Shown in pieces: positions 1-64,000 of a stretch of 64,000 nucleotides of DNA. Within the stretch, counting starts at the first letter, position 1. Every line of letters begins with the position of its first letter. A model generated the notes under the pieces. It was given only the letters and a program-made list of their open reading frames with translations, did not search any database and was not told the DNA's origin. Both the position numbers and the translations under genes were made by a program. The DNA is from Cuniculiplasma divulgatum (GTDB lineage Archaea > Thermoplasmatota > Thermoplasmata > Thermoplasmatales > Thermoplasmataceae). The stretch lies in NCBI GenBank assembly GCA_031200235.1, contig CP133595.1, positions 1,574,877-1,638,876 on the forward strand, given 5' to 3'.

Positions 1-2
1 AC

Positions 3-179
3 AACGTGGATGTGGGAGTAATATATGCCAACAGGGCCAGGGGCGCAAGCACGGGTGCAATGGTTGGATCTCAGCCTTTCGTTGGCTGGAAGCTCAGTGG
101 GAGCAGTGGCAAGGGAACCGGCTCCTATTATTACCTTCCACAGTTCTTAAGGGAGCAGTCACAGACCATTGCCCATTAA
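3..179 (+). CDS. 1-pyrroline-5-carboxylate / aldehyde dehydrogenase, C-terminal fragment
   Basis: Only the last 58 codons are inside the window; the frame is open to the left edge. The translation contains VDVGVIYANRARGASTGAMV followed by a QPFVGWKLSGSSGKGTGSYYYLP segment, which resembles the C-terminus of 1-pyrroline-5-carboxylate dehydrogenases: a Gly-rich stretch, then a substrate-anchoring GWKLSGS loop. That enzyme oxidises glutamate semialdehyde to glutamate in proline catabolism and is cytosolic. The catalytic Cys and NAD-binding part lie outside, so the exact subfamily is inferred. Its stop codon is 21 nt inside the 3' end of the convergent lipB gene. Confidence 0.7.
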   Translation, partial: NVDVGVIYANRARGASTGAMVGSQPFVGWKLSGSSGKGTGSYYYLPQFLREQSQTIAH

Positions 180-845
180 TATTTCTCTTAACTCTTCAAT
201 TTTATTCAAGGTCAGTGGTTCCTGAACTTTGAGGGATTCTGAGAGGCTCTTCAGGAGGATCATTTTCACCTCCTTTTCATCCTGAATGCTGCCAGTTTCA
301 CGCTGGAGGCTGGTCATAATTTCTGATGTCATCCCGCATGGCATTATTACATCAAATCTTGCCATGTCAGTGTTAACGTTCAGTGCAATTCCATGCAGGG
401 TTGAAAACCCGTTTATGGCGAGGCCAACAGAACAAATTTTCCTGTTCCCTACCCAGACTCCAGTCTCCCCATGGAGCCTGCCTTCCGAAGAGATGCCATA
501 GTGTTTCAGTGTATGGGATATGGCCCCTTCGATGGTGATTATCAGGTCTCTTATGTTCATCTGGCGATCCCTGAGATTAATTATGAAGTAAATGACAATC
601 TGCCCTGGTCCATGATACGTTGCTGATCCGCCCCTCTCCACCTGGAATACCTCCAGATTCGGGTCAAGTATCTCATCAGGGTTTCTGTGAATGCCCATGG
701 TGTATACGTGCGGATGGCTAACGGCAATCAGAACATCCGGTATGGCATCCTGGTTCCTTGCTCTGTTCAGCGACCTCTGGAGTTCCAGCACTTCCTTGTA
801 TTCTCCATACCCTATATCGGCAATAATAAGATCATTGGCTATCAT
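159..845 (-). CDS. lipB: Lipoyl(octanoyl) transferase LipB
   Basis: Transfers octanoyl/lipoyl groups from acyl carrier or CoA-type donors to the lipoyl domains of 2-oxoacid dehydrogenases and glycine cleavage H protein. The 228-residue length fits the family. The signature RGGSATYHGPGQ is at residues 71-82. The conserved Lys lies in GNRKICSVGL (K136), and the acyl-thioester Cys in MPCGM (C170); these match the Lys/Cys dyad of E. coli LipB. The N-terminal SHPHVYTMG segment is also typical. It is convergent with the dehydrogenase fragment and shares 21 nt with it. No partner 2-oxoacid dehydrogenase is in the window. Confidence 0.95.
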   Translation of the reverse strand: MIANDLIIADIGYGEYKEVLELQRSLNRARNQDAIPDVLIAVSHPHVYTMGIHRNPDEILDPNLEVFQVERGGSATYHGPGQIVIYFIINLRDRQMNIRDLIITIEGAISHTLKHYGISSEGRLHGETGVWVGNRKICSVGLAINGFSTLHGIALNVNTDMARFDVIMPCGMTSEIMTSLQRETGSIQDEKEVKMILLKSLSESLKVQEPLTLNKIEELREILMGNGL

Positions 846-904
846 GCATGCACCGCTTACTGATGGAAGATCAATCTAATATGTTGATGTTTCCATATCC
901 ATAA

Positions 905-1672
905 ATGCTTCCGGATCAGGGAACCCTGACGCAGATCATGATATTGCTTCACATATTTGATGGTGAAAAAAAGCCTTCCGCCATAGCCAAGAACATTGGA
1001 ATAACCGTGCAGGGTGTGCAGTACCACATGAAGATTATGGCCGGGAAAGGCCTTATAGATTCCGGCGGCAACATAACCAAGGAAGGCTTCAATTTCCTTG
1101 ATACGGGCCTTTCCAGCATGAGGGACTTTGTCTCACAGAGCATTGCGCGTCTTGACGATGTGGTGACGTGGGAAGCCATTGCCTCCGGCAGAATCGCATC
1201 CGGAGACGAGGTGAGACTTGAAATGAGGGATGGATACCTTTATGCTTCTGCGTCACCGGGCAAAGGTGCTACCGGCAGGTCGAGAAACGATGCAGAAGAC
1301 GGCGATATTGTTGCAGTCACATCAATTAACGGCATAATAAATGTCAAAATTGGCACAGTTTCAGTTATCGTGCTTCCGGATGCTGAAAATTTAAGTAAAA
1401 ATCTTGATCTTAATTCCATCACCGGTGAATTGCATGAAAACGGCAAAACACTGTTGGGCAGCATAGGGGAGGAGGCATACGTGATCTGCAGGAAATCCGG
1501 CATAATACCTGACCTGGAATACGCATCCATACATTCAGCGTTTGAGGCAGGTATCAGAGGGGTAAGTTCCACTGTACTTGTGTCAAACAGGCGCTTCCAT
1601 TACTTAATTTCCGACATAAAGGACCTGCAGAACAGGTACAGGGATGTAAACGTCAGGATAAAATATTTGTGA
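905..1672 (+). CDS. Winged-helix transcriptional regulator (archaeal conserved family)
   Basis: A 255-residue protein. Residues about 8-65 form a winged helix-turn-helix (ILLHIFDGEKKPSAIAKNIG, then GVQYHMKIMAGKGLI with a GNITKEGFNFL wing). An all-beta-looking region follows (KIGTVSVIVLPD), and the C-terminal part contains EAYVICRKSGIIPDLEY and SSTVLVSNRR. This arrangement matches an archaeal family annotated as MarR/Lrp-like predicted regulators with a C-terminal ligand-type domain. A TATA-like ctaatatg lies about 26 nt before the ATG with no Shine-Dalgarno, so the mRNA is probably leaderless. Target genes cannot be read from the sequence. Confidence 0.75.
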   Translation: MLPDQGTLTQIMILLHIFDGEKKPSAIAKNIGITVQGVQYHMKIMAGKGLIDSGGNITKEGFNFLDTGLSSMRDFVSQSIARLDDVVTWEAIASGRIASGDEVRLEMRDGYLYASASPGKGATGRSRNDAEDGDIVAVTSINGIINVKIGTVSVIVLPDAENLSKNLDLNSITGELHENGKTLLGSIGEEAYVICRKSGIIPDLEYASIHSAFEAGIRGVSSTVLVSNRRFHYLISDIKDLQNRYRDVNVRIKYL

Positions 1673-1848
1673 TATTACAAATATAATAGTAGATAAATTT
1701 TAGTAGCAATATTTATAACGGGCATTTGAATTGTCCTATTATATCTTCAATGTGGAATTTTATTAAAAATTCAGGATCGGATAAATATTTAAATATAACA
1801 CTTTAATACGAGGGATCGTCAACCAGTAGGTGAAAAATATGGAGGAAG
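1673..1848 (+). promoter_or_regulatory. AT-rich promoter region of speD
   Basis: This gene-free stretch is strongly AT-rich and contains the TATA-like atttaaatat at 1787-1796. Initiation about 25 nt downstream would leave a short leader that includes the GGAGG at 1841-1845. Another AT-rich run (attacaaatataatag) directly follows the upstream regulator gene and may help terminate it. Confidence 0.55.
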
Positions 1849-2247
1849 ATGGTAGTGGCAGTAGGCTTTCAGATTTTAGCGGACTTGTACGGTGTGGATC
1901 CAGATGTAATATCAAAGGTCGATAGCTTATATCCAGTTATCGAAAATGCAGTAAGAGCAGGAAGTCTTACAAAGATATCCTCGGATTATTACCAGTTTCA
2001 GCCACAGGGGGCAAGTGGCGTGGTGCTCCTGGCTGAGTCGCACCTTTCCTTTCACACGTGGCCTGAACATGGTCTTGTAACACTGGATATATATACATGT
2101 GGCGATCCAAAGGGAGCCGAAACTGCTTTTGATTATATCGTGGATCAGCTTAAACCGGATACCATGGATTGCAAGAGGTTACGGAGAGGCGTGTCAGTCA
2201 CTGAAGAACTTACGGTGGAGAAACCCCAGCAGCTTGTGATTCTGTGA
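1849..2247 (+). CDS. speD: S-adenosylmethionine decarboxylase proenzyme, prokaryotic class
   Basis: Pyruvoyl enzyme that decarboxylates AdoMet to supply aminopropyl groups for spermidine and longer polyamines. It is 132 residues, usual for the short prokaryotic/archaeal class. Self-cleavage between E63 and S64 in AESHLSFHTWPE would create the pyruvoyl group; H69 and C84 (IYTCGDP) match the processing His and catalytic Cys of this class, numbered from the ATG at 1849. The GGAGG site at 1841-1845 is almost adjacent to that ATG and better spaced for a GTG at 1855, so translation may begin two codons later. A cation exchanger gene follows 4 nt downstream, suggesting an operon. Confidence 0.95.
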   Translation: MVVAVGFQILADLYGVDPDVISKVDSLYPVIENAVRAGSLTKISSDYYQFQPQGASGVVLLAESHLSFHTWPEHGLVTLDIYTCGDPKGAETAFDYIVDQLKPDTMDCKRLRRGVSVTEELTVEKPQQLVIL

Positions 2248-2251
2248 TAGT

Positions 2252-3226
2252 TTGAACCGGCGTTTTTTTGCAGTTTCCATAATTCTTTCAATTTTTTTCG
2301 CATTTTTTTCTCTGGTCTATGATTCTTTTCCCCTGTGGCTCTACATCACTGGCATAATCCTGGGCATAATTGCCCTCTACATCTCCGGTGATGTTTTTCT
2401 GGAAGAGGCGCTTCATGTCGGGATCAAATACGGAATTTCCAGCAAATCCGTGGGAACATACATAATATCATTCGGGGCGGTTATAGATGAGTTTGCTGTG
2501 GTCTTTTCCTCTTCCATACGGGGTTACGGATCGTTGAGTTTCGGGACAATACAGGGTTCCAATGTCATAACGCTGATCATATTCCTTCCTATTCTTGCCC
2601 TGGTGGCCAGGAAGAATTTCTCCGGATTCAGGAAAGATGGCTACGTGCTCCTTGCAGTTAGCCTTGTTGCCCTGGCCATGTCGGTTCAGTGGATCAGGGA
2701 CCCATGGTATCTGGGTATACCAATGATTGCCATTTATGCAATATATGCTCTGGTCAACAGGAGACCACCTGGAGACCTGCCGCAAAAAACTGAAATTGGC
2801 GTGGATTATACGGCAATGGTTGCTGCACTGGTACTTCTGGGGCTCGCAGCCGAAGCCCTGGTGGATTATACAGTTGCCGTATCACGTATTGCAGGAATTG
2901 CCTCATTCTACTCAGGTTTCATTATCACCGGTGTGGCTGGAAGCCTGCCGGAGATCATAATGTTTGGGCTGATCATCGTCAGGAAGGATAGAGAGGCGAC
3001 GCTTGGAATCACCACTGGAACCACAATATACAAGGGGAGCCTCATTCTGGGCATTTCAATGCTCTTCGGGACAGTGGATCTGTCTGTTGGCCGGTGGTCA
3101 ATAATATTGATGTCAGCCCTTGCCCTCATATTCATTTTCCTTTCATTCGTCAGAATCAGGAAAATTTATGCTGTATTGCCGCTGTTTGCCATAGCGGCCA
3201 CATATCTCGTGAACCTGATGATCTAG
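2252..3226 (+). CDS. Calcium/sodium:cation antiporter (CaCA family)
   Basis: An integral membrane protein of 324 residues with about ten hydrophobic segments. Two inverted alpha-repeat-like motifs are visible: SFGAVIDEFAVVFSSSIRG (about residues 71-89) and TGVAGSLPEIIMFGLIIVR (about 227-245). Both carry the acidic residue expected to bind cation, though the first (G-A-V-I-D-E) departs from the usual G-S/T-S-x-P-E. GTIQGSNVI and ITTGTTIYKG mark the helices after each repeat. It probably exchanges Ca2+ or another cation across the membrane. The start is TTG four bases after speD, so the two are probably co-transcribed. The 3' end overlaps infB by 4 nt on the other strand. Confidence 0.85.
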   Translation: MNRRFFAVSIILSIFFAFFSLVYDSFPLWLYITGIILGIIALYISGDVFLEEALHVGIKYGISSKSVGTYIISFGAVIDEFAVVFSSSIRGYGSLSFGTIQGSNVITLIIFLPILALVARKNFSGFRKDGYVLLAVSLVALAMSVQWIRDPWYLGIPMIAIYAIYALVNRRPPGDLPQKTEIGVDYTAMVAALVLLGLAAEALVDYTVAVSRIAGIASFYSGFIITGVAGSLPEIIMFGLIIVRKDREATLGITTGTTIYKGSLILGISMLFGTVDLSVGRWSIILMSALALIFIFLSFVRIRKIYAVLPLFAIAATYLVNLMI

Positions 3227-4971
3227 GTCCTGGTACCCCAGAAGATATTCTCCTTCCTCTTTATCTGTATTATCTCGTCAAGGGTATTCATGGTATCCTT
3301 GTCCAGCGGATCATTCCTCAGTTCCTTAACTACGCCCTCCGGAATGTCAACATATAGTGGCTCTTCCGGGAATATCTGCCGGTTGAGCGTTACTCCATCT
3401 ATGGATACCGCAACCTCAGCAGGGGCATCAGCGAACTGCTTTGAGTTCTCCCCTTCCCTGATGCTGCGGACAGTTCCAGCGAATCTGCCATCCGCCTTGA
3501 TCAGTGAATCTCCCACCTTGATCCTTCCCGACTGTACCTTCACGCCCACTATGACAGGCTTGGCAGCTCTGAATATGTACTGGGGGAGAATCGAGATCTT
3601 GGCAGGCATGGGCATTCTCTGCTTTCTACCTTCATCCAGCTGCATCCTTCTCCTGGACAGCCAGTCTTCAGTATCCTGTATCAAAGAATAGATGACGTCC
3701 CCTACCTTCACGCCCACATCGGAGCTTGCTGCCGCGTCCTGGGCCTCAGAAAGGAACTGGACATTGAACCCTATAATTATACGGTCCATGGGGTCATTGA
3801 GCGTTGCAGCGTCTGTGATATCTCTCTTGTTGATGTCACCCACCTGTGCTGACCTTATGGAAATGCCCTTTTCCTTGAGCTCATAAGCGATTGCCTCCAG
3901 GGACCCAAGAGCATCCGCCTTCACTGTAACACCGTGTTCTGACAGTGTGATATTGACCTGAGATTCCTCCAGAATTTCCCCGAACGCATCACCGGGATCA
4001 CCGTCAACGGCTATGACTGGCGATCCTGACACAACGTCAAGCCTGTCCGCCATTAAAAGTCGGACACCAGAGGCTGATTCAACAGTATTCTTCTCCACTA
4101 GTTTTTTTGATTTGCCCTTGGAATTAACCAGCATGGCCTTTATCTTTGTCACCGCGGGTCCTGTCCTTGTGTTCAGGGCCACAGTATCGCCCTTATGGAG
4201 AATGCCCTGGTAGAGGACGGTGTCAAGTATGGTTCCAATGGATTCCTCCCTCATGAGCTCTATTATTGTGCCTCTTCCCTTTGTCTGCTGGAACTTTATG
4301 TTTTCTTCAAGGTACCTCTGCGCAAGCCCCGCTATGACCATGAGTATTTCTGATATTCCTATGCCTGCCTTTGCGCTCATTGGCACAATGGCAACTGTCC
4401 TTGAAAAATCTGAAATGCGATCATACCTGTCACTGGTTATGCCAAATTCGTAGAACCTGTTCACAAGATCATAGAGACGCTTCTCAAGTTCGTCAACATA
4501 TTCCTGTCTCTGCGCCTTCATGGCCTGCTGGAATGTGACATTCTTCACTGGAGTGTAAAGCGGAACAAGGTCTATCTTGTTGGCCGCCACAACGAACGGG
4601 GTCTTGAACTTCTTAAGTATATTGATTGATTCTATGGTCTGAGGCTTGAATCCTTCATTTATGTCAACCACAAGTATGGCAATATCCGACAGAGCACCGC
4701 CACGGGCACGCATATTGGCAAACGCTACGTGGCCCGGCGTATCTATGAACAACAACCCGGGGATTTTGAGTTTGCCACGTCCCAGAAGACCTCTGGCCTT
4801 TTCCTCTATCTCTGCAACATCTATGTTTGTGGCGCCGATTCTCTGGGTAATGCCCCCTGCTTCCTTTTTTGCGACTGAGGTTCCTCTTATGGCATCTAAA
4901 ATTGAGGTCTTGCCATGATCCACATGGCCAAGAACGCAAACAATCGGCTGACGGTATTGTCTGTTATCCAT
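3223..4971 (-). CDS. infB: Translation initiation factor aIF5B
   Basis: GTPase that promotes subunit joining and initiator tRNA placement. G-domain motifs are clear: GHVDHGKT (residues 15-22), DTPGH, and the NKID specificity loop; beta-barrel domains II and IV surround a helical linker. The length, 582 residues, fits archaeal aIF5B, and no intein interrupts it. The frame extends to 5004, but the ATG at 4971 is preferred: it has a GAGGTGGTT site just upstream, and residues before it lie inside ndk. It is the last gene of rpl7ae-rps28e-rpl24e-ndk-infB; ndk's stop overlaps this ribosome-binding site, implying translational coupling. Confidence 0.97.
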   Translation of the reverse strand: MDNRQYRQPIVCVLGHVDHGKTSILDAIRGTSVAKKEAGGITQRIGATNIDVAEIEEKARGLLGRGKLKIPGLLFIDTPGHVAFANMRARGGALSDIAILVVDINEGFKPQTIESINILKKFKTPFVVAANKIDLVPLYTPVKNVTFQQAMKAQRQEYVDELEKRLYDLVNRFYEFGITSDRYDRISDFSRTVAIVPMSAKAGIGISEILMVIAGLAQRYLEENIKFQQTKGRGTIIELMREESIGTILDTVLYQGILHKGDTVALNTRTGPAVTKIKAMLVNSKGKSKKLVEKNTVESASGVRLLMADRLDVVSGSPVIAVDGDPGDAFGEILEESQVNITLSEHGVTVKADALGSLEAIAYELKEKGISIRSAQVGDINKRDITDAATLNDPMDRIIIGFNVQFLSEAQDAAASSDVGVKVGDVIYSLIQDTEDWLSRRRMQLDEGRKQRMPMPAKISILPQYIFRAAKPVIVGVKVQSGRIKVGDSLIKADGRFAGTVRSIREGENSKQFADAPAEVAVSIDGVTLNRQIFPEEPLYVDIPEGVVKELRNDPLDKDTMNTLDEIIQIKRKENIFWGTRT

Positions 4972-4978
4972 AACCACC

Positions 4979-5425
4979 TCAGTAGAGGTTGCTTTCATCT
5001 CCACACTGATACTGGCTGATTTCTACATCCTGGAAGAATATGGGAAATTCGTGCTGGAAAGACTCTGGAGAATCCGAGGCATGTATTATGTTCTTCTCAA
5101 TGCCCGTTGAATAGTCCCCCCTGATTGTGCCCGGCTGTGCTTTTGAACCATCTGTGGTTCCTGACATAAGTCTCGCGATAGATATTGCTCCAGGTCCTTC
5201 AAGCACGGCAGCCACAATTGGGCCGGATGTTATGTATGATACCAGGTCTTTGAAGAATGGTTTTCCCTTGTGAACATCATAATGCTTCTCTGCCCTTTCC
5301 TTTGACAGTACCAGCATCTTGAGGGCAACTATCTTGAGTCCCTTTTTCTCAAAACGTGAAATTATCTCGCCCGACAGTCTTCTTTTCACGCCATCGGGCT
5401 TTATCAGAATTAGTGTTCTTTCCAA
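4979..5425 (-). CDS. ndk: Nucleoside diphosphate kinase
   Basis: Equalises NTP and NDP pools by gamma-phosphate transfer through a phosphohistidine. Conserved features are [12 protein letters not shown] at the N-terminus, the [17 protein letters not shown] nucleotide loop, and NIIHASDSP with the catalytic His at 115. The 148-residue length is standard. The start codon is TTG at 5425, preceded by GGGTGGT; no nearer ATG would keep the initial beta-strand. It sits between rpl24e and infB in the common archaeal ribosomal-protein/translation-factor cluster. Confidence 0.97.
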
Positions 5426-5436
5426 CTATACCACCC

Positions 5437-5649
5437 TCAGCTCTTAGAGCTTTGCTTCTTCATTTCCTTTATTGTGTGGTATTCCTTGGTCCATTTGGTT
5501 TTCCTTGGTACTCTTTTAAGGTCTATCATGTTCACCTGGCATTTCCTGCTGCAGAAGTTGAGGACGTTTCCGTCCTTCCTTACATACAGGAAACCGGTTC
5601 CTGGTTCGATCTGTGCTCCACAAAAGCTGCAGGTTTTTGATGCCACCAT
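5437..5649 (-). CDS. rpl24e: Ribosomal protein eL24
   Basis: Large-subunit zinc-ribbon protein of about 70 residues. Four zinc-binding Cys are visible: CSFCG near the N-terminus, and CSRKC after NVLNF. The [18 protein letters not shown] core and KWTKEY tail are typical. The frame runs to 5655, but the ATG at 5649 has a TAGGTG site at the expected position and avoids the GTG alternative two codons earlier. The upstream rps28e ends only a few bases away. Confidence 0.95.
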
Positions 5650-5651
5650 AA

Positions 5652-5861
5652 TCACCTAATTGAAAGTTTTCTCGCTTCCCTGGCAGTTTCCCTCAGCATG
5701 AGAATGTCACCAACGCGTACCGGGCCCATAACATTCCTTGCAATTATCCTGCCCTGATCTCTTCCGGCAAGAACCCTGACTTTCACTGTTGTGGCTTCTC
5801 CGCTCATACCAGTTCTCCCCATGAGTTCTACGACTTCTGCCGGTGTTCCTTCATCTGCCAT
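5652..5861 (-). CDS. rps28e: Ribosomal protein eS28
   Basis: Small-subunit protein of 69 residues. The family core is present: [32 protein letters not shown], then [20 protein letters not shown] with the conserved C-terminal ARKLS. It lies between rpl7ae and rpl24e with short spacers, the gene order found in many archaea. GGTG upstream of the ATG acts as ribosome-binding site. Confidence 0.97.
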
Positions 5862-5872
5862 TGCAGATCACC

Positions 5873-6244
5873 TTATTTCTTGATTTCAGCAAGTTCGGAG
5901 ATAACCTGCTTGAGGTTTTCTTCTCCTTTGCTGCCCACATCAACAACAGATATGGATGCTGCTGAGGCTATGCCAACTTTGGCACCAAGATCGCTCTTCT
6001 TTTTCACGAATCCGTAGGGTACCTTCCTCTCTTCACAGAGCATTGGAAGATAGTATACTACTTCAGGTGGAGATACGTCTTCTGCTATTACGACTACCTT
6101 GCTTTCTCCTCTTTCAATAGACTTAATAACCTCGTTCGTACCTTTCTTTATTTTCCCGCTTCTGAATGAATTCTCAACAAGATCCAGTAGTTTTTTTTCC
6201 ACGGACTCGGGAGTTTCAAATTTCACATAGCTGTTTTTATCCAT
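5873..6244 (-). CDS. rpl7ae: Ribosomal protein L7Ae (eL8), K-turn binding protein
   Basis: Binds kink-turn RNA in 23S rRNA, in box C/D and H/ACA guide RNPs, and in archaeal RNase P. The fold's signature runs KKGTNEVIKSIERGESKVVVIAEDV, then PPEVVYYLPMLCEERKVPYGFV and KSDLGAKVGIASAA. The length of 123 is normal. It is the first gene of the operon, with a strong AAGGAGGT site at 6251-6258 and a TATA-like box at 6286-6296. Some archaeal L7Ae mRNAs carry an autoregulatory K-turn; I could not find a convincing one in this short leader. Confidence 0.97.
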   Translation of the reverse strand: MDKNSYVKFETPESVEKKLLDLVENSFRSGKIKKGTNEVIKSIERGESKVVVIAEDVSPPEVVYYLPMLCEERKVPYGFVKKKSDLGAKVGIASAASISVVDVGSKGEENLKQVISELAEIKK

Positions 6245-6250
6245 TTTGGA

Positions 6251-6296
6251 ACCTCCTTCACTAAGGCAAAACGTAAGCCGTAGAGCCTATATTAAC
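6251..6296 (-). promoter_or_regulatory. Promoter and ribosome-binding site of the rpl7ae-infB operon
   Basis: Read on the minus strand, gttaatatagg at 6286-6296 is a good archaeal TATA box. About 25 nt further is the predicted initiation region, and AAGGAGGT at 6251-6258 sits 6 nt before the rpl7ae ATG. A small ccttAGTGaagg hairpin could form just before that site. The rest of the 6297-6545 gap shows no gene. Confidence 0.6.
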
Positions 6297-6545
6297 TTTC
6301 TCAGGTAGATGGCTCTTCTGCGATTATCGCCAGGATATGGTAAGCGGCACGGGCAATTGTTTGGAAAAATACCGTGTGCGTGACCAGATGCCGGATCATG
6401 AACGGGTTACTGGCGAAACATAGTCCCGGTTACACTGGACGCCGCATGAACGATATTGCGCAAAGGACAGGAATTCAGGTGTTTTTGCAAACTTTACAAA
6501 GTATGTAAAGGGCAAATTGGTTTAACCCCATTTAGATATGTTGTC

Positions 6546-6935
6546 ATGGAATTCAAAGGAATAGGTTGGGTTGGTTACAGATCCAGGAATTATGAATTGG
6601 TTGTGAAAATTTTTCAGGAGCTTCTGAAAATGGATCCAGTAGAAGCTGGTAAGGATTACCAGATCTTCAGATTTTCAGGTGGAGAGGAACTTGAAATAAT
6701 GAAAATATCCGGAGACGAGCAGGTTTCTGGTTCTGGGCCATTAGGCGCAGTGCCGGGATTGGTCGTAGACAATATCGCAGCAGGCGTTTCCAGAATCAGG
6801 GATGCCGGCTTGAATACCACATCGCCAATCCAGTATGGAAACGACGGATCATGCTGGGTGCATTTTCAGCTGCCTGACGGTTCAGAGTGGGAACTGAAGC
6901 AGTGGGATTGCATTGAAAACTCTCTTAAATTATAA
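6546..6935 (+). CDS. VOC-superfamily (glyoxalase/dioxygenase fold) protein
   Basis: A 129-residue protein of the vicinal-oxygen-chelate type. IGWVGYRSRNYELVVKIFQELL opens the first beta-alpha-beta module (residues about 5-26). A second module begins at VPGLVVDNIAAGVSRIRDAG, and the strand CWVHFQLPDGSEWELKQW ends with the Glu that often ligands metal in this fold. The first metal position (usually His or Gln in beta 1) is not obvious, so catalysis is uncertain. The frame extends upstream to a TTG at 6456, but the ATG at 6546 starts the recognisable fold. Substrate unknown. Confidence 0.65.
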   Translation: MEFKGIGWVGYRSRNYELVVKIFQELLKMDPVEAGKDYQIFRFSGGEELEIMKISGDEQVSGSGPLGAVPGLVVDNIAAGVSRIRDAGLNTTSPIQYGNDGSCWVHFQLPDGSEWELKQWDCIENSLKL

Positions 6936-6981
6936 AATAAAAGATAGAATGATGGAAACGCAGTCCATTAAGGAAGGAAAC

Positions 6982-7854
6982 TTAATCCAGCGTCTCCATT
7001 GCCCTGTCCACTAGGTTCTTGGCTGATTCTGACGGTTCCACCATTGGAGATCTGTAACCGCCATTAAGACCAAACTTCCTGTAAAATGCGTAATAGTATG
7101 CCGACGGAAATCTGGATGTAAGCAGCGATCTGATAAAGGGGTTAATTTTCTGCATCTGGGTTTTTCTGGCTGCATCAAGCTTACCGGAGGTGAATTCCTT
7201 ATATGCAGTAACAACCGGCTTGCTGAAATTGGTAAGTCCACAAACCCCACCATCGGCCCCTATGGATAAGGATGGAATGAGGAGATCATCCTGACCCTGG
7301 AAAATAGCGAAATCGGGTCCAGAGAATTGCATTATGTCGGAGAAGTAGCGCATATCTGCAGAGCTCTCCTTCAGCCCTATTATTTCTGAAAACTCTTGCT
7401 TAAGCGTTTTAACCGTTTCCGGTTCAATCTTTGCGCCGCTTAGCTGGGGTATACTATAGATGAATGTCTCCTTCCTGACAGTACCGATAACTTCCCTGAA
7501 ATGCTTCAGAATCTCTTCCTGTCCGGCAGTGATATAATATGTGGGCATCAGTACCAGCGCATCTGCTCCGGCATCCTTTGCATGCTTGCCAAGTTTAACC
7601 GATTCCTGAGTGGAAGATGATCCGATCCCTGCAAGTACCTTCATTCCATGGCTGTGTTCAACCACAAACTCCAGGAATTTCATCCTCTCATCGGCGGATA
7701 GGAAAGGAAAGAGCCCCGTGCTCCCGTTTGGGAACACACCGTATATCCCGATTTCCTTAAGGTAGTCAAGGAGCTTTGCTGTGGCTTCATAATCTATTTC
7801 CCCGTTCTGCCTGAATGGCGTGACCATTGGGGTTATTATCCCACTCATTTTCAT
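6982..7854 (-). CDS. kdgA: 2-keto-3-deoxygluconate aldolase-type enzyme (DHDPS/NAL family)
   Basis: Class I lyase with a TIM barrel, about 290 residues. PNGSTGLFPFLSADER (residues 42-57) is the substrate-carboxylate loop (usually GTTGE), Y133 lies in FIYSIPQ, and the Schiff-base Lys is K162 in IGLKESSAD. The family includes dihydrodipicolinate synthase, N-acetylneuraminate lyase and archaeal KDG aldolases. Thermoplasmatales use a non-phosphorylative Entner-Doudoroff path, so cleavage of 2-keto-3-deoxygluconate to pyruvate and glyceraldehyde is the likeliest role. No lysine-pathway partner adjoins it. An AT-rich upstream region without Shine-Dalgarno suggests a leaderless start; a second in-frame ATG is two codons on. 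Confidence 0.8.
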   Translation of the reverse strand: MKMSGIITPMVTPFRQNGEIDYEATAKLLDYLKEIGIYGVFPNGSTGLFPFLSADERMKFLEFVVEHSHGMKVLAGIGSSSTQESVKLGKHAKDAGADALVLMPTYYITAGQEEILKHFREVIGTVRKETFIYSIPQLSGAKIEPETVKTLKQEFSEIIGLKESSADMRYFSDIMQFSGPDFAIFQGQDDLLIPSLSIGADGGVCGLTNFSKPVVTAYKEFTSGKLDAARKTQMQKINPFIRSLLTSRFPSAYYYAFYRKFGLNGGYRSPMVEPSESAKNLVDRAMETLD

Positions 7855-7917
7855 AAGTTAGTAATGTGATCAAGGAATAAAAAGAATAAGAATTGATTCA
7901 GCAACAGAACGGTGAGA

Positions 7918-8529
7918 CTACAGATTATATCCTATATTCTCGGTTCTGAGAACATCTACAAGTGCCTTGGGAAGGCCCCTGGCCACCAGATAGTCCCAGT
8001 CAGGTATCACTCCTCTTCCGATTGCCAGATTGATTATTTCATTGATGGGCATGAATATGGTACTTGGCGCATGCACCGTACCTAGCAGCCACGGCGGATA
8101 GTCGAAATAATCCTTTAGTCTGCCAGGTACAACATCGGTTAGAAGTTCATTCAGAATTGATGCAACCTTCCTGTTGTAGTACCATTTCTTCACTGGCGAA
8201 TTCGCAAATCCGGGATTCGGGGCATAAACTTTCCATTCAAGCCCATATGCCTCCTGGGAATCCAGCTGTACTGACGTGTTCCCGAAGTTGTCAATATCAG
8301 ATCTCGGCGGAGTTTCCTCGGCGCCAGTGGCAGCGTTAACAACCTTTGCTCCAAATCTGTTGAACAGGTTAAGATGCTTGTCTATTACTCTCTCCAGCTC
8401 CTGGGCCTCTGCGGAAGATATGGTTATATCATTTTCAAATTGCTCTGAAATCTCAGGCAGATCCTCGATTCTGGAATTCATTATAACCTTAAGATAATAA
8501 TTAAACCTATCTCCGCTCATGTTTTTCAT
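7918..8529 (-). CDS. Uncharacterised protein
   Basis: I do not recognise this 203-residue protein. The N-terminal half is helical and acidic (SRIEDLPEISEQFENDITI, AEAQELERVIDKHLNLFNRFG). The C-terminal half is rich in aromatic and Pro residues (YDYPP-like DYFDYPPWLLG, VHAPSTIFMPINE, GVIPDWDYLVARGLPKALVD). No signal peptide, membrane segment or metal motif is visible. A TATA-like ctatatata around 8558-8570 lies about 35 nt before the start. It is divergent from the unknown gene at 8686, with a 156-nt shared intergenic region, which may mean shared control. Confidence 0.7.
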   Translation of the reverse strand: MKNMSGDRFNYYLKVIMNSRIEDLPEISEQFENDITISSAEAQELERVIDKHLNLFNRFGAKVVNAATGAEETPPRSDIDNFGNTSVQLDSQEAYGLEWKVYAPNPGFANSPVKKWYYNRKVASILNELLTDVVPGRLKDYFDYPPWLLGTVHAPSTIFMPINEIINLAIGRGVIPDWDYLVARGLPKALVDVLRTENIGYNL

Positions 8530-8685
8530 GGTCTCCTTTGATGTTCATAAACAACTTCTGTATATATAGTTAGCTGGTCACGCTTTCTTTTTCGTCTTCA
8601 TTTGCGTTCGTTGGTCAAGCAACTCAATGTATTGTAATCAACTCTGTGCACCAGCATTTATGTGTAAAAAAGCATTAAGGATGGT

Positions 8686-9645
8686 ATGGTTGCAGACACC
8701 AATAGCAGGATCAAAAAATATCTTCAAGACACATTCAACATAAGAAATATAATGGAGGAGGTTCCTGTTAGGGCCCCCTCCAGTGAACTTACTACCTGGA
8801 TTCTTGCTCCGTGGTCTCTTGAAAGCATTTCCATGAATTGCAGATTGCCGGTTAAAGAGGTTACCCGTATACTTGAGTCAGTTCCTCAAGTGGAAATTGC
8901 AACTCAAGATCGCGGTGCCAATAAAATCTCAGTTGTAAGGTGGCTTGGATCTGAACCATTTTCATATCAAGCAGTATCATCGTTGCCGCGACCTGGCAGG
9001 AAGATACGCGACTTCATAAATCTGCATATCTACAATTATCTGGTGGGACGCACAGGCACAGTAAGCAGTCCCGTGAAACTGGAGGACGCATTATTTGATC
9101 TCAAGAACAGTGTTATGCTTCCGGACGACTTCATGCCGGATTATTTGATGGGGAATCTGGAGGGAGAGGATATCCCTCCTTCAGATCATGTCATGGAAAA
9201 TTTGCAGCCATTTTCCGACAGAACCGATGTTTACTGCTATTTTGAACCATCTCATAAGGGATCAGGCAGTCTTGCATATCTTTTTGCCGCATCTCCAGAA
9301 ACGGGAATGGTAAATGACAATAAGGAAATAGAAAAAATAATAGGTGATTCTTTCAGATCGCTTCCACGAGATCCTGATTATGAGCATTTTGAGCTTTCAC
9401 GATACATGAAGACCATACTGTTCAACATCCAGAGGTACAGTTCCGGTGAACTCAGGAGACCCCTGCCCCCTCCTCATATAATTGAAAGCATGAAGAGGAA
9501 AGGAATCATTGCAGAAACCAACGGAAAATACTCCGTATCAGAAGGAATATCCGCGGAACATCTTGAAGGGATGCTTGAAACTGAGAAAAAAGCTGCTAAA
9601 GCCCTTTCCGCAAGATGGCTTGAAAGTATGGCAGAACCGGCTTAA
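8686..9645 (+). CDS. Uncharacterised protein with possible N-terminal helix-turn-helix
   Basis: A 319-residue soluble protein I cannot assign. Residues about 35-75 (LTTWILAPWSLESISMNC, then LPVKEVTRILESVPQVEI) could form a wHTH, and the C-terminal part (HIIESMKRKGIIAETNGKYS) looks like a second one with a beta-wing, so a DNA-linked role is possible. There is no nuclease, ATPase or metal motif. Two ATGs lie close together (8681 and 8686); only the second is in frame. It is divergent from the unknown gene at 7918, and its stop overlaps the convergent membrane-protein gene by 4 nt. Confidence 0.65.
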   Translation: MVADTNSRIKKYLQDTFNIRNIMEEVPVRAPSSELTTWILAPWSLESISMNCRLPVKEVTRILESVPQVEIATQDRGANKISVVRWLGSEPFSYQAVSSLPRPGRKIRDFINLHIYNYLVGRTGTVSSPVKLEDALFDLKNSVMLPDDFMPDYLMGNLEGEDIPPSDHVMENLQPFSDRTDVYCYFEPSHKGSGSLAYLFAASPETGMVNDNKEIEKIIGDSFRSLPRDPDYEHFELSRYMKTILFNIQRYSSGELRRPLPPPHIIESMKRKGIIAETNGKYSVSEGISAEHLEGMLETEKKAAKALSARWLESMAEPA

Positions 9646-10022
9646 TTTCGGCTCCCCATACCGCTTTTCGCTTTTCTATGCACAATATTTTCACGTATCT
9701 CAGACCACAGGAGTGCGCTAAATGCCAGAATGAGGCCATAAACCAGGGGGAAAACGACAAGAACCAGAACGGGGGAAAGGGATACTATGCCTCCTATTAT
9801 GGCCGACAGCTCAGCAACTTTCTGCAGCGGATAGATAAGGTACAAAGAAAATGCAGAGGCAATCCCTATGATCAGGCCAGCTGCAAATGTTCTCCATCCC
9901 TTCAGGTACATCAGAGGAATTGCGGCAACCACGCCAAGATACGCAATTGGGAGAAAGAACAGAGTCGCGTAGGAAACAGCTGCAGATGCAATTATTGAAA
10001 TACCAGCTCCCATCTTAGTCAT
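9642..10022 (-). CDS. Small integral membrane protein
   Basis: A 126-residue protein with about four hydrophobic segments (IIASAAVSYATLFFLPIAYL, VVAAIPLMY, TFAAGLIIGIASAFSLYLIY, VLVLVVFPLVYGLILAFSALLW) and a basic tail. Family not recognised. The ATG at 10022 is chosen because GGAGGTGAGG lies 7 nt upstream; the start overlaps the end of the upstream acylase gene by 8 nt, so the two are probably translationally coupled. The context suggests a role at the cell surface with that exported enzyme, but no function can be read. Confidence 0.75.
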   Translation of the reverse strand: MTKMGAGISIIASAAVSYATLFFLPIAYLGVVAAIPLMYLKGWRTFAAGLIIGIASAFSLYLIYPLQKVAELSAIIGGIVSLSPVLVLVVFPLVYGLILAFSALLWSEIRENIVHRKAKSGMGSRN

Positions 10023-12486
10023 ATACAAACCTCACCTCCGTTGTCTGGGTAGACATATTGTAATACTGGTGATCAAACCATGCAGTCAGCTGATTGGAGA
10101 AGTAGTAGCTGACCGGATTTTCGCTTGGTCCACCGGGAAATACTCCGTAGAATATGGACTTTGCAGGATCGGACACCTCTCTCAAGGAAGGTCCCACTGT
10201 CACGTATGGCTCCGGTACCTGAAGCTGCCTTGACACATATGCTGCGCTGACGGTATGGGAATCACCATACATCGGGTAGGGTCCAAGTCCAAGTGCTGAG
10301 AGTCCAGTCAAGCTGGCAATCTCAAGGATATGGACTCGTCCCCATGTCCATGTGCTGACTGGCCCAAGTTTCCGCAGCAGGAAGGACACTTCTCTGGTGA
10401 AGGCCGTCCGCGATGTGTGATTGAAACTACCATTGAACCAGGTGGCCGACGATGGATCGTTGATGGCTAGATAAAGCGCCGATGTGTCGAATGGCTTTGT
10501 AAGCGAGGAAAGTCCGTGCTCAGCATACACCTGGTCAAATGTGATGTTGTAGAGTTCGCTGAGGTAATACCAGTATACTGTTTCACCCGTGGAATTCACA
10601 TATGAGGTATAATTCCACTGCGAAAGTATGCTGTAGGCCGCAGCCTGAGATGTATTCATGCTCATGGAAGAGAGCGACTTCAGTATTACAGGCACGAACT
10701 GCGATGCCCAGTAGTCCGAAACGTTACTCTGAAGATTCATCATGTCATGAACAGTGGTATTTCTATGTGACTTAAGATAATGATAGATGGTCTGTGCCCT
10801 CCCCCCTGATGTCCAGTACCCTCCTATGAAGGGATACGGATAATTCACACCAACAGTTGGTTGATTGGGGGCGAAGGCAAATCCCCTTGCAGGATTCTCG
10901 ATCTGTGGCAGATATTTGAAGGGTACCTGCCCAGTTATGCGGTAAGCCGGGTTGCTACCGTTCAACAGAGATCTTGAACCAATGACAGGCACTTTCTGCC
11001 CATTTGGCAGTGTTTCATTTATTGTGGGGTACAATCCGGCGGTGATGTATCCCGTATTATGTGCTCCAGCAAGTACGAAATTCTGTGGAGGTGATTCCCA
11101 CAGGCGTAAAGCATTGATCATCTGGCTGTAGTTAGTGCTCATGTCCAGCTTGATTTCGGCAACAAGGTCAGGGGATGGAATCGATGCCGTCCAGTTCATG
11201 CTAATGCCTAGGTCTCCGGATCTGGCAATAATGGGGCCATTATTTGTGTAAAATATGGAGTATTTTGATCCTAGCAATGAATAATTGTATTCCGACATGG
11301 CAAACTCCTTTCCATTGTAGGTGTAATTGTTCCCATTGAGCATTTCCAGATAATCATTGGCTGTTGCACCTTCCGGAGTTGTCAATCCCCACGATGTTGT
11401 GGCTGTATGGCCTATGAGAATTCCTGGTAGCCCGGCAAGACCCCATCCAGTTGCATTAATTCCCGGTGCTTCCAGCTGCACAGGAATCCAGAGGGACGGA
11501 GCAAGCAGGGTAAGATGCGGGTCGTTTGCAAGAATGGGCGAATGCAGTGAAGAATAATTTGAAGTTACTATCCAGGAATTGCTGCCTACCTCAGGCCTTA
11601 ATGTGTTCCTCGTTGAAAATCCATATGGATCAGAAATGTTGGAAAGTGCATTCTCCATGAGGCTTTTCAGGGAGCCGAATAGGGAAGTATTCAATCCAGT
11701 GGCAAACTGGCTGTACCAGTTGAGGGACCAGAGGTATTCTGACGATATTCCCATGTCAGAGAGATTAAAGCCGTTGACTGTCCCATTGCCGGGAACCATG
11801 GTAATGTTTGTCGTATAATATGGGTAATAGGGCCATATCTGGCTCAGGTTTGCATAGCCAAGGGCAGAATAGAGCAGATCAGTCTGAAGCTGGCTTGTGC
11901 CTCCTGTTGTAAGGTCCCACGTCATGTATTCCTGCCAGGCAAAGGAATCAAGGGGCGTCCACTGGAAAGGCTTCTTTCCAATAAGCTTGAAACCGAGCGG
12001 AAGATTGCCAGCGGACGCGTTTATGTATGCATTCACACCCTGGGAGTAGTCCTGGATGTATCCATAATACTGTGGATAATCAGTCCTGACATATGAATTC
12101 AGCAGGGCTGCATTTTGGGGTATACCTATCATGTGCATTGCAATGTCGGAATTCAGTGCGGAAGTTCCCACATATGAGCTCAGGTTGCCTGAAGCTAGAA
12201 GCGCCTCAAGTTCCATCTGGAACAGCCTGTTACTGGCTTCGTAGTATCCCTGTGCCATGAAGAGATCGTGCAGATTTCTGGCCTGTATATGGGCAACTCC
12301 GGATGAATCTATGGTGACATTTACATGATACTGGAGATCGGGAATATGATAATTTCCGGACGTGTAATTGGCATTTCCAGCTGCCGACCACAGCCCGTTT
12401 ACAGGATTCAGAGTGTTGAAATCGGTTGACAAATAAGATAAAGCTATGATTGCCACAATTGCGACCACAATGAATTTTATTCTCAT
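10015..12486 (-). CDS. Penicillin acylase (penicillin amidase) family Ntn hydrolase, exported
   Basis: Amide-hydrolysing N-terminal-nucleophile enzyme, made as a precursor and cleaved into alpha and beta chains. Residues 1-20 are a hydrophobic signal or anchor. GVAHIQARNLHDLFMAQGY (63-81) with RLFQMELEA is the conserved alpha-chain motif. The likely cleavage site and nucleophile is S302 in EVGSNSWIV; ILANDPHL follows as usual. Total length (823) suits the family. Many N-x-S/T sequons occur, consistent with an extracytoplasmic, possibly glycosylated protein facing acid. The natural substrate is unknown: family members act on acyl-homoserine lactones, peptides or aryl-acyl amides. It heads a two-gene unit with the small membrane protein. 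Confidence 0.9.
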   Translation of the reverse strand: MRIKFIVVAIVAIIALSYLSTDFNTLNPVNGLWSAAGNANYTSGNYHIPDLQYHVNVTIDSSGVAHIQARNLHDLFMAQGYYEASNRLFQMELEALLASGNLSSYVGTSALNSDIAMHMIGIPQNAALLNSYVRTDYPQYYGYIQDYSQGVNAYINASAGNLPLGFKLIGKKPFQWTPLDSFAWQEYMTWDLTTGGTSQLQTDLLYSALGYANLSQIWPYYPYYTTNITMVPGNGTVNGFNLSDMGISSEYLWSLNWYSQFATGLNTSLFGSLKSLMENALSNISDPYGFSTRNTLRPEVGSNSWIVTSNYSSLHSPILANDPHLTLLAPSLWIPVQLEAPGINATGWGLAGLPGILIGHTATTSWGLTTPEGATANDYLEMLNGNNYTYNGKEFAMSEYNYSLLGSKYSIFYTNNGPIIARSGDLGISMNWTASIPSPDLVAEIKLDMSTNYSQMINALRLWESPPQNFVLAGAHNTGYITAGLYPTINETLPNGQKVPVIGSRSLLNGSNPAYRITGQVPFKYLPQIENPARGFAFAPNQPTVGVNYPYPFIGGYWTSGGRAQTIYHYLKSHRNTTVHDMMNLQSNVSDYWASQFVPVILKSLSSMSMNTSQAAAYSILSQWNYTSYVNSTGETVYWYYLSELYNITFDQVYAEHGLSSLTKPFDTSALYLAINDPSSATWFNGSFNHTSRTAFTREVSFLLRKLGPVSTWTWGRVHILEIASLTGLSALGLGPYPMYGDSHTVSAAYVSRQLQVPEPYVTVGPSLREVSDPAKSIFYGVFPGGPSENPVSYYFSNQLTAWFDHQYYNMSTQTTEVRFVYD

Positions 12487-12631
12487 TCTATGGAAAACTG
12501 TTACATGCTAATAATTATTGGCCGATCGGAGTGAAAAAAATATATGGCAAAAGTGAAAACCCTCAGTCCGACTCAATGAAGAATGAAGGGCAAAGTTTCA
12601 CGTGATAATTTTGCATTTCGGGGGAATTTCA

Positions 12632-13165
12632 TTAAATGATCCGGGCAAATCGTATCATGGAAAAGTACCTGCCTTCCATAAAATAGGTATCCCTTTCTAC
12701 ACCTTCAATATAATAGCCGTTCTTCAGCAGCACCTTCATGGAAGCTGCGTTAAAATCCAGGACACCGGTATAAAGCCTATGCATTGAAATTTCATCCGCA
12801 GCAAAACGGGTAACAAGCCCCAGGGACTCGCTGGCAATACCTCTTGACCAGAATTTCCTTCCAATCCAGTATCCAACATGGCATTTTCTGTCCACATAGT
12901 CTATGTCCTTCAAGCCGATTATTCCTGCCGGGGTCCCGTCAAAAAAAATTATGAAGTCAATTGCGAAGAATTTCTTGCCGTCTTCCCTGTTCATGGTAAA
13001 GAAATTTATTGCATCTTCTACGGTGTAGGGATAATGAAAACCGTGGCCCCCTATGTTCCGCGATATGACTGGATCGTTTGCAAGCTCAGCTATTGCTTCT
13101 GCATAGCTGGCTTTGAGATCGTTTGACAGTGTCACTGTCCTTCCCTGGAGTTTATAATGCTTCAT
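12632..13165 (-). CDS. GNAT acetyltransferase, RimJ/RimL-like
   Basis: A 177-residue GCN5-related N-acetyltransferase. GTPAGIIGLKDIDYVDRKCHVGYWIG gives the central strands, and the acetyl-CoA loop lies in RKFWSRGIASESL, followed by ISMHRLYTGVLDFNAASMKVLLKNGY and the family's C-terminal EGVERDTYFMEGRYFSM. This is the RimJ/RimL subtype, which often acetylates protein N-termini or small amines; the substrate is not deducible. An aatatta box about 28 nt before the ATG suggests a leaderless transcript. Confidence 0.85.
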   Translation of the reverse strand: MKHYKLQGRTVTLSNDLKASYAEAIAELANDPVISRNIGGHGFHYPYTVEDAINFFTMNREDGKKFFAIDFIIFFDGTPAGIIGLKDIDYVDRKCHVGYWIGRKFWSRGIASESLGLVTRFAADEISMHRLYTGVLDFNAASMKVLLKNGYYIEGVERDTYFMEGRYFSMIRFARII

Positions 13166-13511
13166 CCAATACGATCATCATGGTCATGGAATAATATTTT
13201 TGCATGAGTAGCGCAGCAGCACAAATATGATCTTTGTATGACATTATCTCGGGCCGAAGAATGAACATGGAAGGTACGGCATCTCCGACTGAAATTACTC
13301 GAAGTAATTCTATATTAGGAAATATGAAAATAACCATACAATATATTTGCTGCAATGCCAAGAGTATCATGGTCCGGAACTTCATCTGTAGAAGCCCTAA
13401 AAATAGGCAGATTCACAACTACAAAATTAAATGTGGTTTCTTATGCGCAACAGTACGTGAAAATGATTCATAGTAATATATTTCTGCTCCGGAGTGGGAC
13501 GGTGTTCATCT
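13166..13511 (+). promoter_or_regulatory. Upstream region of asd with inverted repeat 13293-13309
   Basis: A gene-free stretch of about 340 nt. It holds a perfect 7-bp inverted repeat (AATTACT-CGA-AGTAATT at 13293-13309), about 200 nt before asd and about 130 nt before the divergent GNAT. A TATA-like aatatattt about 30-38 nt before the GTG at 13512 is the probable asd promoter. Nothing else with clear structure was seen. Confidence 0.4.
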
Positions 13512-14558
13512 GTGGATAAGTTGAAAGTAGGAGTGATCGGTGCAACTGGACTTGTGGGGCAGAAGTTTGCGCAGCTCCTTTCAGACCACCCATTCATGGA
13601 GGTTGCGTCGGTATATGCCTCAGATAGATCATCCGGACGTTCTTACAGTGATTTTCTGAGTTTTGACGAGGATCTTGCGCAGCGTTACGAAGGACTGACA
13701 GTGAAGGAATCAAACCCAGACACAGTACTGGGTGACAGAAATGACATTATTTTCAGTGCGGTGAGCGACGCAAATGCCGGGAAAATTGAGAAGCATCTGG
13801 CTCGCAAAGGATCAACAATTCTGACAAACGCTTCTGCAAACAGGCTGGAAAGCGACGTCCCTCTGGTGATTCCCGAGGTGAATCCCCACCATCTTGAATC
13901 GTTGAATTCGTCACATGGCTTGATTGTTGCAAATGGCAACTGCAGCACCATTGGAATGGTACTGGGACTGGCGCCAATTGCAGATATGGGGATTGAAGAG
14001 GTTTACGTCACCACAATGCAGGCTGTAAGCGGTGCCGGATATCCCGGTGTTCCCTCAATGGATATGCTTTCTAATATCCTTCCCTTCATAAAATCCGAAG
14101 AAGAAAAAATGGTCAATGAGACAAGGAAAATATTCGGGAATTTCACCTCTTCGGACAGAACAGGATCAAAGATGAAAATACACCCCACGTGCATTCGTGT
14201 TCCAGTGAGAGAAGGACATCTTGAATCCATCACTGCAGTCCTGTCTGAGGATCCCGATATCAACATGCTGCGTGAAAGGTTCAGAAATTTTGGAAATGGA
14301 AACCTGAAGGCAAGGCTTCCAACTTTGCCGGAGAAAAGCGTCATACTCATGAATGGTGAGGATCGCCCACAGCCTCTGCTGGACGTCATGGCTGGATCGC
14401 CTGAAAGAGCAAGAGGCATGGCAGTGACCGTGGGGAGACTGCGTGTTTCGGGTTCACGGGTATCCTTCGTTGCACTGGTGAACAACCTGTTAAGGGGAGC
14501 AGCAGGTTCTGCTGTGCTTAATGCAGAGGTTCTTCATGAATCGGGGTTGGTAACATGA
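13512..14558 (+). CDS. asd: Aspartate-semialdehyde dehydrogenase
   Basis: Reduces aspartyl phosphate to aspartate semialdehyde, the branch to lysine, threonine and methionine. The Rossmann motif VGVIGATGLVGQKF is at the N-terminus, the catalytic Cys is C144 in NGNCSTIGM, and TCIRVPVREGH carries the substrate-binding Arg and His. The frame opens at a GTG at 13494, but the GTG at 13512 is closer to the fold and has GGTG at 13501-13504 as ribosome-binding site. The C-terminus overlaps the start of the aspartokinase gene by 4 nt (ATGA), so the first two enzymes of the pathway are coupled in reverse order. Confidence 0.95.
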   Translation: MDKLKVGVIGATGLVGQKFAQLLSDHPFMEVASVYASDRSSGRSYSDFLSFDEDLAQRYEGLTVKESNPDTVLGDRNDIIFSAVSDANAGKIEKHLARKGSTILTNASANRLESDVPLVIPEVNPHHLESLNSSHGLIVANGNCSTIGMVLGLAPIADMGIEEVYVTTMQAVSGAGYPGVPSMDMLSNILPFIKSEEEKMVNETRKIFGNFTSSDRTGSKMKIHPTCIRVPVREGHLESITAVLSEDPDINMLRERFRNFGNGNLKARLPTLPEKSVILMNGEDRPQPLLDVMAGSPERARGMAVTVGRLRVSGSRVSFVALVNNLLRGAAGSAVLNAEVLHESGLVT

Positions 14559-15475
14559 ATGGGGGAAGCCTCACCGTAATAAAGATAGGAGGATCTTTTC
14601 TCACATCACATCAGGCAATGTTTGACATCGCAAAGCTTGCTCGGGAGAAAAGAGGGGCAGTGTTTGTTCTGAGCGCTTTCAGAGGCATAACCGACAGGCT
14701 TGTTTCCGGTTATGGGTTTGATGCTGAGGGAAGAGAAGCTATTCTCAGGGAGGTTCTCACTTACCATTCAAATCTGATTCAGAACGCTATACCCAGTACT
14801 TCTCAGAAAACATGGGCACTGGAGATCCTCCGAGAGCTGGGTCCGGAATATTATGGCTACGGCAGGTTCACAGAATTTGCCAGGAACGCAGACTACGATT
14901 CTTACCTGGCAATGGGCGAGAAACTGGCCGCAGCAGTTGTATCATTGTTCCTGGTGAGTGTTGGAATCAAATGCCGCAGCGTGACCCCAGATCGGCTTGG
15001 CATTACGGTTCACGATAATTCCGGTAACGCTCTCATTGATATCCGGAGGAGCCATACTAAAGCTTTTCCAGTTATTGAAAAACTTCTTGAGTCAGGATAT
15101 GTACCAATAACCACAGGCTTCTTCGGCATAGATGATGACGGCAGGATAAGGATTCTAGGGAGAAATTCAAGCGATTACAGCGCAATTGCACTGGGGGCTG
15201 TCCTGAAAACGGGAGAAGTCCTCCTTCTCAAGGATGTGCCGGGTATATACAGCCATGATCCAAAGCTGCTGAAAGCAGGAGGACAGCATTTTTCTCACAT
15301 ATCATATGATAAGGCACTGGAAATCTGCAATTCCGGGGCAAGAATAATTCATCCAATGGCCATAATAACTGCCAGGCAGCACGGAATACCAATAAGAATA
15401 ATGAAGTACGGCGACAGCAGTGATGGCACCCTCGTCACATTCACTGATCCGGACGGTACCGCTTTCCCATTATGA
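14555..15475 (+). CDS. Aspartokinase, catalytic domain only (no ACT domains)
   Basis: Phosphorylates aspartate. The amino-acid-kinase motifs are present: VIKIGGSFL (residues 8-16), VLSAFRGITDRL, RNSSDYSAIALG (ATP/substrate region), LLKDVPGIYSHDPKLL, and SYDKALEICNSGARIIHPMAI. The protein ends at 306 residues soon after IRIMKYGDSSDGTLVTF, where most aspartokinases continue into two regulatory ACT domains (about 400-470 residues). It therefore looks unable to bind lysine or threonine through its own ACT pair. Two ACT-only proteins are encoded elsewhere in the window (26690-27334 and 32590-33189). It overlaps asd by 4 nt. Confidence 0.9.
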   Translation: MNGGSLTVIKIGGSFLTSHQAMFDIAKLAREKRGAVFVLSAFRGITDRLVSGYGFDAEGREAILREVLTYHSNLIQNAIPSTSQKTWALEILRELGPEYYGYGRFTEFARNADYDSYLAMGEKLAAAVVSLFLVSVGIKCRSVTPDRLGITVHDNSGNALIDIRRSHTKAFPVIEKLLESGYVPITTGFFGIDDDGRIRILGRNSSDYSAIALGAVLKTGEVLLLKDVPGIYSHDPKLLKAGGQHFSHISYDKALEICNSGARIIHPMAIITARQHGIPIRIMKYGDSSDGTLVTFTDPDGTAFPL

Positions 15476-15596
15476 GGAGCAGGCAGCAGTTGTTGTCATG
15501 GTCGTGCCCAATCTCTGCAACTAACCTAGCACAGCAAGGGGATCATCATGCTTCTGTGATATTATAATAGGGGAATGAGATCAAGTTTTCGAACTT

Positions 15597-16415
15597 ATGG
15601 CCATACCGATACTGAAATGGGCGGGAGGGAAACGGCAAATCATTGGGGAGCTCATTGAAAGGATACCTCCTGATTTCCATACATATCATGAGCCGTTCCT
15701 GGGGGGCGGCGCACTGTTTTTCAAACTGTGTGAACTCAGGGGAGCCGTGAGGGCAGTTATTTCAGACATCAATCCCGACCTGATTATGCTGTACCAGATC
15801 ATAAGGGATCAGAAGGATGAGTTGGTCACCTATCTCCATGAAATGGGGCTTGGAAATAACAGGAATGACTATTACAAAGCAAGGGAGATTTACAACTCAG
15901 CAACTGAGAATCCATTGATGAAATCTGCCTTGCTCATATATCTTAACCGCCACGGATTCAACGGCCTCTACAGGCTGAATTCATCAGGGCGTTACAACGT
16001 GCCCTTCGGCAGGTACACAAATCCCTCCCTACCTTCCGATCTGGAAATATCCCGGGCTTCCCAATGCCTTTCTCGATCTTCCATCAGGCAGGGGGATTTC
16101 AGAACCACCCTCTCGGATGCTGGAGTGGGCGATTTTGCATATCTTGATCCTCCATATATGCCGGTGTCTGCAACGGCCAGATTCACAAGCTACAGCAGTC
16201 TGGGTTTCACCTGGAAAGATCAGAAGGATCTTGCAAAGGTTGTTGAAGGACTTGACAGGAAGGGTGTTAAGTTTATGCTGAGCAATGCGGCCAATGATGA
16301 AATTGAGGAACTTTACTCCTCATACAGAGTAGAAAAAATCTTGGCCAGGAGAAACATAAATTCAAAGCCCGATGGGCGTGGAAAGATCCCTGAATTGATT
16401 GTCAGAAATTATTGA
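15597..16415 (+). CDS. DNA N6-adenine methyltransferase, Dam/D12 class
   Basis: A 272-residue alpha-class adenine methylase. Motifs are LKWAGGKRQIIGEL (X, residues 6-20), HEPFLGGGALFF (I, AdoMet binding, 31-42), ISDINPDLI (II), and the catalytic YLDPPY (182-187); RHGFNGLYRLNSSGRYNVPFG is the target-recognition beta-hairpin region typical of enzymes modifying GATC-like sites. No restriction endonuclease gene adjoins it, so it is probably an orphan methylase. A TATA-like gatattataatag lies at 15558-15570, about 30 nt before the ATG, indicating its own promoter. Confidence 0.92.
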   Translation: MAIPILKWAGGKRQIIGELIERIPPDFHTYHEPFLGGGALFFKLCELRGAVRAVISDINPDLIMLYQIIRDQKDELVTYLHEMGLGNNRNDYYKAREIYNSATENPLMKSALLIYLNRHGFNGLYRLNSSGRYNVPFGRYTNPSLPSDLEISRASQCLSRSSIRQGDFRTTLSDAGVGDFAYLDPPYMPVSATARFTSYSSLGFTWKDQKDLAKVVEGLDRKGVKFMLSNAANDEIEELYSSYRVEKILARRNINSKPDGRGKIPELIVRNY

Positions 16416-16486
16416 TGAACCACGCACCAAAATTCCGGCATAAGATTCGGGAATGGTTTGGGCAATGGATCATGACATTGAAATAA

Positions 16487-18112
16487 TCATGGAATCCTGT
16501 ACTCTCTTCCACCCAGAGTTCCCTGATCAATATTCTTCTTGGCCGCGTACTTTTCCATTTCAAGATTCCGGAGCTGTTTTCTGATAATTTTCCCGCTTAT
16601 GGTCTTTGGCAGTTCAGATACAAACTCGATCTTCTTTGGCCTCATGTACGGTGCGGTTACTGACTTCACGTGAAGGCTCAGTTCCCTTGCAAGATCGGAA
16701 CTGGGCTTGAATCCAGGCCTGAGAATCACAAAGGCCTTCACGAGGTTTCCTCTTATTTCATCAGGTGTCGGGACAACAGCGGATTCAGCAACAGCCGGGT
16801 GGCTCAGGAGTGCTGATTCCACCTCGAACGGCCCGATGCGGTAATCGGATGCCTTGATGACATCATCCGCCCTTGAAACAAACCATATGTATCCGTCAGT
16901 GTCCATTTTGCCAAGGTCGCCGGTGTAGTAGAATCCATGCTTGAATCTGTCGGCATTCAGTGCAGAGTCGTTGCCGTATCTGTCAAAGAGTCCCGGAACC
17001 CTGTTATCAATTCTAACAGCGATATTCCCCTCTTCGCCAGGTCCAAGTTCATTCCCGTCCTCATCCACAATTCTCAGATCATACTGGAGAAGAGGCTTGC
17101 CCGCAGATCCCGGCTTTATCTTGTTTGGATCAATGTTTCCGATCATTGCGGTACTCTCGGACTGCCCATAGCCATCCCTGATCGTTACCCCTGTGATCTT
17201 CTCCCATCTCGATATAATCTCCGGATTCAGCGGTTCACCTGCTGATGAACATTTCTTAAGGGCAAGCGGCCTGAAGTTATCAAGCTTCTGTACCAGAAAC
17301 ATTCTCCAAACTGTAGGGGCCGTGCAGAGGCTTGTAATGGGATAGTTTTCAAGCACAGCCAGTGACCTCTCGGCACTGAACCTTCCCTGTTCATAGGCGA
17401 AAGAGGTGGAACCAGCCACCAGAGGTGCATAAAGATTGGACCATGCCCATTTTGCCCATCCTGGGCTGCTAATGTTCCAGTGAATATCCTTAGGTCCTAT
17501 TCCAAGCCACATGGCTGTTGAAAGGTGCCCAAGCGGATAGTATCCATTATGTACAATTGCTTTCGGCTTGCCCTCAGTACCGGAAGTGAAGAAAATGGCA
17601 TGAGGCGTTTCAGGATCACGATGAATTGGCGAATATTCTGAAGGTTTCACATCAACCCTGTTCTGGAACTCTTCGCTGGTCACATCAAATATCTTGATGA
17701 AGTAACCTCTTGTCGCATTCTCAATGGATTTTCTAGAATCAGAGTCAGTAAAAACAGCCCTGGCGTTGATCTGTTCAACCCTGTACTTTATATCCCCGGA
17801 AGTGAGAAGAAGAGGCGCAGGTGAGTATACCACACCCACAAGTGCGGAAGCTATGGCGATGTACCAAAGGTCCGGAATCATTTTTGTCATTATTAGTATG
17901 GAATCACCGGTATGGATTCCCTCATCCCACAGCAGGTTTGCGTACTGCATGGACTTCCGGGTAAGTTCTCCATAAGTGATATTCTGAATGTTCTCGTCCT
18001 GGTCCATGAGCATTAAAGCCGTTTTATCCTCGTCGTGTTTCATGAGAATTTCGGTTACCCAGTTGAAATCCTTGCGACGCCGTAATTCATTCATTTCCTC
18101 AATTCTAATCAT
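16487..18112 (-). CDS. Acyl-CoA synthetase (AMP-forming), medium-chain/acetyl-CoA synthetase type
   Basis: ANL-superfamily enzyme that activates a carboxylate to acyl-AMP, then acyl-CoA. The P-loop FFTSGTEGKPKAIVH, the A5 motif GYGQSEST, the A7/A8 hinge YYTGDLGKMDTDGY, SRADDVIKASDYRIGPFEVES, and the catalytic Lys motif PKTISGKIIRK are all present. The N-terminus (FNWVTEIL) resembles the ACSM group, suggesting medium-chain or branched acids. The frame is open to 18175, but MIRIEEM at 18112 better matches family starts; an ATG at 18094 is also possible. It is divergent from pheA; no transport gene adjoins it. Confidence 0.88.
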   Translation of the reverse strand: MIRIEEMNELRRRKDFNWVTEILMKHDEDKTALMLMDQDENIQNITYGELTRKSMQYANLLWDEGIHTGDSILIMTKMIPDLWYIAIASALVGVVYSPAPLLLTSGDIKYRVEQINARAVFTDSDSRKSIENATRGYFIKIFDVTSEEFQNRVDVKPSEYSPIHRDPETPHAIFFTSGTEGKPKAIVHNGYYPLGHLSTAMWLGIGPKDIHWNISSPGWAKWAWSNLYAPLVAGSTSFAYEQGRFSAERSLAVLENYPITSLCTAPTVWRMFLVQKLDNFRPLALKKCSSAGEPLNPEIISRWEKITGVTIRDGYGQSESTAMIGNIDPNKIKPGSAGKPLLQYDLRIVDEDGNELGPGEEGNIAVRIDNRVPGLFDRYGNDSALNADRFKHGFYYTGDLGKMDTDGYIWFVSRADDVIKASDYRIGPFEVESALLSHPAVAESAVVPTPDEIRGNLVKAFVILRPGFKPSSDLARELSLHVKSVTAPYMRPKKIEFVSELPKTISGKIIRKQLRNLEMEKYAAKKNIDQGTLGGREYRIP

Positions 18113-18205
18113 GATATGCACAACACAGTTTCGCGCATTAATTTTACTGAATGGTACCATAGCTACTGCACCCATGGGTTAAATTTCATAACGCCATGAC
18201 ATGCA

Positions 18206-19090
18206 GTGCTGCAGGTTCAGCAGTTGGAGAGTGGAAATATACAGGAAAAAATTTCATCCCACACCAAGGTTGCGTATCTCGGGCCCAGAGGGACCTGGAG
18301 CGAAATAGCATCAGAATGTCTCGCACCCGGAGCAATCAAGGTACCAGGTTCAAGTTTCGCGGAAGTTCTGGAGATGGCTGAGAACGGTAGAACTGATTCT
18401 TGTGTTCTTCCAGTGGAGAATTCTGTTGAAGGCCCGGTATCTTCCGTCATTGATCTCATAGTTGGATCAAAGATCAGCATTACAGGAGAGATCATGGTTT
18501 CCGTCAGGCATATGCTCCTTTCCAATTCAGAAAAAATTGAGAGAATATACTCGCATCCACAGGCCATAGCTCAGTGCCGTAACACAATAACAAAACTATA
18601 CCCGCATGCAAGGATATATGAAGCCAGTTCCACGTCAGAAATGGCACGGAAAGTCAAGGACGAAGCCGATTCAGCCATCATAGGTTCTTCCCGGATAGCG
18701 GAGCTTTATGGCCTGACGGTAAAAGCATCGGATATCTGTGATTATTCCCTCAATCTTACGCGGTTCTTAATGCTTTCGCGGGGAGATAACGCTTCAACAG
18801 GAAATGACAAGACAACAATCACATTCGTACTGAAAGAGAATATCGCAGGTTCACTGGTGAATGCACTGCTCCCATTCTCAACAAGAAACATTAACCTCAG
18901 CATGGTGATGTCAAGGCCCGAAAAGTATAATCCCGGCACATACAGATTCGTTCTGGATGTACTCGGGCATTCTGAAGATGTTTCAATGAAAGCTGCTTTA
19001 GGAGAGCTCTCAGGTCAGTGCAGCAGTATCAGGATACTTGGCTCTTATCCGAGATCTTCATGGGACGATGCTAAGGAGCCACAGGTATGA
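18206..19090 (+). CDS. pheA: Prephenate dehydratase
   Basis: Converts prephenate to phenylpyruvate in phenylalanine synthesis. The catalytic domain shows VAYLGPRGTWSEIA, LPVENSVEGPVSSVIDL, SHPQAIAQCRN, and the NLTRFLML catalytic Thr-Arg-Phe motif. A C-terminal ACT domain (TTITFVLKENIAGSLVNALL to ILGSYPR) contains MSRPEK in place of the usual ESRP, so feedback by phenylalanine is likely but with a changed binding loop. It is monofunctional, with no chorismate mutase. The frame's first start is a GTG at 18206; the first 20 or so residues are not conserved, so the true start may be later. Confidence 0.92.
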   Translation: MLQVQQLESGNIQEKISSHTKVAYLGPRGTWSEIASECLAPGAIKVPGSSFAEVLEMAENGRTDSCVLPVENSVEGPVSSVIDLIVGSKISITGEIMVSVRHMLLSNSEKIERIYSHPQAIAQCRNTITKLYPHARIYEASSTSEMARKVKDEADSAIIGSSRIAELYGLTVKASDICDYSLNLTRFLMLSRGDNASTGNDKTTITFVLKENIAGSLVNALLPFSTRNINLSMVMSRPEKYNPGTYRFVLDVLGHSEDVSMKAALGELSGQCSSIRILGSYPRSSWDDAKEPQV

Positions 19091-19112
19091 AAAACCTGTG
19101 TGCCCAGTAGGC

Positions 19113-19391
19113 TTAAGATCGATGTATCTTTTCAGAATCTCTGGCTAGCTTTATTTCAGAGATATAAATCTCGACTTTTTTCACAATTTCTCTGTATAAA
19201 AATTCAGACACCTTCATTCTCTCATCACCAATATCTGCGAAAAGAGAGCCATGCTCTTCATGAAAGTGAAGGACGTTCTTTCCCTTATGGTAAAAATGAC
19301 CTGGTTGTTTTTCAACAATTCCCTGAATTTTCCTGACTTTCTCCAGCAGCTGATCAACGCTTTTCAGGTCATCTGAAGTTGCGTGCTTCAT
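19113..19391 (-). CDS. Small conserved-looking hypothetical protein
   Basis: A 92-residue soluble protein beginning at MKHATSDDLKSV. The frame extends upstream to 19541, but the extra 50 residues (Ser/Phe/Cys-rich, with SCCCSM) look non-coding. The central PGHFYHKGKNVLHFHEEHG and SLFADIGDE are distinctive, with two His clusters, and the rest is helical (KVSEFLYREIVKKVEIYISEI). I cannot name the family. It is convergent with pheA, 22 nt apart. Confidence 0.6.
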   Translation of the reverse strand: MKHATSDDLKSVDQLLEKVRKIQGIVEKQPGHFYHKGKNVLHFHEEHGSLFADIGDERMKVSEFLYREIVKKVEIYISEIKLARDSEKIHRS

Positions 19392-19663
19392 GGAACAGCA
19401 ACAGGAAAATTTAATGCAAAAAGATTTCTGCGCTAGAAATGGGTATTCGGAACTTAGCATGATACTATGAAGATACCATTTAAAAGCAGTTTGTGACTTA
19501 AACCCGAACGAGTACGCTTTAAATTCCACATAGGAGCTCAAAGGTATGTGTTTGCATCCATCCTTTGAGCGGAAGGGCCCGAAGCAAACAAATAGTGAAT
19601 CATTTACCCCACATGGTCCTTAAAGTTCGAAGGAAATACCATCCCAATTGTGGTTTACTACAC

Positions 19664-20188
19664 TCACAGTGGGAGTTTCTTCCAGTCCATGAGGTCTTTG
19701 TCATTCAGAGATCTGATCTCAAGTTTTTCCAGAAGATCTATGAACAGGTCGTCCCTGATTGAATCAGAATACACTTTTTCCTCAGAATGACGGAAAATTG
19801 CAGATCTTATTGCGCCTGCTGCCATGGCAGACTGGAGATGCGAAGCTTCTATGGAATCGTCCTTTATCTGTTTCGAGTATGTTCCTGATAGATCATCTTT
19901 CTGCAGATCCTTAAGAAGGTCATCAACAGTAGCTTCAAGTTTCTTGTTGTGTTCCTCTGCCAGCACTACGCGGACTTTGTATGTTGGCGCAAAGTCAATG
20001 TTATCATCATTCACCTTGAACCAGCTCTTTGCATCTTTCTCAAAGAACACTTCAGACAGTGCTTTGGCAATGAGTTTTGGATTTGAGAAGTCGACACCAG
20101 AGGTCAGGTCATAAATAACCAGTGAGCCATCGTCCGATACTCTTCTACAATTTCCAATAACCGATCTCAGATTATCTTCATTCGTCAT
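19664..20188 (-). CDS. Uncharacterised protein
   Basis: A 174-residue acidic protein with no membrane segments. A beta-rich N-terminal half (SDDGSLVIYDLTSGVDFSN, FAPTYKVRVVLAEEHN) precedes an alpha-helical half (LEATVDDLLKDLQKDD, ASHLQSAMAAGAIRSAIF, DDLFIDLLEKLEIRSL). I do not recognise the family. It stands alone between a small hypothetical gene and tRNA-Leu. An AT-rich stretch precedes the ATG (tataaacc around 20251 read from the minus side), consistent with a promoter. Coding character is supported by length and amino acid composition only. Confidence 0.6.
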   Translation of the reverse strand: MTNEDNLRSVIGNCRRVSDDGSLVIYDLTSGVDFSNPKLIAKALSEVFFEKDAKSWFKVNDDNIDFAPTYKVRVVLAEEHNKKLEATVDDLLKDLQKDDLSGTYSKQIKDDSIEASHLQSAMAAGAIRSAIFRHSEEKVYSDSIRDDLFIDLLEKLEIRSLNDKDLMDWKKLPL

Positions 20189-20378
20189 GATTGCACATTA
20201 CAATTCAAACTAAAGAGGTTTTCCGAAAGGCTTTAAAAATTACATTCTATATAAACCATATTATTACTTTTTTACAGCCCTAGGAATTTGAGCTTTTTAT
20301 TTTTTAGAATTAGTATGTTGTAGAGTTAACTCAATTCACCAAGAACTTTTCCCAGGTAGCATTCACCATAAGAAGATA

Positions 20379-20463
20379 TGCGGAGGGCCGGATTTGAACC
20401 GGCGGACCCCTACGGGAATGGACCCTGAATCCATCGCCTTTAACCTAGCTCGACAACCTCCGC
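20379..20463 (-). tRNA. tRNA-Leu (anticodon CAG)
   Basis: An 85-nt class II tRNA. The acceptor arms GCGGAGG and CCTCCGC pair completely, with discriminator A. The anticodon stem ATGGA/TCCAT encloses loop TTCAGGG, giving anticodon CAG (Leu, codon CTG). The extra arm TCCCGTAGGGG forms the long variable hairpin expected of tRNA-Leu, and the T arm is GCCGG-TTCAAAT-CCGGC. CCA is not encoded. No intron is apparent. Confidence 0.95.
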
Positions 20464-20678
20464 AAAGCAATGTGGGATTAATCTGTAATATATGAAACAT
20501 ACTAAAGACTGTTGGATTGTGGGAAAAGAATCTTTATCCAATTTGTATAATGGAGAGGTCTTGATTAATTCAGCAGTTTGCTTTCTCCCTTGATACGTAA
20601 TAATTTCATTTCAAATTGTGGAGCTAATCTTTACTTCACTTGATCGTTTGGATGTCACACAGTGGCTCAGGGCAGCGA
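20464..20678. other. Intergenic stretch, nothing recognised
   Basis: About 215 nt between tRNA-Leu and the propeller pseudogene. It is AT-rich, with tRNA-upstream sequence and no open frame, repeat or hairpin that I can support. Confidence 0.4.
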
Positions 20679-21801
20679 TCATGCACTCCGCCTTAACCAT
20701 AAAAAGACAATAACTGAAGCTGGTCCTACCACACCTGCAAACACAGCAAGAGCAGCTTCCAGTGCTGCAAAGTTTGGTGTTAGGTTAGAAGGTTGTATAT
20801 TTTCAAGAATCAGCCGGTTTCCAACGCTTGCCATCATTCTTTGATTATTCAGCTGAATTATTGCTGTAACCGTTTTGTAGTTGTCTGTCTGCCTCATGGA
20901 ACCTATATATCTGCCCGTTGTCCCGTTATAGAGAAATATTGCCTGTGAGCCATATGTTGCGACATAGAGAATTCCCGTAGAATTTGAATACATTGTGGCA
21001 GAGACACCATCCGCAGTGTTTCCAAGATTTATTTTGAATAGTATCTCGGTAATGTTATACGGATTGATTGCGTATAGTTCACTGGAAGTAGCCAACAATA
21101 ATTCTTTACCTCTTTGATCAAATTTCAAATATGTAGGATAACCAAACCTTTGACCGTATCTTACATCAGATCCATTTAGGTGCTGCAGATCATTGGCAGA
21201 TATCAATTCATTATGAAAATCGTAGTCCAGATAACTTGTATTTGATGCACCATTGAATGCATACTGGATGGCACATTGTACATTGTTCCGATAGAATAAT
21301 TAGCCACTATGTGAGTACCATTAATCTCCGTTATGTGGTTACCTTCGGAAACAAACAATCTACCTGCATTTGCAAGTACCATGCTTTCCGTGAAATTATT
21401 TTCACCGAAATCGATAACCCCAGCAATTGAATTGTTTCTGGTGTTGATCACGGTGATTCCACTTACGTTCACGCCAAGACAGGCGACATAGAGCAGACTG
21501 TTTACGGGATCATACAACTCGCCTGTACCAAACTGGTACCCAACCATCCCATTAGTTGAGATTGTGGATTGAATCTTAAGAGTGCTGGAATTATATGCAT
21601 AAACCTCATCTTTGTACAAAGAAGAAACATATATTATCTCATTTGACGGGTCAAATGCGGCAGAAGATGATGGGGAGTTCATAATTACGGTCTTAATTGA
21701 AGTATCATATTCAAGGGTAAATATAATGACTAACCTGGCAGTATCAAAAATGCTAGAATAAGAACGGCTATCGCGATTCTTGTCCTCCTTATTTCTCGCA
21801 T
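20679..21801 (-). pseudogene. Frameshifted cell-surface beta-propeller protein with C-terminal membrane anchor
   Basis: Three consecutive pieces appear to be one broken gene. Piece 1 (21730-21801) begins with ATG and encodes a signal peptide (MREIRRTRIAIAVLILAFLI) and stops after LPG. Piece 2 (21203 to about 21720) encodes YVTN/NHL-type propeller blades: FDPSNEIIYVSSLYKDEVYAYN, then YDPVNSLLYVACLG and INGTHIVANYSIG. Around 21265 the sense continues in another frame as IQYAFNGASNTSYLDYDFHN and joins piece 3 (20679-21206), with further blades and a final membrane helix (LAVFAGVVGPASVIVFLWL). Two frameshifts are therefore needed to rebuild it. Intact relatives would be surface proteins of unknown ligand. 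Sequencing error is an alternative. Confidence 0.7.
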
Positions 21802-21829
21802 CCGTAACCAGTTAAAATTACGCTTCCTC

Positions 21830-21839
21830 AATATATATA
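21830..21839 (-). promoter_or_regulatory. TATA box of the propeller pseudogene
   Basis: The run aatatatata lies about 30-38 nt before the signal-peptide ATG at 21801 on the minus strand, with gaggaag-like bases between. Its spacing suits a leaderless or very short leader transcript, so the broken gene may still be transcribed. Confidence 0.5.
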
Positions 21840-22435
21840 CATTCGCCTCATCCGTCAATTTTATACTTTAAGATGTTTACATCTTACACAATTTAGTTCT
21901 CAATGTATGGGCGGAATGTGTCCCGATGTTCAGAAAGCCAATTTATCTGTCGTGAGCCGGAAGATTTCCTGACATTTGCAAGGGCTTGAAAGCGAGGGCG
22001 GATAGACAAAAATACAGCAATGCAGTCTATACTCTCCACAGGTGAAATGGAAAGGTGCTCTTTCCAAAATTAAGACGGTTAAGATGGAATTTTTGCAATG
22101 AAATATTGACTTCGGTGACAAGCTCTCTGTAAAGGGAAGGGATGCACATCTCAAGCCCTCTGCTGCGATCAGGCTGTGGAGCCATACCAGAAAGGGATAG
22201 TGAATAGCCTCCTTCCCCTGGCACGGGAATGTCAACCAGCCAATGGTTGCTGTTCGGTGAATCAATGCCTGTGGGCGCGAGGGGAACCAGCAACGAGCCC
22301 CTCTGAGAGAGCTAGAAATAGTTAACCAACCCAGGTAATATACTCGAGCCACCTGATTTTTGCTTTAGAATCATTGGATCATTCATAAAAAATTGCTTGC
22401 AACAGATTGGAAAGAATGAACTGGTTGGTATCGAT
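21840..22435. other. Gene-free 600-nt stretch with inverted repeats
   Basis: No convincing protein is encoded; the longest frames (for example 21930-22352 minus) have unusual composition and no family resemblance. Several short inverted repeats cluster between 22233 and 22303: CAACCA/TGGTTG (22233-22249), GTTGCTG/CAGCAAC (22246-22252 with 22288-22294) and GAGGGG/CCCCTC (22279-22284 with 22298-22303). The first two share bases and exclude each other. This could be a structured RNA gene, a mobile-element remnant or a decayed gene. It does not match tRNA, SRP RNA or RNase P RNA signatures that I know. Confidence 0.4.
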
Positions 22436-23407
22436 TCAGCTCATTAACTTCTGCTTTTCGTGTCTCAGTCTCACTGTATTGTTATGAGCTACTTTCAGGA
22501 TATCTGGATACTTGCCATGACTAAGTTTTTTAACAAGATCCACGGAACTGCCAAGTGACACCTTATGGCCTGGGCTTACAATGGTATTTTTGTTTATCAC
22601 ATATGCAACCTTTTCCTCACCCATATGGACCCAGTTGTCGCTTACTGTTCCCAGTAGAAGTGATTTTGCCACTCCAATTGTTGGTATATTCAGCATAACC
22701 CCGGCATAGCTGGCAAGCCCTATTTTTCTTGGGTGAAGCAGTCCATTTCCATCTATCAGAAGAACGCCGTCAAAGTTCCCAGCAAGATCCTTTATGAATT
22801 TAAACTCCCTGAAGGCTAGATATCCGGGAATATATGGGAATCGTACTTCCTGCACGCTCTCCCTTATCTCAATATTCCCACCATCATCAATGGCCATTGC
22901 CCCATAACCGTATTCGTCATCATAGGAAACATCCACAGCAGCAACCCTGGAGGCATCAAAATCGTCAGTCAGATCAACCATGCTCCTAACTCTCTCCTGC
23001 TCATTTCTAAGAGCATTGAGGGGAAAATCTGTCTCAAAATCTTTGAATCTGATCTGTTCAAAGTTATTCACCGAATCGCCCTCAACTGTTACACCATCCC
23101 TTTCCAGTCGCCTGATCTTTTCAATTTCTCCAAGTATGTGAGTGTACTTACCAACCGTGCCGTCAGACCGTACGACCTTGTAGCAAGGTGTGCCCTCTGG
23201 ATCTGGGTTAATCGAGAGCATATATCCGCATGCCCTTGAAGCAGCAATGTCTCCAAGTGCCCTAGCAAGGTCGCCATATGTTGAAACCATACCACGGGGA
23301 ATCTGCCTCACGAGCCCGTAAAAATATGAATAGAGGTCCACATCGAGAGTACCCCCAGTTTCTATCATGTCAGTAGCATGGCTTTCGTCATTATAAGTGA
23401 TTTTCAT
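22436..23407 (-). CDS. Fused O6-alkylguanine-DNA alkyltransferase / endonuclease V
   Basis: One 323-residue protein with two repair domains. Residues about 24-110 are the alkyltransferase DNA-binding domain: IPRGMVSTYGDLARALG, ACGYMLSINP, and the acceptor-Cys motif GTPCYKVVRSDG (C75; most homologues have PCHRV). Residues about 120-323 are endonuclease V, which nicks 3' to deaminated bases such as inosine: AAVDVSY (D159), PYIPGYLAFRE (E201), LLIDGNGLLHPRKIGLA (D219), IPTIGVAKS, and H281 in SPGHKVS. The usual GLASHLG His is Tyr here. A bifunctional protein of this design has been described from Ferroplasma acidarmanus. Both domains keep their key residues, so it probably handles alkylation and deamination damage. 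Confidence 0.93.
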   Translation of the reverse strand: MKITYNDESHATDMIETGGTLDVDLYSYFYGLVRQIPRGMVSTYGDLARALGDIAASRACGYMLSINPDPEGTPCYKVVRSDGTVGKYTHILGEIEKIRRLERDGVTVEGDSVNNFEQIRFKDFETDFPLNALRNEQERVRSMVDLTDDFDASRVAAVDVSYDDEYGYGAMAIDDGGNIEIRESVQEVRFPYIPGYLAFREFKFIKDLAGNFDGVLLIDGNGLLHPRKIGLASYAGVMLNIPTIGVAKSLLLGTVSDNWVHMGEEKVAYVINKNTIVSPGHKVSLGSSVDLVKKLSHGKYPDILKVAHNNTVRLRHEKQKLMS

Positions 23408-23498
23408 TTTTGACTGTGATATAACAGAGACCCAGTTAAATATTATTCCCGCAATCTATTCACAGGGCAGCAGCGGGGCAAATTATCCAGTTTATTTC

Positions 23499-23508
23499 CT
23501 GACGTCAG
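23499..23508. promoter_or_regulatory. Palindrome upstream of the MMPL exporter gene
   Basis: CTGACGTCAG is a perfect 10-bp palindrome ending 41 nt before the exporter ATG. A TATA-like ttaattaa lies between the two, at about 23519-23527. The position just upstream of the promoter would suit a regulator site, but a 10-bp palindrome can occur by chance. Confidence 0.3.
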
Positions 23509-23549
23509 CTAATAATCCTTAATTAACTAATTTTCAATTACCTGTCTGC

Positions 23550-26500
23550 ATGTTTGAAAAACGGTTTGAAGCCGTGGGGCGCTTCTCAGAGAGAAACAGT
23601 GGAAAAATCATAATTTTCTGGATTATTCTTATATTGGTTCTTGCGCCATTTGCTTCACTCCTTTTTCATGAAACATCGTATGATCTTACCAGCAGTATAG
23701 TTCCGCCCAACGCAATGGCAACTAAGTCTGCAAACCTTGAGTCACAGTATTTCCAGAATAATTCTACCAGTGGAAGCGGCAATGGAACCCAGTCTATGGT
23801 TATGGTTACCACCAACACCTCAATAAATTCAACACCACAAATGGGCGATATGATCAGTGCCCAGAATAGCGTAAAACAATATCTTATAAGCCAGGGAATC
23901 AATGTTAGTTTTCAATCAATAGTAGGAACAGAGAATGAAACTCTGCACGGTGTTGCAGCGGCAGCATCAGGTTTTCTGGCATTAGCATATCCACTTCTGG
24001 ATCATCTTGCACAGAGCTCTAATTCAATCAATCAGTCACTAAACGCTTCACTTTCAATAATAATTGGAATCCCTGCATATTACTTTGATAACTTATCAAA
24101 ATCTAAAAGTTCATCTACCGCCTATAATGCGACAATCTATTTCATAGGTGAAATTGGAGCGTCCAATCTTATTTTCAAGCAGATCGGAATTCCATATTTC
24201 AACACGTTTGCGGCATTTTTCAATGAATCATTCGCACAAAGTTCAAAAGTTTTGAATGATATTAATTCCTCAATTATTGGCGCCTCTTTGAACCAGAGTT
24301 TAAACGCCACTCTGAAGGGAATGATCTTACAAGGTGGCTCTATCGGAAGTTTTGCCTCTCTATTCTATCAGGCAAAAGTGCCCATTGCCGTAACATTCAA
24401 TGTAACAGGATATCCTGTTAATACAGACGGACAGCTGTATTCAAGATTCGCTTACAATTTCACAGTACCAATACTTGCGCAAGGCATATCTTCCAACAGC
24501 ACTATCGTATCTGCCCTTCAGAACGACCTTAACGTAACTCCGATCGAGCTGGCAGGAGATGCCTTTAATCTGTCCCAACCGGCAGATTCCATAGCTCTTC
24601 AGTCAGAAAGTGACAGAGTTGTTTCAAATGGAATAATAAACTATTTCAGAGGAAGTCCACTAATTGCCATAAACCCTGAAAGTATTCACGCATTCGTATC
24701 GTCTGTCAACAGCACAAACAACATAAATCTAACAATATCTCAACTAATGCTGGATTATAACTTTTCGAGCTATCCTGCAGTACCACAGAGCTATGTACTG
24801 CACCAGTTCGTTGGATATGATAATTCCACGGTGATAACAATTATACTTGTCAGCTCAAATCTTTCTCTAGCCCAGACAAACAAGGTCACAAGCATCTACA
24901 CAAACGCCTTCAATGGCGTGGATGGCGTTGGTGCATATCTTGCTGGTTCGTCAGCACTGAGTTCTCAGTTGGGGTCTGAATCCATAAGCGGAATGGAAAG
25001 GGCTCTGTTTATAGGTATAGTTCTTTCAGTGATTATCGTGGGCGTATTCTTCCTTTCACCTGTTGCCGCTTTTCTTCCCCTGATGATATTCGGGGTATCA
25101 GCAGAGGTATCCATGGCCCTTAATGGTCTTCTGTACAAGTACATCCTCCATGGTTCAGTGTCATTCATTACGCCCACGCTTCTGCTTATACTCCTGCTGG
25201 GATTGGCTAGCGACTATGTCGTATACATAATGTCCAGGTACCGCAGGGAAATAAGGGCGGGAAATGAGCACCCTTCTGTAGTTTCAGCAAAGTGGTCGGG
25301 ACACGCGGTATTCACATCTGGTATTACCGTTGCTATTTCCTACATAGTCCTGTATCTTTCTCATGTGCCAATATTCAGTGATGCTGGCATTACAAATGCA
25401 GTGGGCGTCGTTGTAACAATTCTGGCTGCCAACACACTTCTTCTTGCAATCCTCAACCGTGGAAAAAGAAAGATGTTCTGGCCTTCGAAAATTTCAGCTG
25501 GGAAGCACCTTCCAGCTGAGAAGACAATGAAGAAGATAGCCGGTACCGTAATAGCGAACAAGGGAAAAATTGTTATAATTTTTGTGGTGGCATCACTCCT
25601 TGCCAGCTATGTCTATTTTGAGACCCCGTCAAATTTTGATGTTTTTGATCTTGTACCTTCAAGCAGCGGAATCCAGGCAATAAAGGTAGTAAACTCCAGC
25701 TTCAACGGAGATTTATTTGACAGGGGATACGTAATCCTGCAGTTCCAGTCTCCAGTTTACAATGGTACCGCCTTCAATACTACCGAGATAAATTCAGTAA
25801 CTGCCATTGAACAGAAATTGTTAGCAAGTGGCCATGTTTCGGAGGTCTTTGGTCCAACCTACCCGTATGGTGATTACGTTCCTGCAAATCTTTCCGGCAT
25901 ACGATCTTCTTACAGTTCTCAATATCTTTCCGAGATGAAGAGCTACATTGGCAGCGACTCACGCTATGTCATAATAGATTACCAGCTCAGTGAACTTGCC
26001 TGGCTGAATCCCTCCACAAAATTTGTGAATGACATACCTTCATTGATTTCCGGCACAGGATCTGATTACAGGGTTTATGTGGGAGGCATAACTGAAGGCC
26101 TGAACAACGCCTATTCATACACTCTATCAAGTTTCATCAAGATGGTGCCAATCCTCGCCATTGCAATTTTTGCAGTCCTTCTCATTCAGCTGAGCAGCCT
26201 ATTTACTCCGTTAAGGCTGATCCTCATGGTGCTTGCATCTGTGATAATCTCGCTGGCAATCACGTATCTGGCAGTGCACTACTATGCAGGGCTTCCAATA
26301 TTGATCTTCCTGCCCATGTTCACCGTAATAACCCTCCTTGCGGTTGGCCTGGATTACGATATTTTCATGGTGACAAGGGTTCGCGAGGAAGCATACAAGG
26401 GGAAGAGTGATGAGGAAGGCGTCAGGGTGAGCCTGGAAGAGAATGGTGGTGTTATAATCACGCTGGGTGTTCTCCTGTTTGCGACATTTGGATCTCTGGC

Positions 26501-26684
26501 ATTCAGCGGAATTGGCATAATCCAGGAAATAGGAATAGGTCTGGCACTGGGGGTACTGATAGATACGTTTGTCAGCTGGCCATTCTTTGTTCCTGCAATC
26601 ATGCTTTACCTGAAGAAATATAACTGGTGGCCTTCAAAATTGAAGAGGGAGGAAGTGGATGAACTTCCGGGCGAGAAGGACTGA
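23550..26684 (+). CDS. MMPL/RND-superfamily membrane exporter
   Basis: A 1044-residue transporter with the RND two-repeat plan. One N-terminal helix (IIIFWIILILVLAPFASLLF, residues 20-39) is followed by a large, Asn/Ser-rich external domain (to about 480) with many N-x-S/T sequons. Then come TM2-6 with LLLGLASDYVVYIMSRYRRE, TM7, a second external loop (about 690-860), and the final bundle with VGLDYDIFMVTRVREE. The Asp-Tyr pairs in those two motifs match MmpL/HpnN-type proteins, which use the proton gradient to move lipids or hydrophobic compounds. Substrate unknown. It faces the AGT-EndoV gene across a 142-nt divergent region and appears monocistronic. Confidence 0.88.
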   Translation: MFEKRFEAVGRFSERNSGKIIIFWIILILVLAPFASLLFHETSYDLTSSIVPPNAMATKSANLESQYFQNNSTSGSGNGTQSMVMVTTNTSINSTPQMGDMISAQNSVKQYLISQGINVSFQSIVGTENETLHGVAAAASGFLALAYPLLDHLAQSSNSINQSLNASLSIIIGIPAYYFDNLSKSKSSSTAYNATIYFIGEIGASNLIFKQIGIPYFNTFAAFFNESFAQSSKVLNDINSSIIGASLNQSLNATLKGMILQGGSIGSFASLFYQAKVPIAVTFNVTGYPVNTDGQLYSRFAYNFTVPILAQGISSNSTIVSALQNDLNVTPIELAGDAFNLSQPADSIALQSESDRVVSNGIINYFRGSPLIAINPESIHAFVSSVNSTNNINLTISQLMLDYNFSSYPAVPQSYVLHQFVGYDNSTVITIILVSSNLSLAQTNKVTSIYTNAFNGVDGVGAYLAGSSALSSQLGSESISGMERALFIGIVLSVIIVGVFFLSPVAAFLPLMIFGVSAEVSMALNGLLYKYILHGSVSFITPTLLLILLLGLASDYVVYIMSRYRREIRAGNEHPSVVSAKWSGHAVFTSGITVAISYIVLYLSHVPIFSDAGITNAVGVVVTILAANTLLLAILNRGKRKMFWPSKISAGKHLPAEKTMKKIAGTVIANKGKIVIIFVVASLLASYVYFETPSNFDVFDLVPSSSGIQAIKVVNSSFNGDLFDRGYVILQFQSPVYNGTAFNTTEINSVTAIEQKLLASGHVSEVFGPTYPYGDYVPANLSGIRSSYSSQYLSEMKSYIGSDSRYVIIDYQLSELAWLNPSTKFVNDIPSLISGTGSDYRVYVGGITEGLNNAYSYTLSSFIKMVPILAIAIFAVLLIQLSSLFTPLRLILMVLASVIISLAITYLAVHYYAGLPILIFLPMFTVITLLAVGLDYDIFMVTRVREEAYKGKSDEEGVRVSLEENGGVIITLGVLLFATFGSLAFSGIGIIQEIGIGLALGVLIDTFVSWPFFVPAIMLYLKKYNWWPSKLKREEVDELPGEKD

Positions 26685-26689
26685 GGTTA

Positions 26690-27334
26690 TTAACCGAGGC
26701 TCTTCTCAATCATGAATATCCTCAGTGCATTAAGAACATCATCCGGCCTCAGGATGAATGTTATATCCGTATAGAACGAAACGATCTGGACTATGTTGAT
26801 GCCCCTGTTGGAAAGCATGGAAGAGGCGTATGAAACATATCCTTTCATCTCCTTAATGACTGGAGGACTTATTATTATAAGTTCTCCAAGACCCTGTTCC
26901 ACATCTATTATTTCCCTTTTCGGGATCAACTGACCTATCTTGCTGAAGAGGTCATCACCTATGACCAGGCCGCACCCCTGGGATGCCTGGATAATCCTGT
27001 ATTCAGAGTAACTTTCCACAATGTTCCTTGTTACATTTATGAGCATTCTCAGATTTTCAGTTGACGGGCGAAGAATGAGCACAGTGATGCCTGATCTGGT
27101 CTCAATGGTGGAAGACTTGATAAGTTCCCTGAACCTGCGACCGGAGTAACCAGACCTGGGAATTCGCTTGAGAGCTGCCACAATAGCATCTTCCCCCTGA
27201 ATATCTGCGTCAGAGGAGATGGCTCTTGCCATGGCGCTGTAGTTTATGATGCCCATGTCCACTGCTTTCCAAAGGTCAGGGTTATGATCCAGGTACTCTC
27301 TCACCCTTGATGCCACACTGTTATTATTTCGCAT
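26690..27334 (-). CDS. ACT-domain predicted regulator of amino-acid metabolism
   Basis: A 214-residue protein of the archaeal ACT-containing regulator type (COG2150-like). An N-terminal helical, wHTH-like part (VASRVREYLDHNPDLWKAV, GIINYSAMARAISSDADI) precedes a tandem ACT region: SGITVLILRPSTENLRMLINVT and the second with GYVSYASSMLSNRGINIVQIVSFYTDITFIL. The second ACT resembles the last ACT of aspartokinases. The frame opens at 27382, but ATG 27334 lies about 35-40 nt after a tttaaa box (27368-27373), favouring a leaderless start there. A paralogue lies at 32590-33189. It may sense an amino acid and control gene expression or an enzyme. Confidence 0.72.
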   Translation of the reverse strand: MRNNNSVASRVREYLDHNPDLWKAVDMGIINYSAMARAISSDADIQGEDAIVAALKRIPRSGYSGRRFRELIKSSTIETRSGITVLILRPSTENLRMLINVTRNIVESYSEYRIIQASQGCGLVIGDDLFSKIGQLIPKREIIDVEQGLGELIIISPPVIKEMKGYVSYASSMLSNRGINIVQIVSFYTDITFILRPDDVLNALRIFMIEKSLG

Positions 27335-27438
27335 ACAGATAGCCAAAACAGAGTAGTAATGTCCAGATTTAAACCTATTCATAAAAAATGTCCAAATCCA
27401 AACGAATATTTTAAATGAATGAATCGATGGGATGACTT

Positions 27439-29010
27439 ATGGCTTTGCGCAGGAAGCTTGGAATATTTCATCTGACACTTGCATCGGTAACCGGAATGGT
27501 TGGCTCAGGATGGCTTTTCGGAGAGTTTTATGCCTCTTCCATAGCAGGTCCTGCCTCCATTTTCTCGTGGATAATAGGATCAATGATGATCCTGTCACTG
27601 GCGCTTGTTTATGCTGAACTTGGAGGAAAGATACCACTGGGGGGTGCTGCAGCCCGTTATCCGGAAATGAGTCACGGCAAGTCGGTTTCGGCCATCAACG
27701 GGTGGGCTCTTTTCCTGGGTTACGTTTCCACTCCCCCGCTTGAGGCCGTTGCTGCCGTAACCTATATGAATTTCATGGTGGGCGGCCTAATTTCAAGGTC
27801 AGGGAACCTGACAATGCTAGGAATTGGTCTCGCCTTCGGATTTCTGGTGGTTTTCTTTGTGATAAACCGCTTTGGTGTGAAGGCCATCTCCAGCGCCAAC
27901 AGCTACATTGCGCTGGCCAAGATATTCATTCCTGCCATGACAGCAATCGTACTTGCTTTGACATTCTTCTCCATTAAAAACTTCACAGCGGGGGGATTCT
28001 TCGCCGAAGGCACTGAATCAATATTTGTGGCCATACCAAATGCTGGCATAGTTTTCTCTTTTCTTGGTTTCAGGCAGGCCATAGAGCTGTCGGGAGAGGC
28101 CAAAAATCCCGGAAGGACCGTACCCATTGCAATAATACTGGGTCTGGCCATATCAGCTGCCATTTACATACTTGTACAGGTGGCATTCATCGGATCCATG
28201 ACATGGACTGGAATCCGTGTGGGGGACTGGTCTGCCTTGGCCACATCGGGATTTTCCTCAGGTCCCATGGTAGTGCTTGCAACTTCACTTGGCATCGGCT
28301 GGCTTGCAATAATACTCCTTGGTGACGGTGTGGTATCTCCACTGGGAACTGCAGCCATATATGAGACCACAACTTCAAGGGTTGTCTATGCACTTGGCGA
28401 TATGGGCTATTTTCCAAAGTTTCTTTCAAAACTGAACAAATATTCTGTTCCCGCAATCGCGCTGGTCTTTGACCTTGTTTTGATGGCAATATTTCTGATC
28501 CCCGCCCCGTCATGGCAGAGCCTGGTATCACTTAACTCTGATCTGAGCATAATTGCGTATGCTTCCGGTCCTGTGGCACTCATAGTGCTTCGCAAGATCG
28601 GGACAGCATCAAGGGAGGGCTATTTCACACTTCCCATGGCAGGCATAATTTCGCCAATTGCATATATTGCTGCCATACTGCTAATTTACTGGTCAGGGTA
28701 CCCAACGACCCTGTACATGACTGTAGTGGCTCTGGCAGGTCTTGCAATCTTCGGATACCTGCTGTGGAAAAAGTCAGTAGCAATGGTGGACCTGAAAAAT
28801 TCAATATGGTTTATCCTGACACTGGTATCTGTACCCATCATATCATATTTTGGCAGCATGAACCTGGACATAATCCAGTTCCCGTTTGACGTCTTCCTGA
28901 TGGCCGGGATAGCAGTGGTGTTTTATTTCGTCGGCATAAATACACATATTGAACCCAGCGAAACCCCGGATTACTCTATATCAGTTACCATTGCCCAGGA
29001 ACAGGAGTAA
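27439..29010 (+). CDS. Amino acid permease, APC superfamily
   Basis: A 523-residue protein with about 12-14 membrane helices. The first helix carries the APC signature TLASVTGMVGSGWLFGEFYAS (residues 13-33), the unwound TM1 substrate loop, and AELGGKIPLGGAAARYPEM follows TM2. FSFLGFRQAIELSGEAKNPGRTVPIAII (TM6 to loop) is diagnostic for the family. The C-terminal SETPDYSI tail is short. It likely imports an amino acid by proton symport; specificity cannot be judged. It is divergent from the ACT-domain regulator gene with about 100 nt between, so that regulator may control it. Confidence 0.92.
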   Translation: MALRRKLGIFHLTLASVTGMVGSGWLFGEFYASSIAGPASIFSWIIGSMMILSLALVYAELGGKIPLGGAAARYPEMSHGKSVSAINGWALFLGYVSTPPLEAVAAVTYMNFMVGGLISRSGNLTMLGIGLAFGFLVVFFVINRFGVKAISSANSYIALAKIFIPAMTAIVLALTFFSIKNFTAGGFFAEGTESIFVAIPNAGIVFSFLGFRQAIELSGEAKNPGRTVPIAIILGLAISAAIYILVQVAFIGSMTWTGIRVGDWSALATSGFSSGPMVVLATSLGIGWLAIILLGDGVVSPLGTAAIYETTTSRVVYALGDMGYFPKFLSKLNKYSVPAIALVFDLVLMAIFLIPAPSWQSLVSLNSDLSIIAYASGPVALIVLRKIGTASREGYFTLPMAGIISPIAYIAAILLIYWSGYPTTLYMTVVALAGLAIFGYLLWKKSVAMVDLKNSIWFILTLVSVPIISYFGSMNLDIIQFPFDVFLMAGIAVVFYFVGINTHIEPSETPDYSISVTIAQEQE

Positions 29011-29219
29011 GGGAGTTGAGACGGAATATGTATACCGGTTAAGTGTGACAGAGTATATCACACACATTTTTGTTTTCCTTCGTTAATGTTTCAACAGCGA
29101 AATCTAATGGAATACATTCGGAGAGGAATGTATCTGGCACCTTTATGATTAATATTCAGCATTCTAGGTATCCCACAGCAAAAGAATTTATATTTATGTA
29201 TAATTAAGGCGCGAAACCG
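29011..29219. other. Intergenic stretch with promoter of the small gene at 29220
   Basis: About 210 nt. A TATA-like atttatatttatg at about 29186-29199 sits roughly 25-30 nt before the ATG at 29220. No other open frame or repeat stands out. Confidence 0.4.
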
Positions 29220-29447
29220 ATGAAAACCTATCTGAAAGTTACATTTTCCAGCGAAGGTGCAAAACCCAGTGAAGTTATAAATAGGTTGAGGTCTCTTGGT
29301 TTCAAGCCAGTCATAGGCGAACAGGACATGATTTATGAGTGGGGAGATAACGCAACGACCGAGGACTCAATATGGTTCGCTGACAAGATTCAGGCGACCC
29401 TTGAGGGATTCAAGGTGCTTTTCCAGATAGAAACCCTCAGCGACTGA
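29220..29447 (+). CDS. Small uncharacterised protein
   Basis: A 75-residue protein with an alternating beta-alpha-beta pattern: KTYLKVTFSSEG, then SEVINRLRSLGFKPVIGEQDMIYEW, then SIWFADKIQATLEGFKVLFQIETL. It resembles a ferredoxin-like or ACT-sized fold, but I recognise no family. The TATA-like box about 25-30 nt upstream and lack of Shine-Dalgarno suggest a leaderless mRNA. Its 3' end overlaps the convergent rnp4 by 11 nt. Confidence 0.65.
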   Translation: MKTYLKVTFSSEGAKPSEVINRLRSLGFKPVIGEQDMIYEWGDNATTEDSIWFADKIQATLEGFKVLFQIETLSD

Positions 29448-29745
29448 TTCTATAGGGAATTCGCCTAACATTTCCGCAGCTACTGCATCTAATTTCAAGC
29501 AGTCCTCTCTTCAGCCGCACTGTATCATGGGACGTGTAGGGTTTCTTGCACGCCTTGCAGTATGAACGTTTGATAGTTGCAGGCAGTGTTATATCAAACC
29601 TGAACGAAATTCTTTCCATTATTGTTATGTATTCCCTGGAAAGGTCGGTGTCTGTCCCCACGGTTGCCAGCGCCAGCCCGCGCATGTTGTCTATCCTTTT
29701 CATCGCAATGGCATGAAGGTTGATCTCAGGTTTTCTGTGCACCAT
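29437..29745 (-). CDS. rnp4: Ribonuclease P protein component 4 (Rpp21/RPR2)
   Basis: Zinc-binding subunit of archaeal RNase P, which matures tRNA 5' ends; it pairs with Rpp29. Four zinc ligands are visible: C63 and C66 in SYCKACKKPY, C87 and C90 in IRCSSCGNVRRIPYR, and the RRIPYR ending is characteristic. The N-terminal part is helical (INLHAIAMKRIDNMRGLALA). The 102-residue length fits. It starts 28 nt from the divergent HAD phosphatase gene, so the two promoters must overlap. Confidence 0.9.
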   Translation of the reverse strand: MVHRKPEINLHAIAMKRIDNMRGLALATVGTDTDLSREYITIMERISFRFDITLPATIKRSYCKACKKPYTSHDTVRLKRGLLEIRCSSCGNVRRIPYRISR

Positions 29746-29773
29746 TATTAATGGATGATTGATACAGAATTAT

Positions 29774-30442
29774 ATGATAAAGCTTGTCCTTAGCGATATC
29801 GATGGAACCATAACGGACAGCAGGCGTGTACTGTCTTCATCCGCATCTGAACAGATGAGGAAGGTTCAGGACAGCGGTGTTATCGTGAGTCTTGTCAGCG
29901 GTAACGTTATCCCTGTCATGTACACATTCAGAACCTACCTTGGAATAAAAGCACCATTATTCGCTGAGAATGGAGGGGCAATGATTGAGGATAACATCAC
30001 CCAGTTCTTCAACATGGACAGGCCCATGGCATTCTTCAGGGACCTTGAGAAAAAAGGGCTCGTGAAGGGCATAATGACCAACCAGTGGCGCCTATGCTCC
30101 ATGGGTTTTGAGCCGGTGGGACCTGTTGAACGTGAAATAATGCAGCTGTCTGCACAGTATAATGTGGAGATTACAAACAGCGGATTTTCATGGCACATCC
30201 TCAATGTTGGGCAGAATAAAGGGTTCGCACTGCATTACCTTATGGAAAGGTATGCCCTCAGGCCAGAGGAAGTTCTTGTGATTGGAGATAACCTGAACGA
30301 TATTCCAATGTTCATTGAAGGCGTCAGGAAAGCTGTCCCGGCCAATGCGGAAGAGGAACTGAAGAAGAGGGCGGATTATATAGCCAGATCAGGGCATGGA
30401 GCGGGATCCGCAGAGATTCTCTCCTCGCTGGAATCATTTTAG
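29774..30442 (+). CDS. Archaeal-type phosphoglycolate phosphatase (HAD superfamily)
   Basis: A 222-residue HAD phosphatase of the archaeal PGP/TA0175 group, which dephosphorylates phosphoglycolate and related small molecules. VLSDIDGTITD gives the nucleophile and acid aspartates (D8 and D10); VSLVSGNVIP, NKGFALHYL and IGDNLNDIPMF are motifs II, III and IV. A compact alpha/beta cap (residues about 80-150) places it with the Cof/sucrose-phosphatase branch. The frame opens 5 codons earlier at 29759; the ATG at 29774 matches the family start. Its 3' end overlaps pyrC by 9 nt. Confidence 0.87.
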   Translation: MIKLVLSDIDGTITDSRRVLSSSASEQMRKVQDSGVIVSLVSGNVIPVMYTFRTYLGIKAPLFAENGGAMIEDNITQFFNMDRPMAFFRDLEKKGLVKGIMTNQWRLCSMGFEPVGPVEREIMQLSAQYNVEITNSGFSWHILNVGQNKGFALHYLMERYALRPEEVLVIGDNLNDIPMFIEGVRKAVPANAEEELKKRADYIARSGHGAGSAEILSSLESF

Positions 30443-31687
30443 GTTTGCCACAAACTTTCCATTTCTCTCCCCCATAAATTCATTTCCCTCAAGGATTACT
30501 TCGCCGCGCATCACAACGCTGTGCGGGAATACTGCCTGGAAACCGTTGAAGGGTGAAATCGGGGTCTTGGAGTGGAGGCGATCCTGGTTTATCCTCCTGG
30601 CTTCGCTGAATTTCACTGCCATGAAGTCCGCAAAATAACCCAGCTGAATCATGCCCTTCCTGATGCCCATCGCGGCAGCAGGATTGGCAATTGCAGTTCT
30701 GTAAACCAGGTTGAACGGGATCGTCTTGTTCGCAACAAGGGCAAGCATGAGTGGAATTCTGGTCTCAACCCCTATGATGCCTGCAGAAGCCTGGAAGAAT
30801 TCCTCCTTCTCATGCTCTGTGTGAGGGGCGTGATCCGAGGAAAGAATGTCAAAACTTCCCCTGAAATAGCTATCCATAAGCTTACGCTGCGTATCTCTTG
30901 ATCTCAGCGGTGGATTAACCTTGCCCCAGCTTCCCAGTTCCATCTCATTGTTGAGAAGAATGTGATGGGGAGTGACTTCTGCCGTGGCTCTTCCGTTCAG
31001 CTTTGGAAGGCTTTCAGGAGTGCTTATGTGCGCCATTATCTTCTTCTTCAGCGGCAGTCTGGAAATTACCTCCGCAGATGTCAACTCACACTGCTCAGGT
31101 CTGGCCCTGTCATGATCCATCAGTGAATGTTCCTCAGGGATGAAATTGGCTCTCAGACAGGCCGAATCCTCCCCGTGGAACACCACAGGCACATTCATTG
31201 AATCCAGGAGCTTAAGGTCACTTTCAGAAATCTGATCCACTGCAGTGGAGTTTGTGCTTCCACCAAGGAATATCTTTATGCCACTGCTTTTGGGGCTTAT
31301 AAGATCGGCGTTCTTGCCGTTGTAAAGTGAATACAGACCAAAATCGCAGTATGATCTGGACGATACTGAGGAGAGTTTGTCCTGGAAGACAGAATAGTCA
31401 GAAACAGGAACAAGGTTATTGGGCATATCATAAACTGTGGTGGTCCCACCATAGATAGCTGAAAGGCTGCCGGTGCTGAAATCCTCCTTGTCTGTTTCGC
31501 CTGGGTCTCTGAAATGCACATGTATGTCAGTTCCTGCTGGAATCACTGCCCCTTCCAGCTTTGTGACCGGTGCTCCCGTGATGGCTTTTCCTATGTGGGA
31601 TATAACTCCGTCAGTGACGGCAACCTCAAGTTCCCTGAACTCATCCTGGAAGTAGAATCTGCCAGCATATATTGTATCATACGACAT
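30434..31687 (-). CDS. pyrC: Dihydroorotase, class I
   Basis: Closes carbamoyl aspartate to dihydroorotate in pyrimidine synthesis. Metal-binding DIHVHFRDPG has H56 and H58; GGTTTVYDMPN follows; GIKIFLGG may provide a Lys for carboxylation; the catalytic Asp lies in SSDHAPH; GIIGVETRIPLM and GYFADFMAVK are typical. The 417-residue length fits. It starts directly after the queE stop (TGAATG) with GAGGTG as ribosome-binding site, so queE and pyrC form a unit with coupled translation. No other pyr genes are nearby. Confidence 0.93.
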   Translation of the reverse strand: MSYDTIYAGRFYFQDEFRELEVAVTDGVISHIGKAITGAPVTKLEGAVIPAGTDIHVHFRDPGETDKEDFSTGSLSAIYGGTTTVYDMPNNLVPVSDYSVFQDKLSSVSSRSYCDFGLYSLYNGKNADLISPKSSGIKIFLGGSTNSTAVDQISESDLKLLDSMNVPVVFHGEDSACLRANFIPEEHSLMDHDRARPEQCELTSAEVISRLPLKKKIMAHISTPESLPKLNGRATAEVTPHHILLNNEMELGSWGKVNPPLRSRDTQRKLMDSYFRGSFDILSSDHAPHTEHEKEEFFQASAGIIGVETRIPLMLALVANKTIPFNLVYRTAIANPAAAMGIRKGMIQLGYFADFMAVKFSEARRINQDRLHSKTPISPFNGFQAVFPHSVVMRGEVILEGNEFMGERNGKFVANLK

Positions 31688-32329
31688 TCATACACCTCTT
31701 CTTTCTCCCCATATGAGCTTGTGAAGCTGTGGAAGTACCCTGACATTGATGCCCTGCTTCAGCACAGATTCCGCCAGCCATTTGATATCCGTCCCCCATG
31801 CCGGCTGGAAAACAGCCTCACATCTCAAACTGTGTTGCGAAAGAAAATCTGTTGCAAATGCATAATCATTTTCATCTGATATTACGAACTTTACGTAATC
31901 TGATTTTCTCAGAAGTCCAAGATTATCCAGCCTGAGGCTTTTTTCCTCTCCCGATGATGGAGTCTTCACATCCATGTCTATGGCAACATTTTCCATTTTT
32001 GTATATTCATCAACAGGAAGAGATCCGCTTGTTTCTATGAGCACTTTCTTTCCTTTTGCTGTGATTGTTCTTACAAATTCAGGTGATTCCCTCTGCAGAA
32101 GTGGCTCTCCTCCAGTGAGGCATACCCACTCCTCGCCAGCAGCAGATGCAGTATCAACCAGTTCCTGAAGTGGTATCTCCTTTCCGCCAGCGAATGTGTA
32201 AGTGGAATCACACCATTTGCACCTCAGGTTGCACCTGTTTGTTCTTATGAATATCATGGGGATGCCCATGAGAAGCCCCTCTCCCTGTATGCTGTGAAAT
32301 ATCTCCGTTATTAGCAATTTCCTGTGCAT
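31688..32329 (-). CDS. queE: 7-carboxy-7-deazaguanine synthase (radical SAM)
   Basis: Radical-SAM enzyme that makes the deazapurine ring for archaeosine/queuosine in tRNA. The cluster motif is NRCNLRCKWCDS with C33, C37 and C40 (CxxxCxxC), and SIQGEG near the N-terminus is a QueE hallmark. VCLTGGEPLLQ and VLIETSGSLP are the GGE and SAM-binding motifs. The frame opens at 32362, but MHRKLLITEIFHSIQGEG at 32329 corresponds to the usual start; length is then 213. It is the promoter-proximal gene of queE-pyrC. Confidence 0.92.
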   Translation of the reverse strand: MHRKLLITEIFHSIQGEGLLMGIPMIFIRTNRCNLRCKWCDSTYTFAGGKEIPLQELVDTASAAGEEWVCLTGGEPLLQRESPEFVRTITAKGKKVLIETSGSLPVDEYTKMENVAIDMDVKTPSSGEEKSLRLDNLGLLRKSDYVKFVISDENDYAFATDFLSQHSLRCEAVFQPAWGTDIKWLAESVLKQGINVRVLPQLHKLIWGERRGV

Positions 32330-32589
32330 ATCAATTCCGGATAAATACTTCCACATTGCCATGGAGAATTGGAGAGATCAGGCATGACAGCCCAGGTTCC
32401 AGAAGAAACCGATTGTTCTTGGGTATATATTCCATGGGCAATCCTATCATAGTTTTCAGCGGTATTGGGGAGCAGAAATGATTATTCAAAATTTAGCAGA
32501 AACAATGCGCAGTGCATATGGCATTGCCAATATTGGCAGTTCTGAAGAATGACTGGCAAAAATTATATGATCATTGCAATCTCCATAGT

Positions 32590-33189
32590 ATGGCTCAACC
32601 GAGAAAGGGAAGAGGTACAGTGGAGACAACTGTGCGGCAGTTCCTGAAGCTAAGGCCTGAAACATATTCATTCCTGAAGGACAGGATCATAAACATAAGT
32701 AAACTGGCCGAAGAAATCAGGGAGAAGTACCCTGATCTCAGTCCTGCAAGCATAAGATATTCACTGAACAAGATAATGGAAGAATCCAGCAAAAGAAAGG
32801 CTGATTTCACATATGTTGAGGATCTGCTGATGCAGAGTAAGGTCACACTCCAGGACAAGATCACTGTACTTACGTCTCAGAAAACCCTCAATGTCAGTTA
32901 CATATCAGCCACATATCTCACAGATTCCGTGGTATACATAGTGGATGAGCTGAGGAGCGGGAAACTTCCTGCAGGTGGCCAGGTCACAATAGAGCGTGAT
33001 GTCAGTGCAATACACATTTTGTCTCCAAAGGAGATAGAGCAGGTTCCCGGCTTCGTCATGCGGATTACGGAGCGTCTCTATTCTGTGGGCGTAAACATAC
33101 TGCAGCTCATCTCTTGCTCAAATGAGACCATCATAGTGGTGAAGAAGTCTGATGGAGTGAGGGCATATGAGAATCTTGTCCTTGCATAA
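32590..33189 (+). CDS. ACT-domain predicted regulator of amino-acid metabolism (paralogue)
   Basis: A 199-residue protein with a helical N-terminus (TVETTVRQFLKLRPETYSFL, NISKLAEEIREKYPDLSPAS, wHTH-like) and a tandem ACT-like C-terminus. The last unit (QVPGFVMRITERLYSVGVNI, then LQLISCSNETIIVVKK) closely resembles the C-terminal ACT domain of aspartokinase. It shares organisation with 26690-27334. The frame opens at 32512, but ATG 32590 lies about 25 nt after a ttatatga box, giving a leaderless start. An eight-T run directly follows the stop. Confidence 0.75.
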   Translation: MAQPRKGRGTVETTVRQFLKLRPETYSFLKDRIINISKLAEEIREKYPDLSPASIRYSLNKIMEESSKRKADFTYVEDLLMQSKVTLQDKITVLTSQKTLNVSYISATYLTDSVVYIVDELRSGKLPAGGQVTIERDVSAIHILSPKEIEQVPGFVMRITERLYSVGVNILQLISCSNETIIVVKKSDGVRAYENLVLA

Positions 33190-33197
33190 TTTTTTTT
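33190..33197 (+). terminator. Oligo-T terminator
   Basis: Eight consecutive T residues begin immediately after the stop codon of the ACT-domain gene. Archaeal RNA polymerase commonly terminates at such runs without a hairpin. Confidence 0.55.
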
Positions 33198-33302
33198 CAA
33201 TGACAAACATGGATATTGAGAACAATCAACCTGCGTGGACTCCGCGTGACGATCTTTCCAGGATCATGTGGGAAGTTCCCAACAAAAATGAAAGGCCGGA
33301 TA

Positions 33303-34622
33303 CTACTGCTTTGAGGCTTCTGCAATTATGTCAAGGAAATGCTGATTTATGCTGTTCTTAAGATCAGAAATTTCCATTTTCAACTCCTGCACGAGGTCTG
33401 CGTTCATGCTCCTGACCTCTTCCGGTTCGATCTCTTCCAGCGTCTTACCATTTCTCACCATTTCACCCACTGCACTGTAGGCATCCTTCCATGATTTTCC
33501 TTCCCTGAACAGCTTATGGGCATTTGCTGTTGCATAGGATGAGTTCTGCACAATTCTACGTGAAACACCCGGGTTAAATTCAATTCCACTGAAAAAGTGC
33601 CGTGCAGCCTTCAGAATATCCTCAACCAGTAAAAATGAATCAACAAGTTCTTTCTTCACCAGCTGAAAATCCCTGTGATATCCTGAGGACTTGGATATGA
33701 CGGCCATAATGACGCCTGAAATTTTTCCCGCTATTTCTGCTGCGTAACCCTGCGTTATTTCCAGAAAATCTGGATTCCTCTTGTTTGCCATGAGTGAACT
33801 GCCTGTGGTGAATCCTGATGGAAGTAAAAATAAAGGCATCTCATCTCCGGACATGAGGATAAAGTCCTGGGAAACCCTTGAGAGTCCCAGCATTATGAGA
33901 GACAGGTGGAAGATGGAATTCAGTTCATCCATGCCCCTCTGCGATGCCAGGTACATGGGATTCTCATCTCCACGCTTCAACCCCAGCGATCTTGCAACTT
34001 CCCTGAAATCTACTCCGGAAAGTGACCCGAAGCCTGACCCGTATCCCAGAGGCAGTGTTTCGTTTCCATGTATGGCGTAAAGCATTTTCTTTGAGCCATT
34101 GTAGAAAATGGATGCAAGATAATCCATATATGTTACAGAAGAGACTGCCATTCCCTGCCTGTAATGTGTGTAACCAGGCATCACCCCTTTGATCTTCTCC
34201 CTCTTTGCAAGGATTATCTCAGCTATGTCTGCACATTCCCACGCAATATTCAGCAGATGATGCCGGGTAAAAAGCAAAATGTCTGTCTGTATCTGTTCAT
34301 TCCTTGAAAGGAATAGCCGGAGGTTTTTGCCAGAAATTCCTGCTTTTTCAAGGACAATTGCTTCAACATTTCCGTGAACATCTTCCAGATCTGCACTCAG
34401 GTCAGGATCGGTGGAATAAATTTCGGCAAGAGCATGAAGTATCCGGATGCTGTCATCACGGGGAATTAAGCCCTGCTTCAGTATCTGCAGATGATACGCA
34501 GCCAACGCAAGTATCTCGTAATCCACCATGTGCCTGTCCGTCTGTATGTCATCATCAACCATCAGCCTGTTCAGGTATGGCAGAGAATCATCCGAAGCGC
34601 CGCTGGCCCATATCTTCTTCAT
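33303..34622 (-). CDS. argH: Argininosuccinate lyase
   Basis: Last enzyme of arginine synthesis; splits argininosuccinate to arginine and fumarate. It belongs to the fumarase/aspartase superfamily. The signature GSSLMANKRNPDFLE (normally GSSxMPxKxNP) carries the catalytic Ser loop; DVHGNVEA and GYTHYRQGM match conserved regions 1 and 2. The 439-residue length is usual. The start ATG is 6 nt downstream of argG, so argG and argH are one operon. A small open frame at 33167-33361 on the other strand overlaps its 3' end and is probably not coding. Confidence 0.93.
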   Translation of the reverse strand: MKKIWASGASDDSLPYLNRLMVDDDIQTDRHMVDYEILALAAYHLQILKQGLIPRDDSIRILHALAEIYSTDPDLSADLEDVHGNVEAIVLEKAGISGKNLRLFLSRNEQIQTDILLFTRHHLLNIAWECADIAEIILAKREKIKGVMPGYTHYRQGMAVSSVTYMDYLASIFYNGSKKMLYAIHGNETLPLGYGSGFGSLSGVDFREVARSLGLKRGDENPMYLASQRGMDELNSIFHLSLIMLGLSRVSQDFILMSGDEMPLFLLPSGFTTGSSLMANKRNPDFLEITQGYAAEIAGKISGVIMAVISKSSGYHRDFQLVKKELVDSFLLVEDILKAARHFFSGIEFNPGVSRRIVQNSSYATANAHKLFREGKSWKDAYSAVGEMVRNGKTLEEIEPEEVRSMNADLVQELKMEISDLKNSINQHFLDIIAEASKQ

Positions 34623-34628
34623 AAGGAA

Positions 34629-35846
34629 TCAGAAACTCTTGGATATTTCCGCCACTGCCTTCTTCCTGACGCTGTTGGTGTTCACAGTCTGCATCCCGAA
34701 GAGCTCAACAAATCCCTTGGCATATGACTGGTCAAAGGTGTCATGGATTCCATAGGTTGATTTCTCATAATTGTAAAGTGTGTAGGGGCTTTCCATTCCC
34801 TGAACAAGCAGATTCCCGTTCTGCAGTTTCAATGATACAGTACCTGATACATAGGCGTTAACGCTCTTCAGGAAACTGTTCAGGTGATCCATAAGGGGAT
34901 CGAACCACAGGCCGTCATAGGTCATTGTGGTCCACTTTGATTCCACTATGGATTTGAAGGCCGTCTCCTCCCTGCTCAGCGTCATCCGCTCCAGGGACCT
35001 GTGGGCGTTTATGATTACGGATGCAGCCGGGCATTCATAAAATTCCCTGCTCTTGATTCCCGTGACCCTGTCCTCAAGATGATCTATGGCTCCATAGCCT
35101 GCCCTGCCTGCAATTTCATTCAGGTCCGCGACAATCCTGGCAAGCGGCTTCCGGACGCCGTTGATCTCCACAGGGATTCCTCCGCTGAATTGTAATGTAA
35201 ACTCCGTGGTTTCATGTGGGACATGATCTGGTGGCGTAACCCAGGCATAGGCATCTGCCGGTATTGCTTTCCTTGGGTCTTCAAGATCTGAACCTTCCAC
35301 AGACCTTCCCCACAGGTTCTCATCGGTGGAGTATTTTCCACCCAGCTTGACCGGAATTCCATTCTTTGAGGCATATTCCATCTCCTGATCCCTGTTCAGT
35401 CCCCAGTCACGCACAGGGGCGATAACATTTAGGTCTGGATTCAGGGCCCTGATTGATACCTCAAACCTGACCTGATCGTTGCCCTTGCCCGTGCATCCAT
35501 GAACTATGACATCGCAGTCATGTGTATCTGCGGCACTCACGGCTTCAAGGGACATCAGCGGGCGCGCAATGCTTGTGGAGAGCGGGTAGACCCCATCATA
35601 CATACCATCAGCCATTATCTCCCTGGAAATGTATCCGTTTGCAAACTCGTTCTTCACATTCTTGGTTATGACATCTGATGCACCCAGCTTCCAGGCCTTT
35701 TCAGCTATTGCGGCAAGATCGTTTTCTTCCTGCCCCACATCAAGGGTCAGGGTTACAACCTCCATCCCCAGCTTATCCTGCAACATCTTCAGGATAACAG
35801 AAGTGTCCAATCCTCCGGAATACAGCAGCAATCCTCGTTTATACAT
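34629..35846 (-). CDS. argG: Argininosuccinate synthase
   Basis: Joins citrulline and aspartate with ATP. The PP-loop is RGLLLYSGGLDTSVILKML (residues 4-22), and HGCTGKGNDQVRFEV and PVRDWGLNRDQE complete the active site. The length, 405, is normal. The frame extends to 35981 through an Ile/Leu-rich stretch, but MYKRGLLL at 35846 is the standard start. A TATA-like aaatatag at about 35868-35876 is 25-30 nt upstream and there is no Shine-Dalgarno, consistent with a leaderless mRNA. It is first of argG-argH and divergent from the M24 peptidase gene. Confidence 0.95.
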   Translation of the reverse strand: MYKRGLLLYSGGLDTSVILKMLQDKLGMEVVTLTLDVGQEENDLAAIAEKAWKLGASDVITKNVKNEFANGYISREIMADGMYDGVYPLSTSIARPLMSLEAVSAADTHDCDVIVHGCTGKGNDQVRFEVSIRALNPDLNVIAPVRDWGLNRDQEMEYASKNGIPVKLGGKYSTDENLWGRSVEGSDLEDPRKAIPADAYAWVTPPDHVPHETTEFTLQFSGGIPVEINGVRKPLARIVADLNEIAGRAGYGAIDHLEDRVTGIKSREFYECPAASVIINAHRSLERMTLSREETAFKSIVESKWTTMTYDGLWFDPLMDHLNSFLKSVNAYVSGTVSLKLQNGNLLVQGMESPYTLYNYEKSTYGIHDTFDQSYAKGFVELFGMQTVNTNSVRKKAVAEISKSF

Positions 35847-36029
35847 TAGGGGGTCATTCCGAACTCTATATTTCAATCTTTTCAACAATATTGATAAAAT
35901 TACTAATAATATGGAATAAATAAAAGTTATAATATCAATAATACTAATAGTACCTAAAAAATTCGTATCACATCGTAGCATATTATGTGAGAAAGGCTTT
36001 ATTTCCGTTAAAGATGGTCTACTGATATT
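35847..36029. promoter_or_regulatory. Divergent promoter region argG / M24 peptidase
   Basis: A 183-nt very AT-rich spacer. Minus-strand TATA-like box near 35868-35876 serves argG; ctttatttc near 35996-36004 on the plus strand lies about 28 nt before the peptidase ATG. The ataataatactaatag segment between them is low-complexity with no clear operator. Confidence 0.5.
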
Positions 36030-37109
36030 ATGGACTTCAAAAACGTGTTTGGATATGCCCGGGAAACTGATGCCATACTGATTATCCAGGGGGATGAAAA
36101 CTCCGTGGACAAGACATTTTTTTACCTTACCGGCGTGGATGGTGGGCTGTTTGAGGGTTCAGCGCTCATTGTGAAGCCGGACGAAGTGAAGATAATAACA
36201 TCTGCTCTTGAAGAAGAGACTGCAAGAAAAACGGGGCTTGAGGTCATAGTGGCAAACGGAAAGGCGGAATTCGAGAAAGCCATCAAGGATAACCTCGGAG
36301 GCCTTGATTCAATAGGTCTGAATTATTCTGCTCTGACGGTGAGCAGATACAAGGACATACTGCGCATAATTCCTGACAAGGAATTTGTTGATGTCTCATC
36401 ATCCATAATGGAAGCGCGCAGGATGAAATCACCCGAGGAACTATCGAGAATAAGGGAAGCTGCAAAAATAGGAAGCGAAGCCTTTGAGAGCACAGTAACA
36501 AAGCTCAAGGAGGGAATGACAGAAAGCGAGGTCTCTGCCCTCATAGCCTACGAGATGATGAAGCTCGGTGCTTCAGAGCCTTCATTCAGCACCATCGTGG
36601 CATTCGGTGAGAACGCATCCATGCCCCATTATTCACCGGGAGACAGGAAACTGAAGAAGAATGATTTTGTGCTCATAGATTTCGGGGCAAGGTACCGCAG
36701 GTACTGCTCGGACATCACAAGAACCGTTGTATTCGGGCATGCAAGCCCAGATCAGCGCGAAATGTATGATGTGGTATTCAGGGCGCAGGACGAGAGCATG
36801 AAAGCCATTAAGGAAAACGTCAACGGGAAGGATGTTGATGCTGTTGCCAGGAAGATAATAGATTCTACAAAGTTCAAGGGTAGATTCATTCATTCACTGG
36901 GGCATGGCCTTGGCATGGATGTTCATGATCATCCTGCACTTTCATCGAACTATGATTTCCCGCTTAAGGCAAACATGGTTGTGACTGTTGAACCAGGAGT
37001 ATATGTTCCAAGGGTAGGTGGAGTGAGGATAGAGGACGACGTCATTGTGAAGAAGGATGGCTTCGAGCTCATCACCACAGCTCCAAGGGAACTGATGGAA
37101 ATATCGTGA
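36030..37109 (+). CDS. Xaa-Pro aminopeptidase/dipeptidase (M24B)
   Basis: Metallopeptidase cleaving X-Pro bonds, finishing cytosolic protein breakdown. A small N-terminal creatinase-like domain (1-120) precedes the pita-bread catalytic domain. The five metal ligands are visible: DFGARYRRYCSDITRT (two Asp), GHGLGMDVHDHP (His), VTVEPGVYVP (Glu) and GGVRIEDDVIV (Glu). Length 359 matches archaeal PepQ-type enzymes. priL begins one base after its stop, so both are probably co-transcribed. Confidence 0.93.
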   Translation: MDFKNVFGYARETDAILIIQGDENSVDKTFFYLTGVDGGLFEGSALIVKPDEVKIITSALEEETARKTGLEVIVANGKAEFEKAIKDNLGGLDSIGLNYSALTVSRYKDILRIIPDKEFVDVSSSIMEARRMKSPEELSRIREAAKIGSEAFESTVTKLKEGMTESEVSALIAYEMMKLGASEPSFSTIVAFGENASMPHYSPGDRKLKKNDFVLIDFGARYRRYCSDITRTVVFGHASPDQREMYDVVFRAQDESMKAIKENVNGKDVDAVARKIIDSTKFKGRFIHSLGHGLGMDVHDHPALSSNYDFPLKANMVVTVEPGVYVPRVGGVRIEDDVIVKKDGFELITTAPRELMEIS

Positions 37110-37110
37110 G

Positions 37111-38142
37111 ATGATTCCGGCAGGCATCAACATATATCTTGACGCAGATGCTACTAGAATAAAGGGGTTTCTGGAGTCAAATGACAGAGAAAGCGAAAGG
37201 CTGAGGCGCAATGCTTTCCGCCTCATAATTGAGGCCATGAATGACCAGGAATCCAGGGAAATTACTTCCGCTGAGGACCTCAGGTGCCTTCCGCTTACCC
37301 TGTGGGTCCTGAGAAGGATCGGCGAACCTATACTGACCTCAAGGGTACTGAACCATGCCCGTGACCTGCTGGAAGGCTTCCTCATGAGCAGGACAATTGC
37401 CAGCGAATTTGTGCCGGATTACGCCAGAAGATACGGCGTGGTCATGGAATATGACGAAATGACTGGCCTCTATATGATCCGTGCCGGTGATTTTGTCAAT
37501 CTCACATCCCGCCTGAGTGGCTACAAATATCGCCTCATTTACCAGAGTTTGAGGCATGGGACAGTCTACTGCGACAGGGAAGTGGCGGCGAAGATCGTGA
37601 GAGAAGCATTCGTCAGGAAGTTATCCTCAATATTCAGCAGCCTTTCAGACGAGGAAAGCTATTCCATAACAGCTCCGGTCAGTGACAGCATCGATGAAAT
37701 AATTGATATTTTCCAGAAGTCCGGCATTAAGAAGTCCATTGACCTGGGTGAGGTCGATGCCACCCTGTTTCCGCCCTGCATAAAGGAATATATCACGCAG
37801 ATGCGTGACGGGGTAAATCTTCCGCACATGGCAAGATTCACACTTGTAAGCTTCCTGCATAAGATAGGCATGAACAATGATGGAATCATAGGTCTCTTCA
37901 AAACTGCACCGGACTTCAATGAGCGCATGACCACATATCAGGTGAACCATGTGACCGGTGAGATTTCAAGCACTGAATATTCTCCACCAAAGTGCACGGT
38001 GCTCAGATCAAACCATCTTTGCTACTGGGGAGAAGATCCAGTATGCCACAGGGACTGGCTTAAGCATCCTCTTCAATACTACACTTACAAGAAGAGAAAA
38101 AAATCAGGAGAGCTTCCGCTCAATAAGGCTAAGAAGAGTTGA
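37111..38142 (+). CDS. priL: DNA primase large subunit PriL
   Basis: Regulatory, Fe-S-containing subunit of the archaeal/eukaryal-type primase; with PriS it starts RNA/DNA primers. Four Cys for the 4Fe-4S cluster are visible: C223 (FPPCIKEY), C295 (SPPKC), C304 (NHLCYWG) and C312 (DPVCHRDW). The NLPHMARFTLVSFLHKIGM segment and GLFKTAPDFNERMTTYQVNH are characteristic. The 343-residue length fits. Unusually, it follows a peptidase gene by one base rather than lying near priS or GINS genes. Its 3' 39 nt are antisense to the end of srp19. Confidence 0.93.
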   Translation: MIPAGINIYLDADATRIKGFLESNDRESERLRRNAFRLIIEAMNDQESREITSAEDLRCLPLTLWVLRRIGEPILTSRVLNHARDLLEGFLMSRTIASEFVPDYARRYGVVMEYDEMTGLYMIRAGDFVNLTSRLSGYKYRLIYQSLRHGTVYCDREVAAKIVREAFVRKLSSIFSSLSDEESYSITAPVSDSIDEIIDIFQKSGIKKSIDLGEVDATLFPPCIKEYITQMRDGVNLPHMARFTLVSFLHKIGMNNDGIIGLFKTAPDFNERMTTYQVNHVTGEISSTEYSPPKCTVLRSNHLCYWGEDPVCHRDWLKHPLQYYTYKKRKKSGELPLNKAKKS

Positions 38143-38358
38143 TTTTTTTAGATTTGCCTCCACGATGAACATCTTTGACTTTTCCCACGGAACGCGCGGA
38201 TATCTGGCATCGCGAACCTCGTACCTTATGTTCATGGACTTCAATATTTCCTCAAGCTTACCATCGGTAAAATTTCTGGCAGCTTCAAGTGATACCCTTC
38301 TTCCCAGCCTCCTGCTGGATTTTGGGTTAAAATACTGGCTGTACAGTGTCAGGGTCAT
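38104..38358 (-). CDS. srp19: Signal recognition particle protein SRP19
   Basis: Binds the SRP RNA tip and primes binding of SRP54. The 84-residue protein begins TLTLYSQYFNPKSSRRLGRR, with the basic RRLGRRVSLEAA RNA-binding stretch, and continues to YEVRDARYPRVPWEKSKMF. The ATG overlaps the rps8e stop by 4 nt (coupled). The last 39 nt are antisense to the 3' end of priL. No SRP RNA gene could be recognised in the window. Confidence 0.92.
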   Translation of the reverse strand: MTLTLYSQYFNPKSSRRLGRRVSLEAARNFTDGKLEEILKSMNIRYEVRDARYPRVPWEKSKMFIVEANLKKSTLLSLIERKLS

Positions 38359-38732
38359 AGGAGAACTGCGTTAACAACTCCGTCCTGACCCGGTCTGGAT
38401 GTTATTCTGGCATCGCCAAGTTCTGTCTGTATGACAGTTCCCCTGGACATTATATTCCTCTGTACATAATGTGGATTTGCCGGATTCTCTTTCACTGTTT
38501 TAATTGGGACGCTTTTGGTAGTCTTATCTTTTGGGTTATAGACATTGGCTTTTTCTGCTCTCATGAGCACGGATTTTGAGTTCCCGCCCATCGTTCTCAT
38601 AACTTTCCTGGCTTCGGGGCCAATTCTCGTGAGTGTTGGCTCTCTGCCAAGTTCATACCTTCTCTTGCTTCTTCCGGCTTTAAGCTTGCCGCCCGTGAAT
38701 TTTTTTGTAGCTTTTCCCTGAAATATTGTCAT
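38355..38732 (-). CDS. rps8e: Ribosomal protein eS8
   Basis: Small-subunit protein of 125 residues: TIFQGKATKKFTGGKLKAGR, KRRYELGREPTLTRIGPEA, and NPANPHYVQRNIMSRGTVIQ are hallmark segments, ending GQDGVVNAVLL. The frame is open to 38756, but the ATG at 38732 is the family start. Coupled with srp19 by a 4-nt overlap. Confidence 0.96.
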   Translation of the reverse strand: MTIFQGKATKKFTGGKLKAGRSKRRYELGREPTLTRIGPEARKVMRTMGGNSKSVLMRAEKANVYNPKDKTTKSVPIKTVKENPANPHYVQRNIMSRGTVIQTELGDARITSRPGQDGVVNAVLL

Positions 38733-38795
38733 TAAATCATCACTGCTTTTCCCCAATCCTGTGGGGCTGTACTCATGGAAATTATTATTCTGTAT

Positions 38796-39365
38796 TTAAA
38801 GCTGAGGCATCTGATTCTTAATTCTGTCAACTAACCAGTATCTTCTTTCAACGCTTGATATGATGATGGAATTTCCTGTGGGCTGTCCGCTGATGATCCC
38901 ATCAAATATGAGTTTGTTCTGTGCATGCCAGAATCCCTGCTCCAGCTCATAGAATACGGATTCCACCAGTTTGTGTTTCGCCCTGAACAGGGAATCTGTT
39001 ACCTCAGAATTCACAGTGTCCCAGTCTCTCCAGTAGTTGGAGAGATAGCTGTATATGGTGTCGTCTATCAGGTCAATCATATTCTTCTTCACAGCAGCTT
39101 CAGGCGTGTTTATAGATTTCTTGAAAAATTCTTCCCGGAACATTAAAAATTGAGAAGGATCCTGGCTGCAATCAATAATCCTGGAGTTTAAGCTGTTCCT
39201 TATCATTGTTCCCAGTTCTCCCGCAATGTCATCCTTCTCTGTGAGGAAAATAATGTCCGGGTCCATCAGGCTCAACCTTTTTACAATGGCAGGAATATTA
39301 TACCCATTTACGTCTGTTCTCAAGCTGGATGATGAAGCTAAAACCTGCATTCTTGGATAACTCAT
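38796..39365 (-). CDS. Uncharacterised protein
   Basis: A 189-residue soluble protein not recognised. An N-terminal alpha/beta half (DVNGYNIPAIVKRLSLMDPD, IIFLTEKDDIAGELGTMI) resembles a Rossmann-like domain, followed by a helical half rich in aromatic residues (IYSYLSNYWRDWDTVNSEV, SVFYELEQGFWHAQNKLIFD) and a basic end. There is no enzyme motif. An in-frame ATG five codons later is an alternative start. It stands upstream of rps8e with 64 nt between and could be in the same transcript. Confidence 0.6.
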   Translation of the reverse strand: MSYPRMQVLASSSSLRTDVNGYNIPAIVKRLSLMDPDIIFLTEKDDIAGELGTMIRNSLNSRIIDCSQDPSQFLMFREEFFKKSINTPEAAVKKNMIDLIDDTIYSYLSNYWRDWDTVNSEVTDSLFRAKHKLVESVFYELEQGFWHAQNKLIFDGIISGQPTGNSIIISSVERRYWLVDRIKNQMPQL

Positions 39366-39461
39366 ACCAATACCTTAACTTTTAGTTCTGTCACCTGATG
39401 ATAGGAGAACAATAAAGAGTTAAGCGAAAATAATAATAGATTATGATACTTAACTTAAAAG

Positions 39462-39779
39462 ATGGCCAAGAGAAAAATCGAACAGTGGATCGGGTTCATT
39501 GGAGGATTAATAGGTGTTGTGCTTGCAGGTTTAGCTCTGGCTATTTCGCACGTGTCTAAGTTGTTTGGAGGTGTTGCAAGCCTATCGGGCCCTGCTTACG
39601 TCGTGCTTCTATTCAGTTTGATTGGTCTCTTTGGTGCACTCATGGTTTCTTCCAGAAAGCATGACGGTGGCATAATAATGATTGTAATAGGCGTGGCAGG
39701 ACTCATCGCACTTGGAAGCGTCTGGTTTGCGGCTCCATTCATACTTCTCATCATAGCAGGTGCAATTGCACTTCTTTGA
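39462..39779 (+). CDS. Small membrane protein, about four helices
   Basis: A 105-residue protein with helices at roughly 8-30 (GFIGGLIGVVLAGLALAIS), 43-63 (AYVVLLFSLIGLFGALMV) and 70-105 (IIMIVIGVAGLIALGSVWFA, then PFILLIIAGAIALL) and a basic start. It resembles short archaeal DUF4064-type membrane proteins, but the assignment is weak. A TATA-like tacttaacttaa just upstream and no Shine-Dalgarno suggest a leaderless mRNA. The polyprenol-kinase-like gene follows 54 nt downstream. Confidence 0.6.
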   Translation: MAKRKIEQWIGFIGGLIGVVLAGLALAISHVSKLFGGVASLSGPAYVVLLFSLIGLFGALMVSSRKHDGGIIMIVIGVAGLIALGSVWFAAPFILLIIAGAIALL

Positions 39780-39833
39780 TGGTGCTATTCAATAGAATAG
39801 TTTAATTATAAAATTAAGCATATACAGCACCAT

Positions 39834-40778
39834 ATGCTGAGCCTGCTGGAGTTTGTGGCACTGATTTCAGCGATTATATTATCCCTTCTTACGCTGCTGA
39901 AGTGGCCAGGAAGATTCTGGATTGCTTACCTGGTAGGCTTGGTTTTTTCAATCCCTGTATTCCTGCTCTTTCACACATTCATGCCGGCAATTGTATTTGT
40001 TATTGCGGTGATAAGTGCAAGGGTGCTATACACCAGGAGATTCTTCTTCGTTATGCCGTTCCTTCTCATCATAGGCGGTGTGCTTTATGCATTGCGGGTT
40101 CAGGCCTTGGACTGGGAACTTTTTGACATTGCTGTGGGTCTGGGCACTGCTGTTTCTCTGCTCTCAGACAAAAAGAGTCTGCATTACGCAGCCGATAACG
40201 ACAGATCAAAGGGGAACGATAAACACAGGGAGATTACCAGAGACATTGTTCAGATTGGGGCAGGGGTTGCCATGATTCTTCTTGTCCTCACCATGGGTGA
40301 GGGCCACGGCAGAATTGCTATCACAATGGCTGTTTTCCCATTCTATATCATTGGTAATTACTATGCACTTTTTCCAGCCAGTACCATTGCAAAGACGCTT
40401 TTCAGCCTTGAAAGGGAATCTTCTCCACTGGGAATGGGTGCAATCTGGTTCGCGGCCGGGATGCTCATAGCTCTGGGAATGGTTGATTCCACTCATGTGC
40501 TTGCAGTGATAATTTTTGCCACCACCATAGGCGATTCAATGGCGACTTTATTTGGCATAAGGATACGCTCACCAAGAATCCCGTATAACAGGCGTAAGTC
40601 CTTTGCGGGCTTCATGGCCATATTTGCCTTCTCAGGAATATTCGGATATTTCATGATAGGATATGCTGGCCTAGGCATAGGCGTAATATCAGCCGTAGTG
40701 GAAAGTGTGGCCTATTATCCATTCGATGACAATTTCATTCTGCCGGTTATTCTGGGTGCGGTAGGCTCCATCATCTGA
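39834..40778 (+). CDS. Dolichol/phytol-kinase-like integral membrane protein
   Basis: A 314-residue protein with eight or more helices. The C-terminal half carries the polyprenol/dolichol/phytol kinase signature: TTIGDSMATLFGIRI, then the IPYNRRKSFAGFMAIFAFS segment, where the Asp and Lys-Ser lie in a cytosolic loop that binds CTP, and AVVESVAYYPFDDNF. Such enzymes phosphorylate isoprenoid alcohols; in archaea that would support dolichol-phosphate glycan carriers or salvage of lipid alcohols. The N-terminal half (KKSLHYAADNDRSKGN loop) is more variable. Exact substrate is inferred. Confidence 0.72.
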   Translation: MLSLLEFVALISAIILSLLTLLKWPGRFWIAYLVGLVFSIPVFLLFHTFMPAIVFVIAVISARVLYTRRFFFVMPFLLIIGGVLYALRVQALDWELFDIAVGLGTAVSLLSDKKSLHYAADNDRSKGNDKHREITRDIVQIGAGVAMILLVLTMGEGHGRIAITMAVFPFYIIGNYYALFPASTIAKTLFSLERESSPLGMGAIWFAAGMLIALGMVDSTHVLAVIIFATTIGDSMATLFGIRIRSPRIPYNRRKSFAGFMAIFAFSGIFGYFMIGYAGLGIGVISAVVESVAYYPFDDNFILPVILGAVGSII

Positions 40779-40790
40779 CCAATTTATTTT

Positions 40791-41726
40791 CTAAGGTTTT
40801 CGGTAGTAGAAGATCTCCTTTGCTGATGCTGATGGCTTGAAACCAAGTTTTTCATATATGTGAGCGGCCTCATTGCCATTTGTCACCCAGAGTTCTGCGG
40901 TCTCAAATCCAAGATACTTCAGCCTGTTCAGGCAGTTTATCATCATAGTTGTTGCAATCCCGTTTCCCCTGTAATCCCTGTTCACAAAAATGTCCGTAAT
41001 CAATGACCGGCTCCCATCCGTCTGCTTTTCAGGCTTTGTTGTGGCCAAAATTGCAGCAATAAGCTTTCCGTGATGCCGGATTATACTGCTGGCTGACGGG
41101 ATTATTTCTCCATACGATCCATTGAAAATGGCCTTCGCCATGGAAAAGCGGTCAGCTTCACTTGTGGTATGGAAAAGAATCGAATCCAGTGTTCCAGCAT
41201 ATGCATCAAATTCCGCCTTTGAATATTCCTGGTATGTTGTATTGGTTATGGGCAGTACTTCAAACTCCTGCGGGTAATTTTCACTTTTCATGTTAAATTC
41301 GTCCAGTGAAATTTCCATCCTGTCACGCCTTACCCTGGTGTAGCCAATGTCCGAGAGGAGTTTCACCGAAGCTTCCTCGGCTCTAAATATTTCATTGATC
41401 ATCAGATACTTGCCCTGGGCCTTTGCAATGTTTTCTGCCCATTCCACAAGGTTCCGGATTCTCACGTCAGATGCAAACGCACTGTCAGTGAATCCCAGTG
41501 ATCCGTAAATTCTGTCACTGAGGAGGGAGCTCTCCATAACGAACGCATAGCCTGCTACTGTTATTCCGTTAAGTATGATCCTGGATTTGATCTTGTTTTC
41601 GTTCAGACGTTCAATGATATCGCGGTAGGTTTCTCTGATGGCAACATCAGGATAGATCTCTTCCAGGTACTTTATCTGGCCCTCAAGTATAGGTGCCCAA
41701 TCTATCTTGACATTACTTATTTCCAT
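40791..41726 (-). CDS. GNAT acetyltransferase (two-lobe)
   Basis: A 311-residue protein. The C-terminal GNAT domain has LITDIFVNRDYRGNGIATTMM (acetyl-CoA pyrophosphate loop, Q/RxxGxG/A type) and AELWVTNGNEAAHIYEKLGFKPS. The N-terminal 150 residues look like a degenerate GNAT copy (VAGYAFVMESSLLSDRIYG, EASVKLLSDIGYTRVRRDRMEI). This two-copy layout resembles other archaeal and mycothiol-synthase-type GNATs; substrate unknown. It is convergent with the kinase-like gene, 12 nt apart, and divergent from the malic-enzyme operon. Confidence 0.82.
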   Translation of the reverse strand: MEISNVKIDWAPILEGQIKYLEEIYPDVAIRETYRDIIERLNENKIKSRIILNGITVAGYAFVMESSLLSDRIYGSLGFTDSAFASDVRIRNLVEWAENIAKAQGKYLMINEIFRAEEASVKLLSDIGYTRVRRDRMEISLDEFNMKSENYPQEFEVLPITNTTYQEYSKAEFDAYAGTLDSILFHTTSEADRFSMAKAIFNGSYGEIIPSASSIIRHHGKLIAAILATTKPEKQTDGSRSLITDIFVNRDYRGNGIATTMMINCLNRLKYLGFETAELWVTNGNEAAHIYEKLGFKPSASAKEIFYYRKP

Positions 41727-41780
41727 GCTAATCCCTAAGGAAAAATTGCTTAATATTTTTTCAGATGGTGATGAAAAGCT

Positions 41781-41810
41781 CTTATATGTAACAGAACACC
41801 CTTATATGCA
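41781..41810 (+). promoter_or_regulatory. Tandem TATA boxes before the malic enzyme operon
   Basis: Two nearly identical elements, cttatatgta (41781-41790) and cttatatgca (41801-41810), are spaced 20 nt apart. The second lies about 29 nt before the ATG at 41835, predicting a leaderless start; the first would give a 20-nt leader. No Shine-Dalgarno precedes the ATG. Confidence 0.6.
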
Positions 41811-41834
41811 AATTAGGGCTTCCCTGTTGAGAAT

Positions 41835-43178
41835 ATGGATGATATATCCAGGACGGAGGAATTCAACAGGGAGGCAATCGCCTATTCCGAATATTACAAG
41901 GGTAAAATCCAGGTTCTTCCAAAGGTCCCGGTCAGGGGCCTGCAGGATTTTTCCTTCTGGTACACACCAGGGGTGGCTGCAGTCTCACTGAAGATAGCCA
42001 AGGATCGTGACAGTTCTTTCGAACTGACAGGAAGATGGAATTCGGTGGCAATACTCACGGATGGTTCAAGGGTTCTGGGGCTTGGAAACGTGGGCCCGGA
42101 AGCCGCAATGCCGGTGATGGAAGGAAAATCCCTGATTTTCAATGTACTTGGGGCTGTGAATGCAGTCCCGGTTCCAATAAGAATAGGGAGCAGGGAGGAA
42201 TTCATAGGCGTTGCAAAGGCACTTGAACCCACCTTTGGTGGATTCAACCTGGAAGACATAGAATCCCCTAAATGCTTCTATATCCTTGAGACCTTGCAGA
42301 AAAGCCTTTCCATTCCGGCCTGGCACGATGATCAGCTTGGAACGGCATGCATCACTCTGGCAGGCGTCATCAATGCCCTGAGGGTGGTTAATAAGAAGAT
42401 TGAAGATACAAAAGTGGTTCTTCTGGGTTCAGGTGCTGCCAATATAGCGGCTGCACATCTCCTGGCTGCGGCCGGGTTCAAGAAGGGCAACATGATACTG
42501 GCTGATTCCAGGGGAATACTTGAGCCCGAAAGGGAGGATATAGACAGCCTGATGATAAACAACCCCTGGAAATATGAACTGGCAATGCAGACAAATTCTG
42601 AGAGGCTTAAGGGTCCTTCTGAAAAGGCATTTAATGGTGCGGATGTCATAATTTCTGCATCAAAGCCGGGTCCTGGTACAATCAAGCCAGAATGGATCGG
42701 GACAATGAACAATGATGGCATAGTTTTCGCACTGGCAAACCCCATACCGGAAATATGGCCTGAAGAGGCAAAGAAGGCAGGAGCAAAGATTGTTGCAACA
42801 GGTAGGGGGGATTTCCCGAACCAGGTGAACAACAGTCTTGTATTTCCCGGAGTATTTCGCGGCGTTCTTGATGCCAGGGCAAAAGGGGTAAACTTTGACA
42901 TAATGGTTGCTGCATCATACGAAATAGCCAATTTTGTGAAAAATCCGGATGAGGATCATATTGTACCTACAATGGATGACTGGGAGCTTTATCCCAGTGT
43001 TGCATCCGCTGTTGCATCAAAAACTGTTGAAATGGGCCTTGCAAGGAAGACAAACTCAAGGGAAGGCTTCTATAAAACTGCGCAGGAACTTATAGAATTC
43101 AACAGGAATATGTTTCTGAAGCTGATGGATGAAAAGCTCATAAGGGAATTACCTGGAGGTATTAAGAATGAAAGATAA
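41835..43178 (+). CDS. NAD(P)-dependent malic enzyme (oxaloacetate-decarboxylating)
   Basis: Decarboxylates malate to pyruvate, linking the citric acid cycle to pyruvate and providing NAD(P)H. Conserved features: [12 protein letters not shown] and YTPGVAAVS in the N-terminal domain, [19 protein letters not shown], the metal-binding DDIESP-like LEDIESPKC and [12 protein letters not shown], the cofactor fold [17 protein letters not shown], and [33 protein letters not shown]. Length 447 matches the short prokaryotic class without a phosphotransacetylase domain. It starts a three-gene operon with the GNAT and DUF5680 genes. Confidence 0.95.
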
Positions 43179-43653
43179 GGTTGTGGTTAGGGAAATGTCT
43201 GCCGCTGATATCGATGGATCTGTGGACCTGATACTGAGGCTCAAGAAGCTGAACGGAGAATTTGATTCCATATTTGTGGTCTCAGATAATGCAAAGAAGG
43301 ATGCCGAGGATCGCCTTAAGGAAGCCGTAAAGAACCCTGAGAGGCACATATCTCTCCTGGCAGAAAGAGGCGGCAAAGTTCTGGGAGTTATGCTCATAAA
43401 TATCCTGGACAGGTGTTATTACCTTCCTGAGAAGGAGGCCAGAATAACTGATTTCTACATAATGCCTGAGTTCAGGAGATCGGGTGCCGGAAAAATGCTC
43501 ATTTCAAGGAGTTACGAAGAACTTAAGAAGAGGAAGATAAGCATAATTACCGCTGAGTTCCCGTCGCAGAATCTCATAGCCCTGAGATTTTACAAGAGTC
43601 TGGGATACAGGGAAATCGTGGGCATATACGGAAAGGTCCTAGAGGAAGAGTGA
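43168..43653 (+). CDS. GNAT acetyltransferase, RimI-like
   Basis: A 161-residue GNAT with [28 protein letters not shown], where RRSGAG is the acetyl-CoA loop, and [24 protein letters not shown]. RimI-type enzymes acetylate protein N-termini or Lys. The ATG lies inside the last codons of the malic-enzyme gene, with GGAGGT upstream, so translation is coupled. Whether it acts on malic enzyme itself is speculation. Confidence 0.85.
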
Positions 43654-44117
43654 AGGTGCCAGTGCACCAGATCCCATTCCCTGAATTTCTTTCTGAGGCT
43701 AAGAAACAGACCTACGCTTCTCTGTCCGGGAAGGTCTTATCTGCATTATCAGGCGCCAAGGAACATGAGTTCATCCAAGGTGATTACAGGTACGTGGATA
43801 TCTATTTCGGCTCTCTTCATTTTTCAGGAATTGAAATTGTCTATGTGAAAGATAAACCGCTGTGGGCCATGAGCTATTCGGGCGGATTGGTCCGGCATGA
43901 GTGTAAAGTGGAAAACATATACGCGTTCCTGAGGCAGGCTTTACTGCTTCCGGACCCCAGTATTCCTGTTAGAGGGCCCAAGCATCTGGCGGTCGGCGAA
44001 TACACATACGGCCTCGCTGTCGATGGTACTCTGGAAGATTTCTCAGGCAGTGAGATCATAAGGGAGAGTTCTGAAATCGTGTATTCTCTGCACTTTGCAG
44101 GTGGTAATATAGGCTGA
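43650..44117 (+). CDS. DUF5680-type protein
   Basis: A 155-residue protein starting at a GTG that overlaps the GNAT stop by 4 nt. FLSEAKKQTYASLSG, then YRYVDIYFGSLHFSGIEIVYV and PLWAMSYSGGLV, match the DUF5680 domain, found alone or after XRE-type HTH domains in bacteria; the function is unknown. There is no HTH here. The C-terminus (DFSGSEIIRESSEIVYSLHF) completes the fold. As third gene of the malic enzyme operon it may have an accessory metabolic role. Confidence 0.7.
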   Translation: MKVPVHQIPFPEFLSEAKKQTYASLSGKVLSALSGAKEHEFIQGDYRYVDIYFGSLHFSGIEIVYVKDKPLWAMSYSGGLVRHECKVENIYAFLRQALLLPDPSIPVRGPKHLAVGEYTYGLAVDGTLEDFSGSEIIRESSEIVYSLHFAGGNIG

Positions 44118-44165
44118 ATCATTCCAGTCAGGCTTCCATGCTGAATTAACCATGTGGAACAACAT

Positions 44166-45377
44166 TCAGATTGAGAGGGCTATGCCCCATATTCCTGCTG
44201 CCTCAATAATGGCAAATGTGGTCCAGTACAGGGCCATGTATGATCTGGAAAAGGCATGATCACCCATGACGGTCTCGTCGGAAACGAGTTTTCCCAGAAG
44301 CAGACCAATTGGGATGAGCACGATGACAAAAATAACCATGAGGTTGATTACAAGTCCCAGAAGATCTGAACCCAGGTATATTGCAATGATCATGGCAGGG
44401 AGGCTCTCCCCCACGTACAGGTAGAAGAATTTTCTGCTGGAGGAGGTTATGCCGGAATCATGGTTCCCCCATGAAAGGGTTTCACCAATTCCCCATGACG
44501 ATCCCAGAGAGATCACAACCAGGGCAAGAAACCCCGAAGATATGAATCCAACGGCTAGAATGTACGGAGCCAGAGATCCGAATGGCTTCATGGCAGAGGC
44601 CAGTGCCCCAACTCCCATTTCTCCACCAATGAAAGTTCCAGCAATCACTATGCCAACCATGAGCAGTTCGCTGACCACAGCGCCCATATAGGTCTCATTT
44701 CTGATGAGCCTGAGATCACTCAACCCCAGTCTCTTTTCGGCTGTGGCACCTGCCTGATAGAACAGCATGAACGGCATTATTACTGCACCTATATTTGCCA
44801 CAATATAATAGTCAAACCCATTGTTTCCATAGGGCTGGAGAGGTGACAATCCAATCAGGACTTTGCTGAAGCTTGGCCTGAAAATAAATACGGTGGAGAT
44901 TATGGATATGACAAGCACCAGTGAAATGGGTATGAGTATTTTCTCTATCCCATCGTATTTCCTGGAAAATACGATGGCGTTGTGTATAACGTACACCACA
45001 GGTATGGATATGATTGGAGAAATTCCTAAAAGTGCAAAGCCTATTGCAATCCCCGCATACTCTGCAATATAGGAAAGAATATCCGTCACTGCCATAGGTA
45101 TCGAAGCGATTCCGGAAACCCTCCGGCTGTACCTTTCCCTCAGGACATCACCTATGCCCTTACCGGTGACTGCACCAAGTTTTCCGGATGCATACTGCAT
45201 TATTGCCAGTGGAATTGCAAGCACCAGCATTATGAAAATAACATGATATCCATACAGGGAACCTGTTTCCAGCCCTGTAATGATGCTGGCAACATCAACA
45301 TCGGCTATCATAACAAGCCATGCCGGCCCCATTCTGGTCAACACGCTGTGCCGATTGCTGAAGTCTAGTATATTCAT
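44166..45377 (-). CDS. NRAMP-family divalent metal transporter (archaeal variant)
   Basis: A 403-residue, 11-helix proton-coupled metal importer (Mn2+/Fe2+ in the family). TM1 has MIADVDVASIITGLETG: where classical NRAMPs have D-P-G-N, this one has D28-V-A-S. TM6 is GAVIMPFMLFYQAGATAEKRL, which keeps A-x-x-M-P but has Phe for the usual His. Both changes suggest altered metal or proton handling, though such forms are common among archaeal members. A DtxR-like operator directly precedes the ATG and a TATA box lies about 28 nt upstream, so transcription is probably leaderless and repressed by the metalloregulator gene just upstream. Confidence 0.88.
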   Translation of the reverse strand: MNILDFSNRHSVLTRMGPAWLVMIADVDVASIITGLETGSLYGYHVIFIMLVLAIPLAIMQYASGKLGAVTGKGIGDVLRERYSRRVSGIASIPMAVTDILSYIAEYAGIAIGFALLGISPIISIPVVYVIHNAIVFSRKYDGIEKILIPISLVLVISIISTVFIFRPSFSKVLIGLSPLQPYGNNGFDYYIVANIGAVIMPFMLFYQAGATAEKRLGLSDLRLIRNETYMGAVVSELLMVGIVIAGTFIGGEMGVGALASAMKPFGSLAPYILAVGFISSGFLALVVISLGSSWGIGETLSWGNHDSGITSSSRKFFYLYVGESLPAMIIAIYLGSDLLGLVINLMVIFVIVLIPIGLLLGKLVSDETVMGDHAFSRSYMALYWTTFAIIEAAGIWGIALSI

Positions 45378-45393
45378 GTAAGGTTAGCCTTAC
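45378..45393. promoter_or_regulatory. DtxR/IdeR-type operator of the NRAMP gene
   Basis: GTAAGG-TTAG-CCTTAC is a perfect 6-bp inverted repeat with a 4-nt spacer; together with its flanks (tgTAAGGTTAGCCTTACag) it closely follows the bacterial DtxR box (TTAGGTTAGCCTAACCTAA type). It sits between the TATA box and the initiation point, abutting the ATG, where a bound repressor would block polymerase. Confidence 0.75.
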
Positions 45394-45400
45394 AGTTTTC

Positions 45401-45410
45401 GTAAATACTT
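45401..45410 (-). promoter_or_regulatory. TATA box of the NRAMP gene
   Basis: Read on the minus strand, aagtatttac is centred about 28 nt before the ATG at 45377. It lies in the 38-nt spacer after the DtxR gene, so the transporter has its own promoter as well as possible readthrough. Confidence 0.6.
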
Positions 45411-45415
45411 AAGGC

Positions 45416-46063
45416 TTATTCATCAAATGTGAGGTATGTTATTGCTCTTCCAACTGATTCAGGAACTTTTTCATCATTATTGGAGGAGATGCACAACTTG
45501 CCCTGATGGTCTGTAGCAACCTCATAACCGGGAAGCATTGATCTGGTTCCAAGGTAATGCAGTATTTCCGAGTTTTCAAAGATTACACGGGAAATCCTGT
45601 ATTTTTTATCAGGCTTCAGTGAATTAAAAAAGATATCATGAATTTCATTCACTTTGCCGGTTTCATCAGGCACGGGGTTTCCATGCGGACACGAATCGCA
45701 TCCGTATTTTTTGCAGACAGCATCTGCAATTGTTTCAGTAATGCCATGCTCAATTCCCATTGCCTCATCGTCTATGGTTTCCCATGGAAGTGAAAGTGAT
45801 TTCCAGAGAAGGATTTCGGCTATCCGGTGCTTCCTGAGAAATATGTTTGCCTCGACCCTGCCTTCCCCGGTGAGAATATATTCACCTCTAGATCGCCGTT
45901 CCACGAGACCTTTCTGTACCAGAATCTTGATCTCGTCATATGCACTTTGCCTTGCAGTCCCCAGAAGATGTGCGATCTCACTTAGCGATGCGTATCCGCT
46001 GTAAAGCGTGAATTCATCGATGGCCTTCAGGTAATCCTCGGTAGTTATGGATCTGGTTTCCAC
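45416..46063 (-). CDS. DtxR/MntR-family metal-dependent transcriptional regulator
   Basis: A 215-residue iron- or manganese-dependent repressor. The N-terminal wHTH spans about 5-60: TTEDYLKAIDEFTLYSGYASLSEIA, ARQSAYDEIKILVQKGLVERRSRG; the dimer/metal region includes NIFLRKHRIAEILLWKSL, DDEAMGIEHGITETIADAV and GCDSCPHGNPVP, the usual place for Cys, His and Glu ligands. A FeoA/SH3-like C-terminal region follows. The frame extends to TTG at 46084, but GTG 46063 is about 26 nt after a TATA-like box (46084-46094) and matches family starts. It lies directly upstream of the NRAMP gene. Confidence 0.9.
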   Translation of the reverse strand: METRSITTEDYLKAIDEFTLYSGYASLSEIAHLLGTARQSAYDEIKILVQKGLVERRSRGEYILTGEGRVEANIFLRKHRIAEILLWKSLSLPWETIDDEAMGIEHGITETIADAVCKKYGCDSCPHGNPVPDETGKVNEIHDIFFNSLKPDKKYRISRVIFENSEILHYLGTRSMLPGYEVATDHQGKLCISSNNDEKVPESVGRAITYLTFDE

Positions 46064-46092
46064 AGTGGAATAACAATGTATCAATAATATAA

Positions 46093-47082
46093 TTAGCGGT
46101 TGTTGTCAGGTTCTTGTGATATTCCCTGAATGAGCATTGGGATGGAATCTCGATAGAAATAGTCTATTCCGAAATGGCCTTCGTCATATCGCATTATTGT
46201 ATTTGCGATGCTATTTTCATTGAGAATAGTACTCAATGCACCGATGCCAAGATTCAGGGAAAACTCGTCATGATTCCCTACCTGGAAAACCACTGTTTGT
46301 TCTCTCAGGTTATCCAAGCGTTGCCTTACATTTCTTACCGGGTCAAATTCCAGCCACTTCTTCCATATTTCTTCCCTCACCAGGCCAGTGTCAAGGCTGA
46401 ATGGAAGCCCTATGCCCACATCCTCATCCTCTTTTGGTGAATAGAATGCGGACATTGCTAAGAGATTAAGCGTATCAAGCTCTGCAGTTGTGTGGGATGG
46501 GCTCTCCAAAAATTTGGTCAGGAAATTCCCCGTACCGTATTTCTTTATTGTCTCAAACGCGCCGGGAAAGTCCTTCAGGTAACAGAACTCGAATGCAGAA
46601 TCACCAGAAACGTCAATGAAACCAGAAAATATATCGGGATGCTGCGAAGCCAGGTTGTAGGCACCAAAACCCCCGGAAGACTTTCCAAAAATCCCCAGTT
46701 TCCTTTTACCATATCTCTTTTCAAGGAAACCATACAGGTCCCTGGTTATGAAATCCTCATAATTTCCAACTGCAGTGGAATTGAGATACTGGTTTCCCCG
46801 AAGTCCTGTCATCGTATCCGGCAGAGCTATGATAAAGGGCAGCTCAGGATTGCTACGTGTGATAACTTCCAGAGTTCCAAGGAAATCCACGTTTGTGAAA
46901 CTTCGATTCAGAAAGCTCTGGGCCGTGCCAAAGAATCCAGCAAGTCCAATCAGGATAGGTGTGTCATCCGTGCTGTTATGCTCTATGATGAATATGTCCC
47001 TCGTTTCAGGATCCCCGAGGGGATTATTTTTGAGTGAAACGCCATCAATTTCTTCTTTCTGGACAGAAAGCTTGGAAGCCAT
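46093..47082 (-). CDS. Alpha/beta-hydrolase esterase (esterase D/enterochelin esterase-like)
   Basis: A 329-residue putative esterase. The nucleophile elbow is GIFGKSSGGFGAYNLA (Ser in GKSSGG), the acid is probably D in VGNHDEFSL, and the His is in RYDEGHFGIDYF. The fold resembles S-formylglutathione hydrolase/Fes-type esterases rather than lipases. No signal peptide is visible, so it probably acts in the cytoplasm. The frame extends to 47202, but ATG 47082 is preceded by a TATA-like agtatttac at about 47102-47110. A neighbour of the metal-transport pair; a siderophore-related role is only a guess. Confidence 0.78.
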   Translation of the reverse strand: MASKLSVQKEEIDGVSLKNNPLGDPETRDIFIIEHNSTDDTPILIGLAGFFGTAQSFLNRSFTNVDFLGTLEVITRSNPELPFIIALPDTMTGLRGNQYLNSTAVGNYEDFITRDLYGFLEKRYGKRKLGIFGKSSGGFGAYNLASQHPDIFSGFIDVSGDSAFEFCYLKDFPGAFETIKKYGTGNFLTKFLESPSHTTAELDTLNLLAMSAFYSPKEDEDVGIGLPFSLDTGLVREEIWKKWLEFDPVRNVRQRLDNLREQTVVFQVGNHDEFSLNLGIGALSTILNENSIANTIMRYDEGHFGIDYFYRDSIPMLIQGISQEPDNNR

Positions 47083-47173
47083 AAATGCGCATCTGCTGAG
47101 AGTATTTACTCGTATCGAACGAAAAAATGCTGCCACGGAGTCTGTGACAAGGTTGCTATTAACCAGTATCCTA

Positions 47174-47812
47174 TTACTGCTTAAGTTCTGCGATGAAATC
47201 AAAGATTTCTTCAGGTTTTTTCAGAAACCTGTCCGGATGGTACATTTCCAACCTCTCCAAATTTCCCGATCCCCACAGGGCTGCACCTGCAGGGATTTCT
47301 GCTTCATGGGCAGCAATTATGTCGTAAGGCTGGTCGCCAATGTATACTGCTTCGCGGCTGCTTATGTTCAACCTCTTCAGCGCAAGATTCAGCGGCTCAG
47401 GGTCTGGTTTCTGGTACTCCGTGTCTTCCTGGCCAACGTACAACCTGATATAGGGCAGCAGTCCCGAAAGTGTCAGAAGCCTCTGGGCATCAATTCTGTG
47501 GCTTGATGTTACCACGCCAAGATCATATTTCCGGCTCAGTTTCTCCAGAACTTCACTTATTCCAGGATAGGTCTCTACCGTTGAAAGCTTGCTGTTAAAA
47601 TAAAGTCTACCAGTGTCATATATAGCTTCACCTTTGTCTGGAAACCACTGTGAAAGTATCTTTTTCACCGGTCTTCCTATAAGTTGTGAATGCTCCTCTG
47701 CGGTGATTCCCCTTCCCAGAATTTCCATGAATCCATAATTGGTTGCCTTTTCTGACAGCGTTTCGCTGTCCAGGAGAGTACCATCCATGTCAAACAGAAC
47801 AGCCCTGATCAA
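47174..47812 (-). CDS. HAD-superfamily phosphatase (beta-phosphoglucomutase-like)
   Basis: A 212-residue subfamily IA HAD enzyme. LFDMDGTLLDSETLSEKA gives nucleophile and acid aspartates (D8, D10), VVTSSHR is motif II, KPDPEPLNLAL supplies the motif III Lys, and YIGDQPYDIIAAHEAEIPAGA is motif IV. A helical cap lies between about 15 and 85. Such enzymes dephosphorylate phosphoglycolate, pyrophosphate or sugar phosphates; the substrate cannot be told. It is upstream of the esterase gene, which has its own promoter. Confidence 0.85.
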   Translation of the reverse strand: MIRAVLFDMDGTLLDSETLSEKATNYGFMEILGRGITAEEHSQLIGRPVKKILSQWFPDKGEAIYDTGRLYFNSKLSTVETYPGISEVLEKLSRKYDLGVVTSSHRIDAQRLLTLSGLLPYIRLYVGQEDTEYQKPDPEPLNLALKRLNISSREAVYIGDQPYDIIAAHEAEIPAGAALWGSGNLERLEMYHPDRFLKKPEEIFDFIAELKQ

Positions 47813-47886
47813 ATGCTCTCAACTGCGTAATGCTGAACCATTTAATTTAGGTTCGTAAGCCGTGTATCATTTCACTTAAATAAGAG

Positions 47887-47958
47887 CGGGCCCGCCGGGA
47901 TTCGAACCCGGATCATAGGCTCCGGAGGCCTAGGTGATATCCTTTACACTACGGGCCC
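47887..47958 (-). tRNA. tRNA-Arg (anticodon CCG)
   Basis: A 72-nt tRNA. The acceptor GGGCCCG pairs with CGGGCCC, discriminator G; anticodon stem TAGGC/GCCTA with loop CTCCGGA gives CCG, reading CGG. The T arm is CCGGG-TTCGAAT-CCCGG. CCA is not encoded and there is no intron. Its 5' end directly abuts the stop codon of the upstream kinase gene (47959). Confidence 0.95.
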
Positions 47959-48444
47959 TCAGGATTTGTACCCGATATCCCGTAGCAGTTTCTTCCTCTT
48001 ATTTTTGTGGTCTTCGTTCTCAACGCCAAGAGGGCTGAATCCGTCTGCAACACCTGCAATGCCATTCCCACGTGGAGTCCTGAATACAAGGACAGTAAGG
48101 GGGTTCGCTGTGGCAGCGAGAATTCTCCCAACTTCCTGGCAGGATTTGATCTGATTCAATACCTGTATGGGGTACGCCTCTCTCAGCACTATCATGAAAG
48201 TGTGGCCGGCAGCAATTTTCCTGAGGCTTTCGTTGGCAAATGATATCAGCTCCCTGTCATTCCCTTCAAACCGAATCAGCCTGTCTCCGGATGCTTCGGA
48301 AAATGAGATTGCGTATCTTGCCGATGGGATATAAGTTTTGATTATTTCATTCAGGTCCTCAACAGTCTTTATGAAGTGGGAATATCCAAGGATCACGTTG
48401 CAATTCTCAGGAATCTCAAGTTCTACAGTTTCAAATTCCACCAT
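47959..48444 (-). CDS. Adenosine-specific kinase family protein (COG1839 type)
   Basis: A 161-residue member of the small family described as adenosine-specific kinase (formerly DUF355). Hallmarks are NCNVILGYSHFIKTVEDL, then YAISFSEASGDRLIRFEGND, AGHTFMIVLREAYPIQVLNQI, CQEVGRILAATANPLTVLV and GIAGVADGFSPLGVE. Its activity is known only from structural and limited biochemical work, so the physiological role is unclear. The stop codon touches the first base of tRNA-Arg(CCG) with no gap, so the message must end at, or be cut from, the tRNA. Confidence 0.87.
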   Translation of the reverse strand: MVEFETVELEIPENCNVILGYSHFIKTVEDLNEIIKTYIPSARYAISFSEASGDRLIRFEGNDRELISFANESLRKIAAGHTFMIVLREAYPIQVLNQIKSCQEVGRILAATANPLTVLVFRTPRGNGIAGVADGFSPLGVENEDHKNKRKKLLRDIGYKS

Positions 48445-48631
48445 GATCTATCATAAATGGGAAGGCAATTAACCTTATGCTCCACTGAGGCGCCTAAAAA
48501 AATTTGGGTCAATTTGACTAAATCAAGAATGGTATCATCATGCCCCCATTTCATCCGGACAGTATGGCATAAAGTGTATTCCTCAAGGAATAAATGGAAT
48601 CATTTTATTCTAATTTGACATCATAAGCGAA

Positions 48632-50173
48632 ATGGAGTTTTACCAGATAATAGGCAAGGAGATCTCAGATGGCATAATCTCTGACAGGGATTCACTTCAG
48701 AGGAGGAAGTTAACCCTTGCCAGGGATCTCATGCTCGATCATATTCCCAGCGATACCGAAATATTAAGATCGGGCACAGTATCTGCTGAAAAGACACGAT
48801 TACTCAGGATAAAGCCAACAAGGACAATCTCCGGGGTTGCTGTAGTTGCTGCAATGACCTCACCTGAGAGCTGCCCTCATGGAAAATGCATCTACTGCCC
48901 GGGCGGAATAGACAACAATTCTCCACAGGCTTACACTGGTCATGAACCTGCGGCTCTCCGGGGACGAAACAACAATTATGATCCGTACAGCATTGTTTTC
49001 AACAGGCTCAAGCAGCTGGAAACCATTGGACATGATACAAGCAAGGTTGATCTTATAATAATGGGGGGCACGTTTACAGCCAGAAGTAGAGAATATCAGG
49101 AATCATATGTTAAGGGATGCTTTGATGCAATGAACATGCACGTTTCAGCAAGCCTTGAACAGGCGATGCTTGAGAACGAGACTGCAGCAAGAAGATGTGT
49201 CGGCCTGACAGTTGAGACCAAGCCGGACTGGTTTTTCGAAAGGGAGATCGACGACGCTCTATCCTACGGAACTACAAAGGTTGAACTGGGTGTTCAGCTC
49301 ATTGATGAGAAAGTACTGAGAATAAATGGCAGAGGACATGGAGTGGCCGAGATTGTGAAATCCACCCAGCTTTCAAGGGATGCAGGACTGAAGATAGTAT
49401 ACCACCTTATGCCCGGAATGTACGGTTCTACATTCGATGATGACCTGAAAAGCTTTGACCGCATGATCTCCGATTCATCTTTCAAGCCTGACATGCTGAA
49501 AATATACCCAAATCTTGTTGTAAAGGGCACAGCACTTTACAGACTATGGAGGCAGGGAAAATATATGCCTATGGATACTGAAACAGCATCCGAACTCATC
49601 GCTCGCTTCATGGAAAAGATGCCGCCATGGATCAGGGTGCAGAGAATGCAGAGGGACATCCCCGTGGAATTCATTGAAGCTGGAGTAAAGAGAAGCGATA
49701 TCCACAATATTGTAGATGATAAGCTCAGGGAGAGGGGAATCAAGACCATGGAAATCAGGACCAGAGAAGTGGGCAAAGCCCTTTCCGAAAGTGGGAAAAT
49801 GGAGCTCGTAAGGCGTAACTATGAGGCAGCCGGAGGATCAGAAGTATTCCTGTCATTCGAGAACGATGATCACATTTTCGGTTTTCTCCGCCTCAGAAAG
49901 CCCTCTGATAACGCACATAGGCCCGAGATGAATGGATCAGCCATAATCAGGGAGATAAAGGTTCTTGGCGAAGTCGTTCCTGTTGGCGTGCATAGCAATG
50001 ATCAGTGGCAGCACAAAGGGCTGGGCAGATCACTCATGAACTGTGCTGAATCCATAGTAAGGGATGAATGGGGTCTACCGAGAATCCTTGTAATCAGTGG
50101 AGTTGGAGTCAGGGACTATTTCCGGAAAATCGGCTATTCAAGGGCCGGTCCGTATATGGGAAAAGGTTTCTGA
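48632..50173 (+). CDS. elp3: tRNA uridine(34) acetyltransferase Elp3
   Basis: Adds the carboxymethyl-type group to wobble U34 of tRNA using acetyl-CoA and radical SAM. The cluster motif CPHGKCIYCPGG holds C81, C86 and C89 (CxxxxCxxC). LIIMGGTFTARSREYQ and GLTVETKPDWF are radical-SAM core motifs. The C-terminal GNAT lobe has NGSAIIREIKVLGEVVPVG, QHKGLGRSLMNCAE (acetyl-CoA loop) and DYFRKIGYSRAGPYMGK. Length 513 is usual for archaeal Elp3, which works without the other Elongator subunits. Monocistronic with an AT-rich upstream region. Confidence 0.95.
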   Translation: MEFYQIIGKEISDGIISDRDSLQRRKLTLARDLMLDHIPSDTEILRSGTVSAEKTRLLRIKPTRTISGVAVVAAMTSPESCPHGKCIYCPGGIDNNSPQAYTGHEPAALRGRNNNYDPYSIVFNRLKQLETIGHDTSKVDLIIMGGTFTARSREYQESYVKGCFDAMNMHVSASLEQAMLENETAARRCVGLTVETKPDWFFEREIDDALSYGTTKVELGVQLIDEKVLRINGRGHGVAEIVKSTQLSRDAGLKIVYHLMPGMYGSTFDDDLKSFDRMISDSSFKPDMLKIYPNLVVKGTALYRLWRQGKYMPMDTETASELIARFMEKMPPWIRVQRMQRDIPVEFIEAGVKRSDIHNIVDDKLRERGIKTMEIRTREVGKALSESGKMELVRRNYEAAGGSEVFLSFENDDHIFGFLRLRKPSDNAHRPEMNGSAIIREIKVLGEVVPVGVHSNDQWQHKGLGRSLMNCAESIVRDEWGLPRILVISGVGVRDYFRKIGYSRAGPYMGKGF

Positions 50174-50311
50174 AGCTATTCTTAATTCAACCTGTTTGTA
50201 TAATTATTTATATCTGCAATAGGGGTATTTTATCTTCTATTTAAATATAGTCACCAATAATTTAATGTAATTTTTTAAATATGGCACGACCATAGACAAC
50301 CCGGTGTCAAA

Positions 50312-50923
50312 ATGGCATTCATAGATGATTTGGCAATGGAATTGTTCACACTGTCACTTGTTGGTGTGGTATCCATATACCTTACAGGTTCCGTTTATAT
50401 TGCGTACCGTAAGGGGATTAAAGATATAGAGGAAGTACTGAAACCTGGAGTTTACCCTCTGGGAATACTTGGAGGAATCATAACCATAATGGGCATATAT
50501 GGCGAAATGACCTGGCCATTGCCCGGGAGTTATAACATTCTGTTCTATGATCCGTACCTCATAATTGGGCTCATACTGGTCATAATGGCAGTCTCAATAG
50601 CAATGAAGCAGAAACTCCAGTTCACGGGAATTCTTGCCCTGTTTTCAGGACTTATTGCAATTTACTACGGTGCAAACGCTTACATAGACAAGATGACCTC
50701 AAGCCCAATAGCAATGCTGGGACTTTACATAGCCTTTGGGCTGACAGGGGTATTCACATATCCCACTACACTGATATACGACATGCTTCCTGGAAAGGCA
50801 AAAGTCTCCAAACTTTGGACGGTAGTTCTGGTAATATTCTGGATAGGACTGGTTGTATCAGCTGTTCTGGCTGCTCTGACTGCAATTGAAGCTGTACCAC
50901 AGCACCTGCTGTCCCCGCCGTAA
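50312..50923 (+). CDS. DUF981-type membrane protein
   Basis: A 203-residue protein with six or seven helices (LFTLSLVGVVSIYLTGSVYIA, GILGGIITIMGIYG, YLIIGLILVIMAVSIAM, and so on), matching an archaeal family of unknown function (DUF981). The loop YGEMTWPLPGSYNILFYDPY is conserved-looking and may face outside. There is no signal peptide cleavage site. It is followed by a strong hairpin at 50957-50977 before the kdp operon, so it forms its own unit. The TATA-like taaatatag (50242-50250) lies well upstream. Confidence 0.72.
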   Translation: MAFIDDLAMELFTLSLVGVVSIYLTGSVYIAYRKGIKDIEEVLKPGVYPLGILGGIITIMGIYGEMTWPLPGSYNILFYDPYLIIGLILVIMAVSIAMKQKLQFTGILALFSGLIAIYYGANAYIDKMTSSPIAMLGLYIAFGLTGVFTYPTTLIYDMLPGKAKVSKLWTVVLVIFWIGLVVSAVLAALTAIEAVPQHLLSPP

Positions 50924-50956
50924 CCAATTTCCTCCTTTCGGTCCGGATGGCTGTTA

Positions 50957-50977
50957 CCCCTGACAGAGTGTCAGGGG
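50957..50977 (+). terminator. Hairpin terminator or operator between the DUF981 gene and kdp
   Basis: CCCCTGACA-gag-TGTCAGGGG forms a perfect 9-bp stem with a 3-nt loop, followed by cattttt. It fits an intrinsic-type terminator 34 nt after the DUF981 gene; a regulator-binding palindrome for kdp is an alternative since it lies about 45 nt before the kdp TATA box. Confidence 0.55.
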
Positions 50978-51020
50978 ACATTTTTAAGTTCTGCTTTTTT
51001 AGTTCCGGGAATCCGAAGCA

Positions 51021-51030
51021 TATAAATATA
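51021..51030 (+). promoter_or_regulatory. TATA box of the kdpFABC operon
   Basis: tataaatata is a strong archaeal TATA box. It is 47 nt before the kdpF ATG, which predicts a leader of about 25-30 nt; the leader is A/T-rich with a weak ribosome-binding site (cagagctt). Confidence 0.6.
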
Positions 51031-51076
51031 TCGGAAAAAAATTAAATAATGTTTCTTCATAAAGCCAGAGCTTGAA

Positions 51077-51166
51077 ATGCCCGTATCATATCTGGTCATT
51101 GGAGTTATTGTCCTGGCACTGGTAGTGTACCTTATCATTTCAATCCTGGCGGCTGAGAAGCTATGA
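51077..51166 (+). CDS. kdpF: KdpF, small accessory subunit of the K+-transporting ATPase
   Basis: A 29-residue open frame: MPVSYLVIGVIVLALVVYLI then ISILAAEKL. It is a single hydrophobic helix with a short basic/acidic end, exactly the size and position of bacterial KdpF, which stabilises the complex lipid-like at KdpA. Its stop overlaps the kdpA ATG (ATGA), consistent with translational coupling. The sequence is too short for family proof, but context makes the call strong. Confidence 0.85.
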   Translation: MPVSYLVIGVIVLALVVYLIISILAAEKL

Positions 51167-52941
51167 TAACATCGTCTGTTTCTTCACAGTCCGGCGGCAA
51201 TTTCTGGGCCAATTTTTTCGTCACAAACCGCTATGTTTCAGGCTCTTTCATAATTATCATCTACATCCTTCTGGCCACAGTACTTGCTTACCTGCTTTCC
51301 GGTTACATAGCAAAAATCTACAAGGGAGAACCCACGGCCATGGACCGCATAAGCGGTCCGGTAGTCAGGGCATTTGAGAGATTCCTGGGCGAGGATGCCA
51401 AGAAGCAGATGGAATTCAGGGAATATTTTACGTCCATCCTGGTCTTCTCTCTGTTTCTGGGGGCAATAGGTTTTGCAGTAATTTATTTCCAGCATGATCT
51501 TCCGTTTTCTTTTTCCAACAACCACATGACGCCGAGTCTCATATTCAACACTGTCTCCAGTTTTCTCACAAACACCAATCTCCAGCACTACTCCAATCCC
51601 TTTGATCTCAGTTATTTCAGCACCACTTTTGTAATCACCGGCTTCATGTTCATATCCGCAGGTATTGGGTTTGCAGCTTCCATGGCATTCATAAGGGGAA
51701 TACTCAGTGAAAATGGGAAAATAGGGAATTTTTACCATGATTTTCTTGTGTCTGAATTCTACCTGCTTTTTCCACTTTCTGTTGTGCTCACTTTCATTCT
51801 GGTTCTCTCCGGGATTCCCCAGACAATGACGCCATATCTTACCATAACTCCAGTCCTGAGCCATACTGCATTCAGGCTCCCATTAGGCCCGGTAGCCACT
51901 CTGGAATCCATTAAAACCATAGGGACAAATGGAGGAGGTTTTTATGGCGCAAACGCCGGATTTCCCCTGGGCAACCCTGACTGGTTCACTAACATGGTGG
52001 AGCTTGAGGCCCTGCTCCTGATTCCTCTTGCCTCGATTCTTTCACTGGGAAAAGTTTTCGATAATAAGCGCTTCGCAACAATGCTTTACGGCGTCGTAAT
52101 GATAATTTTTGTCTTTACTTCATTTCTTTCATTCTTTGGCGAAATGTCTGGAATACCTTCAATAACAGCTCTGGGAATGAGTTTCACAGGAAACATGCTT
52201 GGAAAAGAGACTGCCCTTGGCATCTCGCAGAGTACACTCTTCAGTGTTGGCTCTACCATAACCTCCACAGGTGCAGTGAATTCAGCCCTCATTAACTATA
52301 CGCCAGTGGGCATAATGGGGCCGCTTCTTGATCTGCTCATGAACGATCCACTGGGAGGCGTGGGCACTGGAGTACTGAACATATTCATGTATGTGATTTT
52401 CACAGTGTTCATAACTTCGCTTATGGTAGGTAAACTTCCAGAAATAATGAGCCTGAAAATTGGTTCAAGGGAGATAAGGTACTCCACGCTCTCCCTTGTC
52501 ACGCACCCGCTGCTTGTAATAATACCATTCGGAATAACACTGCTTCTGCCACAGTTCATGACCTCCTTCGTCAATACCGGCCCTGACAAAATCACGCAGC
52601 TCCTCTACGAATTTGCCACAGCGGCCTCAAACAACGGGTCAGAAGTGGGTGGATTTGTGACTAATCAGCCATTCTTCAATTACGTGGACGGTATTGTTAT
52701 GCTTCTTGGCCGTTACCTTCTGATGGGTTTCCAGCTCCTCATAGCCCAGTCATTTTCTTATAAGAAACCTAAAGTCCAGGTAGCAAGGACTGTTGATCCC
52801 GGTTCATTCCTTTTCGGCTTCACGCTCTTCTTCGTCATGATTCTTTTGGGCCTGCTCTCTTTCTTTCCAATACTGGCACTTGGCCCTCTCCTTGCCTTCG
52901 CCAAGGCCTTTAATCTCTTCATCTTAGGGGTGATTCCATGA
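51163..52941 (+). CDS. kdpA: K+-transporting ATPase subunit A
   Basis: Potassium-channel-like subunit of the high-affinity Kdp pump. It is 592 residues with about ten helices. Selectivity-loop regions are visible: NTNLQHYSNPFDLSYF, TIGTNGGGFYGANAGFPLG, SVGSTITSTGAVNSALINYT and ATAASNNGSEVGGFV; these form the four pore loops. It overlaps kdpB by 4 nt. Together with KdpB it imports K+ when external K+ is low, which also helps maintain the reversed membrane potential typical of acidophiles. Confidence 0.97.
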   Translation: MITSSVSSQSGGNFWANFFVTNRYVSGSFIIIIYILLATVLAYLLSGYIAKIYKGEPTAMDRISGPVVRAFERFLGEDAKKQMEFREYFTSILVFSLFLGAIGFAVIYFQHDLPFSFSNNHMTPSLIFNTVSSFLTNTNLQHYSNPFDLSYFSTTFVITGFMFISAGIGFAASMAFIRGILSENGKIGNFYHDFLVSEFYLLFPLSVVLTFILVLSGIPQTMTPYLTITPVLSHTAFRLPLGPVATLESIKTIGTNGGGFYGANAGFPLGNPDWFTNMVELEALLLIPLASILSLGKVFDNKRFATMLYGVVMIIFVFTSFLSFFGEMSGIPSITALGMSFTGNMLGKETALGISQSTLFSVGSTITSTGAVNSALINYTPVGIMGPLLDLLMNDPLGGVGTGVLNIFMYVIFTVFITSLMVGKLPEIMSLKIGSREIRYSTLSLVTHPLLVIIPFGITLLLPQFMTSFVNTGPDKITQLLYEFATAASNNGSEVGGFVTNQPFFNYVDGIVMLLGRYLLMGFQLLIAQSFSYKKPKVQVARTVDPGSFLFGFTLFFVMILLGLLSFFPILALGPLLAFAKAFNLFILGVIP

Positions 52942-54929
52942 ACAGGTATGTGGAGATTCTTTATTTCACAATGAGGGACTTCAGGCCAGACAGACTGTTA
53001 CGGAACCCGGTAATGTTCGTCACGGAAGTTGCGTTTGCAGTATCCCTTGTGCTTACTCTGTTCCCAGCACTGGCTGACCTGCCCTCTGGATTTCCATACA
53101 GTGCATTCTATGTCTCCACAACTGTGATGCTGTTTCTGACCATCTTTTTCAGCAATCTTGCAGAGGCATTTTCAGAGGGCAAGAGCAATGCAATAACTGC
53201 ATCTTTAAGAAAGATGAAGACCAATACCATGGCTCATGTTGTAACGGACAGCGGAACGGTAGACCGCCCCTCATCAGAAGTGAAGAAAGGAGATATCATC
53301 GAGGTCTACCAGGATGAGATTATTCCGGTGGATGGGGAAATTATCAGCGGCAGCTGCTATGTGAATGAATCCAATATAACAGGTGAATCCCGGGCTGTCA
53401 TGAAAGTGCAGGGGGACAGCGTAACAGGTTCCACAAGGCTTGTTACAGACAGAGCCACAATTAAGGCAACATCTGATCCGGGAAACAGCTTCATAGACAA
53501 CATGATAAAGCTTATCGGCACAGCAACAAGGCAGAGAACTCCAAATGAGATAGCACTGGCCGTTCTCCTCTCAGGACTCACTCTTGTTTTCCTGATTATT
53601 TCTGCGGTCATATTTCCCATGGCACGCCTTCTTGGCACTACCATAAATATAATCATGCTGCTGGTTCTTTTAATTGCTCTTATGCCAACCACCATAGGGG
53701 CGCTTCTGCCTGCAATAGGAGTATCGGCTATCAACAAGATTTCGGAATTCAACATAATAGCCAAGAGCGGAAGGGCAGTGGAAAATGCAGGCGATATCGA
53801 TACCATAATTCTGGACAAGACAGGCACTGTTACAATCGGCGAGAGAGAGGCAGTGAAGTTCTACCCCAACACTGGCGTGGATTACAACGAATTTGTAAGG
53901 ATGTGTGCAGTTTCATCACTTGAGGATATGACAAAGGAAGGGATTTCAATTGTCAATCTCGCCAGGAAGGAGGGTGTAGATATTACAGCCAGTGACGTTG
54001 GTGAACACGAATTCATTCCATTTTCCGCAGAGACAAAATTCAGCGGAGTGAGGATGGGGGACAGGGAAATACTGAAAGGTTCACTGAAATCACTCAAGGC
54101 AAAGTTTTCCCTGAGCGATACTTTTATCGAGGCCCTCTGCAAGGAAATATCTATGCGTGGAGGCACAGCTATTCCAGTGGTTCAGGATGGAAAATTCACA
54201 GGGGTCATAGAACTGAACGATCTGCTGAAACCCGGCGTTAAAGAAAGGCTGGAATCCATAAAATCCATGAATATCAAGACAATAATGTGCACCGGCGATG
54301 ATGAGGTAACAGCAGAATACATAGCCAGGGAAGCCGGTATTGATGAATTTGTCGCAAATGTTACACCCATGGACAAGTATAATGTTGTAATAGGAGAGAA
54401 AGAAAAGCAGCTCATGGTCGCCATGGTGGGAGATGGCACAAACGATGCACCCGCCCTGGCGAAGGCAGATGTGGGGCTTGCCATGAACAACGGTACGCCT
54501 GCTGCAAAGGAAGCCGCCAATATGGTGGACCTTGACAATGATCCAACGAAGCTGCTTGATGTCATATTCATAGGCAAGCAGATACTGATCACAAGAGGTG
54601 CGCTAACAACATTCAGCATTGCAAATGACATCTCAAAATATTTTGTCATAATCCCTGCAATATTCTTCATATTCCCGAGCCTGGACTACCTGAACCTTCT
54701 TGGCCTTACAAACCCTCTTCTCGCAATAACTTCGGCTTTAATCTTTAATACGGCAATTATTGTGGTACTTATTCCACTGGCAATCAGGGGGGTTCATTTC
54801 GTTCCGTCAGGCATATCAGACCTTCTGAAGCGAAACCTGCTTCTCTACGGGCTTGGCGGCGTAATAGTTCCCTTCATATTCATCAAGCTTATCTACGTTC
54901 TTCTTTCTGTGGCAGGGGTGGTGTGGTAA
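52938..54929 (+). CDS. kdpB: K+-transporting P-type ATPase subunit B
   Basis: ATP-hydrolysing subunit. Phosphorylation motif DKTGTVT has D293; TGES is at 148-151 (the actuator, also where E. coli KdpB is inhibited by phosphoserine); MVGDGTNDAPALAKADVGLAM is the hinge; and IPTTIG-like ALMPTTIGALLPAIG is in the membrane region. Length 663 fits. It is immediately followed by kdpC, 1 nt apart. Confidence 0.97.
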   Translation: MNRYVEILYFTMRDFRPDRLLRNPVMFVTEVAFAVSLVLTLFPALADLPSGFPYSAFYVSTTVMLFLTIFFSNLAEAFSEGKSNAITASLRKMKTNTMAHVVTDSGTVDRPSSEVKKGDIIEVYQDEIIPVDGEIISGSCYVNESNITGESRAVMKVQGDSVTGSTRLVTDRATIKATSDPGNSFIDNMIKLIGTATRQRTPNEIALAVLLSGLTLVFLIISAVIFPMARLLGTTINIIMLLVLLIALMPTTIGALLPAIGVSAINKISEFNIIAKSGRAVENAGDIDTIILDKTGTVTIGEREAVKFYPNTGVDYNEFVRMCAVSSLEDMTKEGISIVNLARKEGVDITASDVGEHEFIPFSAETKFSGVRMGDREILKGSLKSLKAKFSLSDTFIEALCKEISMRGGTAIPVVQDGKFTGVIELNDLLKPGVKERLESIKSMNIKTIMCTGDDEVTAEYIAREAGIDEFVANVTPMDKYNVVIGEKEKQLMVAMVGDGTNDAPALAKADVGLAMNNGTPAAKEAANMVDLDNDPTKLLDVIFIGKQILITRGALTTFSIANDISKYFVIIPAIFFIFPSLDYLNLLGLTNPLLAITSALIFNTAIIVVLIPLAIRGVHFVPSGISDLLKRNLLLYGLGGVIVPFIFIKLIYVLLSVAGVVW

Positions 54930-54930
54930 G

Positions 54931-55572
54931 ATGAATGCAAGGACGATGCTGAGGTCATTCCTGCTTGCGCTCTCCATCATGGCCGTTCTGGGCTTTGCGT
55001 ATCCCACTGCCACAGCGCTCATTACAGAGCATGCCCTTCCATGGCAGTCTTCTGGCTCGCCAATCACCATTAATGGTACGGTATACGGCTCTGAATATCT
55101 TGCCGAGGCGTTCAACTCATCCGTATTCTTCCAGCCCCGTCCATCTGCCATAGGCTACAACCTGTCTCAATCAGGAAGCACTGAGATATCTCCGGACAAT
55201 CCTCAGTTCGTCAATATTACGGAACATTACCTGAAGCAGTTTCTGTCGGAGAATCCCGGGATTAATGTTTCTCAGGTTCCATATGATATGGTCTCCCCAT
55301 CCGCATCCGGCCTGGACCCAAATATTCCTGTGGCCGGCGCTTACGATCAGGTAACCAGGATAGCGCAATCAATAGTGACCCTGGCCTCAAACAGCAGCGA
55401 AAATCTCTCTCTCCGGACAGTGGAAACTTTCCTGAATTACAGCATCAGCCACAATGAAAAGCAGGATTTCCCGTTATTCGGGTCGTATTATGTCAACACC
55501 GTGACCCTCAACTTCCTCATAATCCATTACCTTATGGAGAAGGCCATACTTCCGGAAAATTTCCTGGCGTGA
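54931..55572 (+). CDS. kdpC: K+-transporting ATPase subunit C
   Basis: A 213-residue periplasm-facing accessory subunit with one N-terminal membrane helix (LLALSIMAVLGFAYPTATALI). The conserved SGLDPNIPVAGAYDQVTRIA and FFQPRPSAIGYN segments identify it. It has several N-x-S/T sequons, consistent with an external position, and is somewhat longer than bacterial KdpC (about 190). It is last in kdpFABC; there is no kdpD or kdpE in the window. Confidence 0.95.
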   Translation: MNARTMLRSFLLALSIMAVLGFAYPTATALITEHALPWQSSGSPITINGTVYGSEYLAEAFNSSVFFQPRPSAIGYNLSQSGSTEISPDNPQFVNITEHYLKQFLSENPGINVSQVPYDMVSPSASGLDPNIPVAGAYDQVTRIAQSIVTLASNSSENLSLRTVETFLNYSISHNEKQDFPLFGSYYVNTVTLNFLIIHYLMEKAILPENFLA

Positions 55573-55585
55573 ACGAGAACCAGTA

Positions 55586-56410
55586 TCATTTCTTAACCAC
55601 AATGGTATCCTGGTAAGTTCCCTTTATGATGGCCTTCAGGTCAGAGTTAAAACGCACCTTCCCTCCCGGTGAATCCCTGACTCCCATCACTATAACATCC
55701 GGATTCTGTTCTCTTATGAGATTTGAGACTTCATCAGTGAGGTTGCTGGACATACCAGGTCTCACAACTGTTATGTCACTTCCATACTGTTCAATTGCTT
55801 CCCCAAGCCTGTCCATAAGGGTATTGAAGCCATGGGTCTTCTTCCTGTCAAATTTCCTGAGATCGGCAAGTATTAGCTTGGCATTCAAAGCTTTCTTCAT
55901 GTGAAGTGCAAATGAGACTGCTGCTCTCGTGGTAAGTGTTTCGCACAGCGGCACCAGAATCTTGCCATATGGGTATTTGCTCCCATGCAGGCTGACCACA
56001 GCAGTGGGTATTGTGGAGTTCTTGATCACATAGTCTCCTATTGTGCCGAATATGGATGCTGACAGTACTGATCGTTTGAAGGTTCCCAGAAGAAGGATGT
56101 CATAGGCCCTGCTGCTTACCTCCTCAACTATTCCCTGTTTTACCGATTTTGAGGTCCTTACCTTTGGGATAACCTTGATGTTCTTCTCCTTGCCTTCCTT
56201 GTAAGCGTTGATCACCACAGCAACCTTGTCGCTCCACGTTACTTCCCTCACGTTTTCCTTGACCGTAAGCGCAGTGATCTCGGAAGAGTACTCATGTGCC
56301 AGATCAAATGCAAGGTCCAGAACCGTTCTTGATCTGTCACCCTTTGCCATTGGCACGATTGTCCGGTCGAACTTTAGTAGGTATGATCTTGATGATGAAA
56401 ACATATCCAT
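55586..56410 (-). CDS. Tandem universal-stress-protein (Usp) domain protein
   Basis: A 274-residue protein with two Usp folds: LKFDRTIVPMAKGDRSRTVL to TIPTAVVSL (about 12-140) and YGKILVPLCETLTTRAAVSF to TIVVKK (about 145-274). The second has GVRDSPGGKVRFNSDLKAII, which only partly fits the ATP-binding G-x2-G-x9-G-S/T motif. It converges on kdpC 14 nt away. In many bacteria Usp proteins contact KdpD or ion transporters, so control of the Kdp pump is a reasonable guess. The TATA-like cttatttatg lies 17-25 nt before ATG 56410, and a second ATG at 56404 fits slightly better. Confidence 0.82.
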   Translation of the reverse strand: MDMFSSSRSYLLKFDRTIVPMAKGDRSRTVLDLAFDLAHEYSSEITALTVKENVREVTWSDKVAVVINAYKEGKEKNIKVIPKVRTSKSVKQGIVEEVSSRAYDILLLGTFKRSVLSASIFGTIGDYVIKNSTIPTAVVSLHGSKYPYGKILVPLCETLTTRAAVSFALHMKKALNAKLILADLRKFDRKKTHGFNTLMDRLGEAIEQYGSDITVVRPGMSSNLTDEVSNLIREQNPDVIVMGVRDSPGGKVRFNSDLKAIIKGTYQDTIVVKK

Positions 56411-56596
56411 ATATAATTAGGAAAACATAAATAAGCTTTCCTGATAGTTTTCAACACCGGTTGTGATCATAAATTTTTACCATTACAGCGGATGTACAAA
56501 TTAGTGCATTGGCGTGAGGTCTCTCGTCATGTATGTATTGACAAACCTGTTACATAGTGACATGCTGCCCGGTAACAAACATTTTATAGATGTGTT

Positions 56597-57097
56597 ATGC
56601 TTCGTGTTGCGTTGAAGATAAGGTGCATTTCTGTTAGGAATCATGTACTGGAAGGGATTCCATCCGGCCAGCAACTAGAGACACTGGAAGGGGACCAGAT
56701 TTTCCTCTGTGATTATGATGGTATACTCCATGGGAATTATAATTTCAAGACTTACACCAGAGTTGCCAAATTTTTCGACACGGTGGTATTCAACATGGTG
56801 CAGAAAGAGTATGATCTGGTGGACTCACTTGTCTCCGGAGCCGCCAGGGTTGTAGTGGATCCAGGCATGAAAGATTCAGTGTTGCAAAAGGTGCTTGATA
56901 TCTCACCTGAGACGGTTTTCCCATATGGCAGCCAGGAAAGGGTTGAGCAGTTCCGTGCGTACGGCGGCACAGCATTTCTCTCAACAAGGCAGATAAACGG
57001 CCCTTTCAGTATCTGTTATAATGCTGGGGTGGCAATATCATCTGAAAAATATGTGGATATAGAAAATTTCCCAGAAGATCTTCTCAGGTTTATCTAA
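56597..57097 (+). CDS. Uncharacterised protein, possibly HisA-like half barrel
   Basis: A 166-residue protein I cannot assign with confidence. IFLCDYDGILHGNYNFKTYTRVAKFF, then VVFNMVQKEYDLVDSLVSGAARVVVDPG, looks like the D-x-D-G and (G/S)GA-RV-V pattern of HisA/HisF-type TIM-barrel sequences, and the size would be half to two-thirds of a barrel. The end (GPFSICYNAGVAISSEKYVDIEN) has no phosphate-binding Gly motif. It stands alone, upstream of an MFS transporter. An alternative is a small regulatory relative of proFAR isomerase. Confidence 0.5.
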   Translation: MLRVALKIRCISVRNHVLEGIPSGQQLETLEGDQIFLCDYDGILHGNYNFKTYTRVAKFFDTVVFNMVQKEYDLVDSLVSGAARVVVDPGMKDSVLQKVLDISPETVFPYGSQERVEQFRAYGGTAFLSTRQINGPFSICYNAGVAISSEKYVDIENFPEDLLRFI

Positions 57098-57254
57098 AAA
57101 CTTCGACTTTGAAACATAAAGTTCCTTCTTCAGCAGGCTCTCTATTAAGGAGTGCTGAAGCCATGTAAACCAGATAAACTCTGGAAATCTGGTGAACTTC
57201 TGACGAAATTCGTAGAAATAGATATATATTGAAAAACTGATATAGATTCTGGCC

Positions 57255-58541
57255 ATGGACAGTGCACGTGAAAACGATTCTACCAGCGGCAGCATAAATC
57301 CTTTTGTATCAGCACTTTCCGTGATGAACTTCTTCTTTGCAATGGCAATGAACGTATTTGGCTATACTGTTTTCTACCTGCTGCAGAGTTATCATATACC
57401 CATAATCTTCGGTGGAATTGGTACCACCATAGGCCAGATTATACTTCTCACCATACTTATTCCCCAGGGCAGGGCCATAGATAAGGGTTCATCCTATGAG
57501 CTTATGATCATCGGATCGCTTGTTTACAGTTCTGGGATGATATTGCTTTCACTGCGTTTCATCCCTGGCCTGCTTCAGGCATATGTAATTTCATCAGTAG
57601 TCATAGGCGCAGTACTTGTTACACAGAATACGTACAAATCTTCGCTTGGATCATTTATAGGGAAAGCCTCAAAACTCTCCATACTGGGGAAGCATTATTC
57701 CAGAATCATAATGATGGAGACGGCTGGGGGAACGGTAGCCATGTTTGTTGTGGCTGCAATGAGGGAATTCTCTCACCTGTATGTGGTTTACCTGGTTTCA
57801 GGGGCGATTCTTCTCGCAGTGACCATACTTACATTTTTTGTCCTTTACCCGGAGAGCAGAAAGCTGGCCCTTAAAAGCGAAGCATCCACCCTCAGGCCAA
57901 CATTCCGTGAAAGCCTGATCCTGTTTAGGGAAAAGCGCAGATTCGTGATACCTGTGCTTCTGACAAAGATATTCATGTCAGTGGGCGTTTACGGGATTTC
58001 ATATTTCTTCATACTGAGCGGGGAAAAGATCGGGGTTATTCCGGAATATTCCATTATCCTTCTTGGAATAGGTTTTGCAATATCAATTCCATCTGGGGTT
58101 TACTCGGGCAAATATGTGGACCGCCACCCATCCACTGGCAAGGCATACATAATACTTCTTGGACTCTTTGACATTTTCTTCTACGGTGCAATACTGGTCT
58201 CAATATACCTGAGGAATCCATACATATTCTATGGGTCAATATCCTTTAATGCATTTGGCCCGCTCTTTGTCTCCGGTGCGATGTCATACGAAGTGAAGGT
58301 CATCGGAAAGGAGAACCGGGGGATGTTTTCTGCGCTGCAGAGAACTCTTGTTGGTGTCACCTTCATATTGCTGGGAATACCATTTGCCTATCTCTACTCA
58401 TTTGACTACAGAACCATCTGGATAGTGGTCACTGCCACGGCAATCCTGTCAGTGATTTCTGCTGCCTTCATACCTGGCGCTGGGACACTTGCATCACCTC
58501 AGGCGCAGGAAGCTGTTCCACAGGCTACAGGAGTAAAGTGA
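57255..58541 (+). CDS. MFS transporter
   Basis: A 428-residue protein with 12 predicted helices: FVSALSVMNFFFAMAMNVFGY begins TM1, and PQGRAIDKGSSYELMIIGSL is the loop 2-3 motif A region (D-K-G near the G-x-L-a-D-r-x-G pattern). The central loop (ESRKLALKSEASTLRPTFRE) separates halves, and the second half repeats the pattern (GVYSGKYVDRHPSTGKAYII). It is a drug/metabolite-type exporter or small-molecule permease; substrate unknown. It begins 3' of an AT-rich, TATA-containing spacer (tatatattg near 57222-57230). Confidence 0.85.
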   Translation: MDSARENDSTSGSINPFVSALSVMNFFFAMAMNVFGYTVFYLLQSYHIPIIFGGIGTTIGQIILLTILIPQGRAIDKGSSYELMIIGSLVYSSGMILLSLRFIPGLLQAYVISSVVIGAVLVTQNTYKSSLGSFIGKASKLSILGKHYSRIIMMETAGGTVAMFVVAAMREFSHLYVVYLVSGAILLAVTILTFFVLYPESRKLALKSEASTLRPTFRESLILFREKRRFVIPVLLTKIFMSVGVYGISYFFILSGEKIGVIPEYSIILLGIGFAISIPSGVYSGKYVDRHPSTGKAYIILLGLFDIFFYGAILVSIYLRNPYIFYGSISFNAFGPLFVSGAMSYEVKVIGKENRGMFSALQRTLVGVTFILLGIPFAYLYSFDYRTIWIVVTATAILSVISAAFIPGAGTLASPQAQEAVPQATGVK

Positions 58542-59015
58542 ACTGGTTCCGGCAATCTATGGTGATTTCAATAGGGAATCAATGGACAACAGCACATTGT
58601 TAACTTCACAGGGTTACAAGCTCTAATTTTTACTTTATTCCTGAAGCGGGAGTAGTTTTCGCCAAAATGATATGGAGTTATTGTGGTTTTCCATTCCGAA
58701 AGGCGCATGACTATGTTTTTACTGAATCATCAACACAGACCATATCTCTGTATGCAACCGGGTACAGATTCAACTTGAGATTATGTCATTTAAAAATCAG
58801 CACGGCTCCAGGACAGTCAGTGCCATCAAATATTGTCCCCGCACCTGGATTCTATAGGTTGTGCAGTGGCATGCCACCTGATTTTCCATCATCCTGAGCT
58901 TCAAGTATTATTCTTACTCAGGCGTGCACAGAAACGCGAAGCCTTTGCGGATAGAATAGTTCAGGTACTGTGGTTCCTAGAAAAGATATTAAGGCCGTAT
59001 TGAGTATAATCACTC
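58542..59015. other. Gene-free stretch, nothing recognised
   Basis: About 470 nt between the MFS and SppA genes. The only notable frame (58667-58897 plus, 76 codons) has a composition unlike the neighbours (Ser/Pro/Cys-rich), no family resemblance and no ribosome-binding site. No hairpin, repeat or promoter beyond an AT-rich area near 58970-58995 before sppA was seen. Confidence 0.4.
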
Positions 59016-59771
59016 ATGGCCTTCATAGCAGTTACTGAATTATCCGGCACAATCAACGAGAGAAAACTTTCCGGCCTCATGCCAATACTCGACGCAGTTG
59101 AGAAAAGCTCCAGGGTGCGTGGCCTGTTGATCCATATGAACAGTTCCGGAGGTGAGGCCAATGCTTCGGAAATTCTTTTCAGGAAGGCCCGGGCTATTCG
59201 CGAAAAGAAACCCGTGATTTCATATGTATCCGGAATGTGCGCGTCGGGGGCCTACTGGGTTGCCAGTGCTTCAAACAGAATATATTCAATGGAAACTTCA
59301 TTAGTCGGTTCGATTGGTGTCATAAGTATCACGCCAAATGTCAGGAAGCTTCTGGAAAAAATCGGGATCGATGTTCAGGTAAGCAAGGCCGGTAAGTACA
59401 AGGATCTGTTAAACCCGTTCTCCGAAGCAACCGAAGAAGGGAAGCAGAAAATGTTGCATATAATCGATTCTGCTTACCAGTCTTTCTGGAAGTCGGTTTC
59501 GGCAGAAAGAAAAATACCTGATGATCAGCGCGATGCAATTGCAACAGGGGAGGTCTTTACATCTGAAGATGCCGTGAAACTGGGACTGGTTGATTCCATA
59601 GGCGGTTATACTGAAGCACTTTCAGAGATAAGGAAAATTTCCGGAATTAAAAAGACCAGATTCATAGCGCCAAGGAAGACATTTGTGTCTAGGTTCATAG
59701 GGATGGCTGTGAAAGATGCAGTCCTTGAAACCCTGGATGCATCACTGGGCTACTGCATTTCATTGCAATGA
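59016..59771 (+). CDS. SppA-type serine peptidase (S49), no membrane anchor
   Basis: A 251-residue ClpP/crotonase-fold peptidase. GLLIHMNSSGGEANASEILFRKAR (37-60) is the substrate loop, the catalytic Ser is S77 in SGMCASGAYWVA, and SLVGSIGVISITPNVRKLLEKIGI and the SKAGKYKDLLNPFSEATEEG segment (123-142, with the general-base Lys) follow. SppA normally clips signal peptides in the membrane, but here the N-terminus has no TM helix, so it may be cytosolic or peripheral, as in some archaeal and viral relatives. The M13 peptidase gene ends 40 nt away on the other strand. Confidence 0.9.
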   Translation: MAFIAVTELSGTINERKLSGLMPILDAVEKSSRVRGLLIHMNSSGGEANASEILFRKARAIREKKPVISYVSGMCASGAYWVASASNRIYSMETSLVGSIGVISITPNVRKLLEKIGIDVQVSKAGKYKDLLNPFSEATEEGKQKMLHIIDSAYQSFWKSVSAERKIPDDQRDAIATGEVFTSEDAVKLGLVDSIGGYTEALSEIRKISGIKKTRFIAPRKTFVSRFIGMAVKDAVLETLDASLGYCISLQ

Positions 59772-59811
59772 AGCCAGCATACCACTTTACGGATCCTGCA
59801 GATCAGGTTTT

Positions 59812-61797
59812 TTACCACACCTGAAGACTGCCGGAACCAGATACATTGGTTTCCCTCCCGAAAGCAGCGGGAAAGGCTGCGTGATTTACTGCCGGAATAG
59901 TTGCCCTGAACCTGTTGGGAGAATGCGGATCCATGGTTAACCTGAGTTTCAGTTCATCATCCCGTATGTTCTCCCGCCACACCTGAGCCCAGGACAGAAA
60001 GAATCTCTGCTCCGGCGTGAAACCATCCACGTTCACTCTTCTCTCAGGATGCCGTTTCAGGTGCCTCTGCAATGCTTCAAATGCAATGCTGACGCCACCA
60101 AGGTCAGCAATGTTTTCACCAAGCGTCAGCCTGCCATTAACCTTCATTCCAGGAAGTGCTTCAAGGGCGCCATAGGTTTCAACAACATTCTCGGCAAGTT
60201 CTTCAAATCTCCTTGAATCTTCTGGCGTCCACCAGTCCATTATATTACCATTGTCGTCGTATTTCCTCCCCTGATCATCGAATCCATGGGTAATTTCGTG
60301 CGATATAACGGCACCTACAGCTCCATAGTTGACAGCATCGTCCATCTCAGGATCAAAATACGGCGGCTGCAGGATTCCAGCTGGAAACACAATTTCATTG
60401 TCTGGTGGCGAATAGTATGCATTCACTGTTGGAGGGGTCATCATCCACTCATCAGGGTCAACGCTCCTTCCTACCCTTGTCATCTGCCGTTTCATCTCAA
60501 AGGAGGCTGATCTGCGAACGTTACCCAGATAGTCATCCGGTTTTATGGTTATGGAAGAATAGTCCCTGAATTTCTTTGGATTTCCTATCTTCACCCTAAG
60601 CTTCCCGAATTTCTTTAATGCCAGTTCCCTTGTGCTGTACCCCATCCAGGTAATTCTTTTCAGCCTATCTGAGAATACGCTGCTTATATCAGAAATGAGC
60701 TCTGCCATTTTCTGTCGTGATTCCTCTGTGAAATATCTTTCAACATAGAGTTTTCCAAGGGATTCACCCAGACACGCATCTATGATGTTGACTGCTCTTT
60801 TCCATCTGGGCTCTATGGAAGGTTGACCCCTTATCTTGCGGCCATACATGTTGAAATGCATTTCCTCTGCTTCCCTGAAAAGGTACGGAAGGGAACTGTT
60901 GATCACGTTCCACTTCATATAAAGTGCAAGGTCGGCATTTTCGGATCGGGAGACAAGAGAATCGATCTCATCCAGGAATTCCGGCTGGCCGACCACAACG
61001 TATTCCGTGTTTCCTGCGCCCAATGCATTCAGATAGGTACTGAATCCCAGATGGGGATATTTTTGGGAAAGCTCCTGAACAGACATTCTGTTGTAATTTT
61101 TTTCAGGATCTCGGAGATCCACCCTGCTTCTGGATTCCCTGGCCATTCTGGTCTCCAGATTGACTACGGTTTCCGCATATTTCCCCGATGTTTCTTCATC
61201 CTCTCCATAAAGGGTGAAAACCTTCTGTACGTAGTCACGGAATTCCCTCCTCAGTTGTGAGAAAGTCTCTGAAAGGTAGTATTCCCTGTCCGGAAGCGAT
61301 AATCCGCCCTGGTAAATATAGAGCGCATACACAGAACTGTTCTTTTCATCAGCCTGGGAGTAAGCATAGAAGAATGGAAATATCCCCATGGAGTGAATCT
61401 GGGCAAGGATTAATGGCAGTGTTTTCTTCAGATCCTGCGACGGGATAAGGTTCATATATTTCTGGATAGGCTGGAACCTGAGTTTTTCAATTACAACGGT
61501 ATCCATTGCGGATTCATAAAAGTCCGTGAGCTGCTTCCTCTCCTTTCCGGATTGGTTTTCTTCAAGCAATTTTCGCAGTCTTTTCATGTTCAGTTCATAG
61601 AGCTCAGAAAAGGCACCCCATTCTGATCTGTCCTCCGGAATTGGATGATCTCTGATCCACTTCCCGTTAGCATATGTGAAGAAATCAGAAAATGGGTCAG
61701 TTTCTTTCATCATGAATGATGTTGAAAATCCTATGGATTCCTCATCTTTGGCGGTATCATTTCCGTTCACATCGTGATTTACGCTCTTACCTTTCAT
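59812..61797 (-). CDS. M13-family zinc metallopeptidase (neprilysin/PepO-like)
   Basis: A 661-residue oligopeptidase. The zinc motif VISHEITHGFDDQG has H500, E501 and H504, and the third ligand lies in LGENIADLGG (E561). NAYYSPPDNEIVFPAGILQP (459-478) is the family S1' segment, and the N-terminal DFFTYANGKWIRDHPIP is the M13 entry motif. No signal peptide or anchor precedes it, unlike animal neprilysins, so it probably cleaves peptides in the cytoplasm as bacterial PepO does. Convergent with sppA; its divergent neighbour is an unknown gene. Confidence 0.93.
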   Translation of the reverse strand: MKGKSVNHDVNGNDTAKDEESIGFSTSFMMKETDPFSDFFTYANGKWIRDHPIPEDRSEWGAFSELYELNMKRLRKLLEENQSGKERKQLTDFYESAMDTVVIEKLRFQPIQKYMNLIPSQDLKKTLPLILAQIHSMGIFPFFYAYSQADEKNSSVYALYIYQGGLSLPDREYYLSETFSQLRREFRDYVQKVFTLYGEDEETSGKYAETVVNLETRMARESRSRVDLRDPEKNYNRMSVQELSQKYPHLGFSTYLNALGAGNTEYVVVGQPEFLDEIDSLVSRSENADLALYMKWNVINSSLPYLFREAEEMHFNMYGRKIRGQPSIEPRWKRAVNIIDACLGESLGKLYVERYFTEESRQKMAELISDISSVFSDRLKRITWMGYSTRELALKKFGKLRVKIGNPKKFRDYSSITIKPDDYLGNVRRSASFEMKRQMTRVGRSVDPDEWMMTPPTVNAYYSPPDNEIVFPAGILQPPYFDPEMDDAVNYGAVGAVISHEITHGFDDQGRKYDDNGNIMDWWTPEDSRRFEELAENVVETYGALEALPGMKVNGRLTLGENIADLGGVSIAFEALQRHLKRHPERRVNVDGFTPEQRFFLSWAQVWRENIRDDELKLRLTMDPHSPNRFRATIPAVNHAAFPAAFGRETNVSGSGSLQVW

Positions 61798-61893
61798 GGA
61801 TTCCTTATATCTTCAGGCTATTAACCTGATTCCTTTGCATGCATATCTGCGGAGGTTTGATGTCCGGAGTTTTGGGAAATAATTGCACCAGGT

Positions 61894-62460
61894 TCAGGAT
61901 CTGGACTTGATCTTCCTAGTTGAAATCTCTTCTACCTTGTCCATGAATTTTTTCAGGGCGCTTCCTGCGGGGATATCGGGGTTCAATCCCTGAGACTGCC
62001 AGTATTTTTTAAAGAAATACTGCAGGTTGAAAGTATCGGGACTCATGTAGTCAAGATTCATTAAAACAAAGTTTGTCATATCGGCAGCGACCTCTTCCGG
62101 GTTTCTGTCAGGAATTGTACCTTGCGGCAGGCCTGCTCCCTGGGGCAGTTTGGATGCGGAAGCAGATTTTTCAGAGCCAGTAACCGAGGATCTCACAAAG
62201 AGATGCACGAAACCATTCTGCAGGAATGCTATCTCTTCATGTTCAGCGGGGGCCTGGCTGGGAGCTCCAGAGGAGCTGGACGAAACATAGTGGTACAGAA
62301 TGGGAGAGTGTTCGCTCATTATTGTTTCCACGAACTTTGAGGGATCGTCCCCCTTCCAGATGAGAATCTGGTTGAATGTACCCATTATGCTGTTCTGCAG
62401 AGGGTATATCCTGACCTTTTCCCCCAGATCAGCAATGAGTTTTGAGATATCGGATGTCAT
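61894..62460 (-). CDS. Uncharacterised protein
   Basis: A 188-residue acidic, Ser/Pro-rich protein not recognised. ISKLIADLGEKVRIYPLQNS, then GTFNQILIWKGDDPSKFVETI is alpha/beta-like, while the middle (SSSSSGAPSQAPAEHEEIAF, SASASKLPQGAGLPQGTIP) is low-complexity and probably disordered. The C-terminus is helical (LQYFFKKYWQSQGLNPD, LKKFMDKVEEISTRK). There is no membrane or metal motif. It is transcribed toward the M13 gene, with 96 nt between, possibly as one unit. Confidence 0.6.
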   Translation of the reverse strand: MTSDISKLIADLGEKVRIYPLQNSIMGTFNQILIWKGDDPSKFVETIMSEHSPILYHYVSSSSSGAPSQAPAEHEEIAFLQNGFVHLFVRSSVTGSEKSASASKLPQGAGLPQGTIPDRNPEEVAADMTNFVLMNLDYMSPDTFNLQYFFKKYWQSQGLNPDIPAGSALKKFMDKVEEISTRKIKSRS

Positions 62461-62587
62461 GAATGTACGTTAGTAATTATTGGATTAATACATTCCCCTA
62501 CACTGCTAGATTTCATCTCGAAGAAGCAAATGTGGCTTTGGCTGATTTTTTCGGCAATGCTTTATGCAATGGGCACATGGCTTATAT

Positions 62588-63151
62588 ATGTACAGACATG
62601 GTTTTGTAGAGAAGGACATAGATCCGTCAACGGTGTACTCCCGCATAAAAGACATGCTGGTTGAGGACAAGTTCAACGTAACTTCGGACGAATCCAATGG
62701 AAATCTTAGGGAATTGCATGCAAGGAAGTCAAACAGGGAAAGGATAGTTCTTGGAAAGGTTAGGGATGTGGATGCCATGGTGGCTGGGCAGAAGGGAAAA
62801 TTCGAAGTTCAGTTGCATGCGGGAATATGGGGTCGCGATCTTGCAGTACCTGCCATTGAAGGCATTTTTACTTTTGGGGCAGCAACAGCAGCAGAAGTTC
62901 ACTCAGGCCATGAATACGAACTGAATCTCTGGAAGAAGGTGGTAAACCTCATAGACCCCAGCCTGAAGATGTGTGATCTGGATGGCCTGTTGTTCAATAC
63001 GCAGGAGGACCTTGACAAGCACATGAAGACCCATCAGCAGCAGGCAATGGGATATGGATCTGGAATGGGAATGATGGGTATGGGAATGCTTGGAATGGGT
63101 ATGATGGGAATGATGGGTATGGGCATGATGGGTGGAGGATTCTGGATCTGA
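62588..63151 (+). CDS. Uncharacterised protein with degenerate C2H2 finger and Met/Gly-rich tail
   Basis: A 187-residue protein. An N-terminal half (YSRIKDMLVEDKFNVTSDES, ARKSNRERIVLGKVRDVDAM, QLHAGIWGRDLAVPAI) is beta-rich and unrecognised. Residues 129-149 (CDLDGLLFNTQEDLDKHMKT-H) match the C2H2 spacing exactly (C-x2-C-x3-F-x5-L-x2-H-x3-H) except that the second Cys is Asp132. The last 33 residues are a Met/Gly-rich tract ending GGGFWI. The start is uncertain: ATG 62588 lies about 25 nt after ctttatg, but it also overlaps a ttatatatg element; the frame opens at 62564. A role in nucleic-acid or metal binding is possible. Confidence 0.65.
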   Translation: MYRHGFVEKDIDPSTVYSRIKDMLVEDKFNVTSDESNGNLRELHARKSNRERIVLGKVRDVDAMVAGQKGKFEVQLHAGIWGRDLAVPAIEGIFTFGAATAAEVHSGHEYELNLWKKVVNLIDPSLKMCDLDGLLFNTQEDLDKHMKTHQQQAMGYGSGMGMMGMGMLGMGMMGMMGMGMMGGGFWI

Positions 63152-63265
63152 TCCTCTGGATTCTTTTCTTCGCGGTTTACTGTTAATTCAGATATTTTGA
63201 CATCCTGATCTGGTTTAATGCATGGAGAATTTTTCGATTCAGCTATAATATCTGATATCCATGAG

Positions 63266-63339
63266 CGGGCCCGCCGGGATTCGAACCCAGGTCTTCGGCT
63301 TCGAAGGCCAACAGGATATCCTAGCTACCCCACGGGCCC
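63266..63339 (-). tRNA. tRNA-Arg (anticodon TCG)
   Basis: A 74-nt tRNA. The acceptor GGGCCCG pairs with CGGGCCC, discriminator G. The anticodon stem TTGGC/GCCGA with loop CTTCGAA gives TCG (Arg, codon CGA and wobble partners). The T arm is CTGGG-TTCGAAT-CCCGG with one G-U pair. Its 3' half is almost identical to that of tRNA-Arg(CCG) at 47887. CCA is not encoded. Confidence 0.93.
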
Positions 63340-63379
63340 TTCTTCAGTGATGGCTCTGTTGTTCTAAAGAATTGTCATT

Positions 63380-63607
63380 TCAGAGGGTTGTCTGGACGGA
63401 ATTGCCTTCTGGAAAAATATTCCTGCTCTCCCCGGTGGAAACCATATAATCATATAACGTATAGAAAGGCTTGGTTTTACCCTTTTCTACCACACGGTAT
63501 GCCGAAGCAAAGTTGAAGCAGAGCCTGCATTGCGTTACCATTCCCTCATGGAGATGGCACTGGCCGTTTAAATGGTACATGCATAAATGCTCAATTGAAC
63601 CCGTCAT
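63380..63607 (-). CDS. Small Cys-rich uncharacterised protein
   Basis: A 75-residue protein with CMYHLNGQCHLHEGMVTQ then CRLC: four Cys and several His within 30 residues, suggesting a zinc or Fe-S site. The remainder (YRVVEKGKTKPFYTLYDYMV) is beta-like. It overlaps the end of the upstream gene by 17 nt. A start at the internal ATG 63580 is also possible. Not recognised. Confidence 0.55.
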   Translation of the reverse strand: MTGSIEHLCMYHLNGQCHLHEGMVTQCRLCFNFASAYRVVEKGKTKPFYTLYDYMVSTGESRNIFPEGNSVQTTL

Positions 63608-64000
63608 ATATCTGTGGCACCTTTCCCTTCAGCTGGGTATAAACTGACTTTATATATTCACCTTTTGTTGTATTCAGTTTTGCTATATCCTCATCATGCA
63701 GGCCAACAATCACTTCTGTGCCCAGCCCTATGAGTGATCTTGATTTTTCATCAATTTTAACATCCCGCAATGTACCCGCAGCCATGTGTCTCAGCAATAC
63801 AACGACGTAAGTGTAGATATAGGTATTACTTCCCTGGGGAAGGTTTTCATCCAGAAATTTTCTCAGGTCGTTCAATTTCCCTCTTGAGGCAAGTGCGATT
63901 GCGCCGGCGATCCTCGCTACGAGCAATCCCATGAAATCCCCAATTCCCTGGGCCTGTTTCATGGCAAGTTCAGCGGCTCTCATTGCCTCATCAGCATTAC
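63591..64000 (-). CDS. Uncharacterised protein, truncated by the window edge
   Basis: The frame is open to the right edge, so the N-terminus is probably missing; the first ATG inside is at 63983. The visible part is helical (RAAELAMKQAQGIGDFMGLL, RIAGAIALASRGKLNDLRKF, then YTYVVVLLRHMAAGTL), followed by VKIDEKSRSLIGLGTEVIVG and a basic end. It may be a tetratricopeptide-like or other helical protein, but I do not recognise it. Confidence 0.55.
   Translation of the reverse strand, partial: NADEAMRAAELAMKQAQGIGDFMGLLVARIAGAIALASRGKLNDLRKFLDENLPQGSNTYIYTYVVVLLRHMAAGTLRDVKIDEKSRSLIGLGTEVIVGLHDEDIAKLNTTKGEYIKSVYTQLKGKVPQIYDGFN

Follow-up and report, generated by a model that had tools for sequence, protein, structure and literature searches.

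What is to be made of a C2H2-type zinc finger whose second cysteine is an aspartate, and which runs into a tail rich in methionine and glycine, in the protein of an archaeon? The question is posed by a gene in a 64,000-nucleotide stretch of the Cuniculiplasma divulgatum genome (hereafter the window), where the original prediction had recorded C2H2 spacing with Asp and a Met/Gly tail at 62588-63151. Re-reading of the ORF translation confirmed the observation as a whole (C2H2 spacing, Phe, Leu and both His present, second Cys replaced by Asp); the interpretation attached to it was borne out in part. The open reading frame encodes a 187-amino acid protein, present in one copy in the 2.0 Mb genome. 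Its ATG at 62588 was preferred over an upstream ATG at 62564, since orthologs begin at the same residue (M/V-I/Y-K/R-HGF). The gene comprises the following features:

62588 to 63151, + strand: protein-coding gene, stop codon included (ORF; conserved start; purifying selection, with synonymous changes dominating)
62588 to 62827, + strand: N-terminal alpha/beta domain, residues 1-80, predicted as beta-alpha-beta-beta-(alpha)-beta-beta (AlphaFold; Foldseek against the PDB; domain family in Thermoplasmata)
62828 to 62953, + strand: residues 81-122, a linker that is conserved but modelled at low confidence and contains the mildly hydrophobic AVPAIEGIFTFGAATAAEV, followed by a long-helix end (AlphaFold; hydropathy; invariant columns)
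62966 to 63037, + strand: C2H2-type finger, residues 127-150, ligand set Cys-Asp-His-His (orthologs; profile; AlphaFold; Foldseek)
62972 to 62974, + strand: C129
62981 to 62983, + strand: D132
63020 to 63022, + strand: H145
63032 to 63034, + strand: H149
63044 to 63148, + strand: Met/Gly-rich disordered tail, residues 153-187, ending FWI (composition; length variation; synonymous-dominated change; pLDDT <50; ortholog ends)

The motif (C129-x2-D132-x12-H145-x3-H149, with F136 and L142 in the classic C2H2 positions) is not a chance occurrence, since each distinct match to the pattern C-x2-[CD]-x3-F-x5-L-x2-H-x3-H in 1.34 million six-frame residues (window plus the other loci examined) belongs to a member of this protein's family; the 42 matches are not a gene count, as several loci are copies of the same genome. 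Compared with Pfam as a single sequence, the window protein gives a finger match below the cut-off. A profile built from the alignment of the finger stretch (A5) matches solved C2H2 fingers among PDB chains (E=1.6e-7, to a chain with several fingers), and AlphaFold confidently predicts a beta-beta-alpha fold for the isolated stretch (mean pLDDT 92). The Foldseek list for this model consists of C2H2 and UBZ fingers, single fingers superposing at 0.3-0.9 A over 22-25 residues, with E-values that are not significant for so short a chain. The finger thus shares spacing (C-x2-(C)-x3-F-x5-L-x2-H-x3-H), predicted fold and profile similarity with classic C2H2 fingers (Pfam PF00096 / PF13912 type), but it is single, has an acidic surface, falls below Pfam cut-offs as a single sequence, and departs from the C-x2-4-C-x12-H-x3-5-H spacing with core Phe and Leu in that its second Cys is Asp. 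Because this holds throughout the clade while the other positions fit, we regard the finger as C2H2-derived rather than canonical; profile and model together support a real C2H2-type fold, altered by the Cys-to-Asp change. Nor is such a fold exceptional in archaea, where it had been thought uncommon: the finger profile also matches 6skg, whose deposition describes a C2H2 zinc finger within a nucleic acid-binding protein, and which we take to be an archaeal ribosome structure.

Does the aspartate mark a finger in decay? Searches at order, class and family levels showed that several genera of the window's own family have full orthologs carrying both finger and tail. So do Candidatus Sysuiplasma and related genomes (f14), and a single f15 genome (L041/L053), where the finger reads Cys-Cys-His-Glu (CCHE). 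The Cys-Asp-His-His (CDHH) set is kept in all 12 full-length members of the window's clade (the window protein included), as well as in truncated or frameshifted copies (L010, L042, L011). Among these, the Thermogymnomonas acidicola gene lies in two pieces (L011/L043), has a His spacing of x4 and a deposited frame that breaks twice, and its open downstream frame ends GGFWI. The aspartate is therefore the conserved state of the clade and not a recent lesion, and what had been termed a degenerate finger, correctly as to the substitution itself, is better called Asp-substituted. Relatives with CxxC at this site, as had been proposed to look for, do exist (L041, L068, L070); each has Glu at the fourth ligand position, so that the aspartate accompanies an exchange at the fourth ligand, with four potential ligands retained in both CCHE and CDHH. 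Two of them (L068 and L070) have a further HH pair; these are paralogs that lack the Met/Gly tail and end FYV, an aromatic-aliphatic end like the FWI of the tailed clade. In a tree of the N-terminal domain (27 rows, 132 columns; few forks strongly supported), finger-bearing rows group together (93/96), with CDHH (84/79) and CCHE (100/98) as sister groups, and this topology puts the change of ligands down to one event rather than independent covariation.

It is rather improbable that the finger has lost its metal and folds by its hydrophobic core alone. Asp in place of Cys would fit such a loss, and the bacterial Ros/MucR domain Ml5, which lacks zinc, still works (PMC9779718); against this, no sequence of the finger clade departs from C129 or H145, and every CDHH member retains D132 and H149, whereas other finger positions vary, and the H-x4-H of Thermogymnomonas is still within C2H2 spacing. 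The same family also offers the precedent for metal binding, as Cys-Asp-His2 zinc sites are documented in Ros87_C27D (PMC5745721) and in Ml1-Ml3 (PMC9779718). The likeness lies in the ligand set of a C2H2-type finger, and no sequence link is claimed: Ros/MucR proteins have a larger, 58-residue beta-beta-beta-alpha-alpha DNA-binding domain and belong to alpha-proteobacteria, whereas the window finger is a short beta-beta-alpha unit of net charge -3 in an archaeal protein with a different N-terminal domain, and membership of Ros/MucR was rejected.

A regulator of transcription, or another nucleic acid-binding protein of the Ros/MucR type, would account for a C2H2 fold with Cys-Asp-His2, and among the weak fold matches of the N-terminal domain is the RNA-binding VCR of METTL16. 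We consider this quite improbable, as the finger is acidic throughout the CDHH clade (net charge -1 to -3, where a Zif268 finger has +3), and this speaks against DNA reading; the N-terminal domain is likewise acidic in all CDHH members, the single finger ends a domain unlike that of Ros, and there is no basic tail.

The N-terminal half, originally described as matching nothing known, does have relatives, its domain occurring across much of Thermoplasmata: a query with the window protein found it in 51 of 117 genomes from the order, and the family profile found it in 44 of 390 taken from the phylum. AlphaFold models the domain with pLDDT mostly of 82-95, dipping to 61 at residues 51-60. No match above cut-off was found for it in Pfam or NCBIfam, and a PDB sequence search with the 131-amino acid relatives returned nothing significant. 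Foldseek against the PDB (best E 1.8e-3, TMt ~0.5) suggests weak likeness to Flpp3, the KA1 domain of Chk1, BamC-N and the METTL16 VCR, likenesses too weak for us to name a function; a match in a viral fold library (E 8.5e-4, TM ~0.28) was not convincing. In relatives the domain stands alone (about 131 amino acids) or precedes a zinc ribbon scoring above or close to the PF13240 cut-off. The zinc-ribbon relatives (L069, L071, L072, L073, L074) have an N-terminal domain homologous to that of the window protein and likewise carry a zinc module at the C-terminus, but that module is a PF13240-type ribbon instead of a C2H2-type finger, the Met/Gly tail is absent, and the segment between is strongly hydrophobic. 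A plasmid search with one such relative gave no match.

Between domain and finger, pLDDT falls below 50 at residues 81-104 and a helix is predicted at 96-122, with E111 invariant and W115 nearly so. This stretch bears on the idea of a peripheral membrane protein inserted into the bilayer by segment 86-104 and the tail, with the finger as a spacer. The equivalent segment of zinc-ribbon paralogs is strongly hydrophobic and glycine-zipper-like (KD19 2.04 in L072), and the N-terminal domain is weakly fold-like KA1 and envelope-associated proteins; in the window protein, however, the segment is only mildly hydrophobic (KD19 1.21) and lies in a low-confidence region, while the tail has a mean hydropathy of 0.88, lower than expected of a transmembrane helix. 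Gly-Met alternation, moreover, disfavours a helix. We hold membrane insertion of this kind to be unlikely.

Met and Gly make up 76% of the tail itself (counted, like those of the orthologs, from residue 151). They account for 27 of the residues in its best 30-residue stretch; the next-richest stretch elsewhere in the window has 10. Tails of CDHH members span 29-42 residues and 60-76% Met+Gly, so that the length variation expected of a repeat is present, and every tailed ortholog with a readable end finishes in an aromatic residue and Ile. Judged by codon changes, the tail is under purifying selection, synonymous and non-synonymous changes numbering 6:0, 15:3 and 11:7 in three pairs of relatives. 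As these changes are mainly synonymous and Gly codons are mixed, we reject repeat slippage as the whole story, even though, in two other near pairs of relatives, short Met/Gly units have been gained or lost in frame.

The original interpretation had suggested copper- or mercury-like metal binding by the tail. In a fuller form of this idea, the tail would bind Cu(I), Ag(I) or Hg(II) as soft metals and the protein would buffer copper in metal-rich acidic habitats, the finger serving as structure. Met motifs are known in copper proteins, and MxM and MMxM spacings recur in this tail. The tail has neither Cys nor His, however, and the protein shows no evident N-terminal signal peptide, although Met-only copper sites are mostly found outside the cytosol; no copper gene was recognised by eye among the ORFs around the gene. 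What persists is the Gly alternation and the aromatic-Ile end, whereas the number and spacing of Met vary, a pattern that suits a role in flexibility and hydrophobicity better than copper. No result supported copper- or mercury-like binding, which we consider improbable, and chaperonin-like Gly/Met tails offer a nearer precedent.

Such tails are the nearest studied analogue (PMC11978752; PMC12571646): in GroEL they matter for function, and their hydrophobicity and flexibility are critical (PMC11978752). One thermosome subunit of the window's own genome (L130, G000:C1:339046-340512, - strand) ends GGMGGMGGMGGMPPY, a GGM-repeat, GroEL-like tail; the second (L131) has none. Like the tails of GroEL/Hsp60 and archaeal thermosomes, that of the window protein is a C-terminal Gly/Met repeat, hydrophobic and flexible, but it has more Met, is built of (GM/GMM)n rather than GGM, keeps an aromatic-Ile end and sits on a non-chaperonin protein; the likeness is one of composition, not homology. 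Membership of the group I or II chaperonins was rejected, the window protein matching no Cpn60/TCP1 domain in Pfam and the genome's two thermosome genes lying elsewhere.

Genes around the locus were read by eye from ORF lists, in which we saw no neighbours of the finger gene conserved outside near relatives. A tRNA-Arg gene (anticodon tcg; window 63265-63339, - strand) lies just downstream. On the other side lies a 188-amino acid ORF without Pfam match (61894-62460, - strand), which was seen next to the finger gene in just one other locus, that of a close relative (L124). Beyond it lies a 661-amino acid ORF with HEITHGFDDQGRKYDDNGN (59812-61797, - strand), which from its sequence we presume to be an M13 (neprilysin-type) metallopeptidase, next to an ORF (59016-59771, + strand) that we take to be a possible S49-type signal peptide peptidase. 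An N-domain-only paralog (L142 6204-6599, + strand), with orthologs in L132-L144, stands next to purC-like genes in many genomes, the window's own among them. Often it also adjoins a 153-162-amino acid gene of RHH-like appearance, and a proteasome-beta-like gene and others lie near; the neighbourhood is conserved within this taxonomic order (these names reflect the look of the sequences). A literature search on zinc fingers and methionine in Thermoplasmatales found nothing relevant among the papers covered.

We tentatively favour, at somewhat less than even confidence, a conserved and probably cytosolic adaptor of the Thermoplasmata, heat- and acid-loving archaea, whose flexible hydrophobic tail is offered to clients or membrane by a metal-stabilised finger. 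What the analysis shows is the conservation, the predicted fold, the ligand pattern and the selection on the tail; zinc binding, cellular location and a role towards clients or membrane are inferred from these. In this reading the compact N-terminal alpha/beta domain leads into a long helix and then one C2H2-fold finger, most likely holding Zn2+ via Cys129, Asp132, His145 and His149; the finger would act as a small structural knob, not a DNA reader, presenting the Met/Gly tail with its aromatic-Ile end. By analogy with chaperonin Gly/Met tails and their clients, the tail would likely contact hydrophobic clients or membrane reversibly and with low specificity. Several observations count against this adaptor: its AlphaFold models contain no metal, Cys-to-Asp changes can distort eukaryotic C2H2 sites (PMC5745721), no gene neighbour conserved beyond near relatives hints at a client, and the ligands changed in a single event. 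The gene is also patchy among congeners, one of which (G105) lacks it, while another (G106) has a decayed copy (L012, G106:C94; five stop codons, finger Cys lost), so that it seems dispensable in the G106 lineage. A more specific proposal, which we hold to be distinctly unlikely, is a lineage-specific archaeal chaperone or targeting factor whose Cys-Asp-His2 finger presents a chaperonin-like, client-binding Gly/Met tail, an independent invention outside chaperonins.

The window protein is a variation on known parts, and we do not regard it as a new type of system. Its family is a natural archaeal instance of the Cys-Asp-His2 set, best known from bacterial Ros/MucR; with its Cys-Cys-His-Glu sister clade, it would allow direct study of how a C2H2 finger changes its metal ligands. 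With a chaperonin-like Gly/Met tail on a non-chaperonin protein, the role of such tails becomes testable outside the chaperonin cage.
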